From Streptantibioticus silvisoli (GTDB taxonomy: Bacteria > Actinomycetota > Actinomycetes > Streptomycetales > Streptomycetaceae): 64,000 nt of DNA. The notes below the pieces were generated by a model. The model was not told the origin of the DNA. It did not search any database and saw only the letters and a program-made list of their open reading frames with translations. The translations under genes were made by a program, and so were the position numbers. The first letter of the stretch is position 1. The number at the start of each line of letters is the position of its first letter. Location of the stretch: assembly GCF_027947535.2 (NCBI RefSeq), contig NZ_JAAGKO020000021.1:62001-126000 (forward strand), read 5' to 3'. This document shows positions 1 to 64,000 of this stretch, in pieces.

Positions 1-256
1 CGCCAGCGCCAGCTTCATGGTGGACGCTCGCCATGCCGGCCACGGCACCGGCCGGGCCCTGGGCGAACACGTGCTGGAGTGGGCCCGCGGCGAGGGCTAC
101 CGGGCGATGCAGTTCAACGCCGTCGTGGAGTCCAACACCCGCGCGGTCGGCCTGTGGCGGTCCCTCGGCTTCGCCGTCATGACCACGCTCCCCGAGGGCT
201 TCCTGCACCCCACCCTGGGCTACGTCGGCCTGCACATCATGTACCGCGCCCTGTGA
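1..256 (+). CDS. GNAT-family N-acetyltransferase, C-terminal part (5' truncated by window edge)
   Basis: The reading frame is open from base 2 and ends at TGA 254-256, giving the last 84 residues of a longer protein. GHGTGRALGEHVLEWARGEG fits the acetyl-CoA-binding loop and following helix of GNAT enzymes (R/Q-x-x-G-x-G/A type), and VVESNTRAVGLWRSLGF is the typical final helix-strand of the fold. The substrate cannot be inferred. The start lies outside the window; the internal ATG at 17 is not the true start because it lies within the acetyl-CoA-binding half of the fold. Confidence 0.8.
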   Translation, partial: ASASFMVDARHAGHGTGRALGEHVLEWARGEGYRAMQFNAVVESNTRAVGLWRSLGFAVMTTLPEGFLHPTLGYVGLHIMYRAL

Positions 257-601
257 ACCGCCCGGCCGCGCACGATTTCCGGTGCCGCCCACCACGCCGG
301 TGCCGTCACCTCTCCGGGACCGTCCACCTCCGGTGCCGTCACCCCTCCGGTGCGTGATCCCGCCGCCGCGCTCGGGAACCATGTCGCCCCGGCAGGCCGC
401 GCCGGCCCCCGCCCCGGTGCCGCCCACGGCTCCGGGGCCGTCACCCCTCCGGTGCCGACCACCGCGCCGGTGCTGCCCACGACAGAAGCCACCCACCCCT
501 CCGGTGCCGCCCCCGACTGCGGTGCGTGACCCCGTCCGCCGCGCGGCGCCCGGCCCCGCCACGCGGTCCGGTGGGGACGCGGGGCGGGGCCGGGGACGGG
601 G
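257..601. repeat. Gene-free low-complexity spacer with degenerate CCGGTGCCGTCACC repeats
   Basis: This 345-base stretch lies between two convergent genes. It contains repeated variants of CTCCGGTGCCGTCACCCCTC (about 300-355 and 430-460) and further CCGGTGC units to about 540. I see no coding signal; frames that are open here are proline/alanine-rich shadows. The right end holds the hairpin at 549-594. Confidence 0.5.
549..594 (-). terminator. Hairpin downstream of msrB
   Basis: CCCGGCCCCGCC (549-560) pairs with GGCGGGGCCGGG (583-594), a 12-bp perfect stem with a 22-nt loop that contains a further CGC/GCG pairing. It lies just beyond the msrB stop codon at 602. There is no U-tract, which is common for actinobacterial terminators, so this is inferred from stem strength and position. 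Confidence 0.5.
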
Positions 602-1009
602 TCAGCTGCGGGCGGGTTCCAGTTTCAGCGAGATGCTGTTGATGCAGTAGCGCTGGTCGGTGGGGGTGGGGTAGCCCTCGCCCTCGAAGACGTGGCCCAG
701 GTGGGAGCCGCAGCGGGCGCAGCGCACCTCGGTGCGGTCCATGCCCTGCGAGCGGTCGTGGACCAGCTCGACGGCTTCGCTGTCCCGCGGGTCGTAGAAG
801 GACGGCCAGCCGCAGTGCGAGGGGAACTTGGTGTCGGACCGGAAGAGCTCGGCACCGCAGGCCCGGCAGGAGTAGACGCCCTCGGTCGTGGTGTCGGTGT
901 ACTCGCCGCGGAACGCCGGCTCGGTGCCCGCCTGCCGCAGCACCGCGTACTCGGCGGGGCTCAGCTCCGCACGCCACTGCTCTTCCGGCTTGTCGATCTC
1001 GTACGCCAT
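602..1009 (-). CDS. msrB: Peptide-methionine (R)-S-oxide reductase MsrB
   Basis: The 135-aa protein reduces methionine-R-sulfoxide in oxidised proteins. The full SelR/MsrB domain is present: two zinc CxxC pairs (CRAC and CARC), the FPSHCGWPSFY region, and the catalytic cysteine in RYCINS (about C122). The ATG at 1009 is chosen because GAGGAG sits 8 bases upstream; a further in-frame start at 1024 lacks this. It lies 11 bases after the murC stop codon on the same strand, so it is probably co-transcribed with murC. Length and motifs are normal for the family. Confidence 0.95.
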   Translation of the reverse strand: MAYEIDKPEEQWRAELSPAEYAVLRQAGTEPAFRGEYTDTTTEGVYSCRACGAELFRSDTKFPSHCGWPSFYDPRDSEAVELVHDRSQGMDRTEVRCARCGSHLGHVFEGEGYPTPTDQRYCINSISLKLEPARS

Positions 1010-1020
1010 GGAAACACTCC

Positions 1021-2424
1021 TCAAGCTTGTGGCCCGGCCAGCCGGGCGACGATGCGCGGACCGAGGTCGGTCACGTCGCCGGCCCCCATGGTGAGAACGA
1101 GATCACCCCGCTCGGCCATTCCGGCGATGAGGTCGGGAACGCGGTTCTTGTCGTGTTCGGCGACGACGTCGGCGCCCTTGTGGCGGGCGGCGTCCACGAT
1201 CAGCGCGCTGGTGACGCCGGGCACCGGGTCCTCGCGGGCCGGGTAGATGTCCAGCACCACGCTGGCGTCGGCGAGGGTGAGGGCGGCGCCCATCTCGTCG
1301 GCGAGCTGCTGGGTGCGGCTGAACAGGTGCGGCTGGAAGACCACCAGGACCCGCCCGTCGCCGGCCGCGTCGCGTACCGCCTCCAGGTCGGCGGTGATCT
1401 CGGTGGGGTGGTGGGCGTAGGAGTCGATGACCTGGACACCGGCCGCGGTGCCCTTGGGCTGGAGGCGGCGGCCGACCCCGGTGTAGGAGGTGACGGCGGT
1501 GGCCAGCTCGGCGACCGCGCCGCCGCCCGCCGCGACGCCGGCGGTGACCGCGGCGCAGGCGTTGTGCGCGTAGTGCCGGCCGGGCACCGAGACGGTGAAG
1601 CGGTGCTCGGTGCCGTCGACGGCGTAGCCGACCTCGCTGGTCATGCCGTGCGCCACGATCGAGGTGATGCGGTGGTCGGCGCCGGCGCCCCGGCCGACCC
1701 GCACCACGGTCAGGTCGTCGCGGTCGGCGACCCGGGCGGCCACCACGTCGGCGCCCGGGTGCTCGCCCAGCACCAGCGTGCCGCCGGGGCGGATGTTGCG
1801 GGCGAAGGTCTCGAACGAGTCGTAGATCTCGTCGATCGAGGCGTAGTTGGCGTGGTGGTCCAGCTCGACGTTGAGGATGATCGCGACGTCGGGGGCGTAC
1901 TTGTGGAAGCTGCGGTCGCTCTCGTCGGCCTCGGCGACGAAGATCTCGCCCTCGCCGTGGTGGCCGTTGGAGCCGGGGCCGTGGATGTCGCCGCCGATGG
2001 CGTAGGACGGGTCCAGGCCGATGCCGCTGAGCGCCACCGCCAGCATCGAGGTGGTGGTGGTCTTGCCGTGGGTGCCGGCCACCGCGACGGTGCGGCGGCC
2101 GGCCATCAGCGCGGCCAGCGCGTCGCTGCGGTGCAGCACCGGCAGCCCGCGCTCGCGGGCGGCGGTCAGCTCCGGGTTGTCCTGCCGGATGGCGCTGGAG
2201 AGCACCACGCAGCTGGCGTCGTCGGCCAGGTGCCCGGTGGCGTGGCCGATGTGCACGGTCACGCCGGTGTTGCGCAGCGCCTCCGCGGTCGCCGACTCCC
2301 TGGCGTCGCTGCCCGCCACCGCCGCGCCGCGGGCGGCCAGGATCTTCGCGATGCCCGACATCCCGGCCCCCCCGATGCCGATGAAGTGCGGTCGTTCCAT
2401 GGCGGTGGGGACTGCGGATGCCAT
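1021..2424 (-). CDS. murC: UDP-N-acetylmuramate--L-alanine ligase MurC
   Basis: This 467-aa cytoplasmic enzyme adds L-alanine to UDP-MurNAc, the first peptide step of peptidoglycan synthesis. Visible features are the N-terminal Rossmann motif FIGIGGAGMSGIA, the Mur ligase ATP loop AGTHGKTTTTSML, the VAEADESDRSF segment of the central domain, DHHANY, and the C-terminal QPHLFSRTQ region. The ATG at 2424 follows GGGAGAG at good distance. msrB follows 11 bases downstream. Unlike many bacteria, no other mur or fts genes surround it, as is usual in streptomycetes, where murC lies away from the dcw cluster. Confidence 0.97.
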   Translation of the reverse strand: MASAVPTAMERPHFIGIGGAGMSGIAKILAARGAAVAGSDARESATAEALRNTGVTVHIGHATGHLADDASCVVLSSAIRQDNPELTAARERGLPVLHRSDALAALMAGRRTVAVAGTHGKTTTTSMLAVALSGIGLDPSYAIGGDIHGPGSNGHHGEGEIFVAEADESDRSFHKYAPDVAIILNVELDHHANYASIDEIYDSFETFARNIRPGGTLVLGEHPGADVVAARVADRDDLTVVRVGRGAGADHRITSIVAHGMTSEVGYAVDGTEHRFTVSVPGRHYAHNACAAVTAGVAAGGGAVAELATAVTSYTGVGRRLQPKGTAAGVQVIDSYAHHPTEITADLEAVRDAAGDGRVLVVFQPHLFSRTQQLADEMGAALTLADASVVLDIYPAREDPVPGVTSALIVDAARHKGADVVAEHDKNRVPDLIAGMAERGDLVLTMGAGDVTDLGPRIVARLAGPQA

Positions 2425-2528
2425 ACGTGACTCTCCCTGGCGCGGACGTGGGTGCGGGTTCCGAGTATGCCAAGTCGAGGCCGGCATCCCCGCACGTGGC
2501 GGGGATGCCTCGCGGGTGGCGGCGCCGG

Positions 2529-2978
2529 TCAGTCGTTGTGCGCGTACAGCTTCAGCACCGGCACGCCGACGGTGTGCCGGGCCCGGGAGGCCCAGTCGCG
2601 GTGGAAGAACTCCTCGACCAGGTGCGGCGCGGTCAGCACCAGCACCTCGTCGGCCTTCGACCGTGCCACCACCGACTTCAGCAGGTCCAGCGGGTGCTCC
2701 TCGACGATCTCGCCGGTGGCCGCCGCGCCGGTCTCGCGCAGCGCCTTCAGGCTGTGCTCCAGCGCGAAGACCGCCGGCGGCAGCGCCTGGTCGCCCTCCG
2801 GTTCCGCCTCCTCGCGGGTGGCCTGCTGGAGCTCGCCGAGCGCGACGTCGTCCAGCGCCCGCAGCAGCCGTTCCTGGTCACCGCGCGGCTGCATGAGCAC
2901 CAGGTAGGCGACCTCCTCGTCCGGGTGCAGCGTCGTCACCAGCTGCACGTCCACGGGCGCGAGCGGCTTCTCGATCAT
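2529..2978 (-). CDS. Conserved actinobacterial protein of unknown function
   Basis: A 149-aa soluble protein, rich in Leu, Glu and Ala. I recognise the type (often found beside murC in streptomycetes, where it has sometimes been labelled indole-3-glycerol phosphate synthase), but nothing like the TIM-barrel of that enzyme is present, so I give no function. The C-terminal half (DEVLVLTAPHLVEEFFHRDW ... VPVLKLYAHND) looks like an alternating beta/alpha fold reminiscent of universal-stress-like domains; this is only an impression. The ATG at 2978 has AGGA about 8 bases upstream. A GTG further upstream (3017) is less well placed. It lies 104 bases upstream of murC on the same strand. Confidence 0.75.
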   Translation of the reverse strand: MIEKPLAPVDVQLVTTLHPDEEVAYLVLMQPRGDQERLLRALDDVALGELQQATREEAEPEGDQALPPAVFALEHSLKALRETGAAATGEIVEEHPLDLLKSVVARSKADEVLVLTAPHLVEEFFHRDWASRARHTVGVPVLKLYAHND

Positions 2979-3141
2979 GAGTACGGTCCTGATCAACGGG
3001 CTCGTCCTTCTTTCCACCGGTGTGTGACCTGCAACGTCGCCCCCACCACCCCATCCTGCCCCGAACGGCGCGGACCAGACGGAAGAGCCGCCCGCCGGGT
3101 GAACGGGGCCGCACCGGTGGCGGCCGGCGCCCGGTCCGGGA

Positions 3142-3909
3142 TCAGTGCGCGGTGCGGGCGTACCGGGTGAACAGGAAGCCGTCCTCCTCCAGCAGGCCCA
3201 CCGCGGTCATGCGGTCCGGAACGGCCAGCGGCGGGCCGGTCACGATCCGCGGGGCGCCGCCGGCGCAGAGCACCGGCGCGACCGTCAGGCACAGCTCGTC
3301 CAGCTCGCCGGCGGCCGCGAACTGCCCCAGCAGCCGGGGGCCGCCCTCGGCCAGCAACCGGGTCAGACCGCGCGCCGCCAGCTCCCGCACCACCGCGCCG
3401 GGGTCGGCCAGCGCACCGTCGCCCGCCACCACGACCTCCGCACCGGCCGCCCGGGCCGCCCGGACCCGGCCGGGATCGGCGCCGGCCCCGGTGAGCAGCA
3501 GCGTCGGCACCACGGCCGCGGTGAACAGCGGCGCCGAGAAGTCCAGGTCCAGCCCCGAGCTGACCACCGCGATCGCCGCGGCCGGCGCCTGGCCCAGGGC
3601 CGCCCGGCGCCGCTGGAACGCCTCCCGGGCCTTCGCCGGCCGGTACCCCTCGGCCCGGACGGTCTGCGCGCCCACCACGATCGCGTCGGCCAGCGCCCGC
3701 AGCACACCGAAGATCCGCATGTCGGCGGCGCTGGACAGCGGCCCCGAGGCGCCGTCGTGCCAGGCGGCGCCGTCCAGCGAGGCGACCATGTTGGCCCGCA
3801 GTACCGCGCCGCGCCCGGGGCGCGGCAGCGGGTAGGCGTAGGCGTCCGCGAGAGCGTCCAGCGTGTCCAACGTCTCATCGTCCGGCGGGACGGGCAGCAG
3901 GCGGCGCAT
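3142..3909 (-). CDS. RibD C-terminal-domain (pyrimidine reductase-like) protein
   Basis: The 255-aa protein matches the stand-alone RibD-C/dihydrofolate-reductase-like fold. It shows the N-terminal NMVASLDGA motif, AIVVGAQTVRAEGYRP in the NADPH site, and the LLAEGGPRLLGQF motif near residue 190, all typical of pyrimidine reductases of riboflavin synthesis. There is no deaminase half and no other rib gene nearby, so the true substrate is uncertain. The ATG at 3909 is chosen because the sequence before it diverges from the family. It is divergent from zapE with a 37-base gap. A possible promoter GTGACA-N16-GAGACT ends 7 bases before this ATG, so it could be leaderless. Confidence 0.85.
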   Translation of the reverse strand: MRRLLPVPPDDETLDTLDALADAYAYPLPRPGRGAVLRANMVASLDGAAWHDGASGPLSSAADMRIFGVLRALADAIVVGAQTVRAEGYRPAKAREAFQRRRAALGQAPAAAIAVVSSGLDLDFSAPLFTAAVVPTLLLTGAGADPGRVRAARAAGAEVVVAGDGALADPGAVVRELAARGLTRLLAEGGPRLLGQFAAAGELDELCLTVAPVLCAGGAPRIVTGPPLAVPDRMTAVGLLEEDGFLFTRYARTAH

Positions 3910-3932
3910 GCGGTGCAGTCTCGCACGGCCCG

Positions 3933-3938
3933 TAGGCT
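3933..3938 (+). promoter_or_regulatory. Putative -10 element of zapE (leaderless type)
   Basis: TAGGCT lies 8 bases before the GTG start codon of zapE. A TANNNT hexamer 6-8 bases before a start codon is the hallmark of leaderless mRNAs in actinobacteria, and no Shine-Dalgarno sequence is visible before this GTG. Confidence 0.4.
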
Positions 3939-3946
3939 TGTCACCC

Positions 3947-5017
3947 GTGACGCCCCCCGCCTCTCCCTTCACACCGCGGCCCGCCGCCGGCGCGCCCGTC
4001 TCGCTGTGCGAGCGGCAGCCGCAGGTGCCCGCCGACCGGCTGGTCGCCGAACTCGTGCCGCCGCCGCGCTTCGACGCCGTGCGGTTCGACACCTACCGGC
4101 CCGACCCGGACCAGCCCGGCCAGACCGAGGCGGTCGGGGTGCTGGAGGGGTTCGCGGCCGGGCTGGGCGCGGCGCCGGCCGCGAAGCGCGGCTGGTTCCG
4201 CAAGCAGAGCGCGGCGCCGGCCGGCCCCGGCGGGGTTTACCTCGACGGCGGCTACGGCGTCGGCAAGACCCACCTGCTGGCGTCGGTGTGGCACGCGGCG
4301 CCGGTGCCGCGCGAGGCGAAGGCGTTCGGCACCTTCGTGGAGCTGACCAACCTGGTCGGCGCGCTCGGCTTCCAGCAGGCGGTCACCGCGCTGTCCGGCC
4401 TGCGGCTGCTGTGCATCGACGAGTTCGAGCTGGACGACCCGGGCGACACCGTGCTGGTCTCCTCCCTGCTGGGCCGGCTCGCCGACGCCGGGGTGAAGCT
4501 GGCGGCCACCTCCAACACGCTGCCGGGCAAGCTCGGCGAGGGCCGGTTCGCCGCCGCCGACTTCATGCGGGAGATCCAGGGCCTGTCCGCCCGCTTCCGC
4601 CCGCTGCGCATCGACGGCCAGGACTACCGGCACCGCGGGCTGCCCGAGGCGCCGGTGCCGTTCAGCGACGAGCGGGTCGAGGAGTCCGCCCTGCGCTGCG
4701 AGGGCGCCGCGCTGGACGATTTCGGCGCGCTGCTGGCCCACCTCGCCCGGGTCCACCCCAGCCGCTACGGCGCGCTGTGCGACGGTGTCGAGGCGGTCTT
4801 CCTGCGCGGCGTCACGCCGGTCACCGACCAGGCCACCGCGCTGCGCCTGGTGGTGCTCGCCGACCGGCTCTACGACCGCGAGGTCCCGGTGATGGCCTCC
4901 GGCGTGCCGTTCGGCGAGGTCTTCAGCGCCGAGATGCTGGCCGGCGGCTACCGCAAGAAGTACTTCCGGGCGATCTCCCGCCTGACCGCGCTGGCCCGCG
5001 AGGCGAAGGGGCTGTAG
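3947..5017 (+). CDS. zapE: Cell division ATPase ZapE (AFG1/LACE1-like)
   Basis: A 356-aa AFG1-family P-loop ATPase. Walker A is GGYGVGKTH (about residues 103-111), Walker B is LLCIDEFELDDPGD, and SSLLGRLADAGVKLAATSNT follows as sensor region. In E. coli ZapE is a Z-ring-associated ATPase; in actinobacteria the role is inferred by family. The start is the GTG at 3947: it lies directly after a TAGGCT -10-like box and starts the protein at a length normal for the family. A start at 3863 would overlap the divergent RibD-like gene. A hairpin follows the stop codon. Confidence 0.9.
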   Translation: MTPPASPFTPRPAAGAPVSLCERQPQVPADRLVAELVPPPRFDAVRFDTYRPDPDQPGQTEAVGVLEGFAAGLGAAPAAKRGWFRKQSAAPAGPGGVYLDGGYGVGKTHLLASVWHAAPVPREAKAFGTFVELTNLVGALGFQQAVTALSGLRLLCIDEFELDDPGDTVLVSSLLGRLADAGVKLAATSNTLPGKLGEGRFAAADFMREIQGLSARFRPLRIDGQDYRHRGLPEAPVPFSDERVEESALRCEGAALDDFGALLAHLARVHPSRYGALCDGVEAVFLRGVTPVTDQATALRLVVLADRLYDREVPVMASGVPFGEVFSAEMLAGGYRKKYFRAISRLTALAREAKGL

Positions 5018-5022
5018 GTCCG

Positions 5023-5045
5023 GCGCCCGACGGGGTGCCGGGCGC
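5023..5045 (+). terminator. Short GC hairpin after zapE
   Basis: GCGCCCG (5023-5029) pairs with CGGGCGC (5039-5045) over a 9-nt loop, starting 5 bases after the zapE stop codon. No U-tract. Likely a factor-assisted or weak intrinsic terminator before treZ. Confidence 0.45.
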
Positions 5046-5156
5046 GGGGGAGCACCCGCCGGCCGCGGCGCCCGCCTGCCGGGTGCCGCCTTGAATCCGG
5101 GCGGCGCGGTACGTAGCGTCACCGGTGTCCGTGCTGCCGCTAGCGGAGGTCGCCTG

Positions 5157-6911
5157 ATGAGGTACGAGGTGTGGGCGCCCCTGGCGGGCCGGGTCGAGGT
5201 CGTGGTGGACGGCGCGGACCACCCCATGCGGCGTGATCCGGTCCGGGAGGGCTGGTGGACGGCCGACGCCGGCCCCGACGGCGGCGACGGGCAGCGGTAC
5301 GCGTTCCGGCTGGACGGCGGCGAACCGCTGCCCGACCCGCGCTCGCGCCGCCAGCCGCAGGGCCCGGACGGGCCGAGCGCGGTCGTGGCGCCGCCCACCT
5401 GGGCGGGGACCCAGCCGTGGCACGGGCGGCCGCTGGCCGGCGCGGTGCTGTACGAACTGCACGTCGGCACCTTCACCCGCGAGGGCACCTTCGACGCGGC
5501 GGCCGCCCGGCTGGGCCACCTGGCCGCGCTCGGCGTCACCCACGTGGAACTGCTGCCGGTCTGCCCGTTCCCCGGCACGCACGGCTGGGGGTACGACGGG
5601 GTGTCGCTGTGGGCGGTGCACGAGCCGTACGGCGGCCCGGCCGGGCTGCGGCGGTTCGTGGCGGCGGCGCACCGGCACGGGCTCGGCGTGGTGCTGGACG
5701 TGGTGCACAACCACCTGGGCCCGTCCGGCAACCACCTGTCGCGCTTCGGGCCGTACTTCACCGACACCCACACCACCCCGTGGGGCGCGGCGGTCAACCT
5801 GGACGCGCCCGGCTCCGACGAGGTGCGGGCGTACCTGGTGGGCAGCGCGCTGGCCTGGATCCGGGACTTCCGGCTCGACGGGCTGCGGCTCGACGCGGTC
5901 CACGCGCTGGTCGACACCCGGGCCGTGCACTTCCTGGAGGAGCTGTCGCGGGCGGTGGACGCGCTGGCGCACGAGGTGGGCCGGCCGCTGTTCCTGATCG
6001 CCGAGTCCGACCTCAACGACCCGCGCACCACCGCCGACCGCGAGGCGGGCGGCCTGGGCCTGCACGCGCAGTGGAGCGACGACTTCCACCACGCGCTGCA
6101 CACCGCGCTGACCGGCGAGTCCGGCGGCTACTACGCCGACTTCGCCCGCGCCCCGCTGGCCGCGCTCGCCAGGACGCTGAGCGGCGGCTTCTTCCACGAC
6201 GGCAGCCACTCCTCCTTCCGCGGCCGCGGGCACGGCCGCCCCTGGCCGGCCGGCGCGTCCGGCCACCGGCTGCTGGGGTACGCCCAGACCCACGACCAGA
6301 TCGGCAACCGTGCCCTCGGCGACCGCCTGACGGCGCGTCAACTCACCCTGGCCGCCGCGCTGGTGCTGACCTCGCCGTTCACGCCGATGCTCTTCATGGG
6401 GGAGGAGTGGGGTGCCGCCACCGCGTGGCAGTACTTCACCGACCACCCCGATCCGGCGCTCGCCGAGGCGGTGCGCACCGGACGGCGCCGGGAGTTCGCC
6501 GCGCACGGCTGGGACGCCGCCGAGATCCCCGACCCGCAGGACCCGGCCACCCGCCTGCGCTCCTGCCTGGACTGGGAGGAGCCCGAACGCGCCCCGCACG
6601 ACCGCCTGCTGGCCTGGTACCGCACCCTGATCGCCCTGCGCCGCGCCGAACCCGACCTCGGTTCTCCCGACCTGGCGGCCACCGCGGTGACCTACGACGA
6701 GGCCGACGGCTGGCTGCTGGTGCGGCGCGGATCGCTGCACGTGGCCGTCAACTTCGCCGACGTACCCCGCACGCTGCCGCTGCACGGCGGGGAGGTCCTC
6801 GCGTCGTCGGCCGAACTGCCGCACGGAGAGGCGGCGTTGACGCTGCCGGGCTGGACGGCGGCGGTGCTGCGCGGCGGGCAGGCGCTGCGCGGCGGTGCGG
6901 TGCGGGGCTGA
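5157..6911 (+). CDS. treZ: Malto-oligosyltrehalose trehalohydrolase TreZ
   Basis: This 584-aa GH13 enzyme releases trehalose from maltooligosyl-trehalose made by TreY. It has an N-terminal beta-sandwich (MRYEVWAPLAGRVEVVVDG), the VLYELHVGTFTREGTFDAA motif, conserved region I DVVHNHLGPSGN, region II GLRLDAVHAL (nucleophile Asp), LIAESDLNDPR (acid/base Glu) and QTHDQIGNRALGDR (region IV). The short insert GPYFTDTHTTPWG is typical of TreZ rather than of GlgB. The ATG has GGAGG 7 bases upstream. Its partners treY and treX lie 2.6 kb downstream on the opposite strand, an arrangement split by the DUF402 gene. Confidence 0.95.
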   Translation: MRYEVWAPLAGRVEVVVDGADHPMRRDPVREGWWTADAGPDGGDGQRYAFRLDGGEPLPDPRSRRQPQGPDGPSAVVAPPTWAGTQPWHGRPLAGAVLYELHVGTFTREGTFDAAAARLGHLAALGVTHVELLPVCPFPGTHGWGYDGVSLWAVHEPYGGPAGLRRFVAAAHRHGLGVVLDVVHNHLGPSGNHLSRFGPYFTDTHTTPWGAAVNLDAPGSDEVRAYLVGSALAWIRDFRLDGLRLDAVHALVDTRAVHFLEELSRAVDALAHEVGRPLFLIAESDLNDPRTTADREAGGLGLHAQWSDDFHHALHTALTGESGGYYADFARAPLAALARTLSGGFFHDGSHSSFRGRGHGRPWPAGASGHRLLGYAQTHDQIGNRALGDRLTARQLTLAAALVLTSPFTPMLFMGEEWGAATAWQYFTDHPDPALAEAVRTGRRREFAAHGWDAAEIPDPQDPATRLRSCLDWEEPERAPHDRLLAWYRTLIALRRAEPDLGSPDLAATAVTYDEADGWLLVRRGSLHVAVNFADVPRTLPLHGGEVLASSAELPHGEAALTLPGWTAAVLRGGQALRGGAVRG

Positions 6912-6990
6912 CGCCGGCCGTCCCGCGGGGCGGTGCGGTGGTGCCAGGCCGAGTGCCCGGCGGTGCGGGGCGGGCGTGCCGGGCTGCGGG

Positions 6991-7500
6991 TCAGTCCACC
7001 CGTGCCAGCCAGTCGCGCGAGACGGTGGCGAACGGCTCGGCGTTGACGCGTACCGCCTTCAGCAGTCGCTCGGCGCTGGCCCGCGCCGCGCTGACGACCT
7101 GCGGCGGATAGGCGTACCGCACCCGGTGCTCGTCGAACTCGTCCTCGTCGTCGAGGTAGATGCGGCCGTTGCGCTTGCGGATGACGTCCAGGTCCAGGTC
7201 CACCATGGTGACGGTGTCCGGGGCGGGCCAGGACGGCACGGTGGCGATGTCGCAGTAGACCTCGGTCTTGTGCGGCGCGGCGTTGAACGAGGCGGTCCAC
7301 CAGCCGTCGCGCGGGAAGAGCATGACGAACGCCTGCGGGAAGACCACCGGCGGCTCCTGGCCGCGCCGCATCGAGGCGCCGGCCGGGCAGCCGGCCCACA
7401 CCCCGTGCACGTCCTCGCCGAGCAGCCGCGCCGTATGGTGCCAGTGCAGCGAGCCGTCGTACTTGGTGAACTCCACGCGGATCGATCGCTCATCGCTCAT
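6991..7500 (-). CDS. DUF402 (FomD/Ntdp-like) domain protein
   Basis: A 169-aa protein of the DUF402 family, related to FomD and to nucleoside di/tri-phosphatases. It carries the family's WWTASFNAAPHKTEVYCDIAT and VTMVDLDLDVIRKRNGRIYLDDEDEF segments; the acidic residues D-L-D and DDEDEFDEH are those that bind metal in characterised members. The substrate here is unknown. The ATG lies 6 bases after a TAGCGT box and has no Shine-Dalgarno sequence, so a leaderless mRNA is likely. It lies between treZ (convergent) and treY (same strand, 40 bases downstream); a link to trehalose metabolism is not evident. Confidence 0.85.
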   Translation of the reverse strand: MSDERSIRVEFTKYDGSLHWHHTARLLGEDVHGVWAGCPAGASMRRGQEPPVVFPQAFVMLFPRDGWWTASFNAAPHKTEVYCDIATVPSWPAPDTVTMVDLDLDVIRKRNGRIYLDDEDEFDEHRVRYAYPPQVVSAARASAERLLKAVRVNAEPFATVSRDWLARVD

Positions 7501-7506
7501 GGCCGC

Positions 7507-7512
7507 ACGCTA
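7507..7512 (-). promoter_or_regulatory. Putative -10 element (TAGCGT) of the DUF402 gene, leaderless type
   Basis: On the reverse strand TAGCGT is followed by six bases (GCGGCC) and then the ATG. This spacing places transcription start at or next to the start codon. Confidence 0.5.
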
Positions 7513-7540
7513 CGCGAACCACCGCGTCGCGGCCGGGAAT

Positions 7541-9906
7541 TCACCCGGCCCGCAGCAGCGCCACCGGATGGCCGGCGAACAACTCCCGCGCGGTCACGGT
7601 GCCTTCCAGGTCACGGCCGGTCAGCAGCTCGTGCCAGCGGCCCGGCGGCAGCGTCAGCGCCGTCTCCCGCCAGCCGCCCGCGTCCGCCAGCCGCCGGCTC
7701 AGCCGGGTGACCGCGGTGACCACCCGGCCGCCCCGGGCGAACGCCACCAGGTGGTCGGCGGCCGGGCCGTCCGCCGTCAGCGGCAGGTAGCCGCCGTCCG
7801 CCCCGAACGCCGCCGGCCACTCACGGCGCAGCCGCAGCGCCAGCGCCGTCATCCGCACCTTCACCGGTGACCCGGCCGTGATGCCGTCGTCGGCCCCGCC
7901 GGACAGCGCCCGCGGCAGCGGGGGACCGAAGCGGGCCGGCGCCCGGTTGTCCGGGTCGACCAGCGCCGCGTAGTCGTCCTCGGTGCCCTGGTAGACGTCC
8001 GGCACGCCCGGCATCGTCAGGTGCACCAGCGCGGCGCCCAGCGCGTTGGCCTCGGTGGCGGTGCGCAGCGCGCCGGCCAGCTCCGCCAGGTCGTGCCGGG
8101 CCGGACCGCACGGACCGGCCTCGACGAACGCCTCCACGGCCGCCTCGTACGCCGGGTCGCCGTCGGTCCACGAGGTGTGCAGCGCCGCCTCCCGCACCGA
8201 CTTCAGGATCGCCGGCTTCAGCCGTGCCGCGTCCGGGGAGCCCAGGCCGAACGCGGTCTGCCACGCCAGGTACTCCACGTGCGGGTCCGGCCCGCGCTCA
8301 CCGGTCAGCGCGGTGGCCCGCGCCAGCAGCCCGGCCCAGGCCGGCGGGTCCTGCGACAGCGCGGCGATCCTGGCCCGCACGTCCGCGCTGCGCTTGGTGT
8401 CGTGCGTGGACAGCACGTTCCCGGTCAGCGGCCACCGGGCCTGCCGATCGGCGCAGAACGCGTGGAAGCCGGCGACCGACGTGCCCGGCTCACCCGGCTC
8501 GCCGCCGACCTCGTTGAGCGAGAGCAGCGGCACGTACCGGTAGAACGCGCAGTCCTCCGCCGCCTTGGCGTGCGCCGCTGAGGCGACCTGCGCGAACCGC
8601 ACCGCGAAGTCCTCGGCCGCCGCCCCCGCCCCGGCGCGGCGCAGCGCCAGGTCGCGCACCGCCTCCACCGCCCGCACGCCCGCCTCGTCCGCCGCCGCCG
8701 CGCCCGCCGAGGCCGCGACCGCGTTCATGACGGCCGCCGAGCGCGGGTCGCCGTCGTAGGGGCGGTAGACCGGCATGCGGACCAGCACCTCGCGGATCGC
8801 GTCGCCCAGCGCCGCCGGCGGCAGGTCCGGGCGGGCGGTGCCGGCCGCGCGGCCCAGCCGTGCCACCTCGGCGGCCAGGTCACCGGTGACGACCCGGTAC
8901 GCCGCCCGGCGCGCGGTCGGCGCCCACTCACCGCCGCGGTCGGCGGCCGCACCGGTGAACTCCCGGTAGACGCCGACCAGTTCGCGCACGCCCGCCGGGT
9001 CGGTGAACAGCCCGTCGATCCGGCGCAGCGCGTCGTACCCGGTGGTGCCGTCGCAACTCCAGCCGTCCGGCAGCGCCTCGTCACCGCACAGGATCTTCTC
9101 CACCACCGTCCACCGCCCGCCGCAGCCCTCGCGCAGCCGGTCGAGGTAGCCGGCCGGATCCGCCAGCCCGTCGGGGTGGTCGATGCGCAGGCCGTCGGCG
9201 ACCCCCTGCGCCAGCAGCCGCAGCAGCGTGCCGTGGGTGGCGTCGAAGACGTCCCGGTGCTCGACGCGCACGCCGATCAGCTCCGAGACGGTGAAGAACC
9301 GCCGGTAGTTCAGCTCGGTGCGGGCCCGGCGCCAGTAGGCCAGCGTGTAGTGCTGCGCGGCCAGCAACCGCGGCAGCGGCAGCTGCTCGGTGCCGGGTCG
9401 CAAGGGGAACGCGTGCTCGTAGTAGCGCAGTTCACCGTCCTGGACCCGCATCGCCGCCGCCTCGTCGGCCGGTTCGCCGCCCAGCACCGGCAGCATCACC
9501 GTGCCGCCGCCGGCCGCCCAGTCGATGTCGAACCAGTGCGCGTACGCGCTGCCGGGCCCGTTGCGCAGCACGTCCCACAGCGGGGCGTTGAGCCGTTCCG
9601 GGGCCGGCACCGCCATGTGGTTGGGCACGCAGTCCAGCACCAGGCCCAGACCGTGCGCCCGGGCCGCCGCCGACAGCGACCGCAGTCCCGCCTCACCGCC
9701 CAGCTCCTCGCGCACCCGGTCGTGCGCCACCACGTCGTAGCCGTGCGGCGAGCCCGGCACCGCCTCCAGCACCGGCGACAGGTGCAGGTGGGAGACGCCC
9801 AGCGACGCCAGGTACGGCACCGCGGCCTCGGCGGCGGCGAACCCGAAGCCCGGCTGGATCTGCAACCGGTAGGTGGCGGTGGGCGGTGCGGGGACCGCGG
9901 CGGCGC

Positions 9907-9910
<4 letters not shown>
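7541..9910 (-). CDS. treY: Maltooligosyl trehalose synthase TreY
   Basis: This 789-aa GH13 enzyme converts the reducing-end alpha-1,4 bond of maltodextrin to the alpha,alpha-1,1 bond of trehalose. The N-terminus (TATYRLQIQPGFGFAAAEAAVPYLASLGVSH) and HLSPVLEAVPGSPHGYDVVAH are diagnostic, as are VLDCVPNHMA, GLRIDHPDGL (nucleophile Asp), VVEKIL (Glu) and TGNVLSTHDTKRS. It starts with GTG at 9910, whose bases overlap the treX stop codon (GTGA), so translation is coupled to treX. Open frame upstream of this GTG lies inside treX and is not part of the protein. Confidence 0.95.
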
Positions 9911-12039
<2,129 letters not shown>

Positions 12040-12331
12040 GTCCACGACTCTTCCACTTGGGTGCCCGGTCGTCCGGTCGCGTGTCCGTGTTCCGGCGAAT
12101 TTCCGCGAATCTTCCCCCTGAACGGGTGGCCGAACCGCGGTCCTCACGTACCACTGAGGGTATGCGAGGAGTGTTTCCGGCGGTCGCCGCCGTACGCCCC
12201 ACGAAGGGCGCGGGTGTCGAAGACGTGAAACTCCGTAACCGCGCGCGGTGTTGGGCTGCACGGCTCCCCCGGCCGCAGTAGTCTCCTTGATCGTGGACGG
12301 GGGGATCGAGCTGGAGCGAAGAGGCGGTGCG

Positions 12332-13588
12332 GTGGAGACGTCGGGTGGCCTGGTGGTGCCGGGCGGGGGCGACCAGGGGGACCTGGCCGGCTCCGAGGCG
12401 CGGACCGTGACGGTCTCCCTCGCCAGGACCGGGCCGGCCCTGCAGATCGGCACCGAGCTGGACTGGGACGCCCGCGACTGGGACGAGGTGCGCGACCGTG
12501 CCCGCCGGGCCGGCCGCGCCTACGTCTGGCTCAACCTGGTCGAGCAGCGGCTGCGGGCCGTCGTCAACGCGGTCCTGCGGCCCATCTACGAGCCGGTGCA
12601 CGGCGAGGAGTGGGTGGTGGCCGCCGCCGGGCCGGCCGGCCACGAATGGGTGCAGCGCGCCTCCGCGGTCCGCGAGGTCAGCCGCCGCAAGGGCTACCTG
12701 CTCGACCCGGCCGACGACAACATCCTCAGCTTCCTCACCCTGCCGCAGCTGCGTGAGCTGATCGTCCAGCACTGGCCCTGCTTCGACCCCTACCTCGACG
12801 AACGCCGCGAACTCGAACTCGTCCTCGACGAGCTGGAGGTCGCCCGGCACGTCGTCAACCGCAACCGCGCGCTGTCGGAGACCGTGCTGGCCCAGGCCGA
12901 ACGCGCCGCCGGCCGGCTGCTGGGCATGCTCGGCGCCGACCACCGCTCGGTACCCGGCGACCGCGTCCGGGTCGACGCGGTCGAGGAGATCGTCGGCGAC
13001 CGCTACGCCGACGTCATCGGCGTCCACCCCGACCGGGTCCGGCTGATGCGGCAGCTGCCCGCCGAGGAGCTGTTCGGCGGCGCCCGCCGGCTGGACGCCA
13101 TAGGCATAGGCCTCAACCTGCTGGTCCAGAACTACTCCGGCCGCCGCCTGGTACGGCTGGCGGAGTCCGGCAGCCGCATCCGCCTGCTGTTCCTCAACCC
13201 GGCCAGCAGCACGGTGCGCCGCCGCGAACGGGAACTGGGCCTGGGCCGCGGCGAGATCAGCCGCGGCGTGGAGATGAACATCATCCATATGCGCCGGGTC
13301 CGCGCCCGGCTGCGCGATCCCGGCGCCTTCGAGATCCGCGTCTACGACGAGACCCCGCGCTTCAGCGCCTACCTCGTCGACGGCGACGGCGCCGACGGGC
13401 TCGCCGTGGTGCAGAACTACCTGCGCCGCTCGCGGGGCATCGAGTCCCCCGTGATCGTCCTGCGCGGCGGCACCCGCCACCTCGTCCACCACCCCGACCA
13501 CGGCCACGCCGACCGTGACGGCGGACTCTTCGAGATCTACCGCGAGGAGTTCGAAGGCGTCTGGGCGGACTCCAGACCGGTCTCGTGA
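12332..13588 (+). CDS. SAV2148-family HEPN domain protein
   Basis: A 418-aa protein I recognise as the streptomycete SAV2148 family, whose members carry a HEPN-type domain; the biochemical role is unknown. Highly conserved tracts include AGRAYVWLNLVEQRLRAVV, VREVSRRKGYLLDPADDN, FLTLPQLRELIVQHWPCF and GARRLDAIGIGLNLLVQN. The GTG at 12332 has AGAGG 8 bases upstream, and the N-terminus that results (VETSGGL) aligns with what I recall of homologues. An upstream GTG at 12293 sits 8 bases after TAGTCT and could be an alternative leaderless start. The gene is alone on its strand here. Confidence 0.8.
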   Translation: METSGGLVVPGGGDQGDLAGSEARTVTVSLARTGPALQIGTELDWDARDWDEVRDRARRAGRAYVWLNLVEQRLRAVVNAVLRPIYEPVHGEEWVVAAAGPAGHEWVQRASAVREVSRRKGYLLDPADDNILSFLTLPQLRELIVQHWPCFDPYLDERRELELVLDELEVARHVVNRNRALSETVLAQAERAAGRLLGMLGADHRSVPGDRVRVDAVEEIVGDRYADVIGVHPDRVRLMRQLPAEELFGGARRLDAIGIGLNLLVQNYSGRRLVRLAESGSRIRLLFLNPASSTVRRRERELGLGRGEISRGVEMNIIHMRRVRARLRDPGAFEIRVYDETPRFSAYLVDGDGADGLAVVQNYLRRSRGIESPVIVLRGGTRHLVHHPDHGHADRDGGLFEIYREEFEGVWADSRPVS

Positions 13589-13776
13589 CGTCCCGGCCGC
13601 CCGCGCGGACCGGCGGGGCGGCGCCGGTGTTCCTCCGCAGACGTCCCGCCGCCGCGCGTTCCTTCTCCGGCCGCCCGCGGTCCCGCGCACGGCCGGCCAC
13701 GGTCTTCGGTGCGGGCCAGGGCCCTGGGCGTGGGCCCCGGGTGCGGGCCGCCGTCAGCGGCCCGGCACGCCGTGCG

Positions 13777-14148
13777 TCACTCCTCCGCCGTGCGGTATCC
13801 CGGGATCGACGGCCAGCGGACCGTCAGCACCACCGACTCCTGCTCGGCGATCCAGGAGTGGTCGACGCCGCGGCCCCACACCACGTAGTCGCCCTGCTCG
13901 GCCAGCAGGACGCTGCGGCCGGGCAGTTCGACCCGGAAGCGGCCGCTGATCAGCACCAGCAGCGCGGTGCGGTCCTCACCGGTGACCCACTCGCTCCGTT
14001 CGTCGCCCGGCGGGTGGATCCCCCATTTGATCTCCACGTCCGTGCTGTGCCGGGGGTCGCCGGGGTCCTTGAAGTGCCCCAGCAGCCAGCCCCGGTCCAG
14101 CGGGGCGTCCTTGCCCGCGTTGCCCACGTACACACTGCCGTCGTCCAT
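13777..14148 (-). CDS. Cupin-fold protein (often mislabelled signal peptidase I)
   Basis: A 123-aa single-domain beta-barrel protein. The alternating strand pattern with EIKWGIHPPGDERSEW, TALLVLISGRFRVELPG and VWGRGVDHSWIAEQESVVLTVRW is cupin-like, with the GDYVVWGRGVDHSW stretch matching cupin motif 2. It lacks any membrane segment or the Ser/Lys dyad of signal peptidase. Ligand and reaction are unknown. The ATG follows TACGGT by 6 bases with no Shine-Dalgarno sequence. It lies 51 bases downstream of the chelatase gene at the end of the sulfur locus but appears to have its own promoter. Confidence 0.7.
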   Translation of the reverse strand: MDDGSVYVGNAGKDAPLDRGWLLGHFKDPGDPRHSTDVEIKWGIHPPGDERSEWVTGEDRTALLVLISGRFRVELPGRSVLLAEQGDYVVWGRGVDHSWIAEQESVVLTVRWPSIPGYRTAEE

Positions 14149-14154
14149 GATCGG

Positions 14155-14160
14155 ACCGTA
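14155..14160 (-). promoter_or_regulatory. Putative -10 element (TACGGT) of the cupin gene, leaderless type
   Basis: Reverse strand TACGGT-CCGATC-ATG: a good TANNNT box exactly 6 bases before the start codon and no ribosome-binding site. Confidence 0.5.
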
Positions 14161-14199
14161 GCACCGGCCGCCGGGCCCCCGACCGGGCGGCCCCGGCCG

Positions 14200-14955
14200 T
14201 CACAGCGCCGCGTCGAACCGCCGCAGCACCAGCCGCGCCACCTCCGGCGCCGGCCCCAGCACCCCCGACAGCAGGTCCGCGCCGGAGTCCGCGGCGTCGG
14301 CCGCCACCCGGTCCGGCAGCCGCCCGGGCGCCAGCACGTACGGCGCCACCACGATGTGCCGGGCGCCCTCGCCGCGCAGCGCCCGCACCGCGTCACCGGT
14401 GCGCGGCGACGCGGTCGAGGCGTACGCGGGACGCACCGCCCGCCAGCCGCCGCGCTCGCGCCACTGCCGCGCGACGTCCTCGATGACCGCCAGCGCCCCG
14501 GCGTCGGAGGTCCCGGCCGCCGCCAGCACCACCGCGGTCGACGCCCGGTCCCACGCCGCGCCGGCCTCGGACAGCCGCCGCTCCAGCGCCTCCACCAGCA
14601 GCGGCGAAGGACCCAGCACCGGCGCCTGCCGCACCGTGAGCCCCGGGTGCCGTTCACGCGCCGCGGCCAGCACCGACGGCACGTCGCACCGGGCGTGGTA
14701 GGCCGCCGTCAGCAGCAGCGGCACCGCGACGACGTCACGGACCGCCCCGGCGGCGAGCCGGTCCAGCACGGCGCCGACGGCCGGGTCGCAGTGGTCGAGG
14801 AACGCGGTCTCCACCCGCGTCCGCGGCCGCAGCGCCGCCACCCGGGCCGCCAGCGTCCGCACGGTCGCCGCGTGCCGCGGGTCCCGGCTGCCGTGCGCGA
14901 CCAGCAGCAGCACCGGCGCGGCGGTGGCGGTTCGGGGTGCGGCGGCGGGCGTCAT
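14200..14955 (-). CDS. Sirohydrochlorin chelatase (CbiX/SirB-type)
   Basis: A 251-aa class II chelatase of the CbiX family in its long, two-repeat form. VLLLVAHGSRDPRH holds the first metal-binding His, and VAVPLLLTAAYHARCDVP the second. A second, weaker half-repeat (VVLAAAGTSDAGAL ... IVVAPYVLAPGRLPDRV) follows. Its place at the end of the sulfur operon, coupled by ATGA overlap to the transporter permease, suggests that it inserts ferrous iron for the sirohaem of the sulfite reductase encoded upstream. Cobalt insertion is the alternative but no cobalamin genes are near. The true start is ATG 14955. Confidence 0.85.
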   Translation of the reverse strand: MTPAAAPRTATAAPVLLLVAHGSRDPRHAATVRTLAARVAALRPRTRVETAFLDHCDPAVGAVLDRLAAGAVRDVVAVPLLLTAAYHARCDVPSVLAAARERHPGLTVRQAPVLGPSPLLVEALERRLSEAGAAWDRASTAVVLAAAGTSDAGALAVIEDVARQWRERGGWRAVRPAYASTASPRTGDAVRALRGEGARHIVVAPYVLAPGRLPDRVAADAADSGADLLSGVLGPAPEVARLVLRRFDAAL

Positions 14956-15947
14956 ACCAGCAGGCCCCTGGAGCGCAGCACGCGCCGCTCGACCGGCTTG
15001 AAGACCAGCAGCTCGATGCCGATGCCGACCACCAGGATCAGCAGGATCGCCGCCAGCACACCCGGCATGTCGGAGTTGGTCCGGGCGTTCTCCAGCAGCT
15101 GCCCCAGCCCGGTGCCCAGCATCGGGGAGGTGGCGATGATCTCCGCCGCCATCAGCGAGCGCCAGGCGAACGCCCAGCCCTGCTTCAGGCCCGACAGGTA
15201 GCCGGGCAGCGCGGCCGGCAGCAGCACGTGCCGCACCCCGCGCAGCCCGGTCGCCCCGATCGTGCGCCCGGCCCGCAGGAACAGCGGCGGCACCTGGTCG
15301 ATGCCCGACACCAGCCCGTTGGCGATCGACGGCACCGCGCCGAGCAGCACGACCGCGTAGATCGTGGAGTTGTTCAGCCCGAACCAGATGATCGCGGCCG
15401 GCACCCACGCCACCGACGGCATGGCCTGCAGGCCGGACAGGATCGGGCCGATCGCGGCGCGCACCGGGGCGACCCGGGCCACCAGCAGGCCCAGCGGCGT
15501 GCCGATCACCACCGAGGCGACGTACCCGAGGGCGCCGCGCGACAGCGACGTCCAGATGTAGCCGAACAGGGTGCCCTGCAACCACATCTGGTGCACCGAG
15601 CCGGCCACGTCGGCGGGGGAGGGCAGCTCGTAGTGCGGCTTGACCTGGAAGTGGTACGCCAGCTGCCACACCACCAGCACCAGCAGCACCGCGAGCACCG
15701 GCGGGGCGACCTTGTCCCGCAGCAGGTGCCACACCGGCACCTTGGCCGCCGCCCGGGTCTCCAGCGCGTCCAGCCCCGCCTCCAGACCGGCCAGGTCGGA
15801 CCGGCCCCGCCCGCCGGCGGCCGTGACGCCGGCGGCGTCCGCCGCGGTGAGCGCGGTCCCGGACCCGGAGGACCCGGTGCCGGTGGGCTCGGCGGGCCGC
15901 GGCTCGGCGGCACCCGGCCCGGCGGCCTTCGTCTCAGCGCTGCCCAT
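14952..15947 (-). CDS. ABC transporter permease, sulfonate/taurine type (SsuC/TauC-like)
   Basis: A 331-aa integral membrane protein. After about 80 residues of low-complexity cytoplasmic N-terminus there are about six membrane segments and the BPD_transp_1 domain, with the EAA loop around GLRGVRHVLLPAALPGYLSGLKQGW. It overlaps the ATPase gene by 14 bases and the chelatase gene by 4, so the set is co-translated. With the neighbouring ATPase and lipoprotein it forms an importer of an organosulfur compound or sulfate analogue; the cargo is inferred from the context (cys genes). The long Pro/Gly/Ala-rich N-terminus before the first membrane helix is unusual. Confidence 0.85.
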   Translation of the reverse strand: MGSAETKAAGPGAAEPRPAEPTGTGSSGSGTALTAADAAGVTAAGGRGRSDLAGLEAGLDALETRAAAKVPVWHLLRDKVAPPVLAVLLVLVVWQLAYHFQVKPHYELPSPADVAGSVHQMWLQGTLFGYIWTSLSRGALGYVASVVIGTPLGLLVARVAPVRAAIGPILSGLQAMPSVAWVPAAIIWFGLNNSTIYAVVLLGAVPSIANGLVSGIDQVPPLFLRAGRTIGATGLRGVRHVLLPAALPGYLSGLKQGWAFAWRSLMAAEIIATSPMLGTGLGQLLENARTNSDMPGVLAAILLILVVGIGIELLVFKPVERRVLRSRGLLV

Positions 15948-16725
15948 GGCGGCTGATCTCCTCCCGCAGTCGGCCGGTGATCTCCACCGACAGGTCGGCG
16001 ACGCCCGTGTCCTCGATGCGCCGCGGCTGCGGGATGTCCACCCGCCACTCCTCGATGATCCGTCCCGGCCGCGAGGACAGCAGCACGACGCGCTGGGCGA
16101 GCCGGACCGCCTCACGGACGTTGTGCGTCACGAACAGCACCGAGATCCCGGTGCGCTCCCAGATCCGGGTCAGCTCCTCGTGCAGCACGTCGCGGGTGAT
16201 GGCGTCCAGCGCGGCGAACGGCTCGTCCATCAGCAGCAGCCGGCTGTCCTGCGCCAGCGCCCGCGACAGCGCCACCCGCTGCCGCATACCGCCGGACAGC
16301 TCGTGCACCCGCTTGCCGTAGGCGCCCTTGAGCCGGACCAGCTCCAGCAACTCCTCGGCGCGCTCGCGGCGTTCGGCCCGCGGCACGCCGCGCATCCGCA
16401 GCGTCAGCTCGACGTTGCGGCCGGCCGTCAGCCACGGGAAGAGCGCGTGCTCCTGGAACATCAGCGCCGGCCGCCCGGCGGTGTCGATGCCGCCGCGGGT
16501 CGGCCGGTCCAGGCCGGCGACCATGTTGAGCAGCGTCGACTTGCCGCAGCCCGACGCCCCCAGGAGGCAGACGAACTCACCGGGTGCGACATCGAGCGTG
16601 ATGTCCTCCAGCACGGGAAGTTCCGCGCCGGGCCGGCCGAAGGACTTCGACACCTGCCGCACGCGGGCCGCGTACGCCGTGCCGTCGTCGTGCCGGACGG
16701 TCTGTTCGGTGACCGCAGTGGCCAT
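15934..16725 (-). CDS. ABC transporter ATP-binding protein, sulfonate/nitrate type (SsuB/TauB-like)
   Basis: The 263-aa ATPase has Walker [10 protein letters not shown], signature LSGGMRQR, Walker [14 protein letters not shown] and the switch His (FVTHN). This sequence pattern belongs to the aliphatic sulfonate/nitrate/taurine subfamily. The ATG at 16725 follows AGGAGG by 8 bases; a GTG 9 bases upstream is too close to that site. It lies 31 bases after the binding-protein gene and overlaps the permease gene. Confidence 0.92.
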
Positions 16726-16756
16726 CGGTCTCACCTCCTGAGGGGTCGGGCGCTCG

Positions 16757-17878
16757 TCACAGACCGGCGTCGGAGACGGCCGGCCGGCCCTCGGCGGCCA
16801 GCACCTTGTTCAGCGGCCCCAGGTCGTAGATCCCCTTCAGGTCCGGCTGCTGGAGCAGGCCGGCCTTCACCGCGTGGTCGGCCTCGGCCTGGAGGGTGGA
16901 GGCCAGCGGGTCGTCGGTGACCTCCACGTTGGCGAACGCCGAGTCGAGCACCGAGGTCGGCAGCGGCTTGCCGGACAGCGCCGTCAGCTGCTGGTTGATG
17001 GCCTGCTTGGCGCCGGCCGGGTTGGCCTTGATCCACGCGTTGGTGTCGACCGAGCCGCGCAGCACCGCCTCGACCACGTCCGGGTGCGCGGCGAGGAACT
17101 TCTGCGACACGACGATGTTGGTGATGACGAACTGGCCCTTGGGCCACAGCGACTTCTCGTTGAGCAGCACCTTGCCGCCCTCGGCGACCAGCTGCGAGGC
17201 GGTGGGCTCCGGCACCCAGGCGCCGTCGATGCCGCCCTGGCGGAAGACGACCGGCGTGGTCTTGTTGTCGATCCGCTCGACCGTCACGTCGCCCTTGCCG
17301 GACTGCGCGTCCTCCTTGTAGCCCTGCGACGCCAGGTAGTTCAGCAGCGCCACGTCCTGGGTGTTGCCCAGCTGCGGGGTGGCGATGCGCTTGCCGCGCA
17401 GGTCCTTGAGGCTGTGGACCTTCTTCGGGTTGACCACGAGGTCGACGCCGCCGGAGGCGGAGCCGGAGATGATCCTCAGGTCCTGGCTGTGCGACTTGAC
17501 GTAGGCGTTGATGGCCGGCGAGGGGCCGATCCAGCCGATGTCGATGGCACCGGCGTTGAGCGCCTCGACCTCCGACGGGCCGGCGTTGAAGACCTGGGTG
17601 TCGATCTTCGTGGCGCCCAACTGCTTCTGGAACAGGCCCTTTTGCAGGCCCACCAGCGCGGTGGCGTGGGTGACGTTGGCGAAGTAGCCGATGCGCACGG
17701 TCGACGCCGACAGCTTCTTGCCGGAGGCGGCCGGCGCGGGCGCCGCGGTGTGCGACGCGGTGGACTTCGACCCGTAACTGCACGCGGCCAGCGCGCCGGC
17801 CAGCAACGGCAGGACGGCGACGGCGGCCAGCACACGGGTACGCCGCGCGGAGCGGCGGGCGGGGGAGACGCGTATCAC
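16757..17878 (-). CDS. ABC transporter substrate-binding lipoprotein (aliphatic sulfonate family)
   Basis: A 373-aa lipoprotein. The signal peptide carries the lipobox LAGALAACS, so it is anchored outside the membrane. The mature protein shows the SsuA/TauA-type fold: VRIGYFANVTHATALVGLQKGLF, GPSEVEALNAGAIDIGWIGPSPAINAY and ATPQLGNTQDVALLNYL. It is expected to bind a sulfonate or related sulfur compound because it follows cysDN and precedes matching transporter genes. The GTG at 17878 is chosen for the GAGAGGA 9 bases upstream and because it begins a normal twin-Arg-rich lipoprotein signal; longer open frame upstream is not likely to be coding. Confidence 0.9.
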   Translation of the reverse strand: MIRVSPARRSARRTRVLAAVAVLPLLAGALAACSYGSKSTASHTAAPAPAASGKKLSASTVRIGYFANVTHATALVGLQKGLFQKQLGATKIDTQVFNAGPSEVEALNAGAIDIGWIGPSPAINAYVKSHSQDLRIISGSASGGVDLVVNPKKVHSLKDLRGKRIATPQLGNTQDVALLNYLASQGYKEDAQSGKGDVTVERIDNKTTPVVFRQGGIDGAWVPEPTASQLVAEGGKVLLNEKSLWPKGQFVITNIVVSQKFLAAHPDVVEAVLRGSVDTNAWIKANPAGAKQAINQQLTALSGKPLPTSVLDSAFANVEVTDDPLASTLQAEADHAVKAGLLQQPDLKGIYDLGPLNKVLAAEGRPAVSDAGL

Positions 17879-18013
17879 GGTAAGGGGTCCTCTCAAGGGC
17901 CCGGCCGTGCGTGGGGGGTCGATCTCAGGCCGGGAAGGCAGCAGGTTCTCGGTACGGGGACAACGGGCACGGCGCCGCTGGGGCGGAGCACCGCGCACTG
18001 GCGAAGGCGCAGG

Positions 18014-18115
18014 TCAGCGCACACATCGCCCGACCCCGCCCTGCCCGCTGCCGAGCGTGCCGCTACCGACCCGGCCGCCTTCCTTGGCGAAGCCGGAGAA
18101 CGCTTCGGTGGACAT
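18014..18115 (-). CDS. Candidate 33-aa small ORF directly abutting cysN
   Basis: The ATG begins right after the cysN stop codon (TAGATG), the same junction that joins cysD to cysN. AGGAGG lies 14 bases upstream inside the cysN end. The product begins MSTEAFSGFAKEGGRVGSG, is Gly-rich and has one Cys near its end. I know no family for it. It may be a real small protein, or a chance frame in the 237-base gap before the transporter genes. The remaining gap (17879-18013) shows no other feature. Confidence 0.35.
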   Translation of the reverse strand: MSTEAFSGFAKEGGRVGSGTLGSGQGGVGRCVR

Positions 18116-19447
18116 CTAGAAGTCCCACCCCTCCTGGTCCGCCCCGGCCGCCGCGGCCGGCCCGGCGAACGCCTCGCCCGCCATCCCGGCGGTCAGCGTG
18201 GAGCCGTCGGCCGGGTCGATGAGCAGGAAGGAGCCGGTCAGCCGGGAGTCCTGGTAGGCGTCGAGCGGCAGCGGTTCGGCGGTGCGCACGGTGATGCCGC
18301 CGATGTCGTTGACGTCGAGCTGCCCGGGGTCGGCCACGTGGGCGAGGCCGGCGGTCAGGTCGATCCGGTACGGCAGTGCCTTGACGATGGCCTTGACCGT
18401 GCGGGTGGCGTGCTTGAGCAGCACCCGGTCGCCCACCTTCAGCGGGCGTTCGTGCAGGTGGCAGACGGTGCCCTCGACGTCCTGGGTGATGCTGGGCGGT
18501 TCGGCGGCCGGGGCGATCAGGTCGCCGCGGGAGATGTCGAGGTCGTCGGCGAGCAGCACGGTCACCGACTGGGGCGCCCACGCCGCCTTCACCGGTTCGC
18601 CGAGCGCGTCGATGCCGGTGATGACGCTGCGCCCGCCGGACGGCAGCACGGTGACCTCGTCGCCGACCCGCAGGACACCGGCGGCGATGCGGCCGGCGTA
18701 GCCGCGGTAGTCGGGGTGGTCGCTGGTCTGCGGCCGGATGACGTACTGCACCGGGAAGCGGGCCGGTTGCGCCGAGGGGTCCTCGCCGACGGGCACGGTC
18801 TCCAGGTGCTCCAGGACGGTCGGGCCGCCGTACCAGTCCATGTGCGCCGAAGGGGTGACCACGTTGTCGCCGGCCAGCGCGCTGATCGGGATCGCGGTGA
18901 TGTCCGGCACGCCCAGCGAGGCGGCGTAGGCGGTGAACTCCTCCGCGATCGCGGCGAAGGCCGGCTCCGCGTAGTCGACGAGGTCCATCTTGTTGACGGC
19001 CAGCACGACGTGCGGGACGCGCAGCAGGGCGGCGACGGCGGCGTGCCGGCGGGTCTGCTCCACCACGCCGTTGCGGGCGTCGACCAGCACCACGGCGAGC
19101 TGGGCGGTGGAGGCGCCGGTGACCATGTTGCGGGTGTACTGCACGTGGCCGGGGGTGTCGGCCAGGATGAAGCGGCGCGCGGGGGTGGCGAAGTAGCGGT
19201 AGGCGACGTCGATGGTGATGCCCTGTTCGCGTTCGGCGCGCAGGCCGTCGGTGAGCAGGGCCAGGTCCGGGGTCTGCTGGCCGCGCCGCAGGGAGGCGGC
19301 CTCGACCGCTTCGAGCTGGTCGGTCAGGACGGATTTGGAGTCGTGCAGCAGCCGGCCCACGAGGGTGGACTTGCCGTCGTCGACGGAGCCGGCGGTGGCG
19401 AACCGCAGCAGGGAGGTGGCCGCGAGGGTCTGGCCCGTGGGCGTCAT
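18116..19447 (-). CDS. cysN: Sulfate adenylyltransferase subunit 1 CysN (GTPase)
   Basis: A 443-aa translation-factor-type GTPase that drives ATP sulfurylase. G1 is AGSVDDGKST, followed by the switch region GITIDVAYRYF, G3 DTPGHVQY and G4 NKMD. This is the stand-alone CysN without the fused CysC kinase found in mycobacterial CysNC; cysC is separate upstream. The ATG follows the cysD stop codon with no gap. CysD and CysN act together to form APS from sulfate and ATP. Confidence 0.97.
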   Translation of the reverse strand: MTPTGQTLAATSLLRFATAGSVDDGKSTLVGRLLHDSKSVLTDQLEAVEAASLRRGQQTPDLALLTDGLRAEREQGITIDVAYRYFATPARRFILADTPGHVQYTRNMVTGASTAQLAVVLVDARNGVVEQTRRHAAVAALLRVPHVVLAVNKMDLVDYAEPAFAAIAEEFTAYAASLGVPDITAIPISALAGDNVVTPSAHMDWYGGPTVLEHLETVPVGEDPSAQPARFPVQYVIRPQTSDHPDYRGYAGRIAAGVLRVGDEVTVLPSGGRSVITGIDALGEPVKAAWAPQSVTVLLADDLDISRGDLIAPAAEPPSITQDVEGTVCHLHERPLKVGDRVLLKHATRTVKAIVKALPYRIDLTAGLAHVADPGQLDVNDIGGITVRTAEPLPLDAYQDSRLTGSFLLIDPADGSTLTAGMAGEAFAGPAAAAGADQEGWDF

Positions 19448-20383
19448 CTAGAAGTACCCCTCACGCTTGCGGTCCTCCATGGCGGCTTCCGACATCTTGT
19501 CGTCGGCCCGGGTCGCGCCGCGTTCGGTCAGCCGGGAGGCGGCGATCTCGGTGATGACCTGGGCGATGGTCACCGCGTCGGAGTCGACCGCGCCGGTGCA
19601 CGACATGTCGCCGACGGTGCGGTAGCGGACCAGCCGCCGCTCGACCGGTTCGGCCCGGCGCGGTCCGCCCCACTGGCCGGCGGTCAGCCACATGCCGTCG
19701 CGGGCGAAGACGTCGCGCTCGTGGGCGTAGTAGATGCCGGGCAGTTCGATGCCCTCGCGCTCGATGTACTGCCACACGTCCAGCTCGGTCCAGTTCGACA
19801 GCGGGAAGACCCGCACGTGCTCACCGGGGGCGTGCCGGCCGTTGTACAGCTGCCACAGTTCGGGGCGCTGGCGGCGCGGGTTCCAGGCGCCGAACTCGTC
19901 GCGCAGGCTGAAGACGCGTTCCTTGGCCCGGGCCTTCTCCTCGTCGCGCCGCCCGCCGCCGAAGACCGCGTCGTAGCGGCCGGTGGTGATGGCGTCCAGC
20001 AGCGGCACGGTCTGGAGCGGGTTGCGGGTGCCGTCGGGGCGCTCGCGCAGCCGGCCGTCGTCGATGTAGTCCTGCACGTGCGCCACGTGCAGCCGCAGCC
20101 CGTGCGTGGCGACGGTGCGGTCGCGGTACTCCAGCACCTCGGGGAAGTTGTGCCCGGTGTCGACGTGCAGCAGCCCGAAGGGCACCGACGCCGGCGCGAA
20201 CGCCTTCAGCGCCAGGTGCAGCATGACGATGGAGTCCTTGCCGCCGGAGAACAGGATCACCGGCCGCTCGAACTCCCCCGCCACCTCGCGGAAGATGTGC
20301 ACCGCCTCGGACTCCAGAGCGTCCAGGTGCGACAGTGCGTAGGGGTCCTCCGTCGTGGCGGAGGTGTCGGTCACGGTGGTCAT
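19448..20383 (-). CDS. cysD: Sulfate adenylyltransferase subunit 2 CysD
   Basis: A 311-aa PAPS-reductase-fold subunit with the PP-loop SGGKDS (in VILFSGGKDSIVMLHLA), FPLLHVDTGHNFPE-like segment FGLLHVDTGHNFPEVLE, GRRDEEKARAKERVFS, and the conserved C-terminus KREGYF. It makes APS with CysN. It is separated from cysC by 115 bases, the largest gap within the cys block, so a second promoter there is possible. The start ATG at 20383 is preceded by GGAGGGACACC, a strong ribosome-binding site. Confidence 0.97.
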   Translation of the reverse strand: MTTVTDTSATTEDPYALSHLDALESEAVHIFREVAGEFERPVILFSGGKDSIVMLHLALKAFAPASVPFGLLHVDTGHNFPEVLEYRDRTVATHGLRLHVAHVQDYIDDGRLRERPDGTRNPLQTVPLLDAITTGRYDAVFGGGRRDEEKARAKERVFSLRDEFGAWNPRRQRPELWQLYNGRHAPGEHVRVFPLSNWTELDVWQYIEREGIELPGIYYAHERDVFARDGMWLTAGQWGGPRRAEPVERRLVRYRTVGDMSCTGAVDSDAVTIAQVITEIAASRLTERGATRADDKMSEAAMEDRKREGYF

Positions 20384-20498
20384 GGTGTCCCTCCGTTCTC
20401 TGCCCGGCTTCGCGTGGAGGTGCTCTCGTCCGCGCCGGTGCGGCGCGAAGGGGTGGGCGCGGACGGCGGTTGCGGCCCGGCGGCCGCGCGTGCGTCGC

Positions 20499-21041
20499 TC
20501 ACGCCGCTCCCCTTCCCGTCACCAGCGCGTGCAGCACGGCGGCCGACTCCGCCACCGTCTGTTCGTGGGTCAGCAGCCGCAGGTCCGGGTCGACGGGGAC
20601 GTCGTAGGGGTCGTCGACGCCGGTCAGGCCGGTCAGGTCACCGGCGGCCTGCTTGGCGTAGAGGCCCTTCACGTCGCGGACCGAGCAGACCTCGACCGGT
20701 GTGGCGACATGCACCTCCAGGAACGCGGTGCCGCGCGCGGCGTGGTGCTTGCGGACTGCCTCGCGGCTGTCGGCGTACGGCGCGATGACCGGCACCAGCA
20801 CCAACACACCGTTGGAGGCGAGGAGTTCGGCGACGAAGCCGATCCGGGTGACGTTGGTGTGCCGGTCCTCGCGGCTGAACCCCAGCCCGGCGGACAGGAA
20901 TTCGCGGATCTCGTCGCCGTCCAGCACCTCCACCCGGCGGCCCTCGCCGGTCAGCCGGTCCGCCAGTGCGCGGGCGATCGTCGTCTTGCCGGCGCTCGGC
21001 AGCCCGGTCAGCCACACGGTCGCCCCGGTGGTGTCGTCCAT
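20499..21041 (-). CDS. cysC: Adenylyl-sulfate kinase CysC
   Basis: A 180-aa APS kinase with P-loop GLPSAGKTT, the DGDEIRE motif, GFSREDRHTNVTRIGFVA and the KGLYAKQAAGDLTGLTGVDDPY lid region. It phosphorylates APS to PAPS. This is notable because the adjacent cysH looks like an APS (not PAPS) reductase, so PAPS may serve sulfotransfer or another branch. The ATG at 21041 is used; earlier in-frame codons extend into the cysH end. Confidence 0.95.
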   Translation of the reverse strand: MDDTTGATVWLTGLPSAGKTTIARALADRLTGEGRRVEVLDGDEIREFLSAGLGFSREDRHTNVTRIGFVAELLASNGVLVLVPVIAPYADSREAVRKHHAARGTAFLEVHVATPVEVCSVRDVKGLYAKQAAGDLTGLTGVDDPYDVPVDPDLRLLTHEQTVAESAAVLHALVTGRGAA

Positions 21042-21073
21042 CGTCCGGTCCCCCTCGGTGTTCTGACGGCCCG

Positions 21074-21781
21074 TCACAAGTGCAGTCCGCACTCGGTCTT
21101 GCCGCGCCCGGCCCAGCGGCCGGCCCGCGCGTCCTCACCCGCCAGCACCCGCCGGGTGCACGGCGCGCAGCCGATCGAGGTGTAGCCGTCGTCCAGCAGC
21201 GGGTTGGTCAGCACGCCGTGCTCGGTGACGTAGGCGTCCACGTCCTGCTGCGTCCAGCGGGCGATCGGGGAGATCTTCACCTTGCGGCGCCGGGCGTCCC
21301 AGCCGACGACCGGGGTGTTCGCCCGGGTCGGCGACTCGTCGCGGCGCAGCCCGGTCGCCCATGCGTCGTAGTGCGCCAGCCCCTGCGCCAGCGGCTCGAC
21401 CCGGCGCAGCGCGCAGCACAGGTCGGGGTCGCGGTCGTGCAGCCGCGGTCCGTGCTCGGCGTCCTGCTCGGCCACCGTGCGGGCCGGCGTCACGGTGATC
21501 ACCCGCACGTCCATCACCGCGGCCACCGCGTCGCGGGTGCCGATGGTCTCCGGGAAGTGGTAGCCGGTGTCGAGGAAGACCACGTCGACGCCCGGCCGCG
21601 CCCGGGAGGCCAGATGGGCCACCACCGCGTCCTCCATCGACGACGTCACGCAGAACCGCGAACCGAACGTCTGCGCCGCCCAGTTCAGGATCTGCGGCGC
21701 CGTGGCGTCCTCCAGCTCCCGCCCGGCCGTCTCCGCCAGGTCGCGCAGTTCGTCGTCGGTGCGTATCGCCGCGTCCGTCAT
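21074..21781 (-). CDS. cysH: Phosphoadenylyl/adenylyl-sulfate reductase CysH (iron-sulfur type)
   Basis: A 235-aa reductase. FCVTSSMEDAVVAHLA is the modified PP-loop, and VVFLDTGYHFPETIGTRD follows. The two cysteine pairs DLCCALRRVEP and GCAPCTRR bind a [4Fe-4S] cluster and mark the assimilatory APS-reductase class; the C-terminal ECGLHL has the catalytic Cys. It forms sulfite for the sulfite reductase encoded upstream. Its ATG overlaps the stop of the zinc-ribbon gene (ATGA). Confidence 0.95.
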   Translation of the reverse strand: MTDAAIRTDDELRDLAETAGRELEDATAPQILNWAAQTFGSRFCVTSSMEDAVVAHLASRARPGVDVVFLDTGYHFPETIGTRDAVAAVMDVRVITVTPARTVAEQDAEHGPRLHDRDPDLCCALRRVEPLAQGLAHYDAWATGLRRDESPTRANTPVVGWDARRRKVKISPIARWTQQDVDAYVTEHGVLTNPLLDDGYTSIGCAPCTRRVLAGEDARAGRWAGRGKTECGLHL

Positions 21782-21981
21782 TCCCCGCCCCTGCCGTCGG
21801 TCCGGGCCGTCCCGGTCTCCTCGCCGCCCCGGCGCAGTCCGCGGGCCAGCAGCCCGAGGAACTTCAGCTGGAACGCCCGGTTGCACGCCGCGCACTCCCA
21901 CGCGCCGTGCCCCTCCTCGCTGGGCCGCAGGTCCTCGTCGCCGCAGTAGGGGCAGTAGAACGGCGCCGCCCGCTCGCTCAT
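21778..21981 (-). CDS. Small zinc-ribbon protein of the sulfur operon
   Basis: A 67-aa protein with two CxxC pairs, YCPYCGDEDL and WECAACNRAF, spaced as in rubredoxin/zinc-ribbon folds. It sits between the sulfite reductase and cysH genes, 28 bases after the first and overlapping the second by 4 bases. The same small gene is usual at this place in streptomycetes, so it is probably needed for the pathway (for example as an assembly or electron-transfer partner), but its role is unknown. Confidence 0.85.
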   Translation of the reverse strand: MSERAAPFYCPYCGDEDLRPSEEGHGAWECAACNRAFQLKFLGLLARGLRRGGEETGTARTDGRGGE

Positions 21982-22009
21982 GACCGCCTCCCGGCGCGCT
22001 GTCCACCGG

Positions 22010-23710
22010 TCATGACAGCGCCTCCTCGGGAGCCCGCGCGGCCCAGGTCGCGAAGCGCTCGCCGTCGGCCCGCTCGGAGCGGTAGCGGCGCAGCACCCGT
22101 TCGACGTAGTCGGGCAGTTCCTCGGAGGTGACCTTCAGGCCGCGCACCTTGCGCCCGAAGGCGGGGTCGAGCCCGAGGGCGCCGCCGAGGTGGACCTGGA
22201 AGCCCTCGACCTGGTTGCCGTCGCCGTCCAGCACCAGCTGGCCCTTCAGGCCGATGTCGGCGACCTGGATGCGGGCGCAGGCGTTGGGGCAGCCGTTGAC
22301 GTTGATGGTGACCGGCTCGTCGAAGTCGGGCAGCCGGCGCTCCAGTTCGTCGATGAGCGAGGCGCCGCGCGCCTTGGTCTCCACGATGGCCAGCTTGCAG
22401 AACTCGATGCCGGTGCAGGCCATCGTGCCGCGCCGGAACGGGGACGGGCCGACCCGCAGGTCCAGCGACTCCAGCGCCGCCACCAGCGAGGCGACCTGCG
22501 ACTCCTCGACGTCCAGCACGAGCATCTTCTGCTCGGCGGTGGTGCGCACCCGCCCCGAACCGTGCTCCTCGGCCAGCCCGGCGATCTTGCCGAGCGTGCT
22601 GCCGTCCACCCGCCCGACCCGCGGCGCGAAGCCGACGTAGAACCGGCCGTCCTTCTGCCGGTGCACCCCGATGTGGTCGCGCCACCGCTCGGCCAGCTGC
22701 TCGGGTGCCGGGCCGTCGACCAGGTTCCGCTCGAGGTACTCGCGCTCCAGCACCTCGCGGAAGCGGTCCGCCCCCCAGTCGGCGATCAGGAACTTCAGCC
22801 GGGCGCGGGTGCGCAGCCGGCGGTAGCCGTAGTCGCGGAAGAGGGAGACGACGCCCTCGTAGACGTCCGCCACCTCCTCCAGCGGCACCCAGGCGCCCAG
22901 CCGCACGCCCAGCCGCGGGTTGGTCGACAGACCGCCGCCGACCCACAGGTCGAAGCCGGGGCCGTGCTCGGGGTGGACCACGCCGACGAAGGCGATGTCG
23001 TTGATCTCGTGCGCCACGTCGAGCATCGGCGAACCGGAGATCGCCGACTTGAACTTGCGCGGCAGGTTGGAGAAGGCCTTGTTGCCGATGACCCGGCGCT
23101 GGATCTCCTCGATCGCCGGGGTGCCGTCGATGATCTCGTCCTCGGCGATGCCGGCCACCGGCGAGCCGAGGATGACGCGCGGGGTGTCGCCGCACGCCTC
23201 GGTGGTGGACAGGCCCACGCCCTCCAGCCGCCGCCAGATCTCCGGCACGTCCTCGATCCGGATCCAGTGCAGCTGGATGTTCTGCCGGTCGGTGATGTCC
23301 GCGGTGCCGCGGGCGAACTCCTCCGAGACCTGGCCGATGACCCGCAACTGCTCGGTGGTCAGCCGGCCGCCGTCGATGCGCACCCTGAGCATGAAGAACT
23401 TGTCGTCCAGCTCCTCGGGCTCCAGGATCGCCGTCTTCCCGCCGTCGATCCCGGGCTTGCGCTGGGTGTACAGCCCCCACCAGCGCATGCGTCCGCGCAG
23501 GTCGGCACCGTCGATCGCGTCGAAACCCCGGTGGGCGTAGATCGTCTCGATCCGCGTCCGCACGTTGAGACCGTCGTCGTCCTTCTTGGTCTGCTCGTTG
23601 GCGTTGAGCGGCGTGAGGTGCCCGGCGGCCCACTGGCCCTCACCGCGGTGGCGGCTCGCCTTGCGGCGCGGGGCAGCGGCGTCGTGCGGCTTTTCCGGCA
23701 TGGTGGCCAT
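22010..23710 (-). CDS. sirA: Ferredoxin-dependent nitrite/sulfite reductase (sulfite reductase SirA type)
   Basis: A 566-aa sirohaem/[4Fe-4S] reductase that turns sulfite to sulfide in six electron steps. Cluster ligands are seen in CTGIEFC and NGCPNAC. The N-terminal half has WWGLYTQRKPG and TTEACGDTPR, whose Tyr and Cys correspond to the cross-linked pair of mycobacterial NirA/SirA. Two sulfite/nitrite reductase ferredoxin-like half-domains are present. Context (cysH, cysDN, chelatase) decides for sulfite over nitrite. The ATG at 23710 has AAGGA 11 bases upstream. The leader peptide at 23845-23928 lies upstream. Confidence 0.93.
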   Translation of the reverse strand: MATMPEKPHDAAAPRRKASRHRGEGQWAAGHLTPLNANEQTKKDDDGLNVRTRIETIYAHRGFDAIDGADLRGRMRWWGLYTQRKPGIDGGKTAILEPEELDDKFFMLRVRIDGGRLTTEQLRVIGQVSEEFARGTADITDRQNIQLHWIRIEDVPEIWRRLEGVGLSTTEACGDTPRVILGSPVAGIAEDEIIDGTPAIEEIQRRVIGNKAFSNLPRKFKSAISGSPMLDVAHEINDIAFVGVVHPEHGPGFDLWVGGGLSTNPRLGVRLGAWVPLEEVADVYEGVVSLFRDYGYRRLRTRARLKFLIADWGADRFREVLEREYLERNLVDGPAPEQLAERWRDHIGVHRQKDGRFYVGFAPRVGRVDGSTLGKIAGLAEEHGSGRVRTTAEQKMLVLDVEESQVASLVAALESLDLRVGPSPFRRGTMACTGIEFCKLAIVETKARGASLIDELERRLPDFDEPVTINVNGCPNACARIQVADIGLKGQLVLDGDGNQVEGFQVHLGGALGLDPAFGRKVRGLKVTSEELPDYVERVLRRYRSERADGERFATWAARAPEEALS

Positions 23711-23844
23711 GGGGTGCGAGTCCTTCTGCGGCTGCGGTGCGGTAACGGAACACGTTACGAAGGCGGCCCGACCCGCGGATCACGGGCGCGGGGCGTCGCG
23801 CGTCCGCTGTGACGTGGGCGTGGTGGCAGGTCGGCGCTGGACGG

Positions 23845-23928
23845 TCAGCTCACCGGACAGATGGCGCTGGACATGCGGCCGTGGTCGACGTGCAGCCGAC
23901 AGACCAAGGCTATTCCAGTGCGAGACAT
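23845..23928 (-). CDS. Cys-containing leader peptide upstream of the sulfite reductase gene
   Basis: A 27-codon ORF beginning MSRTGIALVCRLHVD and ending in ICPVS-stop, with Cys at positions 10 and 24. I recognise the short 'putative leader peptide' type that precedes sulfur-assimilation operons in streptomycetes. It lies 134 bases upstream of the reductase start codon on the same strand. Translation stalling at Cys or Arg codons could control the downstream operon (inferred). No clear Shine-Dalgarno sequence precedes the ATG, so it may be translated from a leaderless or near-leaderless mRNA. It is too short for ordinary gene callers. Confidence 0.7.
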   Translation of the reverse strand: MSRTGIALVCRLHVDHGRMSSAICPVS

Positions 23929-24021
23929 GACGGAAGCGTGGCACGGCAAACTCCGGCCAGTCCACCATTGTCCACATCATGGACGTTCGTGTCTCACTGC
24001 GTGAACGTTATGTGGCCTGGC

Positions 24022-24603
24022 TCACGCCGGGCCGCGAGCGCCGTCCGACCGGTCCCCGGCGGCCGGCCCGCCTTCCGCTTCCCGCCGCACGTCGAAGACC
24101 CGGAAGCCGCGCCGCCGGTAGTTGGCGAGCGCGTGCGGGCCGTCGAGGCTGCACGTGTGCACCCACACCCGCCGGGTGTCCGGCCGGTCCGGCGCGCGGC
24201 ACGCCAGGTCCCAGGCGCGGGCGGTGCCGTACGACAGCAGGTGCCCGCCGATCCGCCGGCCGCGGAACTGCGGCAGCAGACCGAAGTAGGTGATCTCCAC
24301 CTGGCCGTCGTCCTGCGGGTCCAGTTCGAGGTAGCCCGCCGGGGTGCCGTCCTCGTACGCCACCCAGGTCTCCGCGCCGGGCCGCTCCAGGAACTCCCGC
24401 CAGCGCTCCGCCGGCCACTCCAGCCGGTCGGTCCAGCTGACGTCGCAGCCCACCGCCGTATAGAGGAACCGGCTGAACGCCACCGACGGCACCCCGGCCC
24501 GCACGATCCGCACCCCCGCGGCCGCGTCCGGTTCCGCCGCCGGCGCCAGATCGCCCGGCGAGGTCTGCTCCAGGGACCACGTGGTCACGGTGACGTCGCT
24601 CAT
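24022..24603 (-). CDS. GNAT-family N-acetyltransferase
   Basis: A 193-aa acetyltransferase. The core includes EITYFGLLPQFRGRRIGGHLL (strand 4 and the acetyl-CoA loop Q/R-x-x-G-R/G-x-G) and the C-terminal VWVHTCSLDGPHALANYRRRGF. Substrate unknown. The ATG at 24603 is used (GAGG upstream); a start 9 bases earlier is possible. The last 20 residues are Gly/Ala-rich. It is alone between the leader region of the sulfur operon and a G-rich spacer (24604-24798) in which I see only GTGCGG/GCCGG-type low complexity. Confidence 0.85.
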   Translation of the reverse strand: MSDVTVTTWSLEQTSPGDLAPAAEPDAAAGVRIVRAGVPSVAFSRFLYTAVGCDVSWTDRLEWPAERWREFLERPGAETWVAYEDGTPAGYLELDPQDDGQVEITYFGLLPQFRGRRIGGHLLSYGTARAWDLACRAPDRPDTRRVWVHTCSLDGPHALANYRRRGFRVFDVRREAEGGPAAGDRSDGARGPA

Positions 24604-24798
24604 GCGCCTCACCCAACCACGCGGCCGGCGCGACGGGACGGGTGGGGCGGGGGTGGGGGCCCGGCGGGCGGCGGGGTGCCGGGCGTGCGGCGTGGTGGCG
24701 TGCGGTGGGAGCGGATGGCGGGGCGGCGGTGCCGTGGCCGGCGGGTGCCGTGTCCGGCGGTGCCGGCGGGTGCCTTCGGCGGTGGGCCCGGGGAGCCG

Positions 24799-25587
24799 TC
24801 AGTGGACCGCCGTCAGCCGGGCGAAGACCACGACGTTGCTGTCGTAGCCGGTCTTCTTGGTGAATCCGCCGCCGCAGGTGATGACCCGCAGTTCGGGACC
24901 GCCGAGGTCGCCGTAGACCTCGTCGCCGGGGAAGGAGTCCTTGGCGAAGACCTGGACGCCGTAGATGGTGAAGACGGCCGTACTGCCGTCCGAGCGGGTG
25001 ACCTGGACCGTGTTGCCCTTGTGCAGCGCGCCGAGGCCGTAGAAGACGGCGGGCCCCTGCATGTTGTCGACGTGCCCGTCGATGACCGCGGTGCCGCGCT
25101 CGCCGGGGGAGGGGCCGTCGGTGTACCAGCCGGCCAGGTTCTTGTAGGCCGGCGGCGGCGCGCCGATGCCGCCGTCCGGCTCGGAGGCGACCGTGGTGAG
25201 CGGCGCGTTCACCCCGAGCGCCGGGATGCGGACCTCGGTCGGCGCGGAGAACGCCAGCGGCGCCGGCGGAGCGGACGGCTGCGGTGTGGCGGGGGCGGGG
25301 GCGGGGTCGGGGTCGGCGGGTTCGCCACCGAGCGGAGCACCTGCCGTCGCGGCGCCCACCGCCGGAGCACCCACCGCCGGGGCGTCGGTCTGCGGGGTGC
25401 CGGCGGCCGGCCCGGTGGCGACCGCGTCCGGCGCGTCGACCGCGCCGGGCTGCGGGGGCGGGGTGCCGTCGCCACCGTGCCGGATCATCGACACCGCCAT
25501 GAACGCGGTGGCCGCGATCATCAGCGGAACCGTGTAGCGCCGCCCTGCCGGCCGCTGTCCCTCATCCGTTGTGTCGCCGCCGGCCAC
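24799..25587 (-). CDS. Class F sortase
   Basis: A 262-aa membrane-anchored transpeptidase. One membrane helix (about 19-34) is followed by a Pro/Ala/Gly linker (about 40-105) and the sortase barrel starting VRIPALGVNAPLTTV. Catalytic His is H172 in DGHVD and Cys is C238 in ITCGG. The Arg normally found some 8-15 residues after the Cys is not in its usual place (GYDSN there); the next Arg is R257. The GTG at 25587 has AGGAGG 6 bases upstream. The divergent gene at 25945 encodes a secreted protein with a C-terminal membrane anchor, a possible substrate. Confidence 0.88.
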   Translation of the reverse strand: MAGGDTTDEGQRPAGRRYTVPLMIAATAFMAVSMIRHGGDGTPPPQPGAVDAPDAVATGPAAGTPQTDAPAVGAPAVGAATAGAPLGGEPADPDPAPAPATPQPSAPPAPLAFSAPTEVRIPALGVNAPLTTVASEPDGGIGAPPPAYKNLAGWYTDGPSPGERGTAVIDGHVDNMQGPAVFYGLGALHKGNTVQVTRSDGSTAVFTIYGVQVFAKDSFPGDEVYGDLGGPELRVITCGGGFTKKTGYDSNVVVFARLTAVH

Positions 25588-25944
25588 GACCGCCTCCTGG
25601 GTTGCTCGACGGGGGCCGGCCGGCCGCGGGATCGCTCCGCCGGCCGCCCCTCTCACTGCCGGTGACGCTAGTTCCGGGCCCCGGCGGCAGCGACCGATGA
25701 CGGGCGAACGGGTGGCCTCACCCCGGGGGAGCGCCGCTGTCCGGGTGATCATGAACGGCCCCGGCGGCGGGCCGCTTGACCCCGCTGACCTGGGCATCAA
25801 CGGCTGGGCGGGGGTGGATTGCTGATGATCTGACGGTCGGTCTGCGGATGCGGCGTCAGCCGGGCCGGGTGAATCTCGTCGTGGAAGCGCACCCCCCGAC
25901 TCGGGGCAAACCGCCCCAGGCGCTCCCATGGAAGGGACTCCCAG
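25588..25944. other. Divergent intergenic region between sortase and repeat-protein genes
   Basis: 357 bases with no convincing gene. It must hold promoters for both divergent genes. I see no clear -35/-10 pair. CCCCGACTCGGGG (about 25908) can form a small hairpin near the start of the right-hand gene, and GAAGGGA provides its ribosome-binding site. Confidence 0.4.
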
Positions 25945-26496
25945 ATGTTCGTGACTCGCGCACTCGCCGCCACTGCCCTCGCGGGCATGGCGTTCGGCCT
26001 CTCCGCCCCGATCGCCTTCGCCGACGACTTCACCCCCTCCGCCTACTCCTACGGTGACTGCGGTCACCGCGGTGGCCACGAGCACGGCCGTGGCGACGAC
26101 CGCGGCAACGACCGCGGCCGCGGGGACGACCGTGGCAACGGCCGCGGCGACGACCGTGGCGACCGCGGCGACGGTGGCGGCCGGATGGGCGGCGGAGACG
26201 ACTCCGCCAACCAGTACAACGACAGTGAGCAGGCGTGGGCCGGCGACGACGGTGGCCGTGACGGCGACCGCGGCGGCCGTGGTGGCGACCGTGGCGACCG
26301 CGGCGGCGACCGTGGCAACCACGGCCGCAGTGGCTACTGCGCCCACCACCCCTCGCACGGTGCCGACACCGGCCTGGGCGGCAGCATCACCGGCATGAAC
26401 ACCACCCAGACCGCGCTCGGTGGCGGCCTTCTGGCCACCGCGGTCGCCGGTGGCGGCGTGTACCTCAAGCGTCGTCGTCCGGGCGCCGGCATCTGA
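25945..26496 (+). CDS. Secreted Asp/Arg/Gly-repeat protein with C-terminal membrane anchor
   Basis: A 183-aa exported protein. Residues 1-26 are a signal peptide ending SAPIAFA-DD. Residues about 40-130 are built of repeated GDDRGN/DRGDRG/GGDRG units, giving a highly charged, probably disordered chain. GYCAHHPSHGAD then leads to TGLGGSITGMNTTQTALGG, a hydrophobic stretch (about 157-174) and KRRR near the end. This order (linker, hydrophobic helix, basic tail) is that of cell-wall sorting signals, but no LPXTG-like pentapeptide is obvious. The divergent class F sortase gene suggests a partnership. GAAGGGA precedes the ATG. No known family recognised. Confidence 0.8.
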   Translation: MFVTRALAATALAGMAFGLSAPIAFADDFTPSAYSYGDCGHRGGHEHGRGDDRGNDRGRGDDRGNGRGDDRGDRGDGGGRMGGGDDSANQYNDSEQAWAGDDGGRDGDRGGRGGDRGDRGGDRGNHGRSGYCAHHPSHGADTGLGGSITGMNTTQTALGGGLLATAVAGGGVYLKRRRPGAGI

Positions 26497-26527
26497 CGTC
26501 ACCACGGGTACACCTGACGTAGCGGTC

Positions 26528-26561
26528 GGCCGCCCCCTCGCCTCCGGGTGAGGGGGCGGCC
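26528..26561 (+). terminator. Strong hairpin terminator
   Basis: GGCCGCCCCCTC (26528-26539) pairs perfectly with GAGGGGGCGGCC (26550-26561); GCC/GGT extends the stem to 15 bp with a TCCG tetraloop. It lies 32 bases after the stop codon of the repeat-protein gene. Confidence 0.75.
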
Positions 26562-26757
26562 GCACGTCGTCGGGCGGTCCGGCCGGTCGTGCGGTCGGCC
26601 GGTACGGGCAGCCCCGGCGGTACCGGCGGTCCCCGCGATCCGGCCGGTCCCGGCGGCCGCGGCGAACAAATAGGTGGATAAGCCTTTTATCGCACCCCGG
26701 CGACGTACCCTGGAACGTCAGAGCGCGTTCCGGTGTGGTGGTCGGGGGGAGAATCGG

Positions 26758-28500
<1,743 letters not shown>

Positions 28501-29860
28501 GCCCGCGCGCGGCCAGCACCGCCGGCGCGGTGGAGAACGGCAGCAGGTCCCGCGGGTCGGCCGGCCGCAGCAGCCGCACCGGGGTGGCCTCGGCGAACCG
28601 GTAGGGGCGGTGGTCCAGGACGGCGCCCAGGTGGCGGCGCAGCCGGGACAGCTCGGCGCGGACGGTCACCGCCCGGCCGGTGTCGCCGAACAGGTCGGCG
28701 GCCAGCTGGGCGGCCGTGCTGCCCTCGGGGCGCAGCGCCAGCGCGAACAGCAGTTCGGCGTGGCGCGGGCTGAGCGGCCGGGTCCACGAACCGGAGGGAC
28801 CGTGCACGCTGACCGACCACGAGCGGGCCGACGTCAGATCGACCACGACCTGTCCGGCGCCGCCCGGCGCCTCGTCCGCGTCGGGGAAGCGGATCAGCCA
28901 GCCGCCCGGCAGCGGTTCCAGCACGCAGCGGCCGAGCGACGGCAGCCACGTCCGGCCCGCGACCGGATCGGCGGGCAGCGCGATCCGGCCGGCCGGCGGC
29001 ATCCCGGTCACCGCCGCGGTCCACCCGTCGCGGTCGACCGCCACCGCCCGCCCGCCGATCCGGGCCAGCAGCGGCGCGGCCACCGACCGCAGCCGGTCCA
29101 CCGCCTCCCAGTGCCGCAGCCGCAGTTCGCCCTCCGCCACCTGGGCCACCGCGCTGACCAGCGCCAAGGTGGCGGGCTGCCGCAGCGCCGCCGGGCTGGC
29201 GACGTTGACCACGCCGAGCAGCGAGCCGTCGCGCGGATCGTGCAGCGGGGCCGCGGCGCACGACATCTCGCGCAGGGCGCGCACGAAGTGCTCCCCGGCG
29301 TCGACCCGCAGCGGGCGGCGGGCCACCAGGGAGGTGCCGATGGCGTTGGTGCCGGCCGTCGCCTCCGACCACGACGAGCCCTCGAACAGCGCGACCCGTT
29401 CGGCCTGCCGCCGCATCCCCCGGCCGCCGTCCCGCCACAGCACCCGCCCCTCGGCGTCGCAGACCACCAGCATCGTCGTCTCGGTGCCGGCCAGCGCCGA
29501 CAGTCCCTCGCGCAGCGTGCCGAGCACCTCGCCGATCCGGCTGGTGGTCCGCCGGTGCTCCAACTCCTCGGCGCTCAGCAGCCCGTCGGGCGGGCCGCCG
29601 CGGTCCGGGTCGATCCCCACCCGCAGCACCCGGTGCCACGACTCACCTATCAGCGGGCGTAGTTGCCCGTTCTGCTTCGCCGACGGGCCCGCATGGTCCA
29701 TCAGTTGCTGATACGTCAGATTTCCGCGCCGCACCTCGGCCCGGGAGGGCGGGGCCTCGCCGCGCCGAGGGACGTTCGATCGGTTCACCTGCGGTCTCTC
29801 CGGTCCGGACGACGCCACGCCACCCCGCGCGACGGCGCCGACCGCCGTGTCCCGCGGGAA

Positions 29861-29880
29861 GGTTGCAACGTACTGCAACC
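29861..29880. promoter_or_regulatory. Palindromic operator upstream of the GAF regulator
   Basis: GGTTGCA-ACGTAC-TGCAACC, 7-bp perfect arms with a 6-base centre, 73 bases upstream of the regulator's GTG start. The position suits autoregulation. The rest of the 217-base gap to the aidB stop codon shows no gene. Confidence 0.55.
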
Positions 29881-30005
29881 ATTGTGCGGCCGCTCGCCTT
29901 TGACGCAGAGTGAACCGGGCTCGCGCCGGCCCTCGCCCCCGGGCGAACCGGTCGTGCGGCCCGGGGTGGTGCCGAGTCGGCGCGGCACCACCCACCCCAC
30001 CGGGG

Positions 30006-31643
30006 TCAGTCCAGCGCCGGCCGCGCCCGGTCCACCACCGCGGCCAGGTCCAAGGTGTGCGGCAGGGTGCCGAAGGCGCTGCCCCAGTCGCCGCCCAGCC
30101 GGGAGGCGCAGAAGGCGTCGGCCACCGCCGACGGCGCGTACCGCACCAGCAGCGAGCCCTGAAGGACCAGGGCCATCCGCTCCACCAGCCGCCGGGCCCG
30201 CCCCTCGACGCCCTCCAGGTCGGCCAGCTCGTGCAGCAGGTCCTTGACGGCGCCGTCCAGCCGGTGGTCGGCGCCGCGCGCCCGGCCGACCTCGGTCAAG
30301 AACGCCTCCAGCGCCCGCGGTTCACGGCCCAGCGCCCGCAGCACGTCCAGCGCCTGGACGTTGCCCGACCCCTCCCAGATGGCGTTGACCGGCGACTCGC
30401 GGAACAGCCGGGGCATGCCCGACTCCTCGACGTAGCCGTTGCCGCCCAGGCACTCCAGCGCCTCGTAGGCCACCGCCGGGCAGCGCTTGGTCACCCAGTA
30501 CTTGGCCACCGGCACCGCGATCCGGCGCAGCGCCCGCTCGTGCTCGTCGTCGAGGTCGCAGGAGGCCGCCAGCCGCAGCGCGGTCGTGGTGGCCGCCTCG
30601 GACTCCAGCGCGAGGTCGGCCAGCACGTTGCGCATCAGCGGCTTGTCGGCGAGCCGGCCGCCGAAGGCCTCGCGGTACGTGGCGTGGTGCACGGCCTGCG
30701 CGACCGCCTGCCGCATGGTGGCCGCCGAGCCGGACACGCAGTCCAGCCGGGTGGCGGCGACCATCTCGATGATGGTGGCCACCCCGCGGCCCTCGTCACC
30801 CACCCGGCGTACCCAGGTGTCGGAGAACTCCACCTCGGAGGAGGCGTTGGAGCGGTTGCCGAGCTTGTCCTTCAGCCGCTGCACGGCGAAGGTGTTGCGG
30901 GTGCCGTCCGGCAGCACCCGGGGCAGCAGGAAGCAGGTCAGGCCGCCGGGGGCCTGGGCCAGCACCAGGAAGCCGTCCGACATCGGGGCCGAGCAGAACC
31001 ACTTGTGGCCGGTCAGCGCGTAGGTGCCGTCCTCCGCCAGTGGCACCGCCCGGGTGGTGTTGGCCCGCACGTCGGAGCCGCCCTGCTTCTCCGTCATGCC
31101 CATGCCGAACAGCGCGCCGGACTTCTCCGCGGCCGGCAGCAGCTCGGGCTGGTAGACCCGGGAGGTCAGCAGCGGCTCCCACAGCTCGGCCAGCGCCGGC
31201 TCGTGGCGCAGCGCCGGCACCGCCGCGTGGGTCATCGACAGCGGGCAGCCGTGGCCGGCCTCCGCCTGGGTCCAGGTGATGAAGCCGGCCGCCCGCCGCA
31301 GGTGCCCGTCCGGCCGCGACCAGGCCCCGGTCAGCCCGGCGGAGACCGCGTGCCCGAGCAGCCGGTGCCAGCTCGGGTGGAAGTCGACCTCGTCGATCCG
31401 GTGGCCGTAGCGGTCGTGACTGCGCAGCACCGGTTCGTTCGCGTTCGCCTCCTCGCCCCAGCGCTGCGCCTGCGCGGAGCCGGCCGACCGGCCCAGCTCG
31501 CTCAGCTCGGTGGTGATCTCGTCGAGGCGTTCCGGCGCGGCGTGCCGCGCGACGCCCTCGGTCAGCACCGGGTCGCCGCCGTATACGTCGTACGCGACCA
31601 GCGTCGGGACCTGGTTGGTCACGGTATGTGTGGGGACTGCCAT
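30006..31643 (-). CDS. aidB: AidB-like acyl-CoA dehydrogenase family protein
   Basis: A 545-aa flavoprotein close to E. coli AidB/ACAD11-type proteins in length and domain order. GMTEKQGGSDVRANTT, the FCSAPMSDGFLVLAQ strand, LKDKLGNRSNASSEVEF and ECLGGNGYVEESGMPRLFRE are AidB-type signatures; AidB takes part in the response to DNA alkylation and binds DNA. Acyl-CoA oxidation activity is uncertain. The ATG lies 7 bases after TACCGT with no Shine-Dalgarno sequence, so the mRNA is probably leaderless. It is divergent from yihY with only 18 bases between the two start codons. Confidence 0.85.
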   Translation of the reverse strand: MAVPTHTVTNQVPTLVAYDVYGGDPVLTEGVARHAAPERLDEITTELSELGRSAGSAQAQRWGEEANANEPVLRSHDRYGHRIDEVDFHPSWHRLLGHAVSAGLTGAWSRPDGHLRRAAGFITWTQAEAGHGCPLSMTHAAVPALRHEPALAELWEPLLTSRVYQPELLPAAEKSGALFGMGMTEKQGGSDVRANTTRAVPLAEDGTYALTGHKWFCSAPMSDGFLVLAQAPGGLTCFLLPRVLPDGTRNTFAVQRLKDKLGNRSNASSEVEFSDTWVRRVGDEGRGVATIIEMVAATRLDCVSGSAATMRQAVAQAVHHATYREAFGGRLADKPLMRNVLADLALESEAATTTALRLAASCDLDDEHERALRRIAVPVAKYWVTKRCPAVAYEALECLGGNGYVEESGMPRLFRESPVNAIWEGSGNVQALDVLRALGREPRALEAFLTEVGRARGADHRLDGAVKDLLHELADLEGVEGRARRLVERMALVLQGSLLVRYAPSAVADAFCASRLGGDWGSAFGTLPHTLDLAAVVDRARPALD

Positions 31644-31649
31644 GACAGC

Positions 31650-31656
31650 TACGGTA
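31650..31656. promoter_or_regulatory. Shared palindromic -10 element for two divergent leaderless genes
   Basis: TACGGTA reads as TACGGT on the forward strand (6 bases before the yihY GTG) and as TACCGT on the reverse strand (7 bases before the aidB ATG). Both are good TANNNT -10 boxes at leaderless spacing. One element can thus load RNA polymerase in both directions. Confidence 0.6.
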
Positions 31657-31661
31657 GGCAG

Positions 31662-32798
31662 GTGCAGGCCGACGATGGAACACCCCCACCGCCTCCGGGT
31701 CGCAGCCGCCACCCCCGCGCCCGCGCGGTCCTGCGCGGTCTGCGGCAGCGCCGGATGCTCCGGCTGCTGGTCAAGGACACCTTCCACACCTGCGTGGAGT
31801 ACCGGGTCACCGGGCTCGCGGCCGAGGCGGCCTTCTTCGTCCTGCTGTCGCTGCCGCCGCTGCTGCTCGGCCTGGTCGGCGCGCTCGGCTACCTCGACGA
31901 GGCGGTCGGCGCCGACACCATCGACCACATCCGCGACAACATCCTGAGCGCGTCGGCCACCGTCCTGTCCGACAACGGCGTGGACCAGCTGGTGCGCCCG
32001 CTGGTCGACACCGCCTTCCGCGGCGGCCGCCCCGACATCATCTCGCTGGGCTTCGTCATCGCCCTGTGGTCCGGCTCCCGCGCGGTCAACGTCTTCGTCG
32101 ACACCATCACCATCATGTACGGCCTGGAGGGCCGCCGCGGCATCGTCCGCACCCGGCTGCTGTCCTTCGGGCTGTACGTCGTCGCGCTGATCGTCGGCGC
32201 CATCGTGCTGCCGCTGGTGGTGGCGGGCCCGGACGCGGTCCGCGACTGGATCCCGCACAGCGCCGGCACGGTCGAGGTCCTGTACTGGCCGGTGGTGCTG
32301 GTGCTGTCGGTGGCCTTCCTGACCACGCTCTACCACGTCTCGGTCCCGGTGCGCTCGCGCTGGCTGGAGGACGTGCCCGGCGCGCTGGTGGCGCTGCTGA
32401 TGTGGGTGCTGGGCAGTTTCCTGCTGCGCATCTACCTCGAGCACGCGGTGGAGGGCCCGACGATCTACGGTTCGCTGGCCGCGCCGGTCGCCGTCCTGCT
32501 GTGGATCGGCGTCTCCGCGTTCGCGGTGCTCATCGGCGCCGCCGTCAACGCCTCCATCGACCGCGTATGGCCCTCGGCCGCCACCGCCACGGCCCGCGCG
32601 GAGCGGGCGGAACGCGGGGCCGCCGACGGGGGCGACGGCGGCGGGGGCGCCGAGACCGGTGCGGCCGGTGCCGGGGATGCGGCGAAGGGGTCGGCGAAGG
32701 GGCCGGCGGAGGACGGGGCGGACGGTCGCCGGGGCGGTCGGGACGGCGGCGAGGGGGCCGGTGGAAAACCGGTGGACGGCCCCGGGGGCGACCGGTAG
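31662..32798 (+). CDS. YihY/BrkB-family inner membrane protein
   Basis: A 378-aa membrane protein with about six membrane segments: the first after FHTCVEYRVTGLAAEAAFFVLLSLPP, then IISLGFVIALWSGSRAVNVFVDTI, LLSFGLYVVALIVGAIVLPLVV and others ending LLWIGVSAFAVLIGAAVNASIDR, all typical of UPF0761/BrkB. The C-terminal 80 residues are Gly/Ala/Asp-rich and probably disordered. Function is unknown; an RNase label sometimes given to this family is unsupported. The GTG at 31662 is at leaderless distance from TACGGT. A methionine further in (start of MLRLLVKD) would lose the proline-rich N-terminus and is an alternative start. Confidence 0.8.
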   Translation: MQADDGTPPPPPGRSRHPRARAVLRGLRQRRMLRLLVKDTFHTCVEYRVTGLAAEAAFFVLLSLPPLLLGLVGALGYLDEAVGADTIDHIRDNILSASATVLSDNGVDQLVRPLVDTAFRGGRPDIISLGFVIALWSGSRAVNVFVDTITIMYGLEGRRGIVRTRLLSFGLYVVALIVGAIVLPLVVAGPDAVRDWIPHSAGTVEVLYWPVVLVLSVAFLTTLYHVSVPVRSRWLEDVPGALVALLMWVLGSFLLRIYLEHAVEGPTIYGSLAAPVAVLLWIGVSAFAVLIGAAVNASIDRVWPSAATATARAERAERGAADGGDGGGGAETGAAGAGDAAKGSAKGPAEDGADGRRGGRDGGEGAGGKPVDGPGGDR

Positions 32799-32858
32799 CG
32801 TCCCTGTCGTCCCAGGTCAGTGGGGCATACGTTCAAGGTGAGTTGGGAGGTGCGGACC

Positions 32859-32990
32859 ATGGCCGTCACCCTGCCGGACGCCGCCCGCGTCCGTTCGAGC
32901 CGTTCTCCCCATCTCGTTGCCTCGAAGGGCTTCCACCGTGAACACCCCGATCTCCCTGTCCGCCTACGGCTGGGACGAACAGCGCGCTGA
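32859..32990 (+). CDS. Candidate 43-codon upstream ORF overlapping the rsgA start
   Basis: The ATG has GGGAGG 8 bases upstream, a better ribosome-binding site than that of rsgA itself. The product begins MAVTLPDAARVRSSRS, is rich in Arg, and ends 53 bases inside rsgA in another frame. It resembles no family I know. It may be a translated leader that couples to rsgA, or an accidental frame. Confidence 0.35.
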   Translation: MAVTLPDAARVRSSRSPHLVASKGFHREHPDLPVRLRLGRTAR

Positions 32991-34050
32991 CGCCTTCGCC
33001 CCGCACGCCGCGGCAGGACTCCTCCCGGCCCGCGTGCTGCGGGTCTTCGGCACCCTGTGCGACGCGGTCACCGCGCACGGCACGGTCCGCGCCGACCTCA
33101 CCCCGCTCAGCGCCCGCGACCCGCTGGACTGGGTCACGGCCGGCGACTGGGCGGCGCTGGACGCCGCCGGCGACCCGGCCGTGCTGCGCGCGCTGCTCCC
33201 GCGCCGCAACGTCATGGTCCGCAGCACCTCCAGCAAACGCTCCGAGGGCCAGGTGCTGGCCGCCAACGTCGACCGGGTGGTCATCGCGGTGGCCGCCTGC
33301 GGCGACGTCGACCTCGGCCGCGTCGAACGCTTCCTCGCCCTGGCCTGGGAGTCCGGTGCCGAACCGCTGGTCGTGCTCACCAAGTGCGACCTGCTCCCCG
33401 AGCCCGGCCTCGGCCAGCTGGTCGCCGACACCGCGGCGGCCGCGCCCGGCGTGACCGTGCTCGCGGTCAGCGCCGCCACCGGCGCCGGGACGGACGTGCT
33501 CACCGCCGCGCTGTCCGGCGGCACCACGGTGCTGATCGGCCAGTCCGGCGCGGGCAAGTCCACCCTCACCAACGCCCTGGTCGGCAGCCGGGCCCAGGCG
33601 GTCAACGACGTCCGCGACGCCGACGGCAAGGGGCGGCACACCACGACCACCCGGGACCTGCTGCCGCTGCCCGGCGGCGGCTGCCTCATCGACACCCCGG
33701 GGGTGCGCGGGGTCGGCATGTTCGACGCCGGCGACGGGGTCGGGCAGGTCTTCGCCGAGATCGAGGAGTTCGCCGCGCGCTGCCGCTTCCACGACTGCGG
33801 CCACACCGCGGAACCCGGCTGCGCGGTGCTGGCAGCCGTCGGCGACGGCACGTTGCCGGTCCGACGGCTGGACAGCTACCGCAAACTGCTGCGTGAGAAC
33901 GCGTGGATCGCCTCGCGCACCGACGCCCGGCTGCGGGCGGAACAGCGCCGCGTGTGGAAGCGGCGTTCCGCCGAGGGCCGGCTGACGGGCGAGGCCAAGC
34001 GCGGCGAGCGTCAGGGGCGCGCGGGACGCGCCGGGGACGGCCGCCGCTGA
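32938..34050 (+). CDS. rsgA: Ribosome small subunit-dependent GTPase A (RsgA)
   Basis: A 370-aa circularly permuted GTPase that helps mature the 30S subunit. G4 (LTKCD) comes before G1 (GQSGAGKST), and G3 is DTPGVRG. KGRHTTTTRDL is the switch region. The zinc knuckle CRFHDCGHTAEPGCAV follows. The N-terminal OB domain is present but short. The GTG at 32938 is preceded by GAAGGG at 9 bases. The tail is rich in Arg/Gly/Glu. Upstream lies a possible short translated leader; a tiny membrane-protein gene converges 7 bases after the stop. Confidence 0.95.
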   Translation: MNTPISLSAYGWDEQRADAFAPHAAAGLLPARVLRVFGTLCDAVTAHGTVRADLTPLSARDPLDWVTAGDWAALDAAGDPAVLRALLPRRNVMVRSTSSKRSEGQVLAANVDRVVIAVAACGDVDLGRVERFLALAWESGAEPLVVLTKCDLLPEPGLGQLVADTAAAAPGVTVLAVSAATGAGTDVLTAALSGGTTVLIGQSGAGKSTLTNALVGSRAQAVNDVRDADGKGRHTTTTRDLLPLPGGGCLIDTPGVRGVGMFDAGDGVGQVFAEIEEFAARCRFHDCGHTAEPGCAVLAAVGDGTLPVRRLDSYRKLLRENAWIASRTDARLRAEQRRVWKRRSAEGRLTGEAKRGERQGRAGRAGDGRR

Positions 34051-34057
34051 CGGATGG

Positions 34058-34180
34058 TCAGCTCGCGTTGCGGCGCCGTCGGCGCGGCTGGATCGGGTCA
34101 CCTTCGTGCCAGAAGGTGTAGACCACGCTGCCGGCGCCCAGCGCGACGATGACTATGCCCAGCACGATCGAGTAAAGCAT
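34058..34180 (-). CDS. 40-aa single-pass membrane protein
   Basis: Starts MLYSIVLGIVIVALGAGS, a clear membrane helix (residues 3-22), then YTFWHEGDPIQ and a five-arginine tail. GGAGGAG lies 5 bases before the ATG, a very strong ribosome-binding site, so I think it is a real gene although too short for ordinary gene calling. By the positive-inside rule the C-terminus would face the cytoplasm. No family recognised. It converges on rsgA with 7 bases between stop codons. Confidence 0.7.
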   Translation of the reverse strand: MLYSIVLGIVIVALGAGSVVYTFWHEGDPIQPRRRRRNAS

Positions 34181-34381
34181 GTGCTCCTCCAGCGAATTGA
34201 CAGGGCGTTCACGCGCTCTTCACGGTTGCTATCTGCCCGTGACCTTCCCTCGCCGGGGCGGTTCCACACCCTTTTTCCTTCGCACGCGGGTTCGCTCCCG
34301 CCGCGGCGCCGGTGCCTGGCGGAGGGGGAACGTCCGCCCCAACCCGGGTGCCGCCACGGCCCGCTGGCGTTCGTGGCACAC

Positions 34382-34426
34382 GCGTGCCGTCAACGATCCC
34401 TGCTGCACGGATTGTTGACGGCACGC
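34382..34426. terminator. Inverted repeat, probable hairpin
   Basis: GCGTGCCGTCAAC (34382-34394) and GTTGACGGCACGC (34414-34426) are a perfect 13-bp inverted repeat around a 19-base loop. On the reverse strand it lies just after the VOC remnant, where it may once have been a terminator; as DNA it could also be an operator upstream of the small membrane-protein gene. Around it (34181-34448) I see no gene. Confidence 0.45.
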
Positions 34427-34448
34427 TCACCAACTGCCGCTGCGGCGC

Positions 34449-34540
34449 TCACCGTTCCTGGAGAACCGACAGCACGTTGCCCGCCGGGTCCTTGAACCAG
34501 GCGATGAACGGGCCGTCCGCCACCGGATGCCCGCGCCACC
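34449..34540 (-). pseudogene. Remnant of a VOC/glyoxalase-family protein C-terminus
   Basis: On the reverse strand the frame ending at TGA 34449-34451 reads GHPVADGPFIAWFKDPAGNVLSVLQER in two overlapping parts (GHPVADGPFIAWFKD, then WFKDPAGNVLSVLQER). D-P-x-G-N is the closing motif of vicinal-oxygen-chelate proteins. Upstream (34541-34625) the frame runs into a repeated segment, GCCGGTCTCCGCACCGGCG-like, with no VOC sequence, so only the last 25-30 residues remain. A start codon and the metal-binding N-terminal half are missing. Confidence 0.55.
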
Positions 34541-34629
34541 GGCGGTCTCCGCACCGGCGTCCTTCGTGCCGCCGGTCTCCGCACCGGCGGTTTTCGCGCC
34601 GGCCGTCCGCCGTCCCGGCGCCCGCCGTC

Positions 34630-35112
34630 TCAGCTGGTCACCGCTGCGACCAGCCAGGCGCCGGCCACCAGCAGGCAGGTGAACAGCTCCGCCAGCACGG
34701 ACAGTCCCACCGCGCGCATCGCGGTCCGGGTGGCCGCCACCGCCGCCCGGTGGCCGCCGCCGCGGGGCCGCGACTGCGCGTACATCCCGGCCACGAACCC
34801 CAGCGGTCCGCCGACGACCGGCAGCACGACGAAACCGCCGATGCCGCAGATCACGCAGGTGACCAGGGTCTGCCGGTCGATCCCGGAGTCCCGCAGCCGG
34901 CGGCCGGGCGCCAGCCGGCGCAGCACCTGGCCCAGCGCCAGCACCACCGCCGAGCCGAACAGCACGTACCAGGCGGTCGCGGTGTGCACCGCCGACGCCC
35001 ACCACAGCACCACCGCCCAGCACACCAGCGGCGCCGGGACACCGGGCACCGCCACGGCGAGCAGCCCGGCCAGCATGGCCAGACCCACCAGGCACAGCTG
35101 CAGCGACCCCAT
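34630..35112 (-). CDS. DUF456 family membrane protein
   Basis: A 160-aa protein with about four hydrophobic segments and glycine-zipper-like stretches: LQLCLVGLAMLAGLLAVAVPG, CWAVVLWWASAVHTATAWYV, GGFVVLPVVGGPLGFVAGMYA and LSVLAELFTCLLVAGAWL. Family membership (DUF456) is by pattern; the function is unknown. The ATG at 35112 has GGAGG only one base away, so the ribosome may use a nearby start or the site is poor. It is divergent from the proline-rich PP2C-like gene. Confidence 0.75.
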   Translation of the reverse strand: MGSLQLCLVGLAMLAGLLAVAVPGVPAPLVCWAVVLWWASAVHTATAWYVLFGSAVVLALGQVLRRLAPGRRLRDSGIDRQTLVTCVICGIGGFVVLPVVGGPLGFVAGMYAQSRPRGGGHRAAVAATRTAMRAVGLSVLAELFTCLLVAGAWLVAAVTS

Positions 35113-35161
35113 GCCTCCAGACTGCCCGACAAGCCCGCGCCCCGCCCGGTCGTGGTCGCGG

Positions 35162-35189
35162 TTGAGCCATGGCCAACGCTGGGCACGAT
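35162..35189 (+). promoter_or_regulatory. Putative promoter of the proline-rich PP2C-like gene
   Basis: TTGAGC (35162-35167), 16-base spacer, CACGAT (35184-35189), then six bases to the ATG at 35196. This fits a leaderless promoter with one mismatch at the first -10 base. It also explains the missing Shine-Dalgarno sequence. Confidence 0.35.
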
Positions 35190-35195
35190 GAAGGG

Positions 35196-38100
35196 ATGAG
35201 TGCCACCTGGGAGAGCGGACATCCGACCGAGGACGAATGGTGGGGGGACCTCTACGGTGACCCGTCCGCCGAGCCGCCACCGGCCGCCCCCGAGCCGCGC
35301 CCGACCCCGCCCACGTTCTCCTTCCGCGAGAACATCCCGCTGTCGGCGCCGGACGTCCTGCCGTGGCCCCGCAACCGCGCCGCGCCCCCCGAGCCCCCCA
35401 GGCCCTGGTCCGCGCCCCCGCCGGACGCGCCGTCGCAACCCGCGCCGCCCTCGTCGGGCGCGCCGTGGGGGCCGGTGCCGCCACCTCCCGCCGCTCCTGA
35501 CGGGCCCGGGCCACGGTCGCCGGAGCCGTTCCGCTCCGAGCCGCCGTCGCCGGACGGGCCGCCGCAACCGGGCCCGCCGTCGTCGGACGTGCCGCCGTGG
35601 TGGTCCGCGTCGCCGTCGTCCGACGCGCCGTCGCCGCCCGCGTCGCCGTCTCCGGCCGCTCCCGGTCGGTCGGGGCCGTCGTCGTGGCCTGTGCCGGGGT
35701 CGTCCGGCGTGTCCTCGCAGGCCGCGCCGCCGCCATCGTCTGCTGCTGCTCCTGGTTCTGCTGCTTCTGGTCGGTCGGGGTCGACGTCGTCGTGGCCTGC
35801 GCCGGGAGCGCCGGACGTGTCGTCGCCGCCCGCGCCGCCCTCTCCGGGCACTCCTGGTCGGCCGGGGCCGTCTTCCCCGGCGCCGGTCCGGTCCAAGCCG
35901 CCGTCGGCGGACGTGCCGCCGCAGCCGGGCCCGCCTGCACCGGACGTGCCGCTGTGGTCCGCGTCGCCGTCGCCGGACGTGTCGTGGCAGGCCGCACCGC
36001 CGTCTCCCGCTGCTCCCGGTTGGGCGGAGCCGCCTTCCTCCGGGCCCTTCGAGACCACGCCGGCGTCGCCCGCCGCGCCCTCCTGGCCTTCGCCGCCGTC
36101 CTTCGACGTGCCGCCCGCGGTGCCGTCGCAGCCCGTGCCGCCGCCCCCCGACCCGCCCTCCGCGGACCGGAGGACGTCCCTCGACAAGGCGGCGCCCCCG
36201 TCCTCCCGGGCAGCGAGTCCCGCGTCCCCGCGCCCCCCGGCCCCACCGTCTCCCGGTGCGGGCGCCGACCCCGGTCCCATGCCGCCGCCGGCCGGGGCCG
36301 TTCCGCCGGTCCAGGCCGATCCGCCGCGTCAGGCGGCGTCCGCGCCCCCGGCCGATCCGCCGCGCTCGGCCGGGACATCCCCCTCCGCCCCGCCGCGCCC
36401 GGCGGTCCGCCGGCCGCCCGTCATGCCGCCGCTCACGTTGCGCCGACCGACCGCGCCGACCGCGCCGACCGCGCCGACCGCGCCGACCGTGACTCCGACT
36501 TCGCCTCCGCCTCCGACTTCGCCTTCGGCCGGGTTGCCGGCCGCGTCTCCAGCCCCAGCCGGTTCGCCGAGCACGCCCCCGGCCGGCTCTCCGCCTCCGG
36601 CCCGGACCGGTCCGCCGGCCGCGTCTCCGGCCGGTCCATCGGCTCCGGCCGGTCCTACGGCTCCGGCGTCGGCCGCTCCTCCGGCTCCGGCGTCGGCCGG
36701 TCCTCCGGCTCCGTCGCCGGCCGGTCCGCAATCCGCGTCTCCGGCCGGTTCGCCGATCCGGCCTCCGGCCCGGATCGGTCCGCTGACCCCGCCTCCGACC
36801 CGGATCGGTCCGCAGTCCGCACCTCCGGCCGGTCGGCCGTCCGTGCCTCCGGCCTCCGCCGGTGCACCCTCCGTGCCCCCGGCCGGTCCTCCGAATCCGC
36901 CCTCGTCCTCCGCCGGTTCACCGTCCATACCTCCGACCGCGCCTCCGACCGGCCCTACGACCCCAAGCCCGACCCCGACCCCGTCTCCGGCTCCGACCCC
37001 GACTCCGGCTCTGGCTCCGCCTCTGCCCCCGGCCGTTTCACCGTCGGACGCGCCCCCGGCCGTTTCACCGGCGGACGCCTCCCCCTCCGCACCGTCGGAC
37101 GCGCCTCCGCCCCCGGCCGGTCCGCCGGTCACGCCCCCCGCCGGCCCGACTGCGCCCCCGACCGCACCCCCGCTCCCCGCCGCCTCACCCACCGTGCCCC
37201 CGACCGATCCCCCCGCCGCCGCCTGGCCCCCGCCCCCGCCTCCGTCCATAGCCCCGCGGCCCGTAACCCCGCCGCCGGTCGTCCCGTCGTCCCCGGCGGG
37301 TGGTGAGCGCGGGGACGGGGCCTTCGGGTGGCAGGTCGGGGCCGTGCCGCGGGCCAGCGGGGAACGTGATCCGGCGCGGCCCTACGTGCCGGCGCGGGTG
37401 CCGGCGCCGCCGGAGCCGGCGGCCGACTCGCCGGTGCCCGCGTTGCCGGCCGGCTGGGCGCAGGTCGCGACCGCGCACGCCGGGCTGCGCCCGACGGCGC
37501 CGGCGCTGTGGCCGGCCGCCGACCCGGACCGGCTGGCGGACCTGGTGCCGGACACCGTGCTGGACGGGGCCGGCTACGGACGGCTGACCGTGCGGGCGCT
37601 GTCCGTGCGCGGTGACGACGCCCGGGCCCTGGGCGCACCGCGCGGGGAGGCGCTGCTGACCGCCCGGTTCGGCGAGGGGGAGGACGCCGTGCTGCTGCTC
37701 GCGCTGGCCGGCGACGGCGGTCCGGGCGGTGGCCATCCGGCGTCGGCGGCCGTGCTGCGGGCGCTGGGTGAGGCCGTCGGCAACCACCGCGTGCCGTTGC
37801 TCGACGACCTGCGGGCCGGCCGCGAACAGGCGCTGCGGGCCGGGCTGCGGCGGATCACCGAACGCGTGCGGTCCACCTCCGGCGACAGCCCGCTGTCCGC
37901 CGCCCTGCTGCCGGTCGGCACCGTCAGCGCGGCCCGGGTGTACTTCGGGGTCGGCCCCGGCGTGCCGCTGCGGATGCGCGGCGGTGTCTGGCGGCCGCTG
38001 GCCCCCGGCACGCCCGAGGGCGCCTTCCGGCTGACCGCCGACCTCGGGCGGCCCGGCGACGTGACGCTGCTGTACGGGCCGGGGCTGGCCGGGGCCCTGC

Positions 38101-38261
38101 GCGGCGCGCCCCGGCTGGCGGCGCGGCTGGCGGCGCGCTGGGCACCGCCGGCCGCGCCGCCGAACGGCGCCGGGTTCCTGGCCGACCTCAGCCTGCCGGT
38201 GCCCGGCCACACCGGTGACCGCAGCGCCGTCGCGGTCTGGGACGCGCCGGAGGCGGGCTGA
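35196..38261 (+). CDS. Large proline-rich protein with C-terminal PP2C-like domain
   Basis: A 1021-aa protein. Residues 1-55 are acidic (HPTEDEWWGDLYGD). Residues about 55-745 are Pro/Ser/Ala-rich low complexity with many PPSP/PPAP units and a PTAPTAPTAPT tract. Residues about 750-1021 form a globular domain (GWAQVATAHAGLRP ... LLALAGDGGPGGGHPASAAVLRALG ... GDSPLSAALLPVG) that resembles PP2C-family Ser/Thr phosphatases with the GDG-GG turn, but most metal-binding Asp residues are not evident, so it may be a binding rather than catalytic module. No signal peptide seen. Because of the composition, other frames are also open, but this one is continuous and ends in the folded domain. Confidence 0.7.
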   Translation: MSATWESGHPTEDEWWGDLYGDPSAEPPPAAPEPRPTPPTFSFRENIPLSAPDVLPWPRNRAAPPEPPRPWSAPPPDAPSQPAPPSSGAPWGPVPPPPAAPDGPGPRSPEPFRSEPPSPDGPPQPGPPSSDVPPWWSASPSSDAPSPPASPSPAAPGRSGPSSWPVPGSSGVSSQAAPPPSSAAAPGSAASGRSGSTSSWPAPGAPDVSSPPAPPSPGTPGRPGPSSPAPVRSKPPSADVPPQPGPPAPDVPLWSASPSPDVSWQAAPPSPAAPGWAEPPSSGPFETTPASPAAPSWPSPPSFDVPPAVPSQPVPPPPDPPSADRRTSLDKAAPPSSRAASPASPRPPAPPSPGAGADPGPMPPPAGAVPPVQADPPRQAASAPPADPPRSAGTSPSAPPRPAVRRPPVMPPLTLRRPTAPTAPTAPTAPTVTPTSPPPPTSPSAGLPAASPAPAGSPSTPPAGSPPPARTGPPAASPAGPSAPAGPTAPASAAPPAPASAGPPAPSPAGPQSASPAGSPIRPPARIGPLTPPPTRIGPQSAPPAGRPSVPPASAGAPSVPPAGPPNPPSSSAGSPSIPPTAPPTGPTTPSPTPTPSPAPTPTPALAPPLPPAVSPSDAPPAVSPADASPSAPSDAPPPPAGPPVTPPAGPTAPPTAPPLPAASPTVPPTDPPAAAWPPPPPPSIAPRPVTPPPVVPSSPAGGERGDGAFGWQVGAVPRASGERDPARPYVPARVPAPPEPAADSPVPALPAGWAQVATAHAGLRPTAPALWPAADPDRLADLVPDTVLDGAGYGRLTVRALSVRGDDARALGAPRGEALLTARFGEGEDAVLLLALAGDGGPGGGHPASAAVLRALGEAVGNHRVPLLDDLRAGREQALRAGLRRITERVRSTSGDSPLSAALLPVGTVSAARVYFGVGPGVPLRMRGGVWRPLAPGTPEGAFRLTADLGRPGDVTLLYGPGLAGALRGAPRLAARLAARWAPPAAPPNGAGFLADLSLPVPGHTGDRSAVAVWDAPEAG

Positions 38262-38279
38262 CCCGGCGCGTCCCGGCGG

Positions 38280-41200
38280 TCAGCGGCCGGCCCGGGCGCG
38301 TACCGACAGCCGCAGGGTGAGGATCTGGAACGGCCGCAGCTCCACGGCGATCCCGGCGTCCGGGCCGTCCGGGGCCGGCGCCAGGTGCAGCGGCTGCTCC
38401 AACAGGTCGGTCACCGACGCCCGTTCCACCGGGAAGCCGGCCGTCACGGTGGCCGACGCCCGGCCGCCGTGCGACTCGTACAGCCGGACCACCACGTCGC
38501 CGGAGCGGTCGTCGGCGAGCTTGACGGCCTCCACGGTGACCGCCGGGTGGTCGACCCGTACCACCGGCTGCGGCAGCGGCTCCGAGCCCCAACCCACCTG
38601 GCGCAGCGGCAGGTTGAGGGCGAGGCCCGCGGCCACCGCGTCGCCCGGGTCGGCGCCGGGCAGCAGCGCGTAGGTGAAGCGGTGGGTGCCCTGGTCGGTC
38701 TCCGGGTCGGGGCTGTGCGGTGCGCGCAGCAGGGTCAGCCGCACGGTGGTGCCGGCGCCCTGCTCGTGCCGGACGCGGGTGGTGTCGTGGCCGTAGGTGG
38801 AGTCGTTGAGGACGGCGACGCCGTAGCCGGGTTCCGCGACGTGCGTCCAGCGGTGGGCGCAGGTCTCGAACCGGGCGGCCTCCCAGCTGGTGTTGGTGTG
38901 GGTCGGCCGGTGGACGTGGCCGAACTGCACCTCGGAGGTGGCCCGTTCGGCGTGCACGTCGAGCGGGAAGGCGGCCTTGAGGACCTTCTCCGACTCCTTC
39001 CAGTCGATCTCGGTGACCACGTCGATCCGGCGGCTGCCGGCGCTCAGCGTGACGTCCTGCACCACGCGTGAACCGGCGCCGAACGCCCGGGTGACCCGCA
39101 CCACCGCGCGCAGCGGTCCGGACTCGACCAGGTCGACCGACTCCGCCTGCGTCAGGTCGGTGTGCCGGCGCCGGTAGTGCCGGTCGATGTCCCAGGCGTC
39201 CCACTGGTTGGGGTGGTCCGGGTGCAGTTGCAGCAGGTTGCCCCGGGCGCCGGGCGCCAGCACCTCGCGCCGGGCCGTCTTGTCGTGCACCGACGCCAGC
39301 AGTCCCTCACCGTCGACCACGACCCGCAACAGCGCGTTCTCCAGCAGGTATCCGCCGCCCTCGGCGGTCGCGGTGACCCGCGCGTCCCGCGGTGCGGACG
39401 CCGGCCGGGCCGCGCCCAGCGCCGGGGCCTCGACCCATCCGGTGCCGCCGTCCGGCAGCGTCACCGGCTCGGCACGCGGGTACGGCGAGGCGTTCAGCAG
39501 CACCGGGCCGTCGCCCGGCGCCGCGTCGGCCGCCGCGCCCAGCGCGTGCGCCGCCCGCGCGGTGATCGCCTCCAGCTCCTCGCGCACCCGTTCGTAGGTC
39601 TGCCGGGCCTCGCGGTGCACCCAGGCGATCGACGAGCCGGGCAGGATGTCGTGGAACTGGTGCAGCAGCACCGTCTTCCAGATCCGGTCCAGCTCCTCGT
39701 ACGGGTAGACGTAGCCCGGTGCGGACAGTGCCGCCCGGGTCGCCCACAACTCCGCCTCGCGCAACAGGTGTTCACTGCGCCGGTTGCCCTGCTTGGTCTT
39801 GGCCTGCGTGGTGTAGGTCGCCCGGTGCAGCTCCAGGTACATCTCGCCCGACCACACCGGCGCGCGCTGGCCGTACTCCGCCTCCGCCGCCTCGAAGAAC
39901 GCCGCCGGCTTCTCGATCTCCACTCGCGGCGACCCCTCCAGCGACCGCAGCCGCCGGGCCTTCTCCAGCATCTCGCGGGTGGGACCGCCGCCGCCGTCGC
40001 CGTAGCCGAACGGCACCAGCGACCGGGTCGCCAGCCCCTTGTCCGCGAAGTTGGCCACCGCGTGGGCGAGTTCACTGGCGTGGAAGGTGGCGTTGTAGGT
40101 GTCGACCGGCGGGAAGTGGGTGAAGACCCGGGTGCCGTCGATGCCCTCCCACCAGAACGAGTGGTGCGGCATCTTGTTGGTCTGGTTCCACGACATCTTC
40201 TGGGTCAGGAACCAGCGCACCCCGGCCAGCTTGGCCAGTTGGGGGAACGCGGCGGTGTAGCCGAACGAGTCCGGCAGCCAGATCTCCTCGGTGTCGACCC
40301 CCAACTCCTCGCGGAAGAACCGCTTCCCGTGCGTGATCTGCCGGGCCAGCGCCTCACCGCCCGGCATGTTGGCGTCCGACTCCACCCACATCGAGCCCAC
40401 CGGCGCCCAGTTGCCCTCCCGCACCGCCTCCTTGATGCGCTCCCAGATGTGCGGCTGGTGCTCCTTGACCCACGCGTACTGCTGCGCCTGCGAACAGGCG
40501 AACACCAACTCCGGGTACTCCTTGGCCAGTTGCGTGACGTTGGCGAAGGTCCGCGACGCCTTGCGCACGGTCTCGCGCAACGGCCACAGCCAGGCGGAGT
40601 CGATGTGCGCGTGCCCGGCCGCCGACAGCCGGTGCGCGCTGGCGTGGGCCGGGCGGGACAGCACGCCGGCCAGCTCGGCGCGGGCCGCGGCGGCGGTGGC
40701 CGGCACGTCGTGCAGGTCGAGGGCGTCCAGCGCGAACTCCAGCGCCCGCAGGATCTCGTGCCGGCGCGGGTCGGCGGCGCTCAGCTCGCGCATCAGCTCG
40801 TTGAGGACATCGATGTCGAACACCAGGTGCCAGACGTCCTCGTCCAGCACCGCCAGCGTGGCGGAGCCGAAGCGGTACAGCGGCGCGTCGCCCGCGGTCA
40901 GCACGTCGCCCAGCGCGGTGGGCCGGAAGCCGTTCAGCACCGCCGGGTTGGCCGCCGCCTCCAGCAGCAGCCGCACCGGTTCACCGCCCGCGGCCGGCGA
41001 GCCGACCGGCACGTACCGGTTGCGCGGGTGCACGCCCTTGATGGGCACCCCGGCCTCGTCGTGGACCAGGCCCTCCGCCTGGAACCCCGGCTCCTCGGCG
41101 CTGTAGCCGATGTCCAGCACGGCCTCCACCCGCCGCCCGGCCCAGCCGGCCGGCACCTCGCCCTCGATCCGGAACCAGCTGGTCGACCACGGGGAGCCCC

Positions 41201-41384
41201 ACGCGGTCCCCGGCTCGAACGGCTCGTAGGCCGCCCGCAACGCCTCGGCCACCGGCACCGGTTCACCGCGCACGTGCCAGGCGCGGACGGACAGCGGTGC
41301 CCGGTCGGTGTACTGGGCGGGCCTGATGAACTGGTCCAGGGCGCGCTCAAGGCGCCCTTCGACCAGGGTGCGGTCGTCGTGCAT
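38280..41384 (-). CDS. Alpha-mannosidase, glycoside hydrolase family 38
   Basis: A 1034-aa GH38 enzyme, probably cytoplasmic because no signal peptide is seen. The zinc site starts GHAHIDSAWLWPL (His and Asp ligands), the nucleophile is the Asp of WLPDSFGYTAAFPQLAKLAGV, and further zinc/substrate residues are in FALDAL, QKMSWN and FPPVDTYNA. The middle helical and C-terminal beta-sandwich domains are complete (to LTLRLSVRARAGR). The N-terminal 240 residues match the long bacterial/yeast class. Expected to release mannose from alpha-mannosides. The gene is alone, converging with the PP2C-like gene 18 bases away. Confidence 0.93.
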   Translation of the reverse strand: MHDDRTLVEGRLERALDQFIRPAQYTDRAPLSVRAWHVRGEPVPVAEALRAAYEPFEPGTAWGSPWSTSWFRIEGEVPAGWAGRRVEAVLDIGYSAEEPGFQAEGLVHDEAGVPIKGVHPRNRYVPVGSPAAGGEPVRLLLEAAANPAVLNGFRPTALGDVLTAGDAPLYRFGSATLAVLDEDVWHLVFDIDVLNELMRELSAADPRRHEILRALEFALDALDLHDVPATAAAARAELAGVLSRPAHASAHRLSAAGHAHIDSAWLWPLRETVRKASRTFANVTQLAKEYPELVFACSQAQQYAWVKEHQPHIWERIKEAVREGNWAPVGSMWVESDANMPGGEALARQITHGKRFFREELGVDTEEIWLPDSFGYTAAFPQLAKLAGVRWFLTQKMSWNQTNKMPHHSFWWEGIDGTRVFTHFPPVDTYNATFHASELAHAVANFADKGLATRSLVPFGYGDGGGGPTREMLEKARRLRSLEGSPRVEIEKPAAFFEAAEAEYGQRAPVWSGEMYLELHRATYTTQAKTKQGNRRSEHLLREAELWATRAALSAPGYVYPYEELDRIWKTVLLHQFHDILPGSSIAWVHREARQTYERVREELEAITARAAHALGAAADAAPGDGPVLLNASPYPRAEPVTLPDGGTGWVEAPALGAARPASAPRDARVTATAEGGGYLLENALLRVVVDGEGLLASVHDKTARREVLAPGARGNLLQLHPDHPNQWDAWDIDRHYRRRHTDLTQAESVDLVESGPLRAVVRVTRAFGAGSRVVQDVTLSAGSRRIDVVTEIDWKESEKVLKAAFPLDVHAERATSEVQFGHVHRPTHTNTSWEAARFETCAHRWTHVAEPGYGVAVLNDSTYGHDTTRVRHEQGAGTTVRLTLLRAPHSPDPETDQGTHRFTYALLPGADPGDAVAAGLALNLPLRQVGWGSEPLPQPVVRVDHPAVTVEAVKLADDRSGDVVVRLYESHGGRASATVTAGFPVERASVTDLLEQPLHLAPAPDGPDAGIAVELRPFQILTLRLSVRARAGR

Positions 41385-41673
41385 GCGGTTCCCTCGCTTC
41401 GGCTGCGGCGGCGCGTGCGTGCACCTGCCACCCTTCCCCGATCACGCCCGCCGCGCACCGACCGGCCGCCGCCACGCCGCGATTTCCGCCGGGATCGCCC
41501 CCCGGAGCGCCCCGGCGTGCGCCCTCCCGTGCATCCGTTCGCCGACCGCGCGCCCCGCGGTGCTTCCGTTCCCCGCCCGCGCGCGGTCCGCACCCGCGAT
41601 TTCCCGCCGACACCGCGCGTGGGGGAGGTGTGGACGGGAAATGCATCTCGCGACGCCGTTCTAAGGGGGACTT

Positions 41674-42144
41674 GTGACGGGCGCCGAAACGGAACCGATG
41701 GACAGACGTCCCGAGGCACGGCCGGTCCGGGGTGCCGCGGAGACGACCGTGACCCGGGAGTTACGGCGCCGGCTGCGGCACGCCGACCTGAGCGCGGTCG
41801 CCGAGGCCCGCGGCCTGCTGCGCCGACGCCTCGCCGACTGGGGCGTGCCGGACCTGCGCGACACCGCGGAACTGCTGCTCAGCGAGGTGGTGACCAACGC
41901 CCTGGTGCACACCGGCGGCGGCGCGCTGCTGACCGCCACCCTGCTCACCCAGGGGCAGCGCACCCGATTACGGGTCGAGGTGCAGGACGACGCCCCGCAC
42001 CGCCCCTACCCCCGGCCCGCCTCCGACGACGCCTCCGGCGGCCGCGGCCTGCTGATCGTCCGCGCCCTCGCCGACGCGTGGGGCGTACGCCCGCAACCGG
42101 TCGGTAAATCCGTCTGGTTCGAGCTCACCGGCGACCCCGGGTGA
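41674..42144 (+). CDS. Anti-sigma-factor-type ATP-binding protein (RsbW/SpoIIAB-like) with two TTA codons
   Basis: A 156-aa GHKL ATPase of the stand-alone HATPase_c_2 class common in streptomycetes. N-box is LLLSEVVTNALVHTGG and the G-box is GGRGLLIVRALADAWG. Such proteins bind and inhibit sigma factors or anti-anti-sigma factors. Leu30 and Leu99 are encoded by TTA (41761-41763, 41968-41970), the rare codon read by the bldA tRNA in Streptomyces, so full expression may await development. The GTG start follows AAGGGGG by 5-6 bases. No partner gene is adjacent. The 289-base upstream gap shows no gene. Confidence 0.87.
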   Translation: MTGAETEPMDRRPEARPVRGAAETTVTRELRRRLRHADLSAVAEARGLLRRRLADWGVPDLRDTAELLLSEVVTNALVHTGGGALLTATLLTQGQRTRLRVEVQDDAPHRPYPRPASDDASGGRGLLIVRALADAWGVRPQPVGKSVWFELTGDPG

Positions 42145-42190
42145 GCGGCGCGGCGGACGGACCGTGCCGGTCAGCCGGTTGTGGAACACG

Positions 42191-42412
42191 ATGATACCGG
42201 CCGGTCAGCCGGTGAACGCGCCGCACGCACGGGTGAACGCGCCGACCGCGGCGCTGCACGTGCCGGACACGGCGCCGCACGTACCGGACGACCCGGTGAA
42301 CGTCCCGCACGGACCGCTGAACGCGGCGCACGCGTCGCTGAACGCGCCGGACGACCCGGTGCGCCCGCTGGCGGACGGGTCCAGGAAAGCGCCGAGCCCC
42401 GCGCGCCGGTGA
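42191..42412 (+). CDS. Candidate 73-aa heptapeptide-repeat protein (nine 21-bp units)
   Basis: From the ATG at 42191 the frame is made of nine 7-codon units: MIPAGQP, VNAPHAR, VNAPTAA, LHVPDTA, PHVPDDP, VNVPHGP, LNAAHAS, LNAPDDP, VRPLADG, then a basic tail SRKAPSPARR. Consensus is [VL]-[NH]-[AV]-P-[HD]-x-x. The period is kept at the protein level while codons vary, which favours coding. Ribosome-binding signal is weak; an in-frame GTG at 42164 is an alternative start. It follows the ATPase gene by 46 bases on the same strand. Its last codons overlap the hairpin at 42391-42429. No family recognised. Confidence 0.45.
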   Translation: MIPAGQPVNAPHARVNAPTAALHVPDTAPHVPDDPVNVPHGPLNAAHASLNAPDDPVRPLADGSRKAPSPARR

Positions 42413-42429
42413 CGGCGGCGGGGCTCGGC
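42391..42429. terminator. Bidirectional hairpin between convergent genes
   Basis: GCCGAGCCCCGC (42391-42402) pairs with GCGGGGCTCGGC (42418-42429), 12-bp perfect stem, 15-nt loop, followed by GTTCTC. It separates the forward unit (41674-42412) from the DUF2637 gene ending at 42457. Confidence 0.7.
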
Positions 42430-42456
42430 GTTCTCAGGGCTCCGGGGCGGGTTCGG

Positions 42457-43509
42457 TCAGCCGAACTGCCGCTCCAGGTCCTTCAGCTTGGCCTCCAGGG
42501 AGTCCAGGCGGGGCAGGGTCTGCGTGTCGTCCTCGGCGGTGAGGTCGACGACGCTGGTGCGCTCACCGCGCACCGGCTGGAGCGCCGGACGCTGCTGGGC
42601 TGCGGGAAGCTCGGTGGAGTCGCCTATAGCAGGCTCCGCAACTTCGCCGCTGGCGGCGCTGGACTGGTGGGCCGACGGGAGTTCCACCTGGCGTCCGCCG
42701 CCGCGCGGCCGGCCGCCCCAGCCGCGGTGCTGCCGGGAGATGGCCTTGATGCGGGCGCGCTCCATGCGGTCGTGGTCGCGCCGGGCCAGCCGGGTCTGCT
42801 CCTGCTGGCGCTGGTCGTCGCGGACCTCCTCGACCGCCTCGTCCAGGGTGCGCACGTTCTCCAGCAGCATCAGCGACCACGCCTTGTACGTCTCACGCGG
42901 CGCGCGGATCCAGCGGACCATCCGGATCTGCGGCAGCGGACGCGGCACCAGGCCCTGCTCGCGCAGCGCCGCGCGGCGGGTCTGCTTCAGCGCGCGGTCG
43001 AACAGCACCGCCGCCGACATCGACATGCCGGCGAAGAACTCGGGGGCGCCGGCGTGGCCGAAGCCGCGCGGGGCGTGCACCCAGTTGAACCACGCCGAGG
43101 CCGACGCGAAGGTCCACACCAGCAGGCGGGAACCGAGCGCCGCGTCGCCGTGGCTCGCCTCACGCACGGCCAGCACCGAGCAGAACATGGCCGCGCCGTC
43201 CAGGCCGAACGGCACCAGGTACTCCCAGCCGCCGGCCAGGTCCAGGTTCTCCCGGCCGAAGCCGACCAGCCCGTGGAAGGACAGCGCCGCGGCCACCCCG
43301 GCGCAGCAGAACAGCAGCACGTAGGAGGCGCTGCCGTACAGCGCCTCCTTCTGCCGCCGGCGTTCCTCGCCGCGCTCCCAGGAATCCATCGACGCCCCCG
43401 CCGCCCTGGCCTTGCGGCCCTTGAGCATCATGATCACCGCCACGATCGCCACCGCGATGCCCACGGCGCCCGACAGCGTCCAATCCAGCGATATGTCCGT
43501 AAGTTTCAT
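42457..43509 (-). CDS. DUF2637 family membrane protein
   Basis: A 350-aa protein. The first helix (LSGAVGIAVAIVAVIMML) is followed by a charged stretch and three more membrane segments (YVLLFCCAGVAAALSFHGLVG, YLVPFGLDGAAMFCSVLAV, LLVWTFASASAWFNWVHAP), the DUF2637 core. The C-terminal 150 residues are soluble, ending in a predicted coiled coil (LDSLEAKLKDLERQFG). DUF2637 genes are common in actinobacterial chromosomes and mobile elements; the function is not known to me. The ATG at 43509 has AAGGGA 8 bases upstream. Confidence 0.8.
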   Translation of the reverse strand: MKLTDISLDWTLSGAVGIAVAIVAVIMMLKGRKARAAGASMDSWERGEERRRQKEALYGSASYVLLFCCAGVAAALSFHGLVGFGRENLDLAGGWEYLVPFGLDGAAMFCSVLAVREASHGDAALGSRLLVWTFASASAWFNWVHAPRGFGHAGAPEFFAGMSMSAAVLFDRALKQTRRAALREQGLVPRPLPQIRMVRWIRAPRETYKAWSLMLLENVRTLDEAVEEVRDDQRQQEQTRLARRDHDRMERARIKAISRQHRGWGGRPRGGGRQVELPSAHQSSAASGEVAEPAIGDSTELPAAQQRPALQPVRGERTSVVDLTAEDDTQTLPRLDSLEAKLKDLERQFG

Positions 43510-43925
43510 CTGGTGGGTCCCTTTAGCTGTCGCTATGTCTTCGCGCTGCGCGCCATCCTGACGAATGCCCCGCGGCCCTGAGGGGGTTTCGGGACAAGAC
43601 AACGCCAATGAGCGGGTCTTGACCGGAGGAGCGTTGCCGAAGTATCGAACTCCCGTGTGACTAATGGGGAGTTGATCCAATCCGCGGCACCCTATCAGGT
43701 GGCCCCGAAACCCCCCGCGGGTGCCGGTGTTGTTGTGAACGTGCCGATGTCTTCATGAAATCTCCACATCAGCTCCGCGTTGTCGGGGTGTGCCGTGATG
43801 AGACGGGCCGCGCCGCAGCGGAGCCGGGGGTTGAGTGGTGAAATAGGGGGCATTCGCCCGAACGATGTAGGTGAAGGCCGGTCGATCGCCTTGACGGGAA
43901 CGCCGGCCACGGAGGAGGAGACCCG
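43510..43925. other. Divergent control region between DUF2637 and GntR genes
   Basis: 416 bases with lower GC than the neighbouring genes and no gene. It has a distant 12-bp inverted repeat (GGGGGTTTCGGG 43582-43593 with CCCGAAACCCCC 43704-43715) and the operator-like repeat 43648-43673. The right end provides GGAGGAGGAG as ribosome-binding site of the GntR gene. Confidence 0.45.
43648..43673. promoter_or_regulatory. Operator-like inverted repeat
   Basis: AACTCCC and GGGGAGTT form an inverted repeat (7-bp arms, 11-12-base centre GTGTGACTAAT) in the region between a GntR-family gene and the DUF2637 gene, a natural candidate binding site for that regulator. Confidence 0.4.
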
Positions 43926-44609
43926 GTGGACCAGGTACGCGAACGGCTGCCCGCGCAGAGCGACGCGCCCGGCGAGCGCCGCCCGCCGCTGCGGTACTCG
44001 CTGCGCGACCAGGTGCTGTGCGCGCTGCGCGGCGCCCTGGTGACCGGGGAACTGTGCCCCGGCACCGTCTACTCCGCGCCGGCGCTCGCCCTGCGGTTCG
44101 ACGTCTCGGCCACCCCGGTCCGCGAGGCCATGCAGCAGCTGGTCCGCGAGGGCGCCGTCGAGGTCGTGCACAACCGCGGCTTCCGCGTCGCCTCGCGCAG
44201 CGTCCGCGACCTGGCCGAACTCGCCGAGGTCCGCGCGCTGATCGAGGTCCCGGTCATGCTCCGGCTGGCCCGTACCGTGCGGCCCGAGTGCTGGGAGCCG
44301 CTGCGCCCGCTCGCCCAGGACACCGTCGTCGCCGCCGGCGCCGGCGACCGGGCCGCCTACGCCGACGCCGACCGGGCCTTCCATGCCGCCCTGCTCGGCC
44401 TCGGCGGCAACGCCCAGCTGGTCGCCGTCGCCGGTGAACTGCACGGCCGCGCCCAGTGGCCCGCCGCGCACGGCCCCGGCCCGCACCCCGCCCAGCTGCT
44501 GGCCGACGCCACCGAACACGCCGTCCTGCTCGACGCGCTGGTGGCCCGCGACCTGCCCACGGTGGAGTCGCTGGTGCGCGAGCACTTCTCCGGCGTCCCC
44601 GGCACGTGA
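43926..44609 (+). CDS. GntR-family transcriptional regulator, FadR/FCD subfamily
   Basis: A 227-aa regulator. The N-terminal winged helix (LRDQVLCALRGALVTGELCPGTVYSAPALALRFDVSATPVREAMQQLVREGAVEV, given here only in part by its key V-S-x-T-P-V-R-E-A-M) is followed by the all-helical FCD ligand domain, with LAELAEVRALIEVPVMLRLA, DADRAFHAALLGLGGNAQL and TEHAVLLDALVARD carrying the metal-binding Asp/His set. The ligand is probably an organic acid but unknown. The GTG start follows GGAGGAGGAG. It is divergent from the DUF2637 gene. Confidence 0.9.
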   Translation: MDQVRERLPAQSDAPGERRPPLRYSLRDQVLCALRGALVTGELCPGTVYSAPALALRFDVSATPVREAMQQLVREGAVEVVHNRGFRVASRSVRDLAELAEVRALIEVPVMLRLARTVRPECWEPLRPLAQDTVVAAGAGDRAAYADADRAFHAALLGLGGNAQLVAVAGELHGRAQWPAAHGPGPHPAQLLADATEHAVLLDALVARDLPTVESLVREHFSGVPGT

Positions 44610-45045
44610 CCGCGACCGGTCCGCACCGGTCCGCGCGGCTCCGGCTCCGGCTCCCACTTCCGCTCAGGTTCCGGCCCCCGCTCCGGCCACGGCTCCGGCG
44701 GCGCGGTGGCTGAAACGGCCGGATTCCCGCCGTCCGGCTTGCGTCCGGCACGGTGTTCGTGCGAAGGGCGATGCCGGGTCCTGGGGGTAGGTGTTGCGGG
44801 GTGCGGTGGGGTGGCTTGCGGTGCGGTGCTGCGGGGGCGGTGTCGCGGGGTGCGGTGCGGCTGCGTGCGGTGCTGCGGGGTGCGGTGCGGTGAGGTTGCT
44901 TGCGGTGCGGTGCTGCGGGGTGCGGTGAGGTGGCGTGCGGTGCCGACGTCCCGGTGCGGTTGCGTGCGGTGCGGTTGCTGCTGCGTGCGGTGGGACGTCC
45001 CGCGTACGGCGCTACGTCAGGCGGCGCCCCTGCGCCGACCGCCCC
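44610..45045. repeat. G/T-rich low-complexity region with GTGCGGTG/TGCGGG repeats
   Basis: No gene in these 436 bases. From about 44788 to 44990 the forward strand is an irregular array of TGCGGTG, TGCTGCGGGG and TGCGTGCGGTG units, strongly strand-asymmetric in G over C. It follows the 3' end of the TPR-like gene (reverse strand). Left of it (44610-44720) is CCGGCTCCGGCT-type low complexity. Confidence 0.6.
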
Positions 45046-45852
45046 TCAGCCGATCGCGTCCCCGCTGACCGCGTTCCCGCCCAGTACGTCCGCCAGCCAG
45101 ACCGGCAGGCCGCCCAGCAGCCGGTACAGCCGGGACGCCTCCGCCCGCAGCCGGGCCGCCTCGGGGTCCGGCGCCACCTCCGCCAGCGACACCAGCGCCG
45201 GGGGAGTGCCGATGAGGTAGCCCAGCTCCTCGCGCAGGCGCAGCGACTCGCTGAAGCCGTGCCGGGCCTCCGCGATCTCCCCGTCCCGCAGCGCGATCGC
45301 GGCCAGGTGCCGCCAGGTGTAGGAGCACAGCAGCCGGTCGCCCAGCGCGGTGGCCCGCGCGTGCGCGCGCCGGAACGCCGGACGGGCGCCGGCCGGATCG
45401 TGCGCCAGGTGTTCGGTGATCAGGCCGCGCCGGAAGTCCAGCAGCGCCCGGTCCGGCGTCCCCGGCGGCAGCAGCGCCGCGCTGCGCCCGAGTGCGGAAC
45501 GTGCTTCGTCGGCCCGGTCGTGCACCCTCAACAGCGTGCAGACGTAGGCGAGTTGACCGCGTTCGCAGGCGGCCCGGCCGCGTTCGGCGTCGGTGGCCGC
45601 CAGCGCCTCGGCCGTACGCAGCGCGTCCTCCGCCTCCGCCCAGCCCTCCGCGGTGAACACGCACCGTTCGATCAGCAGCCGCGCCCGGCGCAGCGCGGTC
45701 CCCGCGTCGGTGCCGCCGCGTTCCGCCAGCAGGGCCGCGGCCTCGGTCCAGCAGCCGCGCGACCGCAGCCGCCACACGCCCGGAGGGTCCTGACCGGCCC
45801 CCACGTCGGCCGGGCCGGTCCGCTCCGGGTACGCCGAGAAGGATTCCCCCAC
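45046..45852 (-). CDS. Helical-repeat (TPR-like) protein
   Basis: A 268-aa all-helical protein. Pairs of helices with A-x-x-x-A-L-x-x-A spacing (EDALRTAEALAATDAERGRAACERGQLAYV, seen in overlapping parts; ARPAFRRAHARATALGDRLL; EARHGFSESLRLREELGYL) suggest four or five TPR units. Such proteins bind partners rather than catalyse. No DNA-binding domain is present. The GTG start at 45852 follows GGGAGGGG. A palindrome about 90 bases upstream may control it. Confidence 0.7.
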   Translation of the reverse strand: MGESFSAYPERTGPADVGAGQDPPGVWRLRSRGCWTEAAALLAERGGTDAGTALRRARLLIERCVFTAEGWAEAEDALRTAEALAATDAERGRAACERGQLAYVCTLLRVHDRADEARSALGRSAALLPPGTPDRALLDFRRGLITEHLAHDPAGARPAFRRAHARATALGDRLLCSYTWRHLAAIALRDGEIAEARHGFSESLRLREELGYLIGTPPALVSLAEVAPDPEAARLRAEASRLYRLLGGLPVWLADVLGGNAVSGDAIG

Positions 45853-46254
45853 AGTCCCCTCCCTGAACCGGCCGGAAGCGTCCGACGCAGTTCAGCACGG
45901 AGCGAACCACCACGGATAGGGTCGTGCGGGAACTTGGTGAACGGATTCACAAACGCCCAGACCGGCGCGGTCTTGACAACGGCCCCCCGGGCGCGGTCCG
46001 CCGACCCGCCCCCGCGACGACCTGCGAACCCGCGGAACGCGCCCACCCGCACGATGCGGCCGCACAGCCGCACGGCACGATCGCCCGAGCCCGCCCCGCC
46101 GACCCGGTCGGCCCCGTGACCTGACAGCGCCTCGCCGCCCGCCCCCGCAGCCCCGGCCGCCCCTGCCGACCCGCACCCACCGCCCGCAAGACGCCGCACC
46201 GCACAAGGCGCCCCCCGCAAGGCGCCCCCGCACCCCGCCGCACCGCACGCAGCC
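45853..46254. other. Intergenic region upstream of the TPR-like gene
   Basis: 402 bases without a credible gene. The left part contains the palindrome at 45937-45950 and a weak reverse-strand promoter (TTCACC, 17 bases, TATCCG). The right part (46090-46250) is C-rich low complexity preceding the pucR stop codon. Confidence 0.4.
45937..45950. promoter_or_regulatory. Palindrome GTGAA-CGGA-TTCAC upstream of the TPR-like gene
   Basis: Perfect 5-bp arms around a 4-base centre. One arm (TTCACC on the reverse strand) also serves as the possible -35 element, so a repressor bound here would block transcription. Confidence 0.4.
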
Positions 46255-47907
46255 TCACCGCACGCGCAGCGCCAGGAAGAAGTCGACCTTGTCCTCCAGG
46301 CGGGACAGTTCCCGGCCGGTGAGCGCCTCGATGCGGCCGATGCGGTAGCGCAGCGTGTTGACGTGCAGGTGCAGCCGGGCCGCGCACCGGGTCCACGAGC
46401 CGTCGCAGTCGAGGAACGCCTCCAGGGTCGGGACCAGTTCGGCGCGGTGCCGCCGGTCGTAGTCCGCCAGGGGGTCCAGCAGCCGCGCGGTGAACGCCCG
46501 CCGCACGTCGTCCGGTACGAACGGCAGCAGCAGCACGTGCGACGCCAGCTCCTCGTGACCGGCCGCGCCGACCGCGCCCGGCCGGGCCGCCGCCACCCTG
46601 CGGGCGTGCCGGGCCTCCTCCAGCGCCCCGCGCAGCCCCTCCGCCGAGCCCACCCCCGAACTGAGGCCCACGGTCAGCCGGCCCACGCCCTCCAGGCCGC
46701 GCGCCAGCGGTCCGCCGACCGCCGCCAGCACCTCACCGGCCGTCAGCGCCCGCGGCCCCGGCAGCGCGAGCAACGCCACCGCCTCACCGCCGTCGACCCC
46801 CACCACGCCGCGACTGTCGGCCGCGGCGTCCGGGGTGCCGTCCAGCTCCGCGCGCCGTCCCAGCGCCGTCGCGACGACCTCCTCCAGCAGCGGACGCGCC
46901 GCCGCGCCCTCGCCGGCCGGGTCCAGCCGGGCGGTCACCACCTGCCAGCGGGTGTCCGGCGCGGCGGCCGGCACCATCACCGGGGCCGCGGCCCGCAGCC
47001 GCGCGTCCACCTCGGCGGGCGCGGCCCCGGCCCGTACCAGCGCCAGCACCTCGTCGGCCAGCCGGTCGCGGACCGCCGCGGCGGCGTCCCGGCGTTCGCG
47101 TCCCGCCGCGATCAGCCGGGTCACCCCGCCCAGCAGCTCCAGGCGCTCGGCCGGCCAGTCCGCCGGGTCCGACTCCACCGCCAGCAGCCAGTCCGCCCGC
47201 GGCGGCCCGGCGGCCGGCCGGGCGACCGTGTCCGGGACGCCGCCCGGCGTGACCGGGAAGAGCGCGTGGACCCGGCCGCCGGCCTCCACCCGCAGCGGCA
47301 CCGGATGGCCGACCCGGGCCGCGGCCAGCAGATCGCCGGCCAGCCGCGCCCGTACCTGCGGCGCCGGACCGGGCACCGGCCCGGCGACCGGGCGGCCGGT
47401 GCACGACAGCACCCAGGCGCGCAGGTCGAGGTCGCCGGCCAGCAGGTCGAGCACCGCGTCCGGACCGCCGCCGCCGGTGCCGGACGCCATCAGCCGCCGG
47501 TGCCGTTCCACCACCGCGGCCAGCTCCCGGGCCCGGCCGCCGGAGACCCGGCGCACCACGTACTCGGTGATGGTGGCGAACGCGACCCGCTCGTCCACCG
47601 CGAACACCGGCAGCCGGTGCCGGGCGCACGCGGCCACCAGGTCGTCCGGCACCCCGCCGATCTCCGCCTCACCGGCCGCCAGCGCCACCGCCCCGGCCGC
47701 CGCCACCCGGCGCACGAACGGCTCGCAGTCCTCCGGACCGCGCCGCCACGCCAGCCCGGTCAGCACCAGCTCGCCGCCGGACAGGTACCGGCTGGGGTCC
47801 CGCAGGTCGGTGGTCATCACCCCGCGCACCGCCCGGTCCAGTTCGCCGGCGCCGCCGAGCAGCCGCAGCCCCAGGCCCTCCTCGTCCAGCAGCGCACGCA
47901 GCCGCAT
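46255..47907 (-). CDS. pucR: PucR-family purine catabolism regulator
   Basis: A 550-aa regulator. The N-terminal PucR domain (GVMTTDLRDPSRYLSGGELVLTGLAW ... VVRRVSG, key motif D-L-x-D-P-x-x-Y-L-x-G-G-E-L-V-L-T) senses a purine-related ligand, and the C-terminal HTH_30 (SWTRCAARLHLHVNTLRYRI, then GRIEALTGREL) binds DNA. It is divergent from the xanthine dehydrogenase operon across 333 bases, so control of that operon is very likely. The ATG at 47907 is preceded by a GGGGGAGG stretch. Confidence 0.92.
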   Translation of the reverse strand: MRLRALLDEEGLGLRLLGGAGELDRAVRGVMTTDLRDPSRYLSGGELVLTGLAWRRGPEDCEPFVRRVAAAGAVALAAGEAEIGGVPDDLVAACARHRLPVFAVDERVAFATITEYVVRRVSGGRARELAAVVERHRRLMASGTGGGGPDAVLDLLAGDLDLRAWVLSCTGRPVAGPVPGPAPQVRARLAGDLLAAARVGHPVPLRVEAGGRVHALFPVTPGGVPDTVARPAAGPPRADWLLAVESDPADWPAERLELLGGVTRLIAAGRERRDAAAAVRDRLADEVLALVRAGAAPAEVDARLRAAAPVMVPAAAPDTRWQVVTARLDPAGEGAAARPLLEEVVATALGRRAELDGTPDAAADSRGVVGVDGGEAVALLALPGPRALTAGEVLAAVGGPLARGLEGVGRLTVGLSSGVGSAEGLRGALEEARHARRVAAARPGAVGAAGHEELASHVLLLPFVPDDVRRAFTARLLDPLADYDRRHRAELVPTLEAFLDCDGSWTRCAARLHLHVNTLRYRIGRIEALTGRELSRLEDKVDFFLALRVR

Positions 47908-48240
47908 CGCCGTCCGCCTCGCCTCCCCCGGCCGCCCCCGCGGGACGCCCGGACCGAATAGCTGTTTCGGAGGAATCTACAAGGTCGGCCGCCGGGCCGG
48001 TCGGGCGATTGGTGCCTTCGGTGACTGCACCCAACCGGGGGTGAGGCCGTGTACTGGAGGCACCCAGTGTGTAGAGGACTGACAGGACCGGAAAAACCGG
48101 TCCCCGCGCGAGGCGCCGGACCCGTCGGCCACCCCGGCACCCCGGCCCGCCGACCGGCACCCGCCCCGGCCCGCCCGCCGGGCAGCCGCCGCGGCGGCGC
48201 CGAAGCGTCCCGCGTCCCACCCCCGCCGAGAAGAGACCCC
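47908..48240. promoter_or_regulatory. Divergent pucR-xdh control region
   Basis: 333 bases. GGACCGG-AAAAA-CCGGTCC (48085-48103) is a perfect 7-bp hairpin/palindrome in the xdh leader. ACCCAACCGGGGGT (about 48026) and the AT-richer GAATAGCTGTTTCGGAGGAATC (two parts, about 47956-47977) are other candidates for PucR binding. A frame is open from GTG 48049 into the first xdh gene but looks like low-complexity leader. Confidence 0.5.
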
Positions 48241-49128
48241 ATGGACTTCCTGCGTCCCGCCAGCTGGCAGGAGGCACTCGCCGCGAAGGCCGAGTACCCC
48301 ACCGCGGTGCCGATCGCGGGCGGCACCGACCTGATGGTCGAGATCAACTTCGACCACCGCAGGCCCGACGCGCTGCTCGACCTCAACCGGATCACCGAAC
48401 TGCGGGAGTGGGAGACCGGCCGGCAGACCGTGCGGCTCGGCGCCTCGGTGCCGTACAGCCGCATCATGGAGCACCTGCGCGCCGAACTGCCCGGCCTCGC
48501 CCAGGCCGCGCACACCGTGGCCTCCCCGCAGATCCGCAACCGCGGCGGGGTCGGCGGCAACCTCGGCACCGCCTCGCCGGCCGGTGACGCCCACCCCGCG
48601 CTGCTCGCCTCCGGCGCCCGCATCGAGGCGGTCTCGGTCCGCGGCACCCGCATGATCGACGTCGACGACTTCTACCTCGGCGTCAAACGCAACGCCCTCG
48701 CCCCCGACGAGCTGATCCGCGCCGTCCACCTGCCGAAGGCCACCGGGCCCCAGGCGTTCGCCAAGGTCGGCACCCGCAACGCCATGGTCATCGCCGTCTG
48801 CGCGTTCGGCCTGGCCCTGCACCCCGACCGCCGCACCGTGCGCACCGGCATCGGCTCGGCCGCGCCCACCCCGGTGCGCGCCCGGGTCGCCGAGGACTTC
48901 CTGACCGCCGCCCTCGCCGACGGCGGCCACTGGGACAGCGGCCGCCCGCCCGCCCCGTCGGTCGCCGCCGAGTTCGCCCGCCTGGTGGCCGGCGCCGCCA
49001 ACCCCATCGACGACGTCCGCGGCACCGCCGCCTACCGGCGTCACGCCCTCGGCGTCCTGGCCCGCCGCACCCTCGGCTGGACCTGGCAGGCCTACCGCGA
49101 GCAGGACAGGAGCCCCGCATGCGCGTGA
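48241..49128 (+). CDS. Xanthine dehydrogenase FAD-binding subunit
   Basis: A 295-aa subunit of the xanthine dehydrogenase family. The FAD motif PIAGGTDLMVEINF and RNRGGVGGNLGTASPAGD (pyrophosphate loop) are typical, followed by the CO_deh_flav_C domain. It passes electrons from the molybdenum centre via the [2Fe-2S] subunit to the acceptor. The ATG at 48241 gives a normal length. The next gene overlaps by 10 bases. First gene of the xdh operon. Confidence 0.93.
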   Translation: MDFLRPASWQEALAAKAEYPTAVPIAGGTDLMVEINFDHRRPDALLDLNRITELREWETGRQTVRLGASVPYSRIMEHLRAELPGLAQAAHTVASPQIRNRGGVGGNLGTASPAGDAHPALLASGARIEAVSVRGTRMIDVDDFYLGVKRNALAPDELIRAVHLPKATGPQAFAKVGTRNAMVIAVCAFGLALHPDRRTVRTGIGSAAPTPVRARVAEDFLTAALADGGHWDSGRPPAPSVAAEFARLVAGAANPIDDVRGTAAYRRHALGVLARRTLGWTWQAYREQDRSPACA

Positions 49129-49604
49129 CACTCACCGTCAACGGCCGCCGGCACCAGGCCGACGACGTCTGGGAGGGCGAGAGCCTGCTGTACGTGCTGC
49201 GCGAACGCCTCGGGCTGCCCGGCTCGAAGAACGCCTGCGAACAGGGCGAATGCGGCTCGTGCACGGTCCGGCTGGACGACGTGCCGGTCTGCTCGTGCCT
49301 GGTGGCCGCCGGCCAGGCCCAGGACCGCGACGTCGTCACCGTCGAGGGCCTGGCCGACCCCGGCACCGGACTCGCCCCCGTCCAGCAGGCGTTCCTCGAC
49401 GCCGGCGCCGTCCAGTGCGGCTTCTGCACCCCCGGCCTGCTCGTCGCCACCGACGACCTGCTGCGCCACTGCCCGCAGCCCACCGACGCCGACATCCGCG
49501 AGGCGCTGTCGGGCAACCTGTGCCGCTGCACCGGCTACGAGAAGATCCTCGACGCGGTCCGGCTGGCCGCCGCCCGCAGCGGTGAGACGGCGGGTGAGCG
49601 ATGA
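49119..49604 (+). CDS. Xanthine dehydrogenase [2Fe-2S] subunit
   Basis: A 161-aa subunit with both clusters: the plant-ferredoxin-like site CEQGECGSCTV (with a later Cys in PVCSC) and the C-terminal helical-domain site CGFCTPG ... CRCTGY. Normal length for the family. It overlaps the FAD subunit gene by 10 bases and the molybdenum subunit gene by ATGA, so the three subunits are made together. Confidence 0.95.
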   Translation: MRVTLTVNGRRHQADDVWEGESLLYVLRERLGLPGSKNACEQGECGSCTVRLDDVPVCSCLVAAGQAQDRDVVTVEGLADPGTGLAPVQQAFLDAGAVQCGFCTPGLLVATDDLLRHCPQPTDADIREALSGNLCRCTGYEKILDAVRLAAARSGETAGER

Positions 49605-51991
49605 CCGCCGAGCCCACCCGCGGCCCGCGCCGGCTGACCCGCGCCCCCCGCGCGGCCCAGGGCGTCGGGGTCAGCGTCGCCCGCCCCGACGGCACCTTGA
49701 AGGTCACCGGCGAGTTCGCCTACGCCTCCGACATGTGGCACGAGGACATGCTCTGGGGCCACACCCTGCGCAGCCCGCACGCCCACGCCCGCGTGCTGTC
49801 CATCGACATCGCCGCCGCCCTGGCCGTCCCCGGCGTCTACGCCGTCCTCACCCACGACGACCTGCCCACCTCGCAGACCCGCTACGGGCTGGAGTGCCTC
49901 GACACCCCCGTCCTCGCCGACGGCGTCGTACGCCACCACGGCGAACCGGTCGCGCTGGTCGCCGCCGACCACCCCGAGACCGCCCGCCGCGCCGCCGCCC
50001 GGATCGCCGTCGACTACGAACCGCTGCCCGTCGTCCACGACGAGGCCACCGCCCTCGCCGACGACGCGCCCGTGCTGCACCCGCACCGCGACGACCACCA
50101 CGCCCCGCACGTGCGGCACCCCAACATCGTGCACCGCCAGCCCGTCCGGCGCGGCGACCCGGACGCCGCCGCGGCCCGCGCCGACGTGATCGTCACCGGC
50201 ACCTACACCGTCGGCATGCAGGACCAGGCCTTCCTCGGCCCGGAGTCCGGGCTCGCGGTGCCCGCCGAGGACGGCGGCGTCGACCTCTACGTCGCCACCC
50301 AGTGGCTGCACTCCGACCTGCGGCAGATCGCCCCGGTCCTGGGCCTGCCCGAGGACAAGGTCCGCATGACGCTGTCCGGCGTCGGCGGCGCCTTCGGCGG
50401 ACGCGAGGACCTGTCCATGCAGATCCACGGCTGCCTGCTGGCGCTGCGCACCGGCAAGCCGGTCAAGATGGTCTACGACCGCTTCCAGTCCTTCTTCGGC
50501 CACGTCCACCGCCACCCGGCGACCCTGTGGTACGAACACGGCGCCACCCGCGAGGGCCTGCTCACCCACATGCGGTGCCGCATCGTGCTGGACGGCGGCG
50601 CCTACGCCTCCTCCTCGCCGGCCGTCGTCGGCAACGCCGCGTCCTTGTCGGCCGGCCCCTACGTCGTCGACCACGTCGACATCGAGGCGCTCGCCCTCTA
50701 CACCAACAACCCGCCCTGCGGGGCCATGCGCGGCTTCGGCGCGGTCCAGGCGTGCTTCGCCTACGAGTCCCAGATGGACAAGCTCGCCGCCGAACTGGGC
50801 CTGGACCCGGTGGAGTTCCGCCGCCGCAACGCCATGTCCCAGGGCAGCCGGCTGCCCACCGGGCAGGTCGTCGACGCACCCGCCCCGGTCGCCGAACTCC
50901 TGCGCCGCGTCAAGGCGCTGCCCCTGCCGCCGGAACGCCAGTGGGAGACCGCCGGCGCCGCGCCCGACGTGCGGGCGCTGCCCGGCGGGCTGTCCAACAC
51001 CACGCACGGCGAGGGCGTGGTGCGCGGCGTCGGCTACGCGGTCGGCATCAAGAACGTCGGCTTCTCCGAGGGCTTCGACGACTACTCCACCGCCCGGGTC
51101 CGGCTGGAGGTGGCCGGCGGCGAACCGGTCGCCACCGTGCACACCGCGGCCGCCGAGGTCGGCCAGGGCGGCGTCACCGTCCAGGCGCAGATCGTCCGCA
51201 CCGAACTCGGCGTCCAGCAGGTCACCATCCAGCCCGCCGACACCCGGGTCGGCTCGGCCGGCTCCACCTCCGCCTCCCGCCAGACGTACATGACCGGCGG
51301 CGCCGTCCGCCACACCTGCGAGGCGATCCGCGAACGGGTCCTCGCCCTCGGCCGCGCCCGGTTCGGCGGCACGCACCCGGCCTGGGAGCACGCCGAACTG
51401 CTGCTGGAGGACGGCAAGGTCGTCACCGAGGCCGGCGAGGTGCTGGCCGCGCTCGCCGACGTCCTGGACGGGCAGGCCATCGACATCGAGCAGGAGTTCA
51501 GGCACCGGCCCACCCAGCCGTTCGACCGCATGACGGGGCAGGGCTTCGGCCACGTGCAGTACTCGTTCGCCGCCCACCGCGCGGTCGTCGAGGTCGACAC
51601 CGAACTCGGCCTGGTCAAGGTCGTCGAACTCGCCTGCGCCCAGGACGTCGGCAAGGCGGTCAACCCGCAGGCGGTGGCCGGCCAGATCCAGGGCGGCACC
51701 GTGCAGGGCCTGGGCCTGGCCGTCATGGAGGAGATCCTGGTCGGCCCGGACGCCAAGGTCCGCAACCCCTCCTTCACCGACTACCTCATCCCCACCATCC
51801 TCGACACCCCCACGCTGCCCGTCGACATCCTCGAACTCGCCGACCACCACGCCCCCTACGGCCTGCGCGGCGCCGGCGAGGCCCCCACCCTGTCCTCCAC
51901 CCCCGCCGTGGTCTCCGCCATCCGCGCCGCGACCGGCCGCGCCCTGACCCGCGTCCCGGTCCGCCCGGAGCACATCACCGACACGCCCTGA
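49601..51991 (+). CDS. Xanthine dehydrogenase molybdopterin-binding subunit
   Basis: A 796-aa catalytic subunit that hydroxylates hypoxanthine and xanthine to urate. Molybdopterin-binding motifs are VGGAFGGREDLS, GAMRGFGAVQ (Arg), GQGGVTVQAQ and the GAGEAPTLSST segment, whose Glu is the catalytic base. The set with PucR and the uricase locus further on supports purine as substrate; aldehyde oxidase or CO dehydrogenase paralogues are less likely because the Cu-binding AYRCSFR loop is absent. Confidence 0.93.
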   Translation: MTAEPTRGPRRLTRAPRAAQGVGVSVARPDGTLKVTGEFAYASDMWHEDMLWGHTLRSPHAHARVLSIDIAAALAVPGVYAVLTHDDLPTSQTRYGLECLDTPVLADGVVRHHGEPVALVAADHPETARRAAARIAVDYEPLPVVHDEATALADDAPVLHPHRDDHHAPHVRHPNIVHRQPVRRGDPDAAAARADVIVTGTYTVGMQDQAFLGPESGLAVPAEDGGVDLYVATQWLHSDLRQIAPVLGLPEDKVRMTLSGVGGAFGGREDLSMQIHGCLLALRTGKPVKMVYDRFQSFFGHVHRHPATLWYEHGATREGLLTHMRCRIVLDGGAYASSSPAVVGNAASLSAGPYVVDHVDIEALALYTNNPPCGAMRGFGAVQACFAYESQMDKLAAELGLDPVEFRRRNAMSQGSRLPTGQVVDAPAPVAELLRRVKALPLPPERQWETAGAAPDVRALPGGLSNTTHGEGVVRGVGYAVGIKNVGFSEGFDDYSTARVRLEVAGGEPVATVHTAAAEVGQGGVTVQAQIVRTELGVQQVTIQPADTRVGSAGSTSASRQTYMTGGAVRHTCEAIRERVLALGRARFGGTHPAWEHAELLLEDGKVVTEAGEVLAALADVLDGQAIDIEQEFRHRPTQPFDRMTGQGFGHVQYSFAAHRAVVEVDTELGLVKVVELACAQDVGKAVNPQAVAGQIQGGTVQGLGLAVMEEILVGPDAKVRNPSFTDYLIPTILDTPTLPVDILELADHHAPYGLRGAGEAPTLSSTPAVVSAIRAATGRALTRVPVRPEHITDTP

Positions 51992-52030
51992 CCCGCGACA
52001 CGCCGACACCGCCCGGCGGTTGACGGCCCC

Positions 52031-52063
52031 GCCCGGGGAAGCAGCCCCGCACCGGCCCCGGGC
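52031..52063. terminator. Hairpin between xdh operon and convergent regulator
   Basis: GCCCGGGG (52031-52038) pairs with CCCCGGGC (52056-52063) over a 17-nt loop; the right arm touches the regulator's stop codon. Probably terminates from both sides. Confidence 0.45.
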
Positions 52064-52905
52064 TAAGGCAGCAGTCCCGCGCGGCGGGCGGCGACCACCG
52101 CCTCCAGCCGGGTGTGGGCGCCGAGCTTGCGCATGGCGGAGCGCAGGTAGGCCTTGACGGTCTCCGGGCGGACGCCGAGCCGGGCGGCGACGGCGCAGTT
52201 GGTGGCGCCGGAGGCCACGCAGGCCAGCACGTCGGTCTCGCGCGGGGTCAGCAGCGCCGCCGCGGCCGGGGTCGCCGGGGACCAGGCGGTCTCCAGCCGG
52301 GCGCACGCGGACAGCAGGTCGGCGCGCAGGGCCGCGTCCGGAACGCGGCCGGCCAGCGCGCGCAGGTCGGCGTGCGCGGTGCGCACCTCCTCCCACGCGG
52401 CGGGCGGCGCGCCCCGCTCGCCCCACTCCGGGTCCGGGCCGTCGCCGGCGCCCGCCGCCGGCGGCCGGGCCACCTCGTCGCGGCCGGCGATGTCGCGTTC
52501 CAGCTCCCGGGCGGCGTCCTGCGCGACGGTGAGACTGCGGTCGCCCAGCGACAGCGGCTGGCGCAGCGCCGCGTAGAGCACCGCGCGCACCCGGCGCCGC
52601 ACCACGACGGGCACGGCCAGCACCGAGTGCAGGCCCTCGGCGGCCACCGCGGTGTCGTACTCGTGGCTGATGGTGCGCGAGCGCCGGTAGTCGCTGACGG
52701 AGACCGGCCTGCCCAGCACCGCGGCCTTGCCGCCGACCCCGCTGCCGGCGCTGATCGCCAGCCCGGTCAGCGCCTGCGTCACGGTGCCGGCGGTCTCGGT
52801 GATGCGGAAGCCGTGCGGGCCGCTCAGCCCGCCGAACGCCACCGGCAGGCCGGTGGCGGCACGGATGCGGCGCAGCGCCCGGCGGAGGTCGGACGGGTCA
52901 GGCAT
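52063..52905 (-). CDS. LuxR-family regulator with GAF domain
   Basis: A 280-aa regulator. Residues about 5-140 are a GAF sensor ([25 protein letters not shown]) of the type that precedes helix-turn-helix domains in actinobacterial regulators. Residues about 215-280 are the LuxR helix-turn-helix: [45 protein letters not shown]. It is divergent from the acyl-CoA synthetase gene at 53045 across 139 bases, which it probably controls. GAGGGGG precedes the ATG. Confidence 0.88.
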
Positions 52906-53044
52906 GACGGCCCCCTCGGCGGCGCGGGTGCGGTACCCCCGTTCGGGGGTGGTGAGACGTGGGTCACTCCCGCACGATGGTAGTGCGCGGCCCCGGCCGC
53001 CACCTCGCGCACCCGGCGCGACGAACGGCTGCCAGGAGGCTCCG

Positions 53045-54703
53045 GTGAGCGTACGTCCCAGTGACCTGGTCGCGGATTCCTACGTGAGCGGCACCGGTGA
53101 CACGCCGCTGCTCGGGGACACCATCGGCGTCAACCTGGCGCGGGCCGTCGCCGCCTACCCGGACCGCGAGGCGCTGGTGGACGTGCCCAGCGGACGGCGG
53201 TGGACGTACGCGCAGTTCGGCCGGGCGGTCGACGAGGTGGCCCGGGCGCTGATCGCGCAGCGGGTCGGCCGGGGCGACCGGGTCGGCATCTGGGCGGTCA
53301 ACTGCCCGGAGTGGGTGCTGGTGCAGTACGCCACCGCCCGGATCGGCGCGATCCTGGTGACCATCAACCCGGCCTACCGGGTGCACGAACTGGCGTACGT
53401 GCTGCGGCAGGCCGGCATCGAGGTGCTCATCGCCTCCACCGAGTACCGCACCAGCGACTACCGGGCGATGGCGCAGGCGGTGCGTGCCGAGTGCCCGGGA
53501 CTGCGGCAGGTGGTGCACATCGGCGACCCGTCCTGGCAGGAGTTCGTCGCGGGCGCGGCCGGGGTGCCGCAGGACCGGCCGGGCACCGACGAGGCGGCGC
53601 TGTCGTGCGACGACGCGGTCAACATCCAGTACACCTCCGGCACCACCGGCTTCCCCAAGGGCGCCACGCTGTCGCACCACAACATCCTCAACAACGGTTA
53701 TTTTGTCGGGGAGTTGGTGGCCTACACCGAGCAGGACCGGATCTGCCTGCCGGTGCCGTTCTACCACTGCTTCGGGATGGTCATGGGCAACCTGGCCGCC
53801 ACCAGCCACGGCGCCTGCATGGTGATCCCGGCGCCGGTCTTCGACCCGGCCGCCACTCTGCGCGCCGTCCAGCAGGAACGCTGCACCTCGCTGTACGGGG
53901 TGCCCACGATGTTCATCGCCGAGCTGGACCTGCCGGACTTCGCCTCGTACGACATCTCCACGCTGCGCACCGGGATCATGGCCGGCTCGCCGTGCCCGGT
54001 GGAGGTCATGAAGCGGGTCGTCGCCGAGATGCACATGGCGGAGGTGGCGATCTGTTACGGCATGACCGAGACCTCGCCGGTCTCCACCCAGACCCGGCGC
54101 GACGACGACCTGGAACGGCGCACCGCCACCGTCGGCCGGGTGCTGCCGCACATCGAGGTCAAGGTCGTCGACCCGGCGACCGGGGTGACCGTGCCGCGCG
54201 GCGAGCCGGGGGAGCTGTGCACCCGCGGCTACTCCGTGATGCTCGGCTACTGGGACGAGCCGGAACGCACCGCGGAGGCCGTCGACGCCGGCCGCTGGAT
54301 GCACACCGGCGACCTGGCGGTCCTGCGCGAGGACGGCTACGTCACCATCGTCGGCCGCATCAAGGACATGATCATCCGGGGCGGGGAGAACGTCTACCCG
54401 CGGGAGGTCGAGGAGTTCCTGCACACCCACCCGAAGGTCGCCGACGTCCAGGTGGTCGGTGTGCCCGACGAGCGCTACGGCGAGGAGATCGTCGCCTGCG
54501 TCATCCCCCGCGACCCGGCCGACCCGCTGACCCTCCAGGAGCTGACCGCGTTCTGCCGCGGCCGGCTCGCCCACTTCAAGGTCCCGCACCGGCTGCGGGT
54601 GGTCGACGCCTTCCCGATGACGGTCAGCGGCAAGGTCCGCAAGGTCGAACTGCGGGAGGCGGCCGCCCGCGACACGCCGGACGGCGGCGACGGGCGGGGC
54701 TGA
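53045..54703 (+). CDS. AMP-binding acyl-CoA synthetase (FadD-like)
   Basis: A 552-aa adenylate-forming ligase. A3 motif [17 protein letters not shown]5 YGMTETSP, A7 [13 protein letters not shown]8 [21 protein letters not shown] and A10 TVSGKVRK (catalytic Lys) are all present. Close in pattern to medium/long-chain fatty-acyl-CoA synthetases that end in [12 protein letters not shown]. The GTG at 53045 has AGGAGG upstream; longer frame to the left crosses the divergent regulator and is not coding. The likely regulator is the divergent LuxR/GAF protein. Confidence 0.92.
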
Positions 54704-54710
54704 CCGCGGA

Positions 54711-54914
54711 TCAGGGCTTGTCGGGCGCCGGCTTGCCCGGGGCGGGCCGCGCCGACGCCGACGCCGACGCGCTGGGACGCGCGCCGGGATGCTTGGCGTC
54801 GCCGGAGCCGTTGGCATGGCCGTAGGCCCACAGGGCGGCCAGCACCAGAAGAACCATGAACCACGGTGAGTTCTTCCTGGTCTTCCAGTATTCGCCGCGC
54901 CACACTTTCGCCAC
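54711..54914 (-). CDS. Small single-pass membrane protein
   Basis: A 67-aa protein. VAKVWRGEYWKTRKNSPWF precedes one membrane helix (MVLLVLAALWAYGHANG), then a short Lys/Pro/Ser/Ala tail with an SASASASA repeat and PAPGKPAPDKP. Basic residues before the helix suggest N-terminus inside. The GTG at 54914 has GGGGAG about 10 bases upstream; longer frame to 55028 has no good start. It converges on the acyl-CoA synthetase gene with 7 bases between. Function unknown. Confidence 0.65.
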   Translation of the reverse strand: MAKVWRGEYWKTRKNSPWFMVLLVLAALWAYGHANGSGDAKHPGARPSASASASARPAPGKPAPDKP

Positions 54915-55319
54915 GGTACGTTCGCTCCCCAGATCCGGGGCCACCGAAACCGGCGGTGGCCGTTCCCGTCCAGCACACCACCCCCGCCCGCCGCACGTCA
55001 GCGGCGCATACCGCGCGCACCGGCGCACAGCTCAACGCGCCGGCGCGGGCGGTGGGTCGGTAGCCGGCACCCGCCGCCGGCCGCCGCACCCGCCGCCGGC
55101 TACCCGCCACCGGCCACCGGCGCCGCCGGCCGGCTCGGCGCGCGCCCGGCAGGCCGCCGCACCGCGAACACGCCCGCCGGCCACCGCACCGGTGAGCCCG
55201 CGCCGCGCCCGCGCCCGGCCGCACCCCACCCCCGTCCAGGGGTGGTGAGCCGCCCGGCCTGGCGTCACGATGTGACCGGGACCGCGTTCGACCGGGACCG
55301 CGTTCGACGAGGAGGGCAC
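54915..55319. other. Gene-free region with inverted repeat, upstream of second acyl-CoA synthetase
   Basis: 405 bases with no gene. GGTAGCCGGC (55059-55068) and GCCGGCTACC (55095-55104) are a perfect 10-bp inverted repeat around CACCCGCCGCCGG direct repeats. The rest to 55240 is CCGGC/CCGCC low complexity. The 16-bp tandem duplication lies at 55274-55305. Confidence 0.5.
55274..55305. repeat. Perfect 16-bp tandem duplication
   Basis: GACCGGGACCGCGTTC occurs twice without gap (55274-55289, 55290-55305), directly before the GAGGAGGG ribosome-binding site of the next gene. A TGTGACC precedes it. Confidence 0.9.
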
Positions 55320-56999
55320 ATGGCCGACAGCGCCGCGACCGAGGAGTTCCGGGCCGCCCGGGACTTCCTGCTGGCACACCGCGAGGACCAGGCAGCGGCG
55401 GCGGCGGGCTTCCGCTGGCCGCGTCCGGAGCACTTCAACTGGGCGCTCGACTGGTTCGACGCGATCGCCGACCGCACCGACCGCACCGCGCTGTGGATCG
55501 TGGAGGAGGACGGCACCGAGTCCCGCCAGACCTTCGCCGAGCTGCGCGACCGCTCCAACCAGGTCGCCAACTGGCTGCGTTCGCTGGGCGTGCGGGCCGG
55601 GGACCGCATCGTCGTCATGCTCGGCAACCAGGCCGAGCTGTGGGAGACCGCGCTCGCCGCGATGAAGCTGCGCGCCGTCGTCATCCCCGCCACGCCGCTG
55701 CTCGGCCCCGCCGACCTCACCGACCGCGTCGAACGCGGCGGCGCCTCCCATGTCGTCGTCCGGGCCGGCGACACCGCCAAGTTCGACGACGTGCCCGGTC
55801 ACTACACGCGCGTCGCGGTCGGCGGCGCCCCGGACGGCTGGCTGGACTACGCGGCGGCCGCGGACGCCGGCACCGCCTTCACCCCCGACGGGCCCACCCG
55901 GGCCGGCGACACCTTGATGCTGTACTTCACCTCCGGCACCACCGCGCTGCCCAAGCTCGTCGAGCACAGCCACATCTCCTACCCGGTCGGCCACCTGACG
56001 ACCATGTACTGGATCGGGCTGCGGCCCGGCGACACGCACTGCAACATCTCCTCGCCCGGCTGGGCCAAGCACGCGTGGAGCAGCCTGTTCGCCCCGTGGA
56101 ACGCCGAGGCCACCGTCTTCGTGCACAACTACACGCGGTTCGACGCCGGCCGTCTGATGGCGCAGATGGACCGGGCCGGCGTCACCAGCTTCTGCGCGCC
56201 GCCCACCGTCTGGCGGATGCTCATCCAGGCCGACCTGACCGCGCTGCGCACCCGCCCGCGCGAGGTCGTCGCGGCCGGCGAACCGCTCAACCCGGAGGTC
56301 ATCGAGCACGTCCGCCGGGTGTGGGGGCTGACCATCCGCGACGGCTTCGGCCAGACCGAGACCACCGTCCAGATCGGCAACGCCCCCGGCCAGCACCTCA
56401 AGCCCGGCTCGATGGGCCGCCCGCTGCCGGGCTACCGGATCGCCCTGGTCGACCCGGTCACCGGTGAGCCGGGCGAGGAGGGCGAGATCTGCCTCGACCT
56501 GCGCCAGGAGCGCCCGGTCGGCCTGATGACCGGTTACGCGGGCGACCCGGAACGCACCGAGGCGGCCACCGCCGGCGGCTACTACCGCACCGGCGACATC
56601 GGCTCCCGCGACGCCGACGGCTACGTGACCTACGTCGGCCGCTCCGACGACGTGTTCAAGGCCAGCGACTACAAGATCAGCCCGTTCGAGCTGGAGAGCG
56701 CCCTGCTGGAGCACGAGGCGGTCGCCGAGGCCGCCGTGGTGCCCTCTCCCGACCCGGTACGGCTGGCGGTGCCCAAGGCGTACGTGGTGCTGGCCCGCGG
56801 CTGGCAGCCGGACGCGGCCACCGCCAAGGCGCTCTTCGAGCACTCCCGCGCGGTCCTGGCACCGTACAAGCGGGTCAGGGTGCTGGAGTTCGCGGAGCTG
56901 CCCAAGACCGTCTCCGGCAAGATCCGCCGCGTCGACCTGCGCGAACGCACCGCGAACGGCTCCGACGGCGTCGAGTTCCGCGAGGCCGACCTGCGCTGA
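55320..56999 (+). CDS. AMP-binding acyl-CoA synthetase (ACSM/MACS-like)
   Basis: A 559-aa adenylate-forming enzyme of the medium-chain acyl-CoA synthetase type: HFNWALDWFDAIADRTDRTAL near the N-terminus, A3 YFTSGTTALPKLVEHSH, A5 GFGQTETT, A7 YYRTGDIGSRDADGY, A8 GRSDDVFKASDYKISPFELES and A10 KTVSGKIRR. The A3 loop has L-P-K-L-V in place of the usual P-K-G, which is usual for this subclass. Substrate probably a short or medium-chain acid. The ATG follows GAGGAGGG. It does not overlap neighbours. Confidence 0.9.
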   Translation: MADSAATEEFRAARDFLLAHREDQAAAAAGFRWPRPEHFNWALDWFDAIADRTDRTALWIVEEDGTESRQTFAELRDRSNQVANWLRSLGVRAGDRIVVMLGNQAELWETALAAMKLRAVVIPATPLLGPADLTDRVERGGASHVVVRAGDTAKFDDVPGHYTRVAVGGAPDGWLDYAAAADAGTAFTPDGPTRAGDTLMLYFTSGTTALPKLVEHSHISYPVGHLTTMYWIGLRPGDTHCNISSPGWAKHAWSSLFAPWNAEATVFVHNYTRFDAGRLMAQMDRAGVTSFCAPPTVWRMLIQADLTALRTRPREVVAAGEPLNPEVIEHVRRVWGLTIRDGFGQTETTVQIGNAPGQHLKPGSMGRPLPGYRIALVDPVTGEPGEEGEICLDLRQERPVGLMTGYAGDPERTEAATAGGYYRTGDIGSRDADGYVTYVGRSDDVFKASDYKISPFELESALLEHEAVAEAAVVPSPDPVRLAVPKAYVVLARGWQPDAATAKALFEHSRAVLAPYKRVRVLEFAELPKTVSGKIRRVDLRERTANGSDGVEFREADLR

Positions 57000-57033
57000 A
57001 CGAACGGCGCCCGACGCGCTGCCGGGGGTGCCG

Positions 57034-57093
57034 GGGCTGCCGGGGTTCCTAGGGCTGCCGGGGTTCTGAGGGCTCCGAGGGCTGCCGGGGTTC
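57034..57093. repeat. Three copies of GGGCTGCCGGGGTTC
   Basis: Perfect 15-bp copies at 57034-57048, 57052-57066 and 57079-57093, with a fourth degenerate copy before (from 57020). They lie in the 132-base gap between two convergent genes and give no hairpin of note. Confidence 0.9.
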
Positions 57094-57131
57094 CGGGCGC
57101 CCGGCCGTACTCGGCGGCGCCCCGCCCGGGC

Positions 57132-57908
57132 TCAGTGGCCGCCGGCCGGCGGTGCGGTGCGGATCAGCCGGTCGGCCGCCGCGTTGACCGGCCGCGGCGT
57201 GCCGGTGAGGTCCAGGGCGAACAGCGGCACCTGGAGCCGCCCGGCGCCCTCCTGGGCGTCCGGCCGGTAGCCGGCCAGTGAGAAGAACGCGCCCACCGCG
57301 TTCTCGTGCAGGCAGGCCAGCCATAACGTCTCCACGTCGCGCAGCCGGGCCGAACTGGTCGAGTGGTCGACCCGGGCCAGTACCCCGGTGCCGCGCACGT
57401 CCACCCCGGACACCGGCCGGTCCCGGTCCTGGGCGACCCCGGAGAACCCCAGCCAGCGCAGGTACGCCGCCGCGGCCGTGACCGCGTCCTGGCCGGTGCG
57501 GATCGTCACCGGTACGAACACCGGCCGCCGCACCGCGCGCGGCACACCGGCGGAGGGCACACCGCCGGGCGGCGGGTCCGCCGCCGGTAACGAGCCCTGG
57601 GGGACGCCGGCCCCCGCCGCCGTGCCCTGCGGCGTGATGCCCACGGCGCCCAGGTTCACCGCCGGGCGGATCACCACCCCGCAGGCGCAGCCCACCTCCG
57701 GGCGCGGCCAGTCGTCGGTGCGGCCGCACGCGCCGCAGCGCAGCTTGACCCACGAGTCCTTCCAGGTCCGCTGGCGCACGTGGGTGGCGACGCCGCCCGG
57801 CAGCACCGGTACGGTCAGCGGCTGACCGCAGGCACAGGGGAACGTCGCGGGCGTGTAGGCGTGCTCGCGGCGGCAGGACGGACAACGCACGGGCACACAG
57901 TCGGCCAT
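57132..57908 (-). CDS. Zinc-ribbon protein with restriction-endonuclease-like (Mrr-type) domain, two TTA codons
   Basis: A 258-aa protein. Two zinc ribbons lie at the N-terminus (CPSC with CAC; CGAC with CAC, residues about 9-75). A Pro/Gly/Ala linker follows to about residue 135. The rest (TAAAAYLRWLGFSGVAQDRD, GVDVRGTGVLARVDHSTSSA, then VETLWLACLHENAVGAFFSL) has the helix, G-x-D strand, hairpin and helix order of Mrr-like nucleases, but the usual E/Q-x-K is R-x-D, so activity is doubtful. Leu107 and Leu195 use TTA codons (57588-57590, 57324-57326). The ATG at 57908 has GGAG 7 bases upstream. The domain call is tentative. Confidence 0.6.
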   Translation of the reverse strand: MADCVPVRCPSCRREHAYTPATFPCACGQPLTVPVLPGGVATHVRQRTWKDSWVKLRCGACGRTDDWPRPEVGCACGVVIRPAVNLGAVGITPQGTAAGAGVPQGSLPAADPPPGGVPSAGVPRAVRRPVFVPVTIRTGQDAVTAAAAYLRWLGFSGVAQDRDRPVSGVDVRGTGVLARVDHSTSSARLRDVETLWLACLHENAVGAFFSLAGYRPDAQEGAGRLQVPLFALDLTGTPRPVNAAADRLIRTAPPAGGH

Positions 57909-58286
57909 GGCAGGACTCCATGCGGTGGGTCGGACCGTTGGGACGCTCCGGGTGATGTCCATGGTCGCACCAGCTACCCGTGCATGGCGCGGAATACGCG
58001 CCGCCGCTTAACCCACGCTCGCCACGCAGGAGTTGGGCACGTCGAGCGCCGGGCAGGCCCACGCCCGGGAGACGTTGGCGTTCCGTCGGCGCAACGCCAT
58101 TACCCCGCACAGTAGTTGACGTTCAGTCAGGCTTACCGCCGGGGTGCCGGTACGGTCGCGTACCCGCCCGTACGGGTCGCGCCCGCCCGCCGGCCGTGCG
58201 CCGCGCCGGGGCCGCCGCTGGCCCCGGACGCCGTCGTGGTCGCATCATCACCCGGGAGACGACACGGCCCGAGCCGGGAGACAGCC
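57909..58286. other. Divergent intergenic region upstream of the urate locus
   Basis: 378 bases without a gene, less GC-rich around 57960-58130. TTGACG at about 58117 could be a -35 element for the forward unit, but no good -10 follows at the right distance. Confidence 0.4.
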
Positions 58287-58544
58287 ATGCGCCTGAGGGT
58301 GGAGTTCACCACCGAACCGTTCGACCTCGACCACACGCCGCCGCACGCGGTGGCGGCCCGGGAGGAGATGGCCGGCGCCGCCCTCGGCCCGGTCGACGTC
58401 GGCCCGTTCGGGACCACCGCCGAAGGGGCCGCCCCCGGCATGCTGGACGCCGTCGACCGGATGCTGCGGCGCGCCCTGGCCGCCGGTGCCACCCGGGTCT
58501 CCGTCCAGATCGGCGTGCTGCCCGAGCCGCAGGACCGGCCGTGA
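58287..58544 (+). CDS. Small MTH1187/YkoF-superfamily-like (thiamine-binding-type) protein
   Basis: An 85-aa protein. LRVEFTTEPF begins a ferredoxin-like beta-alpha-beta fold; VDVGPFGTTAEG and MLDAVDRMLRRALAAGATRVSVQIGVL match the pattern of the MTH1187/YkoF superfamily, some members of which bind thiamine. Assignment is by pattern only. GGGAGA precedes the ATG. The stop overlaps the GTG of the next gene (GTGA), so the two are translated together. Confidence 0.6.
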   Translation: MRLRVEFTTEPFDLDHTPPHAVAAREEMAGAALGPVDVGPFGTTAEGAAPGMLDAVDRMLRRALAAGATRVSVQIGVLPEPQDRP

Positions 58545-58921
58545 GCGCCACCGGCGGCGCCGCGGAGTTCGCCGACGCCGTCCGCCCGCTGGCCGACGCG
58601 CTCGGCGGTACCCTGCTGCCGCCCGGCCAGGCCGCCCCCGGCGACATCGTGCTCGACTGGCGGGGCGAACCCGCCGTCGCCGTCCGGCTGCCGCACCTGG
58701 CCCGCACCCTCGACCACCTGCTCGCCGACCTCACCCGCCGCCACGGCCGCCCGCTGGCCGACCTCGACCGCCGCGCCAAGCAGGCCGTCGTACGCCAGAT
58801 GGAGGAACGCGGCGCCTTCGCGGTACGCCACGGCGTGGAGACCGTCGCCGCAGCCCTGGGCGTCAGCCGCTTCACCGTCTACAACTACCTGCACCGCGAA
58901 CGCGGCCCGGCCGACGGCTGA
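58541..58921 (+). CDS. Small DauR-type helix-turn-helix protein
   Basis: A 126-aa protein. The C-terminal 45 residues (KQAVVRQMEERGAFAVRHGV, ETVAAALGVSRFTVYNYLHRER) are a DauR/HTH_22-type DNA-binding domain. The N-terminal 80 residues are shorter than the PAS-like YheO domain of full DauR proteins and are of unknown fold. It probably regulates the urate genes that start 130 bases downstream; the palindrome at 58965-58979 is a candidate site. GTG start overlaps the previous stop codon. Confidence 0.75.
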   Translation: MSATGGAAEFADAVRPLADALGGTLLPPGQAAPGDIVLDWRGEPAVAVRLPHLARTLDHLLADLTRRHGRPLADLDRRAKQAVVRQMEERGAFAVRHGVETVAAALGVSRFTVYNYLHRERGPADG

Positions 58922-58964
58922 CCCGCCGCCGCGCGCGCCCCGGCGGTGCGCCGACCCGCGCAAT

Positions 58965-58979
58965 TCAACAGACTGTTGA
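58965..58979. promoter_or_regulatory. Palindromic operator overlapping the promoter of the urate operon
   Basis: TCAACAG-A-CTGTTGA is a perfect 7-bp inverted repeat. It covers the -35-like TTGACG (58976-58981); 17 bases downstream is CAAGCT as a weak -10. It lies 72 bases before the uraD start codon. Confidence 0.6.
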
Positions 58980-59051
58980 CGGAACGCGGACGACCCCGCA
59001 AGCTGTCCGGCAAGCCCGGTCCCGCAGGACGACCCGTGCCCCGGAGGCCCC

Positions 59052-59588
59052 ATGCCCGCAGCGCCCCCCGCGGGGCTCGCCCGCCTCAACGCCGCCGACG
59101 ACCGGCGCGCCGCCGACCTGCTGCACGAGGTCTGCGCCGCCCGCTCCTGGGCGCGCGCGGTCCTGGCGGGCCGTCCCTACGCCGCCCCGGAGGCGCTGTA
59201 CACCGCCTCCGACGCGGCCACCGCCGCGCTGGACGACGCCGGACTCGACGAGGCGATGGCCGGCCACCCCCCGATCGGCCGCCCCGAACCCGGCGACCCG
59301 GCCTCCGCCCGCGAGCAGCGCGGCATGGCCGGGGCCGACGCCGCGCTGCGGGCCCGGATGACCGACCTCAACCTCGCCTACCAGGAACGGTTCGGCCACG
59401 TCTTCCTCATCTGCGCCACCGGCCTGACCGCCCGCCAGCTGCACGACGCGGCCGCCGAACGCCTCACCCGCACTCCCCGGCAGGAACGCGCCACCGCCCG
59501 CGCCGAACTCGGCCGGATCAACCGCCTGCGGCTGGCCCGGCTCGTCGGGGCCCCCGCCACCCCCTCCCCGGAAGGAGGCCCCCGGTGA
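59052..59588 (+). CDS. uraD: 2-oxo-4-hydroxy-4-carboxy-5-ureidoimidazoline (OHCU) decarboxylase
   Basis: A 178-aa all-helical enzyme that forms S-allantoin from OHCU in urate breakdown. The catalytic His is in MAGHPPIG, the Glu in SAREQRGM, and the helix YQERFGHVFLICATGLTA is diagnostic. The ATG follows CGGAGG. Its stop overlaps the GTG of uraH. The last 10 residues before the stop encode the ribosome-binding site GGAAGGAGG of the next gene. Confidence 0.95.
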   Translation: MPAAPPAGLARLNAADDRRAADLLHEVCAARSWARAVLAGRPYAAPEALYTASDAATAALDDAGLDEAMAGHPPIGRPEPGDPASAREQRGMAGADAALRARMTDLNLAYQERFGHVFLICATGLTARQLHDAAAERLTRTPRQERATARAELGRINRLRLARLVGAPATPSPEGGPR

Positions 59589-59944
59589 CCCCGCAGGAGC
59601 ACCCGCCGGCCACCGTCTCCACCCACGTACTGGACACCTCCGCCGGCCGGCCCGCCCGCGGTGTCGCCGTCCGGCTGACGGTCCGGACCGGTGAGGCACC
59701 CGCCGTCCCGCACGCGCAGTCCGCCACCGACGACGACGGGCGCTGCACCGGCCTGCCGGCGCTGCCGCCCGGAGCCACCCACGCCACGCTGACGTTCGTG
59801 ACCGGCCCGTACCTGACGGCCGTCCACGGCACGCCGGCCTTCTTCCCGGAGGCCGCCGTCACCTTCGCGGTCGGCCCCGGGCAGCACTACCACGTACCGC
59901 TGCTGCTCAACCCGTTCGGCTACTCCGTATACCGAGGGAGCTAG
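59585..59944 (+). CDS. uraH: 5-hydroxyisourate hydrolase (transthyretin-like)
   Basis: A 119-aa transthyretin-related enzyme that hydrolyses 5-hydroxyisourate to OHCU. VSTHVLDTSAGRPARGV holds the first catalytic His, HYHVPLLLNPFGYSVYRGS closes the protein with the family's YRGS end. It starts with GTG overlapping the uraD stop codon, with AAGGAGG at good distance, and is followed 8 bases later by uricase. Confidence 0.96.
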   Translation: MTPQEHPPATVSTHVLDTSAGRPARGVAVRLTVRTGEAPAVPHAQSATDDDGRCTGLPALPPGATHATLTFVTGPYLTAVHGTPAFFPEAAVTFAVGPGQHYHVPLLLNPFGYSVYRGS

Positions 59945-59952
59945 CGACCGAC

Positions 59953-60834
59953 ATGACGACAGTCCTCGGCCACAACCAGTACGGCAAGGCGGAGACCCGC
60001 GTCGTGCGGATCACCCGCGACGGCGACACCCACCACGTCCGCGACCTCAACGTCTCCGTCGCGCTGTCCGGCGACCTCGACGACGTGCACTACCACGGCG
60101 ACAACACCAAGGTCCTCACCACCGACACCACCAAGAACACCGTCTACGCCTTCGCCCAGGACGGCGGCATCGCCTCCCCGGAGGAGTTCGCGCTGCGGCT
60201 GGCCCGGCACTTCACCGGCAGTCAGCCCGCCATCACCTCGGCCCGCATCCGGATCGAGGAGTACGGCTGGAGCCGCACCGGCGAGACCGGGCACTCCTTC
60301 GTGCGCGACGGCGGCGAGATCCGCACCGCGCAGATCCGGCTGGACGGCGCCGGGTGCGAGGTGGTCGCCGGGCTGCGCGGGCTGGTGGTGCTCAACTCCA
60401 CCGGCTCGGAGTTCCGGGGCTTCGTCAAGGACCCCTGGACCACGCTGCCGGAGTCCCGCGACCGGGTGCTGGCCACCGAGGTCGAGGCCCGCTGGCGGTA
60501 CGGCCGGCACGACGGCGACGGCGAACCGGACTGGGACGCGGTCCACCGCCGCTCGCGCGCCGCGCTGCTGGACGCCTTCGCCGACACCTACTCGTACTCC
60601 CTCCAGCAGACCCTGTACGCCATGGGCTCGCGCGTCGTCGACGCCGGCCCCGAGGTGGACGAGATACGGCTGTCGATGCCCAACAAGCACCACTTCCTGG
60701 TGGACCTCGCACCGTTCGGCGTGGCCAACCCCACCGACACCGGTGCCGTCTACTTCGCGGCCGACCGCCCGTACGGCCTGATCGAGGGCACCGTGCTGCG
60801 CGACGGCGCCCCGGCCCGGCTGCCCACCGACTGA
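59953..60834 (+). CDS. uox: Urate oxidase (uricase)
   Basis: A 293-aa cofactor-free oxidase that turns urate to 5-hydroxyisourate. The catalytic Lys and Thr are in NQYGKAETRVVRI and LTTDTTKNTVYAF; the substrate-binding Arg/Gln region and NKHHFLVDLAPFG (catalytic His) are present. Normal bacterial length, with no peroxisomal-type SKL end. It lies in an operon after uraD and uraH, 8 bases after the latter, and is followed 81 bases later by an amidohydrolase gene. Confidence 0.97.
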   Translation: MTTVLGHNQYGKAETRVVRITRDGDTHHVRDLNVSVALSGDLDDVHYHGDNTKVLTTDTTKNTVYAFAQDGGIASPEEFALRLARHFTGSQPAITSARIRIEEYGWSRTGETGHSFVRDGGEIRTAQIRLDGAGCEVVAGLRGLVVLNSTGSEFRGFVKDPWTTLPESRDRVLATEVEARWRYGRHDGDGEPDWDAVHRRSRAALLDAFADTYSYSLQQTLYAMGSRVVDAGPEVDEIRLSMPNKHHFLVDLAPFGVANPTDTGAVYFAADRPYGLIEGTVLRDGAPARLPTD

Positions 60835-60915
60835 CACCGCGCCGGCGCCCCGCGCCGGCCGGCACCCCCGACCCGAGCCCCGTTGAGCCACCCACGGAGA
60901 GGCGGCCCGGCCGCA

Positions 60916-62292
60916 ATGACCGAACGCGTCGTCATCGACAACGCCCACATCGCCACCGTCGACGCCGACGACACCGAACTGCCGCGCGGGCACGTCGTGG
61001 TGGCCGGCAACCGGATCGAGTCGGTCGGCGCCGGGCCCGCCCCCGAAGGGCTCGAGGGGGTGACCCGGCACGTCGACGCGGCCGGCCGGCTGCTCACCCC
61101 CGGCCTGGTCAACACCCACCACCACTTCTACCAGTGGCTCACCCGCGGCATGGCGCAGGACAGCAACCTCTTCGACTGGCTCACCACCCTCTACCCGGTG
61201 TGGGCCCGTATCGACGAGGACATGACCTACGCGGCGGCCCTCGGCTCGCTCGCGGCGCTCGCCACCTCCGGAGTCAGCTGCGCCGTCGACCACCACTACG
61301 TCTTCCCGCGCGGCGCCGGCGACCTGTTCGCCGCCGAGGTGCGGGCCGCCGCCGAACTCGGCGTGCGCTTCGCCCCGGCCCGCGGCTCGATGGACCTGGG
61401 CGCCTCCGACGGCGGGCTGCCGCCGGACTCCGCCGTGGAGAGCACCGACGCCGCGCTGGCCGCCACCGCCGAGGCGGTCGACCGCTGGCACGACCCGTCG
61501 CCCGGCTCGATGCTGCGGGTCGCCGTCGCGCCCTGCTCACCGTTCTCCGTCAGCACCGACCTGCTGCGCGAGGCGGCCGTGCTCGCCCGCGACAAGGGCG
61601 TGCGGCTGCACACCCACGGCAGCGAGACCGTCGAGGAGGAGGCGTTCTGCCGCGAACGCTTCGGCCTGGGGCCCACCGACTACCTGGAGTCGACCGGCTG
61701 GCTGGGCGACGACGTGTGGATGGCGCACTGCGTCCACATGGACGACTCCGACATCGCCAAGTTCGCCGCCACCGGCACCGGGGTCGCCCACTGCCCGTCG
61801 TCCAACGCCCGGCTGGCCGCCGGCATCGCCCGGGTCCCCGACCTGCTGGCCGCCGGCGTCCCGGTCGGCCTGGGCGTGGACGGCACCGCCTCCAACGAGG
61901 CCGGCGAACTCGGCACCGAACTGCGCAACGCCGTGCTGGTCAACCGGCTCGGCCCGCACCGCGAGAAGGCGCTGACCGTGCGCGGCGCACTGCGGCTGGC
62001 CACCATGGGCGGCGCCCGGGTCATCGGCCGCGACGGCGAACTGGGCTCCGTCGAGCCCGGCAAGCTCGCCGACCTCGCCCTGTGGGACCTGTCCGGCTTC
62101 CGGCACTCCTCGATCGCCGACCCGGTCGCCGCCCTCGTCCTCGGCGCCGCCGCCCCCCTCACCCTGCTGCTGGTCGACGGCCGCCCGGTCGTCGAGGACG
62201 GCAGGCTGCGCACCGCCGACGAGGACCGCCTCGCCCGCCTCACCCGCGCCGAGGCCCGCCGCCTGGCCCGGCTGGCGGGCCTGACGGGCTGA
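60916..62292 (+). CDS. Amidohydrolase, 8-oxoguanine deaminase / guanine deaminase-like
   Basis: A 458-aa metal-dependent hydrolase. Zinc ligands are in NTHHHFYQWLTRGMAQD, HTHGSE, AHCVHMDDSD and LGVDGTASNEAG. The arrangement HHHFYQ and the long protein match the enzymes named 8-oxoguanine deaminase (which release urate); guanine deaminase or cytosine-type activity cannot be excluded. Either would feed this urate pathway. ATG 60916 is chosen; GGAGAGG is 14 bases upstream, rather far, and a TTG at 60883 is an alternative. It is the last gene of the operon before a strong hairpin. Confidence 0.82.
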   Translation: MTERVVIDNAHIATVDADDTELPRGHVVVAGNRIESVGAGPAPEGLEGVTRHVDAAGRLLTPGLVNTHHHFYQWLTRGMAQDSNLFDWLTTLYPVWARIDEDMTYAAALGSLAALATSGVSCAVDHHYVFPRGAGDLFAAEVRAAAELGVRFAPARGSMDLGASDGGLPPDSAVESTDAALAATAEAVDRWHDPSPGSMLRVAVAPCSPFSVSTDLLREAAVLARDKGVRLHTHGSETVEEEAFCRERFGLGPTDYLESTGWLGDDVWMAHCVHMDDSDIAKFAATGTGVAHCPSSNARLAAGIARVPDLLAAGVPVGLGVDGTASNEAGELGTELRNAVLVNRLGPHREKALTVRGALRLATMGGARVIGRDGELGSVEPGKLADLALWDLSGFRHSSIADPVAALVLGAAAPLTLLLVDGRPVVEDGRLRTADEDRLARLTRAEARRLARLAGLTG

Positions 62293-62298
62293 CCGCGG

Positions 62299-62337
62299 CG
62301 CGGTGAACACGCCCCGGCGGCCGGGCTGTTCACCGCG
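62299..62337. terminator. Strong bidirectional hairpin
   Basis: CGCGGTGAACA (62299-62309) pairs with TGTTCACCGCG (62327-62337); inside, CCCGG-CGG-CCGGG forms a second stem. It separates the urate operon from the convergent malate synthase gene. Confidence 0.75.
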
Positions 62338-62357
62338 GGCGGGGCCGACGGCCGCCG

Positions 62358-63965
62358 TCAGTCGAGGAGTTCGTAGGCCGGCAGGGTGAGGAAGTCGACG
62401 TAGACCTCGTCCAGCGAGACCCGCAGCAGCAGGTCGTGCGCCCGCTGCCAGGCACCGGCCGCGAACGCCTCGTCGCCCGACTCCGCCCGGATGGCGTCCA
62501 GTTCGGCCGCGGCCAGCGAACGCACCAGCTCCGCGGTGACGACGGCGCCGTCCTCCAGCACCACGTCCGCGTTGATCCACTGCCAGATCTGCGAACGGGA
62601 GATCTCCGCGGTCGCCGCGTCCTCCATCAGGTTGAAGATCGCCACCGCCCCCGAACCGCGCAGCCACGCCTCGATGTAGCGGATGCCGACGGCCACCGCG
62701 TTGCGCAGCCCGGCGCAGGTGGGGGCGGCCGCCAGCGAGTCGACGGCCAGCAGTTGCGCGGCGGTCACCACCACGTCCTCGCGCAGCCGGTGCTTCTGGT
62801 GCGGCCGCTCGCCCAGCACCGCGTCGAACGACTCGCGCGCCACCGCCACCAGGTCCGGATGCGCCACCCACGAACCGTCGAACCCGTCGGCCGCCTCACG
62901 GTCCTTGTCGGCACGCACCTTCTCCAGCGCCACCTTGTTGACCTGCGGATCGCGCCGTGAGGGGATGAACGCCGCCATGCCGCCGATCGCGTGCGCGCCG
63001 CGCCGGTGGCAGGTGCGCACCAGCAGTTCGGTGTACGCCCGCATGAACGGCGCCGTCATGGTCACCGCGTTGCGGTCCGGCAGCACGTAACGCGGCCCCG
63101 CGTCACGGAAGTTCTTCACGATGGAGAACAGGTAGTCCCAGCGCCCCGCGTTCAGCCCGGCCGCGTGCTCGCGCAACTCGTAGAGGATCTCGTCCATTTC
63201 GAACGCGGCGGTGATCGTCTCGATCAGCACCGTCGCCCGGACCGTACCGCGCGCGATGCCCAACCGGTCCTGCGCCAGGACGAACACGTCGTTCCACAAC
63301 CGGGCCTCACGGTGCGACTCGGTCTTCGGTAGGTAGAAGTACGGCCCCTTGCCGGCCTCGATCAGCCCGCGCGCGTTGTGGAAGAAGTACAGCCCGAAGT
63401 CGACGAGCGCGCCGGGCACCGGCTCACCGCCGACCGTCAGGTGCCGCTCGTCGAGGTGCCAGCCGCGCGGCCGGGTGACGACGGTGGCCAGCTCCGCGTC
63501 CGGGCGCAGCGCGTACGTCTTGCCGCCGGGCGCGGTGAAGTCGATGCGCCGGGCGTAGGCGTCCATCAGGTTCAGCTGGCCGAGGACCACGTTCTCCCAG
63601 GTCGGAGCGGACGCGTCCTCGAAGTCGGCGAGCCAGATCCGGGCGCCGGAGTTCAGCGCGTTCACCGTCATCCGGCGGTCGGTCGGCCCGGTGATCTCCA
63701 CCCGGCGGTCCAGCAGGGCCGGCGGGCACTCGGCCACCCGCCAGTCGCCCTCGCGCACCGCGGCGGTCTCCGGCAGGAAGTCCAGCGTCGCGGTGCGGGC
63801 GATCTGCGCCCGCCGCGCCGCCCGGTGCCGCAGCAACTCCGCCCGGCGCCCGGCGAACGCGGTGTGCAGCTCACCGAGGAAAGCCAGCGCCGGCCCGGTC
63901 AGCACCTCATCCTGCCGCGGCAGGTCCGGCGCACCGGTGACGACGGCGGAGGGGGCTGCGGACAT
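62358..63965 (-). CDS. aceB: Malate synthase A
   Basis: A 535-aa enzyme that condenses glyoxylate with acetyl-CoA to malate. Motifs are VEITGPTDRRMTVNALNSGA, KGPYFYLPKTESHREARLWN (Arg), TVRATVLIETITAAFEM, GRWDYLFSIVKNFR and LMEDAATAEISRSQIWQW (catalytic Asp). It has the shorter class A form with no insertion. ATG 63965 follows AAGGAG by 9 bases; a GTG at 63974 is too close to it. Next to uricase genes it probably handles glyoxylate from allantoin breakdown as well as the glyoxylate shunt; no aceA is in the window. Confidence 0.96.
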   Translation of the reverse strand: MSAAPSAVVTGAPDLPRQDEVLTGPALAFLGELHTAFAGRRAELLRHRAARRAQIARTATLDFLPETAAVREGDWRVAECPPALLDRRVEITGPTDRRMTVNALNSGARIWLADFEDASAPTWENVVLGQLNLMDAYARRIDFTAPGGKTYALRPDAELATVVTRPRGWHLDERHLTVGGEPVPGALVDFGLYFFHNARGLIEAGKGPYFYLPKTESHREARLWNDVFVLAQDRLGIARGTVRATVLIETITAAFEMDEILYELREHAAGLNAGRWDYLFSIVKNFRDAGPRYVLPDRNAVTMTAPFMRAYTELLVRTCHRRGAHAIGGMAAFIPSRRDPQVNKVALEKVRADKDREAADGFDGSWVAHPDLVAVARESFDAVLGERPHQKHRLREDVVVTAAQLLAVDSLAAAPTCAGLRNAVAVGIRYIEAWLRGSGAVAIFNLMEDAATAEISRSQIWQWINADVVLEDGAVVTAELVRSLAAAELDAIRAESGDEAFAAGAWQRAHDLLLRVSLDEVYVDFLTLPAYELLD

Positions 63966-64000
63966 GGCGGTCACTCCTTGTCACCGGCGGACTCCTGCTG

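Follow-up and report, generated by a model that had tools for sequence, protein, structure and literature searches.

The window, a stretch of 64,000 nucleotides analysed as a whole, comes from a genome of 8.7 Mb whose closest named relatives are Streptomyces. It carries two divergent genes whose start codons are separated by 18 bases (Table 1). The minus-strand protein contains an AidB N-terminal domain (AidB_N, E=1.3e-52, 178.5 bits) and an acyl-CoA dehydrogenase domain (E=8.8e-31), the domain combination expected of an AidB protein, and the plus-strand protein contains a BrkB/YihY domain (E=1.3e-45). Both reading frames are genuine genes. A preliminary description of the locus had tied it to the response to DNA alkylation, a tie that amounts to a family or homology label. 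The aidB-like protein misses the cut-off of the best-fitting NCBIfam equivalog, PRK11561 (483 bits vs 545), and in the PDB it matches a generic acyl-CoA dehydrogenase best and E. coli AidB (3djl, E=6.7e-124) second best, which leaves a role in alkylation repair unsupported.

Read across 31641-31664, the order is CAT, GACAGC, TACGGTA, GGCAG and GTG, and all seven bases of the heptamer are noncoding. On re-reading the sequence, the positions assigned earlier to the ATG, the GTG and the heptamer proved exact, and so did the spacings of 6 bases to the GTG and 7 to the ATG. Inspection of the intergenic sequences of the window and its relatives also bore out the earlier remark that no fitting Shine-Dalgarno lies between the genes. 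An AAGGAG or AGGAG found in relatives was rejected as a candidate, since it abuts the GTG directly and is thus wrongly spaced.

Table 1. Features of the divergent aidB-yihY locus, in window coordinates
Feature	Position	Strand	Remarks
aidB-like acyl-CoA dehydrogenase gene	30006..31643	-	PF18158, PF00441
aidB start codon ATG	CAT 31641-31643	-	start codon kept in 50/50 close-packed loci
Predicted aidB transcription start	A31643 or C31644	-	from -10 spacing
Putative shared -10 for both directions, symmetric heptamer TACGGTA	31650..31656	.	TANNNTA in 50/50 close-packed loci
Putative yihY promoter -10 hexamer TACGGT	31650..31655	+	6 bases before GTG
Putative aidB promoter -10 hexamer TACCGT	31651..31656 (31656-31651)	-	7 bases before ATG
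Predicted yihY transcription start	G31662	+	
yihY start codon GTG	31662..31664	+	invariant, in frame with BrkB domain in 50/50
yihY/brkB-like membrane protein gene	31662..32798	+	PF03631
Putative aidB promoter -35 region, inside yihY codons 5-7	31674..31682	-	far from TTGACA

This geometry suggests how the two genes may be transcribed. In either orientation, RNA polymerase carrying the principal sigma factor would recognise TACGGTA as a TANNNT -10, and transcription would begin at or within one base of the aidB ATG and at the yihY GTG, presumably giving two leaderless mRNAs. The upstream part of each promoter would then sit within the first codons of the opposite gene, and a polymerase bound in one orientation would exclude the other, allowing a single occupancy at a time. 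In the window the predicted transcription starts lie 19 bp from each other; about half of its relatives have 18 bp instead, and no third distance occurs among the 50 relatives with closely packed genes described below.

Close-packed and separated aidB loci

We gathered aidB loci from genome contigs, together with further members of the family, and counted the 84 in which a -10 could be recognised. In all 84, a TANNNT precedes the aidB ATG by 6 or 7 bases, and the loci fall into two classes. In the close-packed class (50 of the 84, drawn from at least ten of the family's genus codes) the yihY GTG lies 17-18 bases away, the yihY reading frame is open in every case, and the spacing of the yihY -10 to its GTG is always 6 bases. 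S. griseus is one of the species with this close packing. Every one of these loci carries TANNNTA, as TACCGTA in 34, TACGGTA and TACGTTA in 5 each, and TAACGTA and TAAAGTA in 3 each; the centre thus varies (CCG, CGG, CGT, ACG, AAG) and the symmetry is retained. In the separated class (34 of the 84) yihY lies roughly 40 to 260 bases away or is not adjacent at all, and TANNNTA is found in none, the base that follows the aidB TANNNT being C, G or T and never A. A divergent yihY is still present at 25 of these 34 loci, and each of the 25 has a TANNNT of its own before the GTG, at a distance of 6 bases in 24 and of 7 in one.

The preliminary description had proposed that homologous loci should keep the gap and the -10, as these 50 loci do, and loci of other families too. 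It had also named long, variable gaps with no shared -10 as the finding that would speak against its reading, and such loci do exist; they occur in a single large clade of Streptomyces and in a few smaller clades. In these gap-widened clades, however, both genes keep a leaderless-type -10 of their own and the symmetry is gone, which makes them a natural control. By these comparisons, many actinobacteria, Streptomyces among them, retain the putative promoter arrangement, and it is lost exactly upon separation of the genes. Both genes look leaderless in either arrangement, and full symmetry of the aidB -10 appears only where one -10 would serve both. On the tree the classes switched 4-5 times independently, all concordantly; with so few independent switches, a sign test over 4 pairs falls short of significance (p=0.125).

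At two loci (L010 and L011) the aidB copy of the motif lacks the final A (TACGGTT or TACGGTG) and the yihY copy is TACCGTA, about 120 bases apart. Both loci have the appearance of a shared promoter that was recently split or duplicated, with its two readings divided between the copies.

An unlikely alternative to a promoter read both ways is that only one direction, most likely that of aidB, is real at the heptamer, and that the other gene starts inside its neighbour's coding region with a leader. The outer base required by the second direction could in that case persist by common descent, yet an A following the aidB -10 is universal in the close-packed loci and absent from the separated ones. 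Moreover, a separated yihY comes with a TANNNT of its own, placed 6 bases ahead of this same GTG, and is thus of the leaderless type by itself, and neither start is preceded by a usable Shine-Dalgarno, the AGGAG of the relatives being out of place. Taken with the conservation of the site, the contrast between the classes supports the original reading as a symmetric bidirectional promoter for a leaderless pair, and we consider it highly probable that one symmetric -10 within 18 intergenic bases acts as the bidirectional core promoter of two leaderless divergent mRNAs.

Selection on the heptamer and putative upstream signals in the neighbouring codons

For the 50 close-packed loci, base changes were mapped by parsimony onto an aidB protein tree. 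None was required at the heptamer's outer positions (T, A, T, A), compared with 2, 6 and 1 at its three central positions and 3-8 at intergenic bases nearby. Both -10 readings are under selection, given that the outer bases are fixed in these 50 loci and that the second reading is absent from 34/34 separated ones. It might be asked whether the palindrome, a short inverted repeat flanked by divergent genes, is instead the binding site of a regulator. We hold this to be very improbable, as the symmetry is confined to seven bases, of which the central three vary, and the distance to both start codons is fixed at that of a -10.

Relative to the predicted aidB start, yihY codons 6 and 7 have their third bases 35-36 and 38-39 bases upstream. 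At codon 6 the third base is A in 50/50 close-packed and 12/24 separated loci (Fisher p ~1e-7, kinship ignored), and at codon 7 in 45/50 and 8/24, respectively (Fisher p ~1e-6, kinship likewise ignored); as a background, GAA makes up 9.5% of Glu codons and ACA 0.7% of Thr codons in these genes. This shows an additional synonymous constraint on yihY codons 6-7 in the close-packed class, within what would be the aidB -35 region. Third-base A is also frequent at codons 3 and 4 (39 and 38 of 50 close-packed loci, 23 and 21 of 24 separated loci). Because it is common in both classes, this A-rich signal after the GTG is more probably a feature of yihY itself, perhaps serving leaderless translation, than part of the aidB promoter. 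In the window, codons 3-4 (31668-31673) read GCC GAC, without the rare A of most relatives.

No match was returned by a simple sigma-70 scan, and the best matches to TTGACA in the close-packed class, in both directions, mostly agree at 2-3 of 6 positions, no better than at random positions. These poor -35 elements are a further point in favour of a single real direction, and they mean that one direction could be weak. A GTGAC-type -35 is more frequent in front of aidB at separated loci, which agrees with the NTGACC that PMC4895711 gives for S. coelicolor.

Occurrence of the pattern in other families

The bare pattern CAY-N5-TANNNTA-N5-RTG has 0-2 matches in most actinobacterial genomes (about one per genome), a rate similar to that of a reversed control. 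Counts from single genomes were therefore rejected as evidence. One isolated site could be chance, and the evidence has to come from relatives. In the window the pattern occurs once, and in 100 shuffles not at all. We scanned 118 class-level genomes for the pattern and 60 genomes for an AT..AT control, and fetched 60 matches of each. Coding frames flank the site on both sides in 16/60 pattern matches vs 2/60 controls (p=5e-4), a ratio that is soft, given that 3/16 of the two-sided cases duplicate a gene pair already counted and that frames were judged by a simple heuristic based on GC position. That the geometry arose by chance, or that codon constraint alone conserves it, is scarcely credible: the pattern does turn up about once per genome at random, but controls are far rarer between genuine divergent genes, and the seven bases lie outside both coding regions, with four of them unchanged in 50 loci while their neighbours change. 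The conservation of this putative promoter could not be chance.

The scan, blind to gene identity, also recovered an aidB-yihY pair with a symmetric heptamer in another family (f28, locus L186), and direct searches added more in f28 (L262, L265) and in f11 (L252, L254, L258), the yihY frame being open in 3/3 checked f11 loci (the same L252, L254 and L258). The same putative promoter design therefore recurs in at least two other families, f11 and f28.

Comparable sites were seen beside other genes. A second conserved, symmetric leaderless-type pair, CATCCCGC TAGGCTA CCGGCGTG, lies between the genes for a SAM methyltransferase and for a SpoU-type rRNA methylase (L119 at about 3198-3220, L120, L121) and is repeated in several genomes of one genus of another family. 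Further TANNNTA sites between divergent genes (L163/L164, L176, L185, and L137/L139 at about 901-923) involve dapD/dapE-like and crp/nth-like pairs, a 5-FTHF cyclo-ligase with a UTP-glucose uridylyltransferase, and two AI-2E-family transporters. At one locus (L183, about 901-923) a symmetric TACGGTA precedes yihY, with a short open frame on the opposite side and aidB elsewhere in the genome.

Relation to known promoters and significance

Bacterial bidirectional promoters have been described in which a symmetric -10 is shared and the commonest distance between the starts is 18 bp (Warman et al. 2021, as reported in PMC12825309 and PMC10268837). As far as those two reports describe them, the aidB-yihY site resembles these promoters in having one -10 on both strands, predicted starts about 18 bp apart and a reciprocal pairing of -7T and -11A. 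Going by the same reports, it differs in that both directions encode proteins and would, by geometry, give leaderless mRNAs, in that the putative shared -10 and two short spacers fill the entire intergenic region, and in that the upstream promoter parts would sit in the partner's codons. The promoters of Warman et al. 2021 were, according to these reports, mapped experimentally, whereas the aidB-yihY promoter is predicted from sequence. For five bidirectional promoters tested in E. coli, basal transcription is reported to be too low for competition (PMC12825309).

In S. coelicolor, TANNNT is the -10 motif and about 21% of mRNAs are leaderless (PMC4895711), and actinobacterial leaderless genes carry this motif some 12 bases ahead of their start codon (PMC3160421, PMC4895711). 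The two genes studied here are like these in having TANNNT 6-7 bases before ATG or GTG without a Shine-Dalgarno, and unlike them in sharing what appears to be one -10. We found no description, among open-licence papers, of leaderless genes that share a bidirectional promoter. Bidirectional -10 elements and leaderless genes are thus each already known, and their combination is apparently undescribed in that literature.

We favour, with some reservation, the broader view that the site exemplifies a recurrent actinobacterial minimal divergon, in which two leaderless genes are separated by an intergenic region made up wholly of one TANNNTA and two short spacers. If this is true, a promoter, both start codons and the reciprocal upstream promoter parts overlap within well under 100 bases. 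The locus would represent a conserved and naturally controlled bacterial bidirectional promoter with a protein made in both directions, and a promoter signal embedded in the opening codons of an adjacent gene. Groups with fused and split promoters would provide natural pairs for testing what symmetry costs or gains, be it in mutual exclusion, co-expression or noise. The finding further suggests that minimal divergons may be common where leaderless genes abound.
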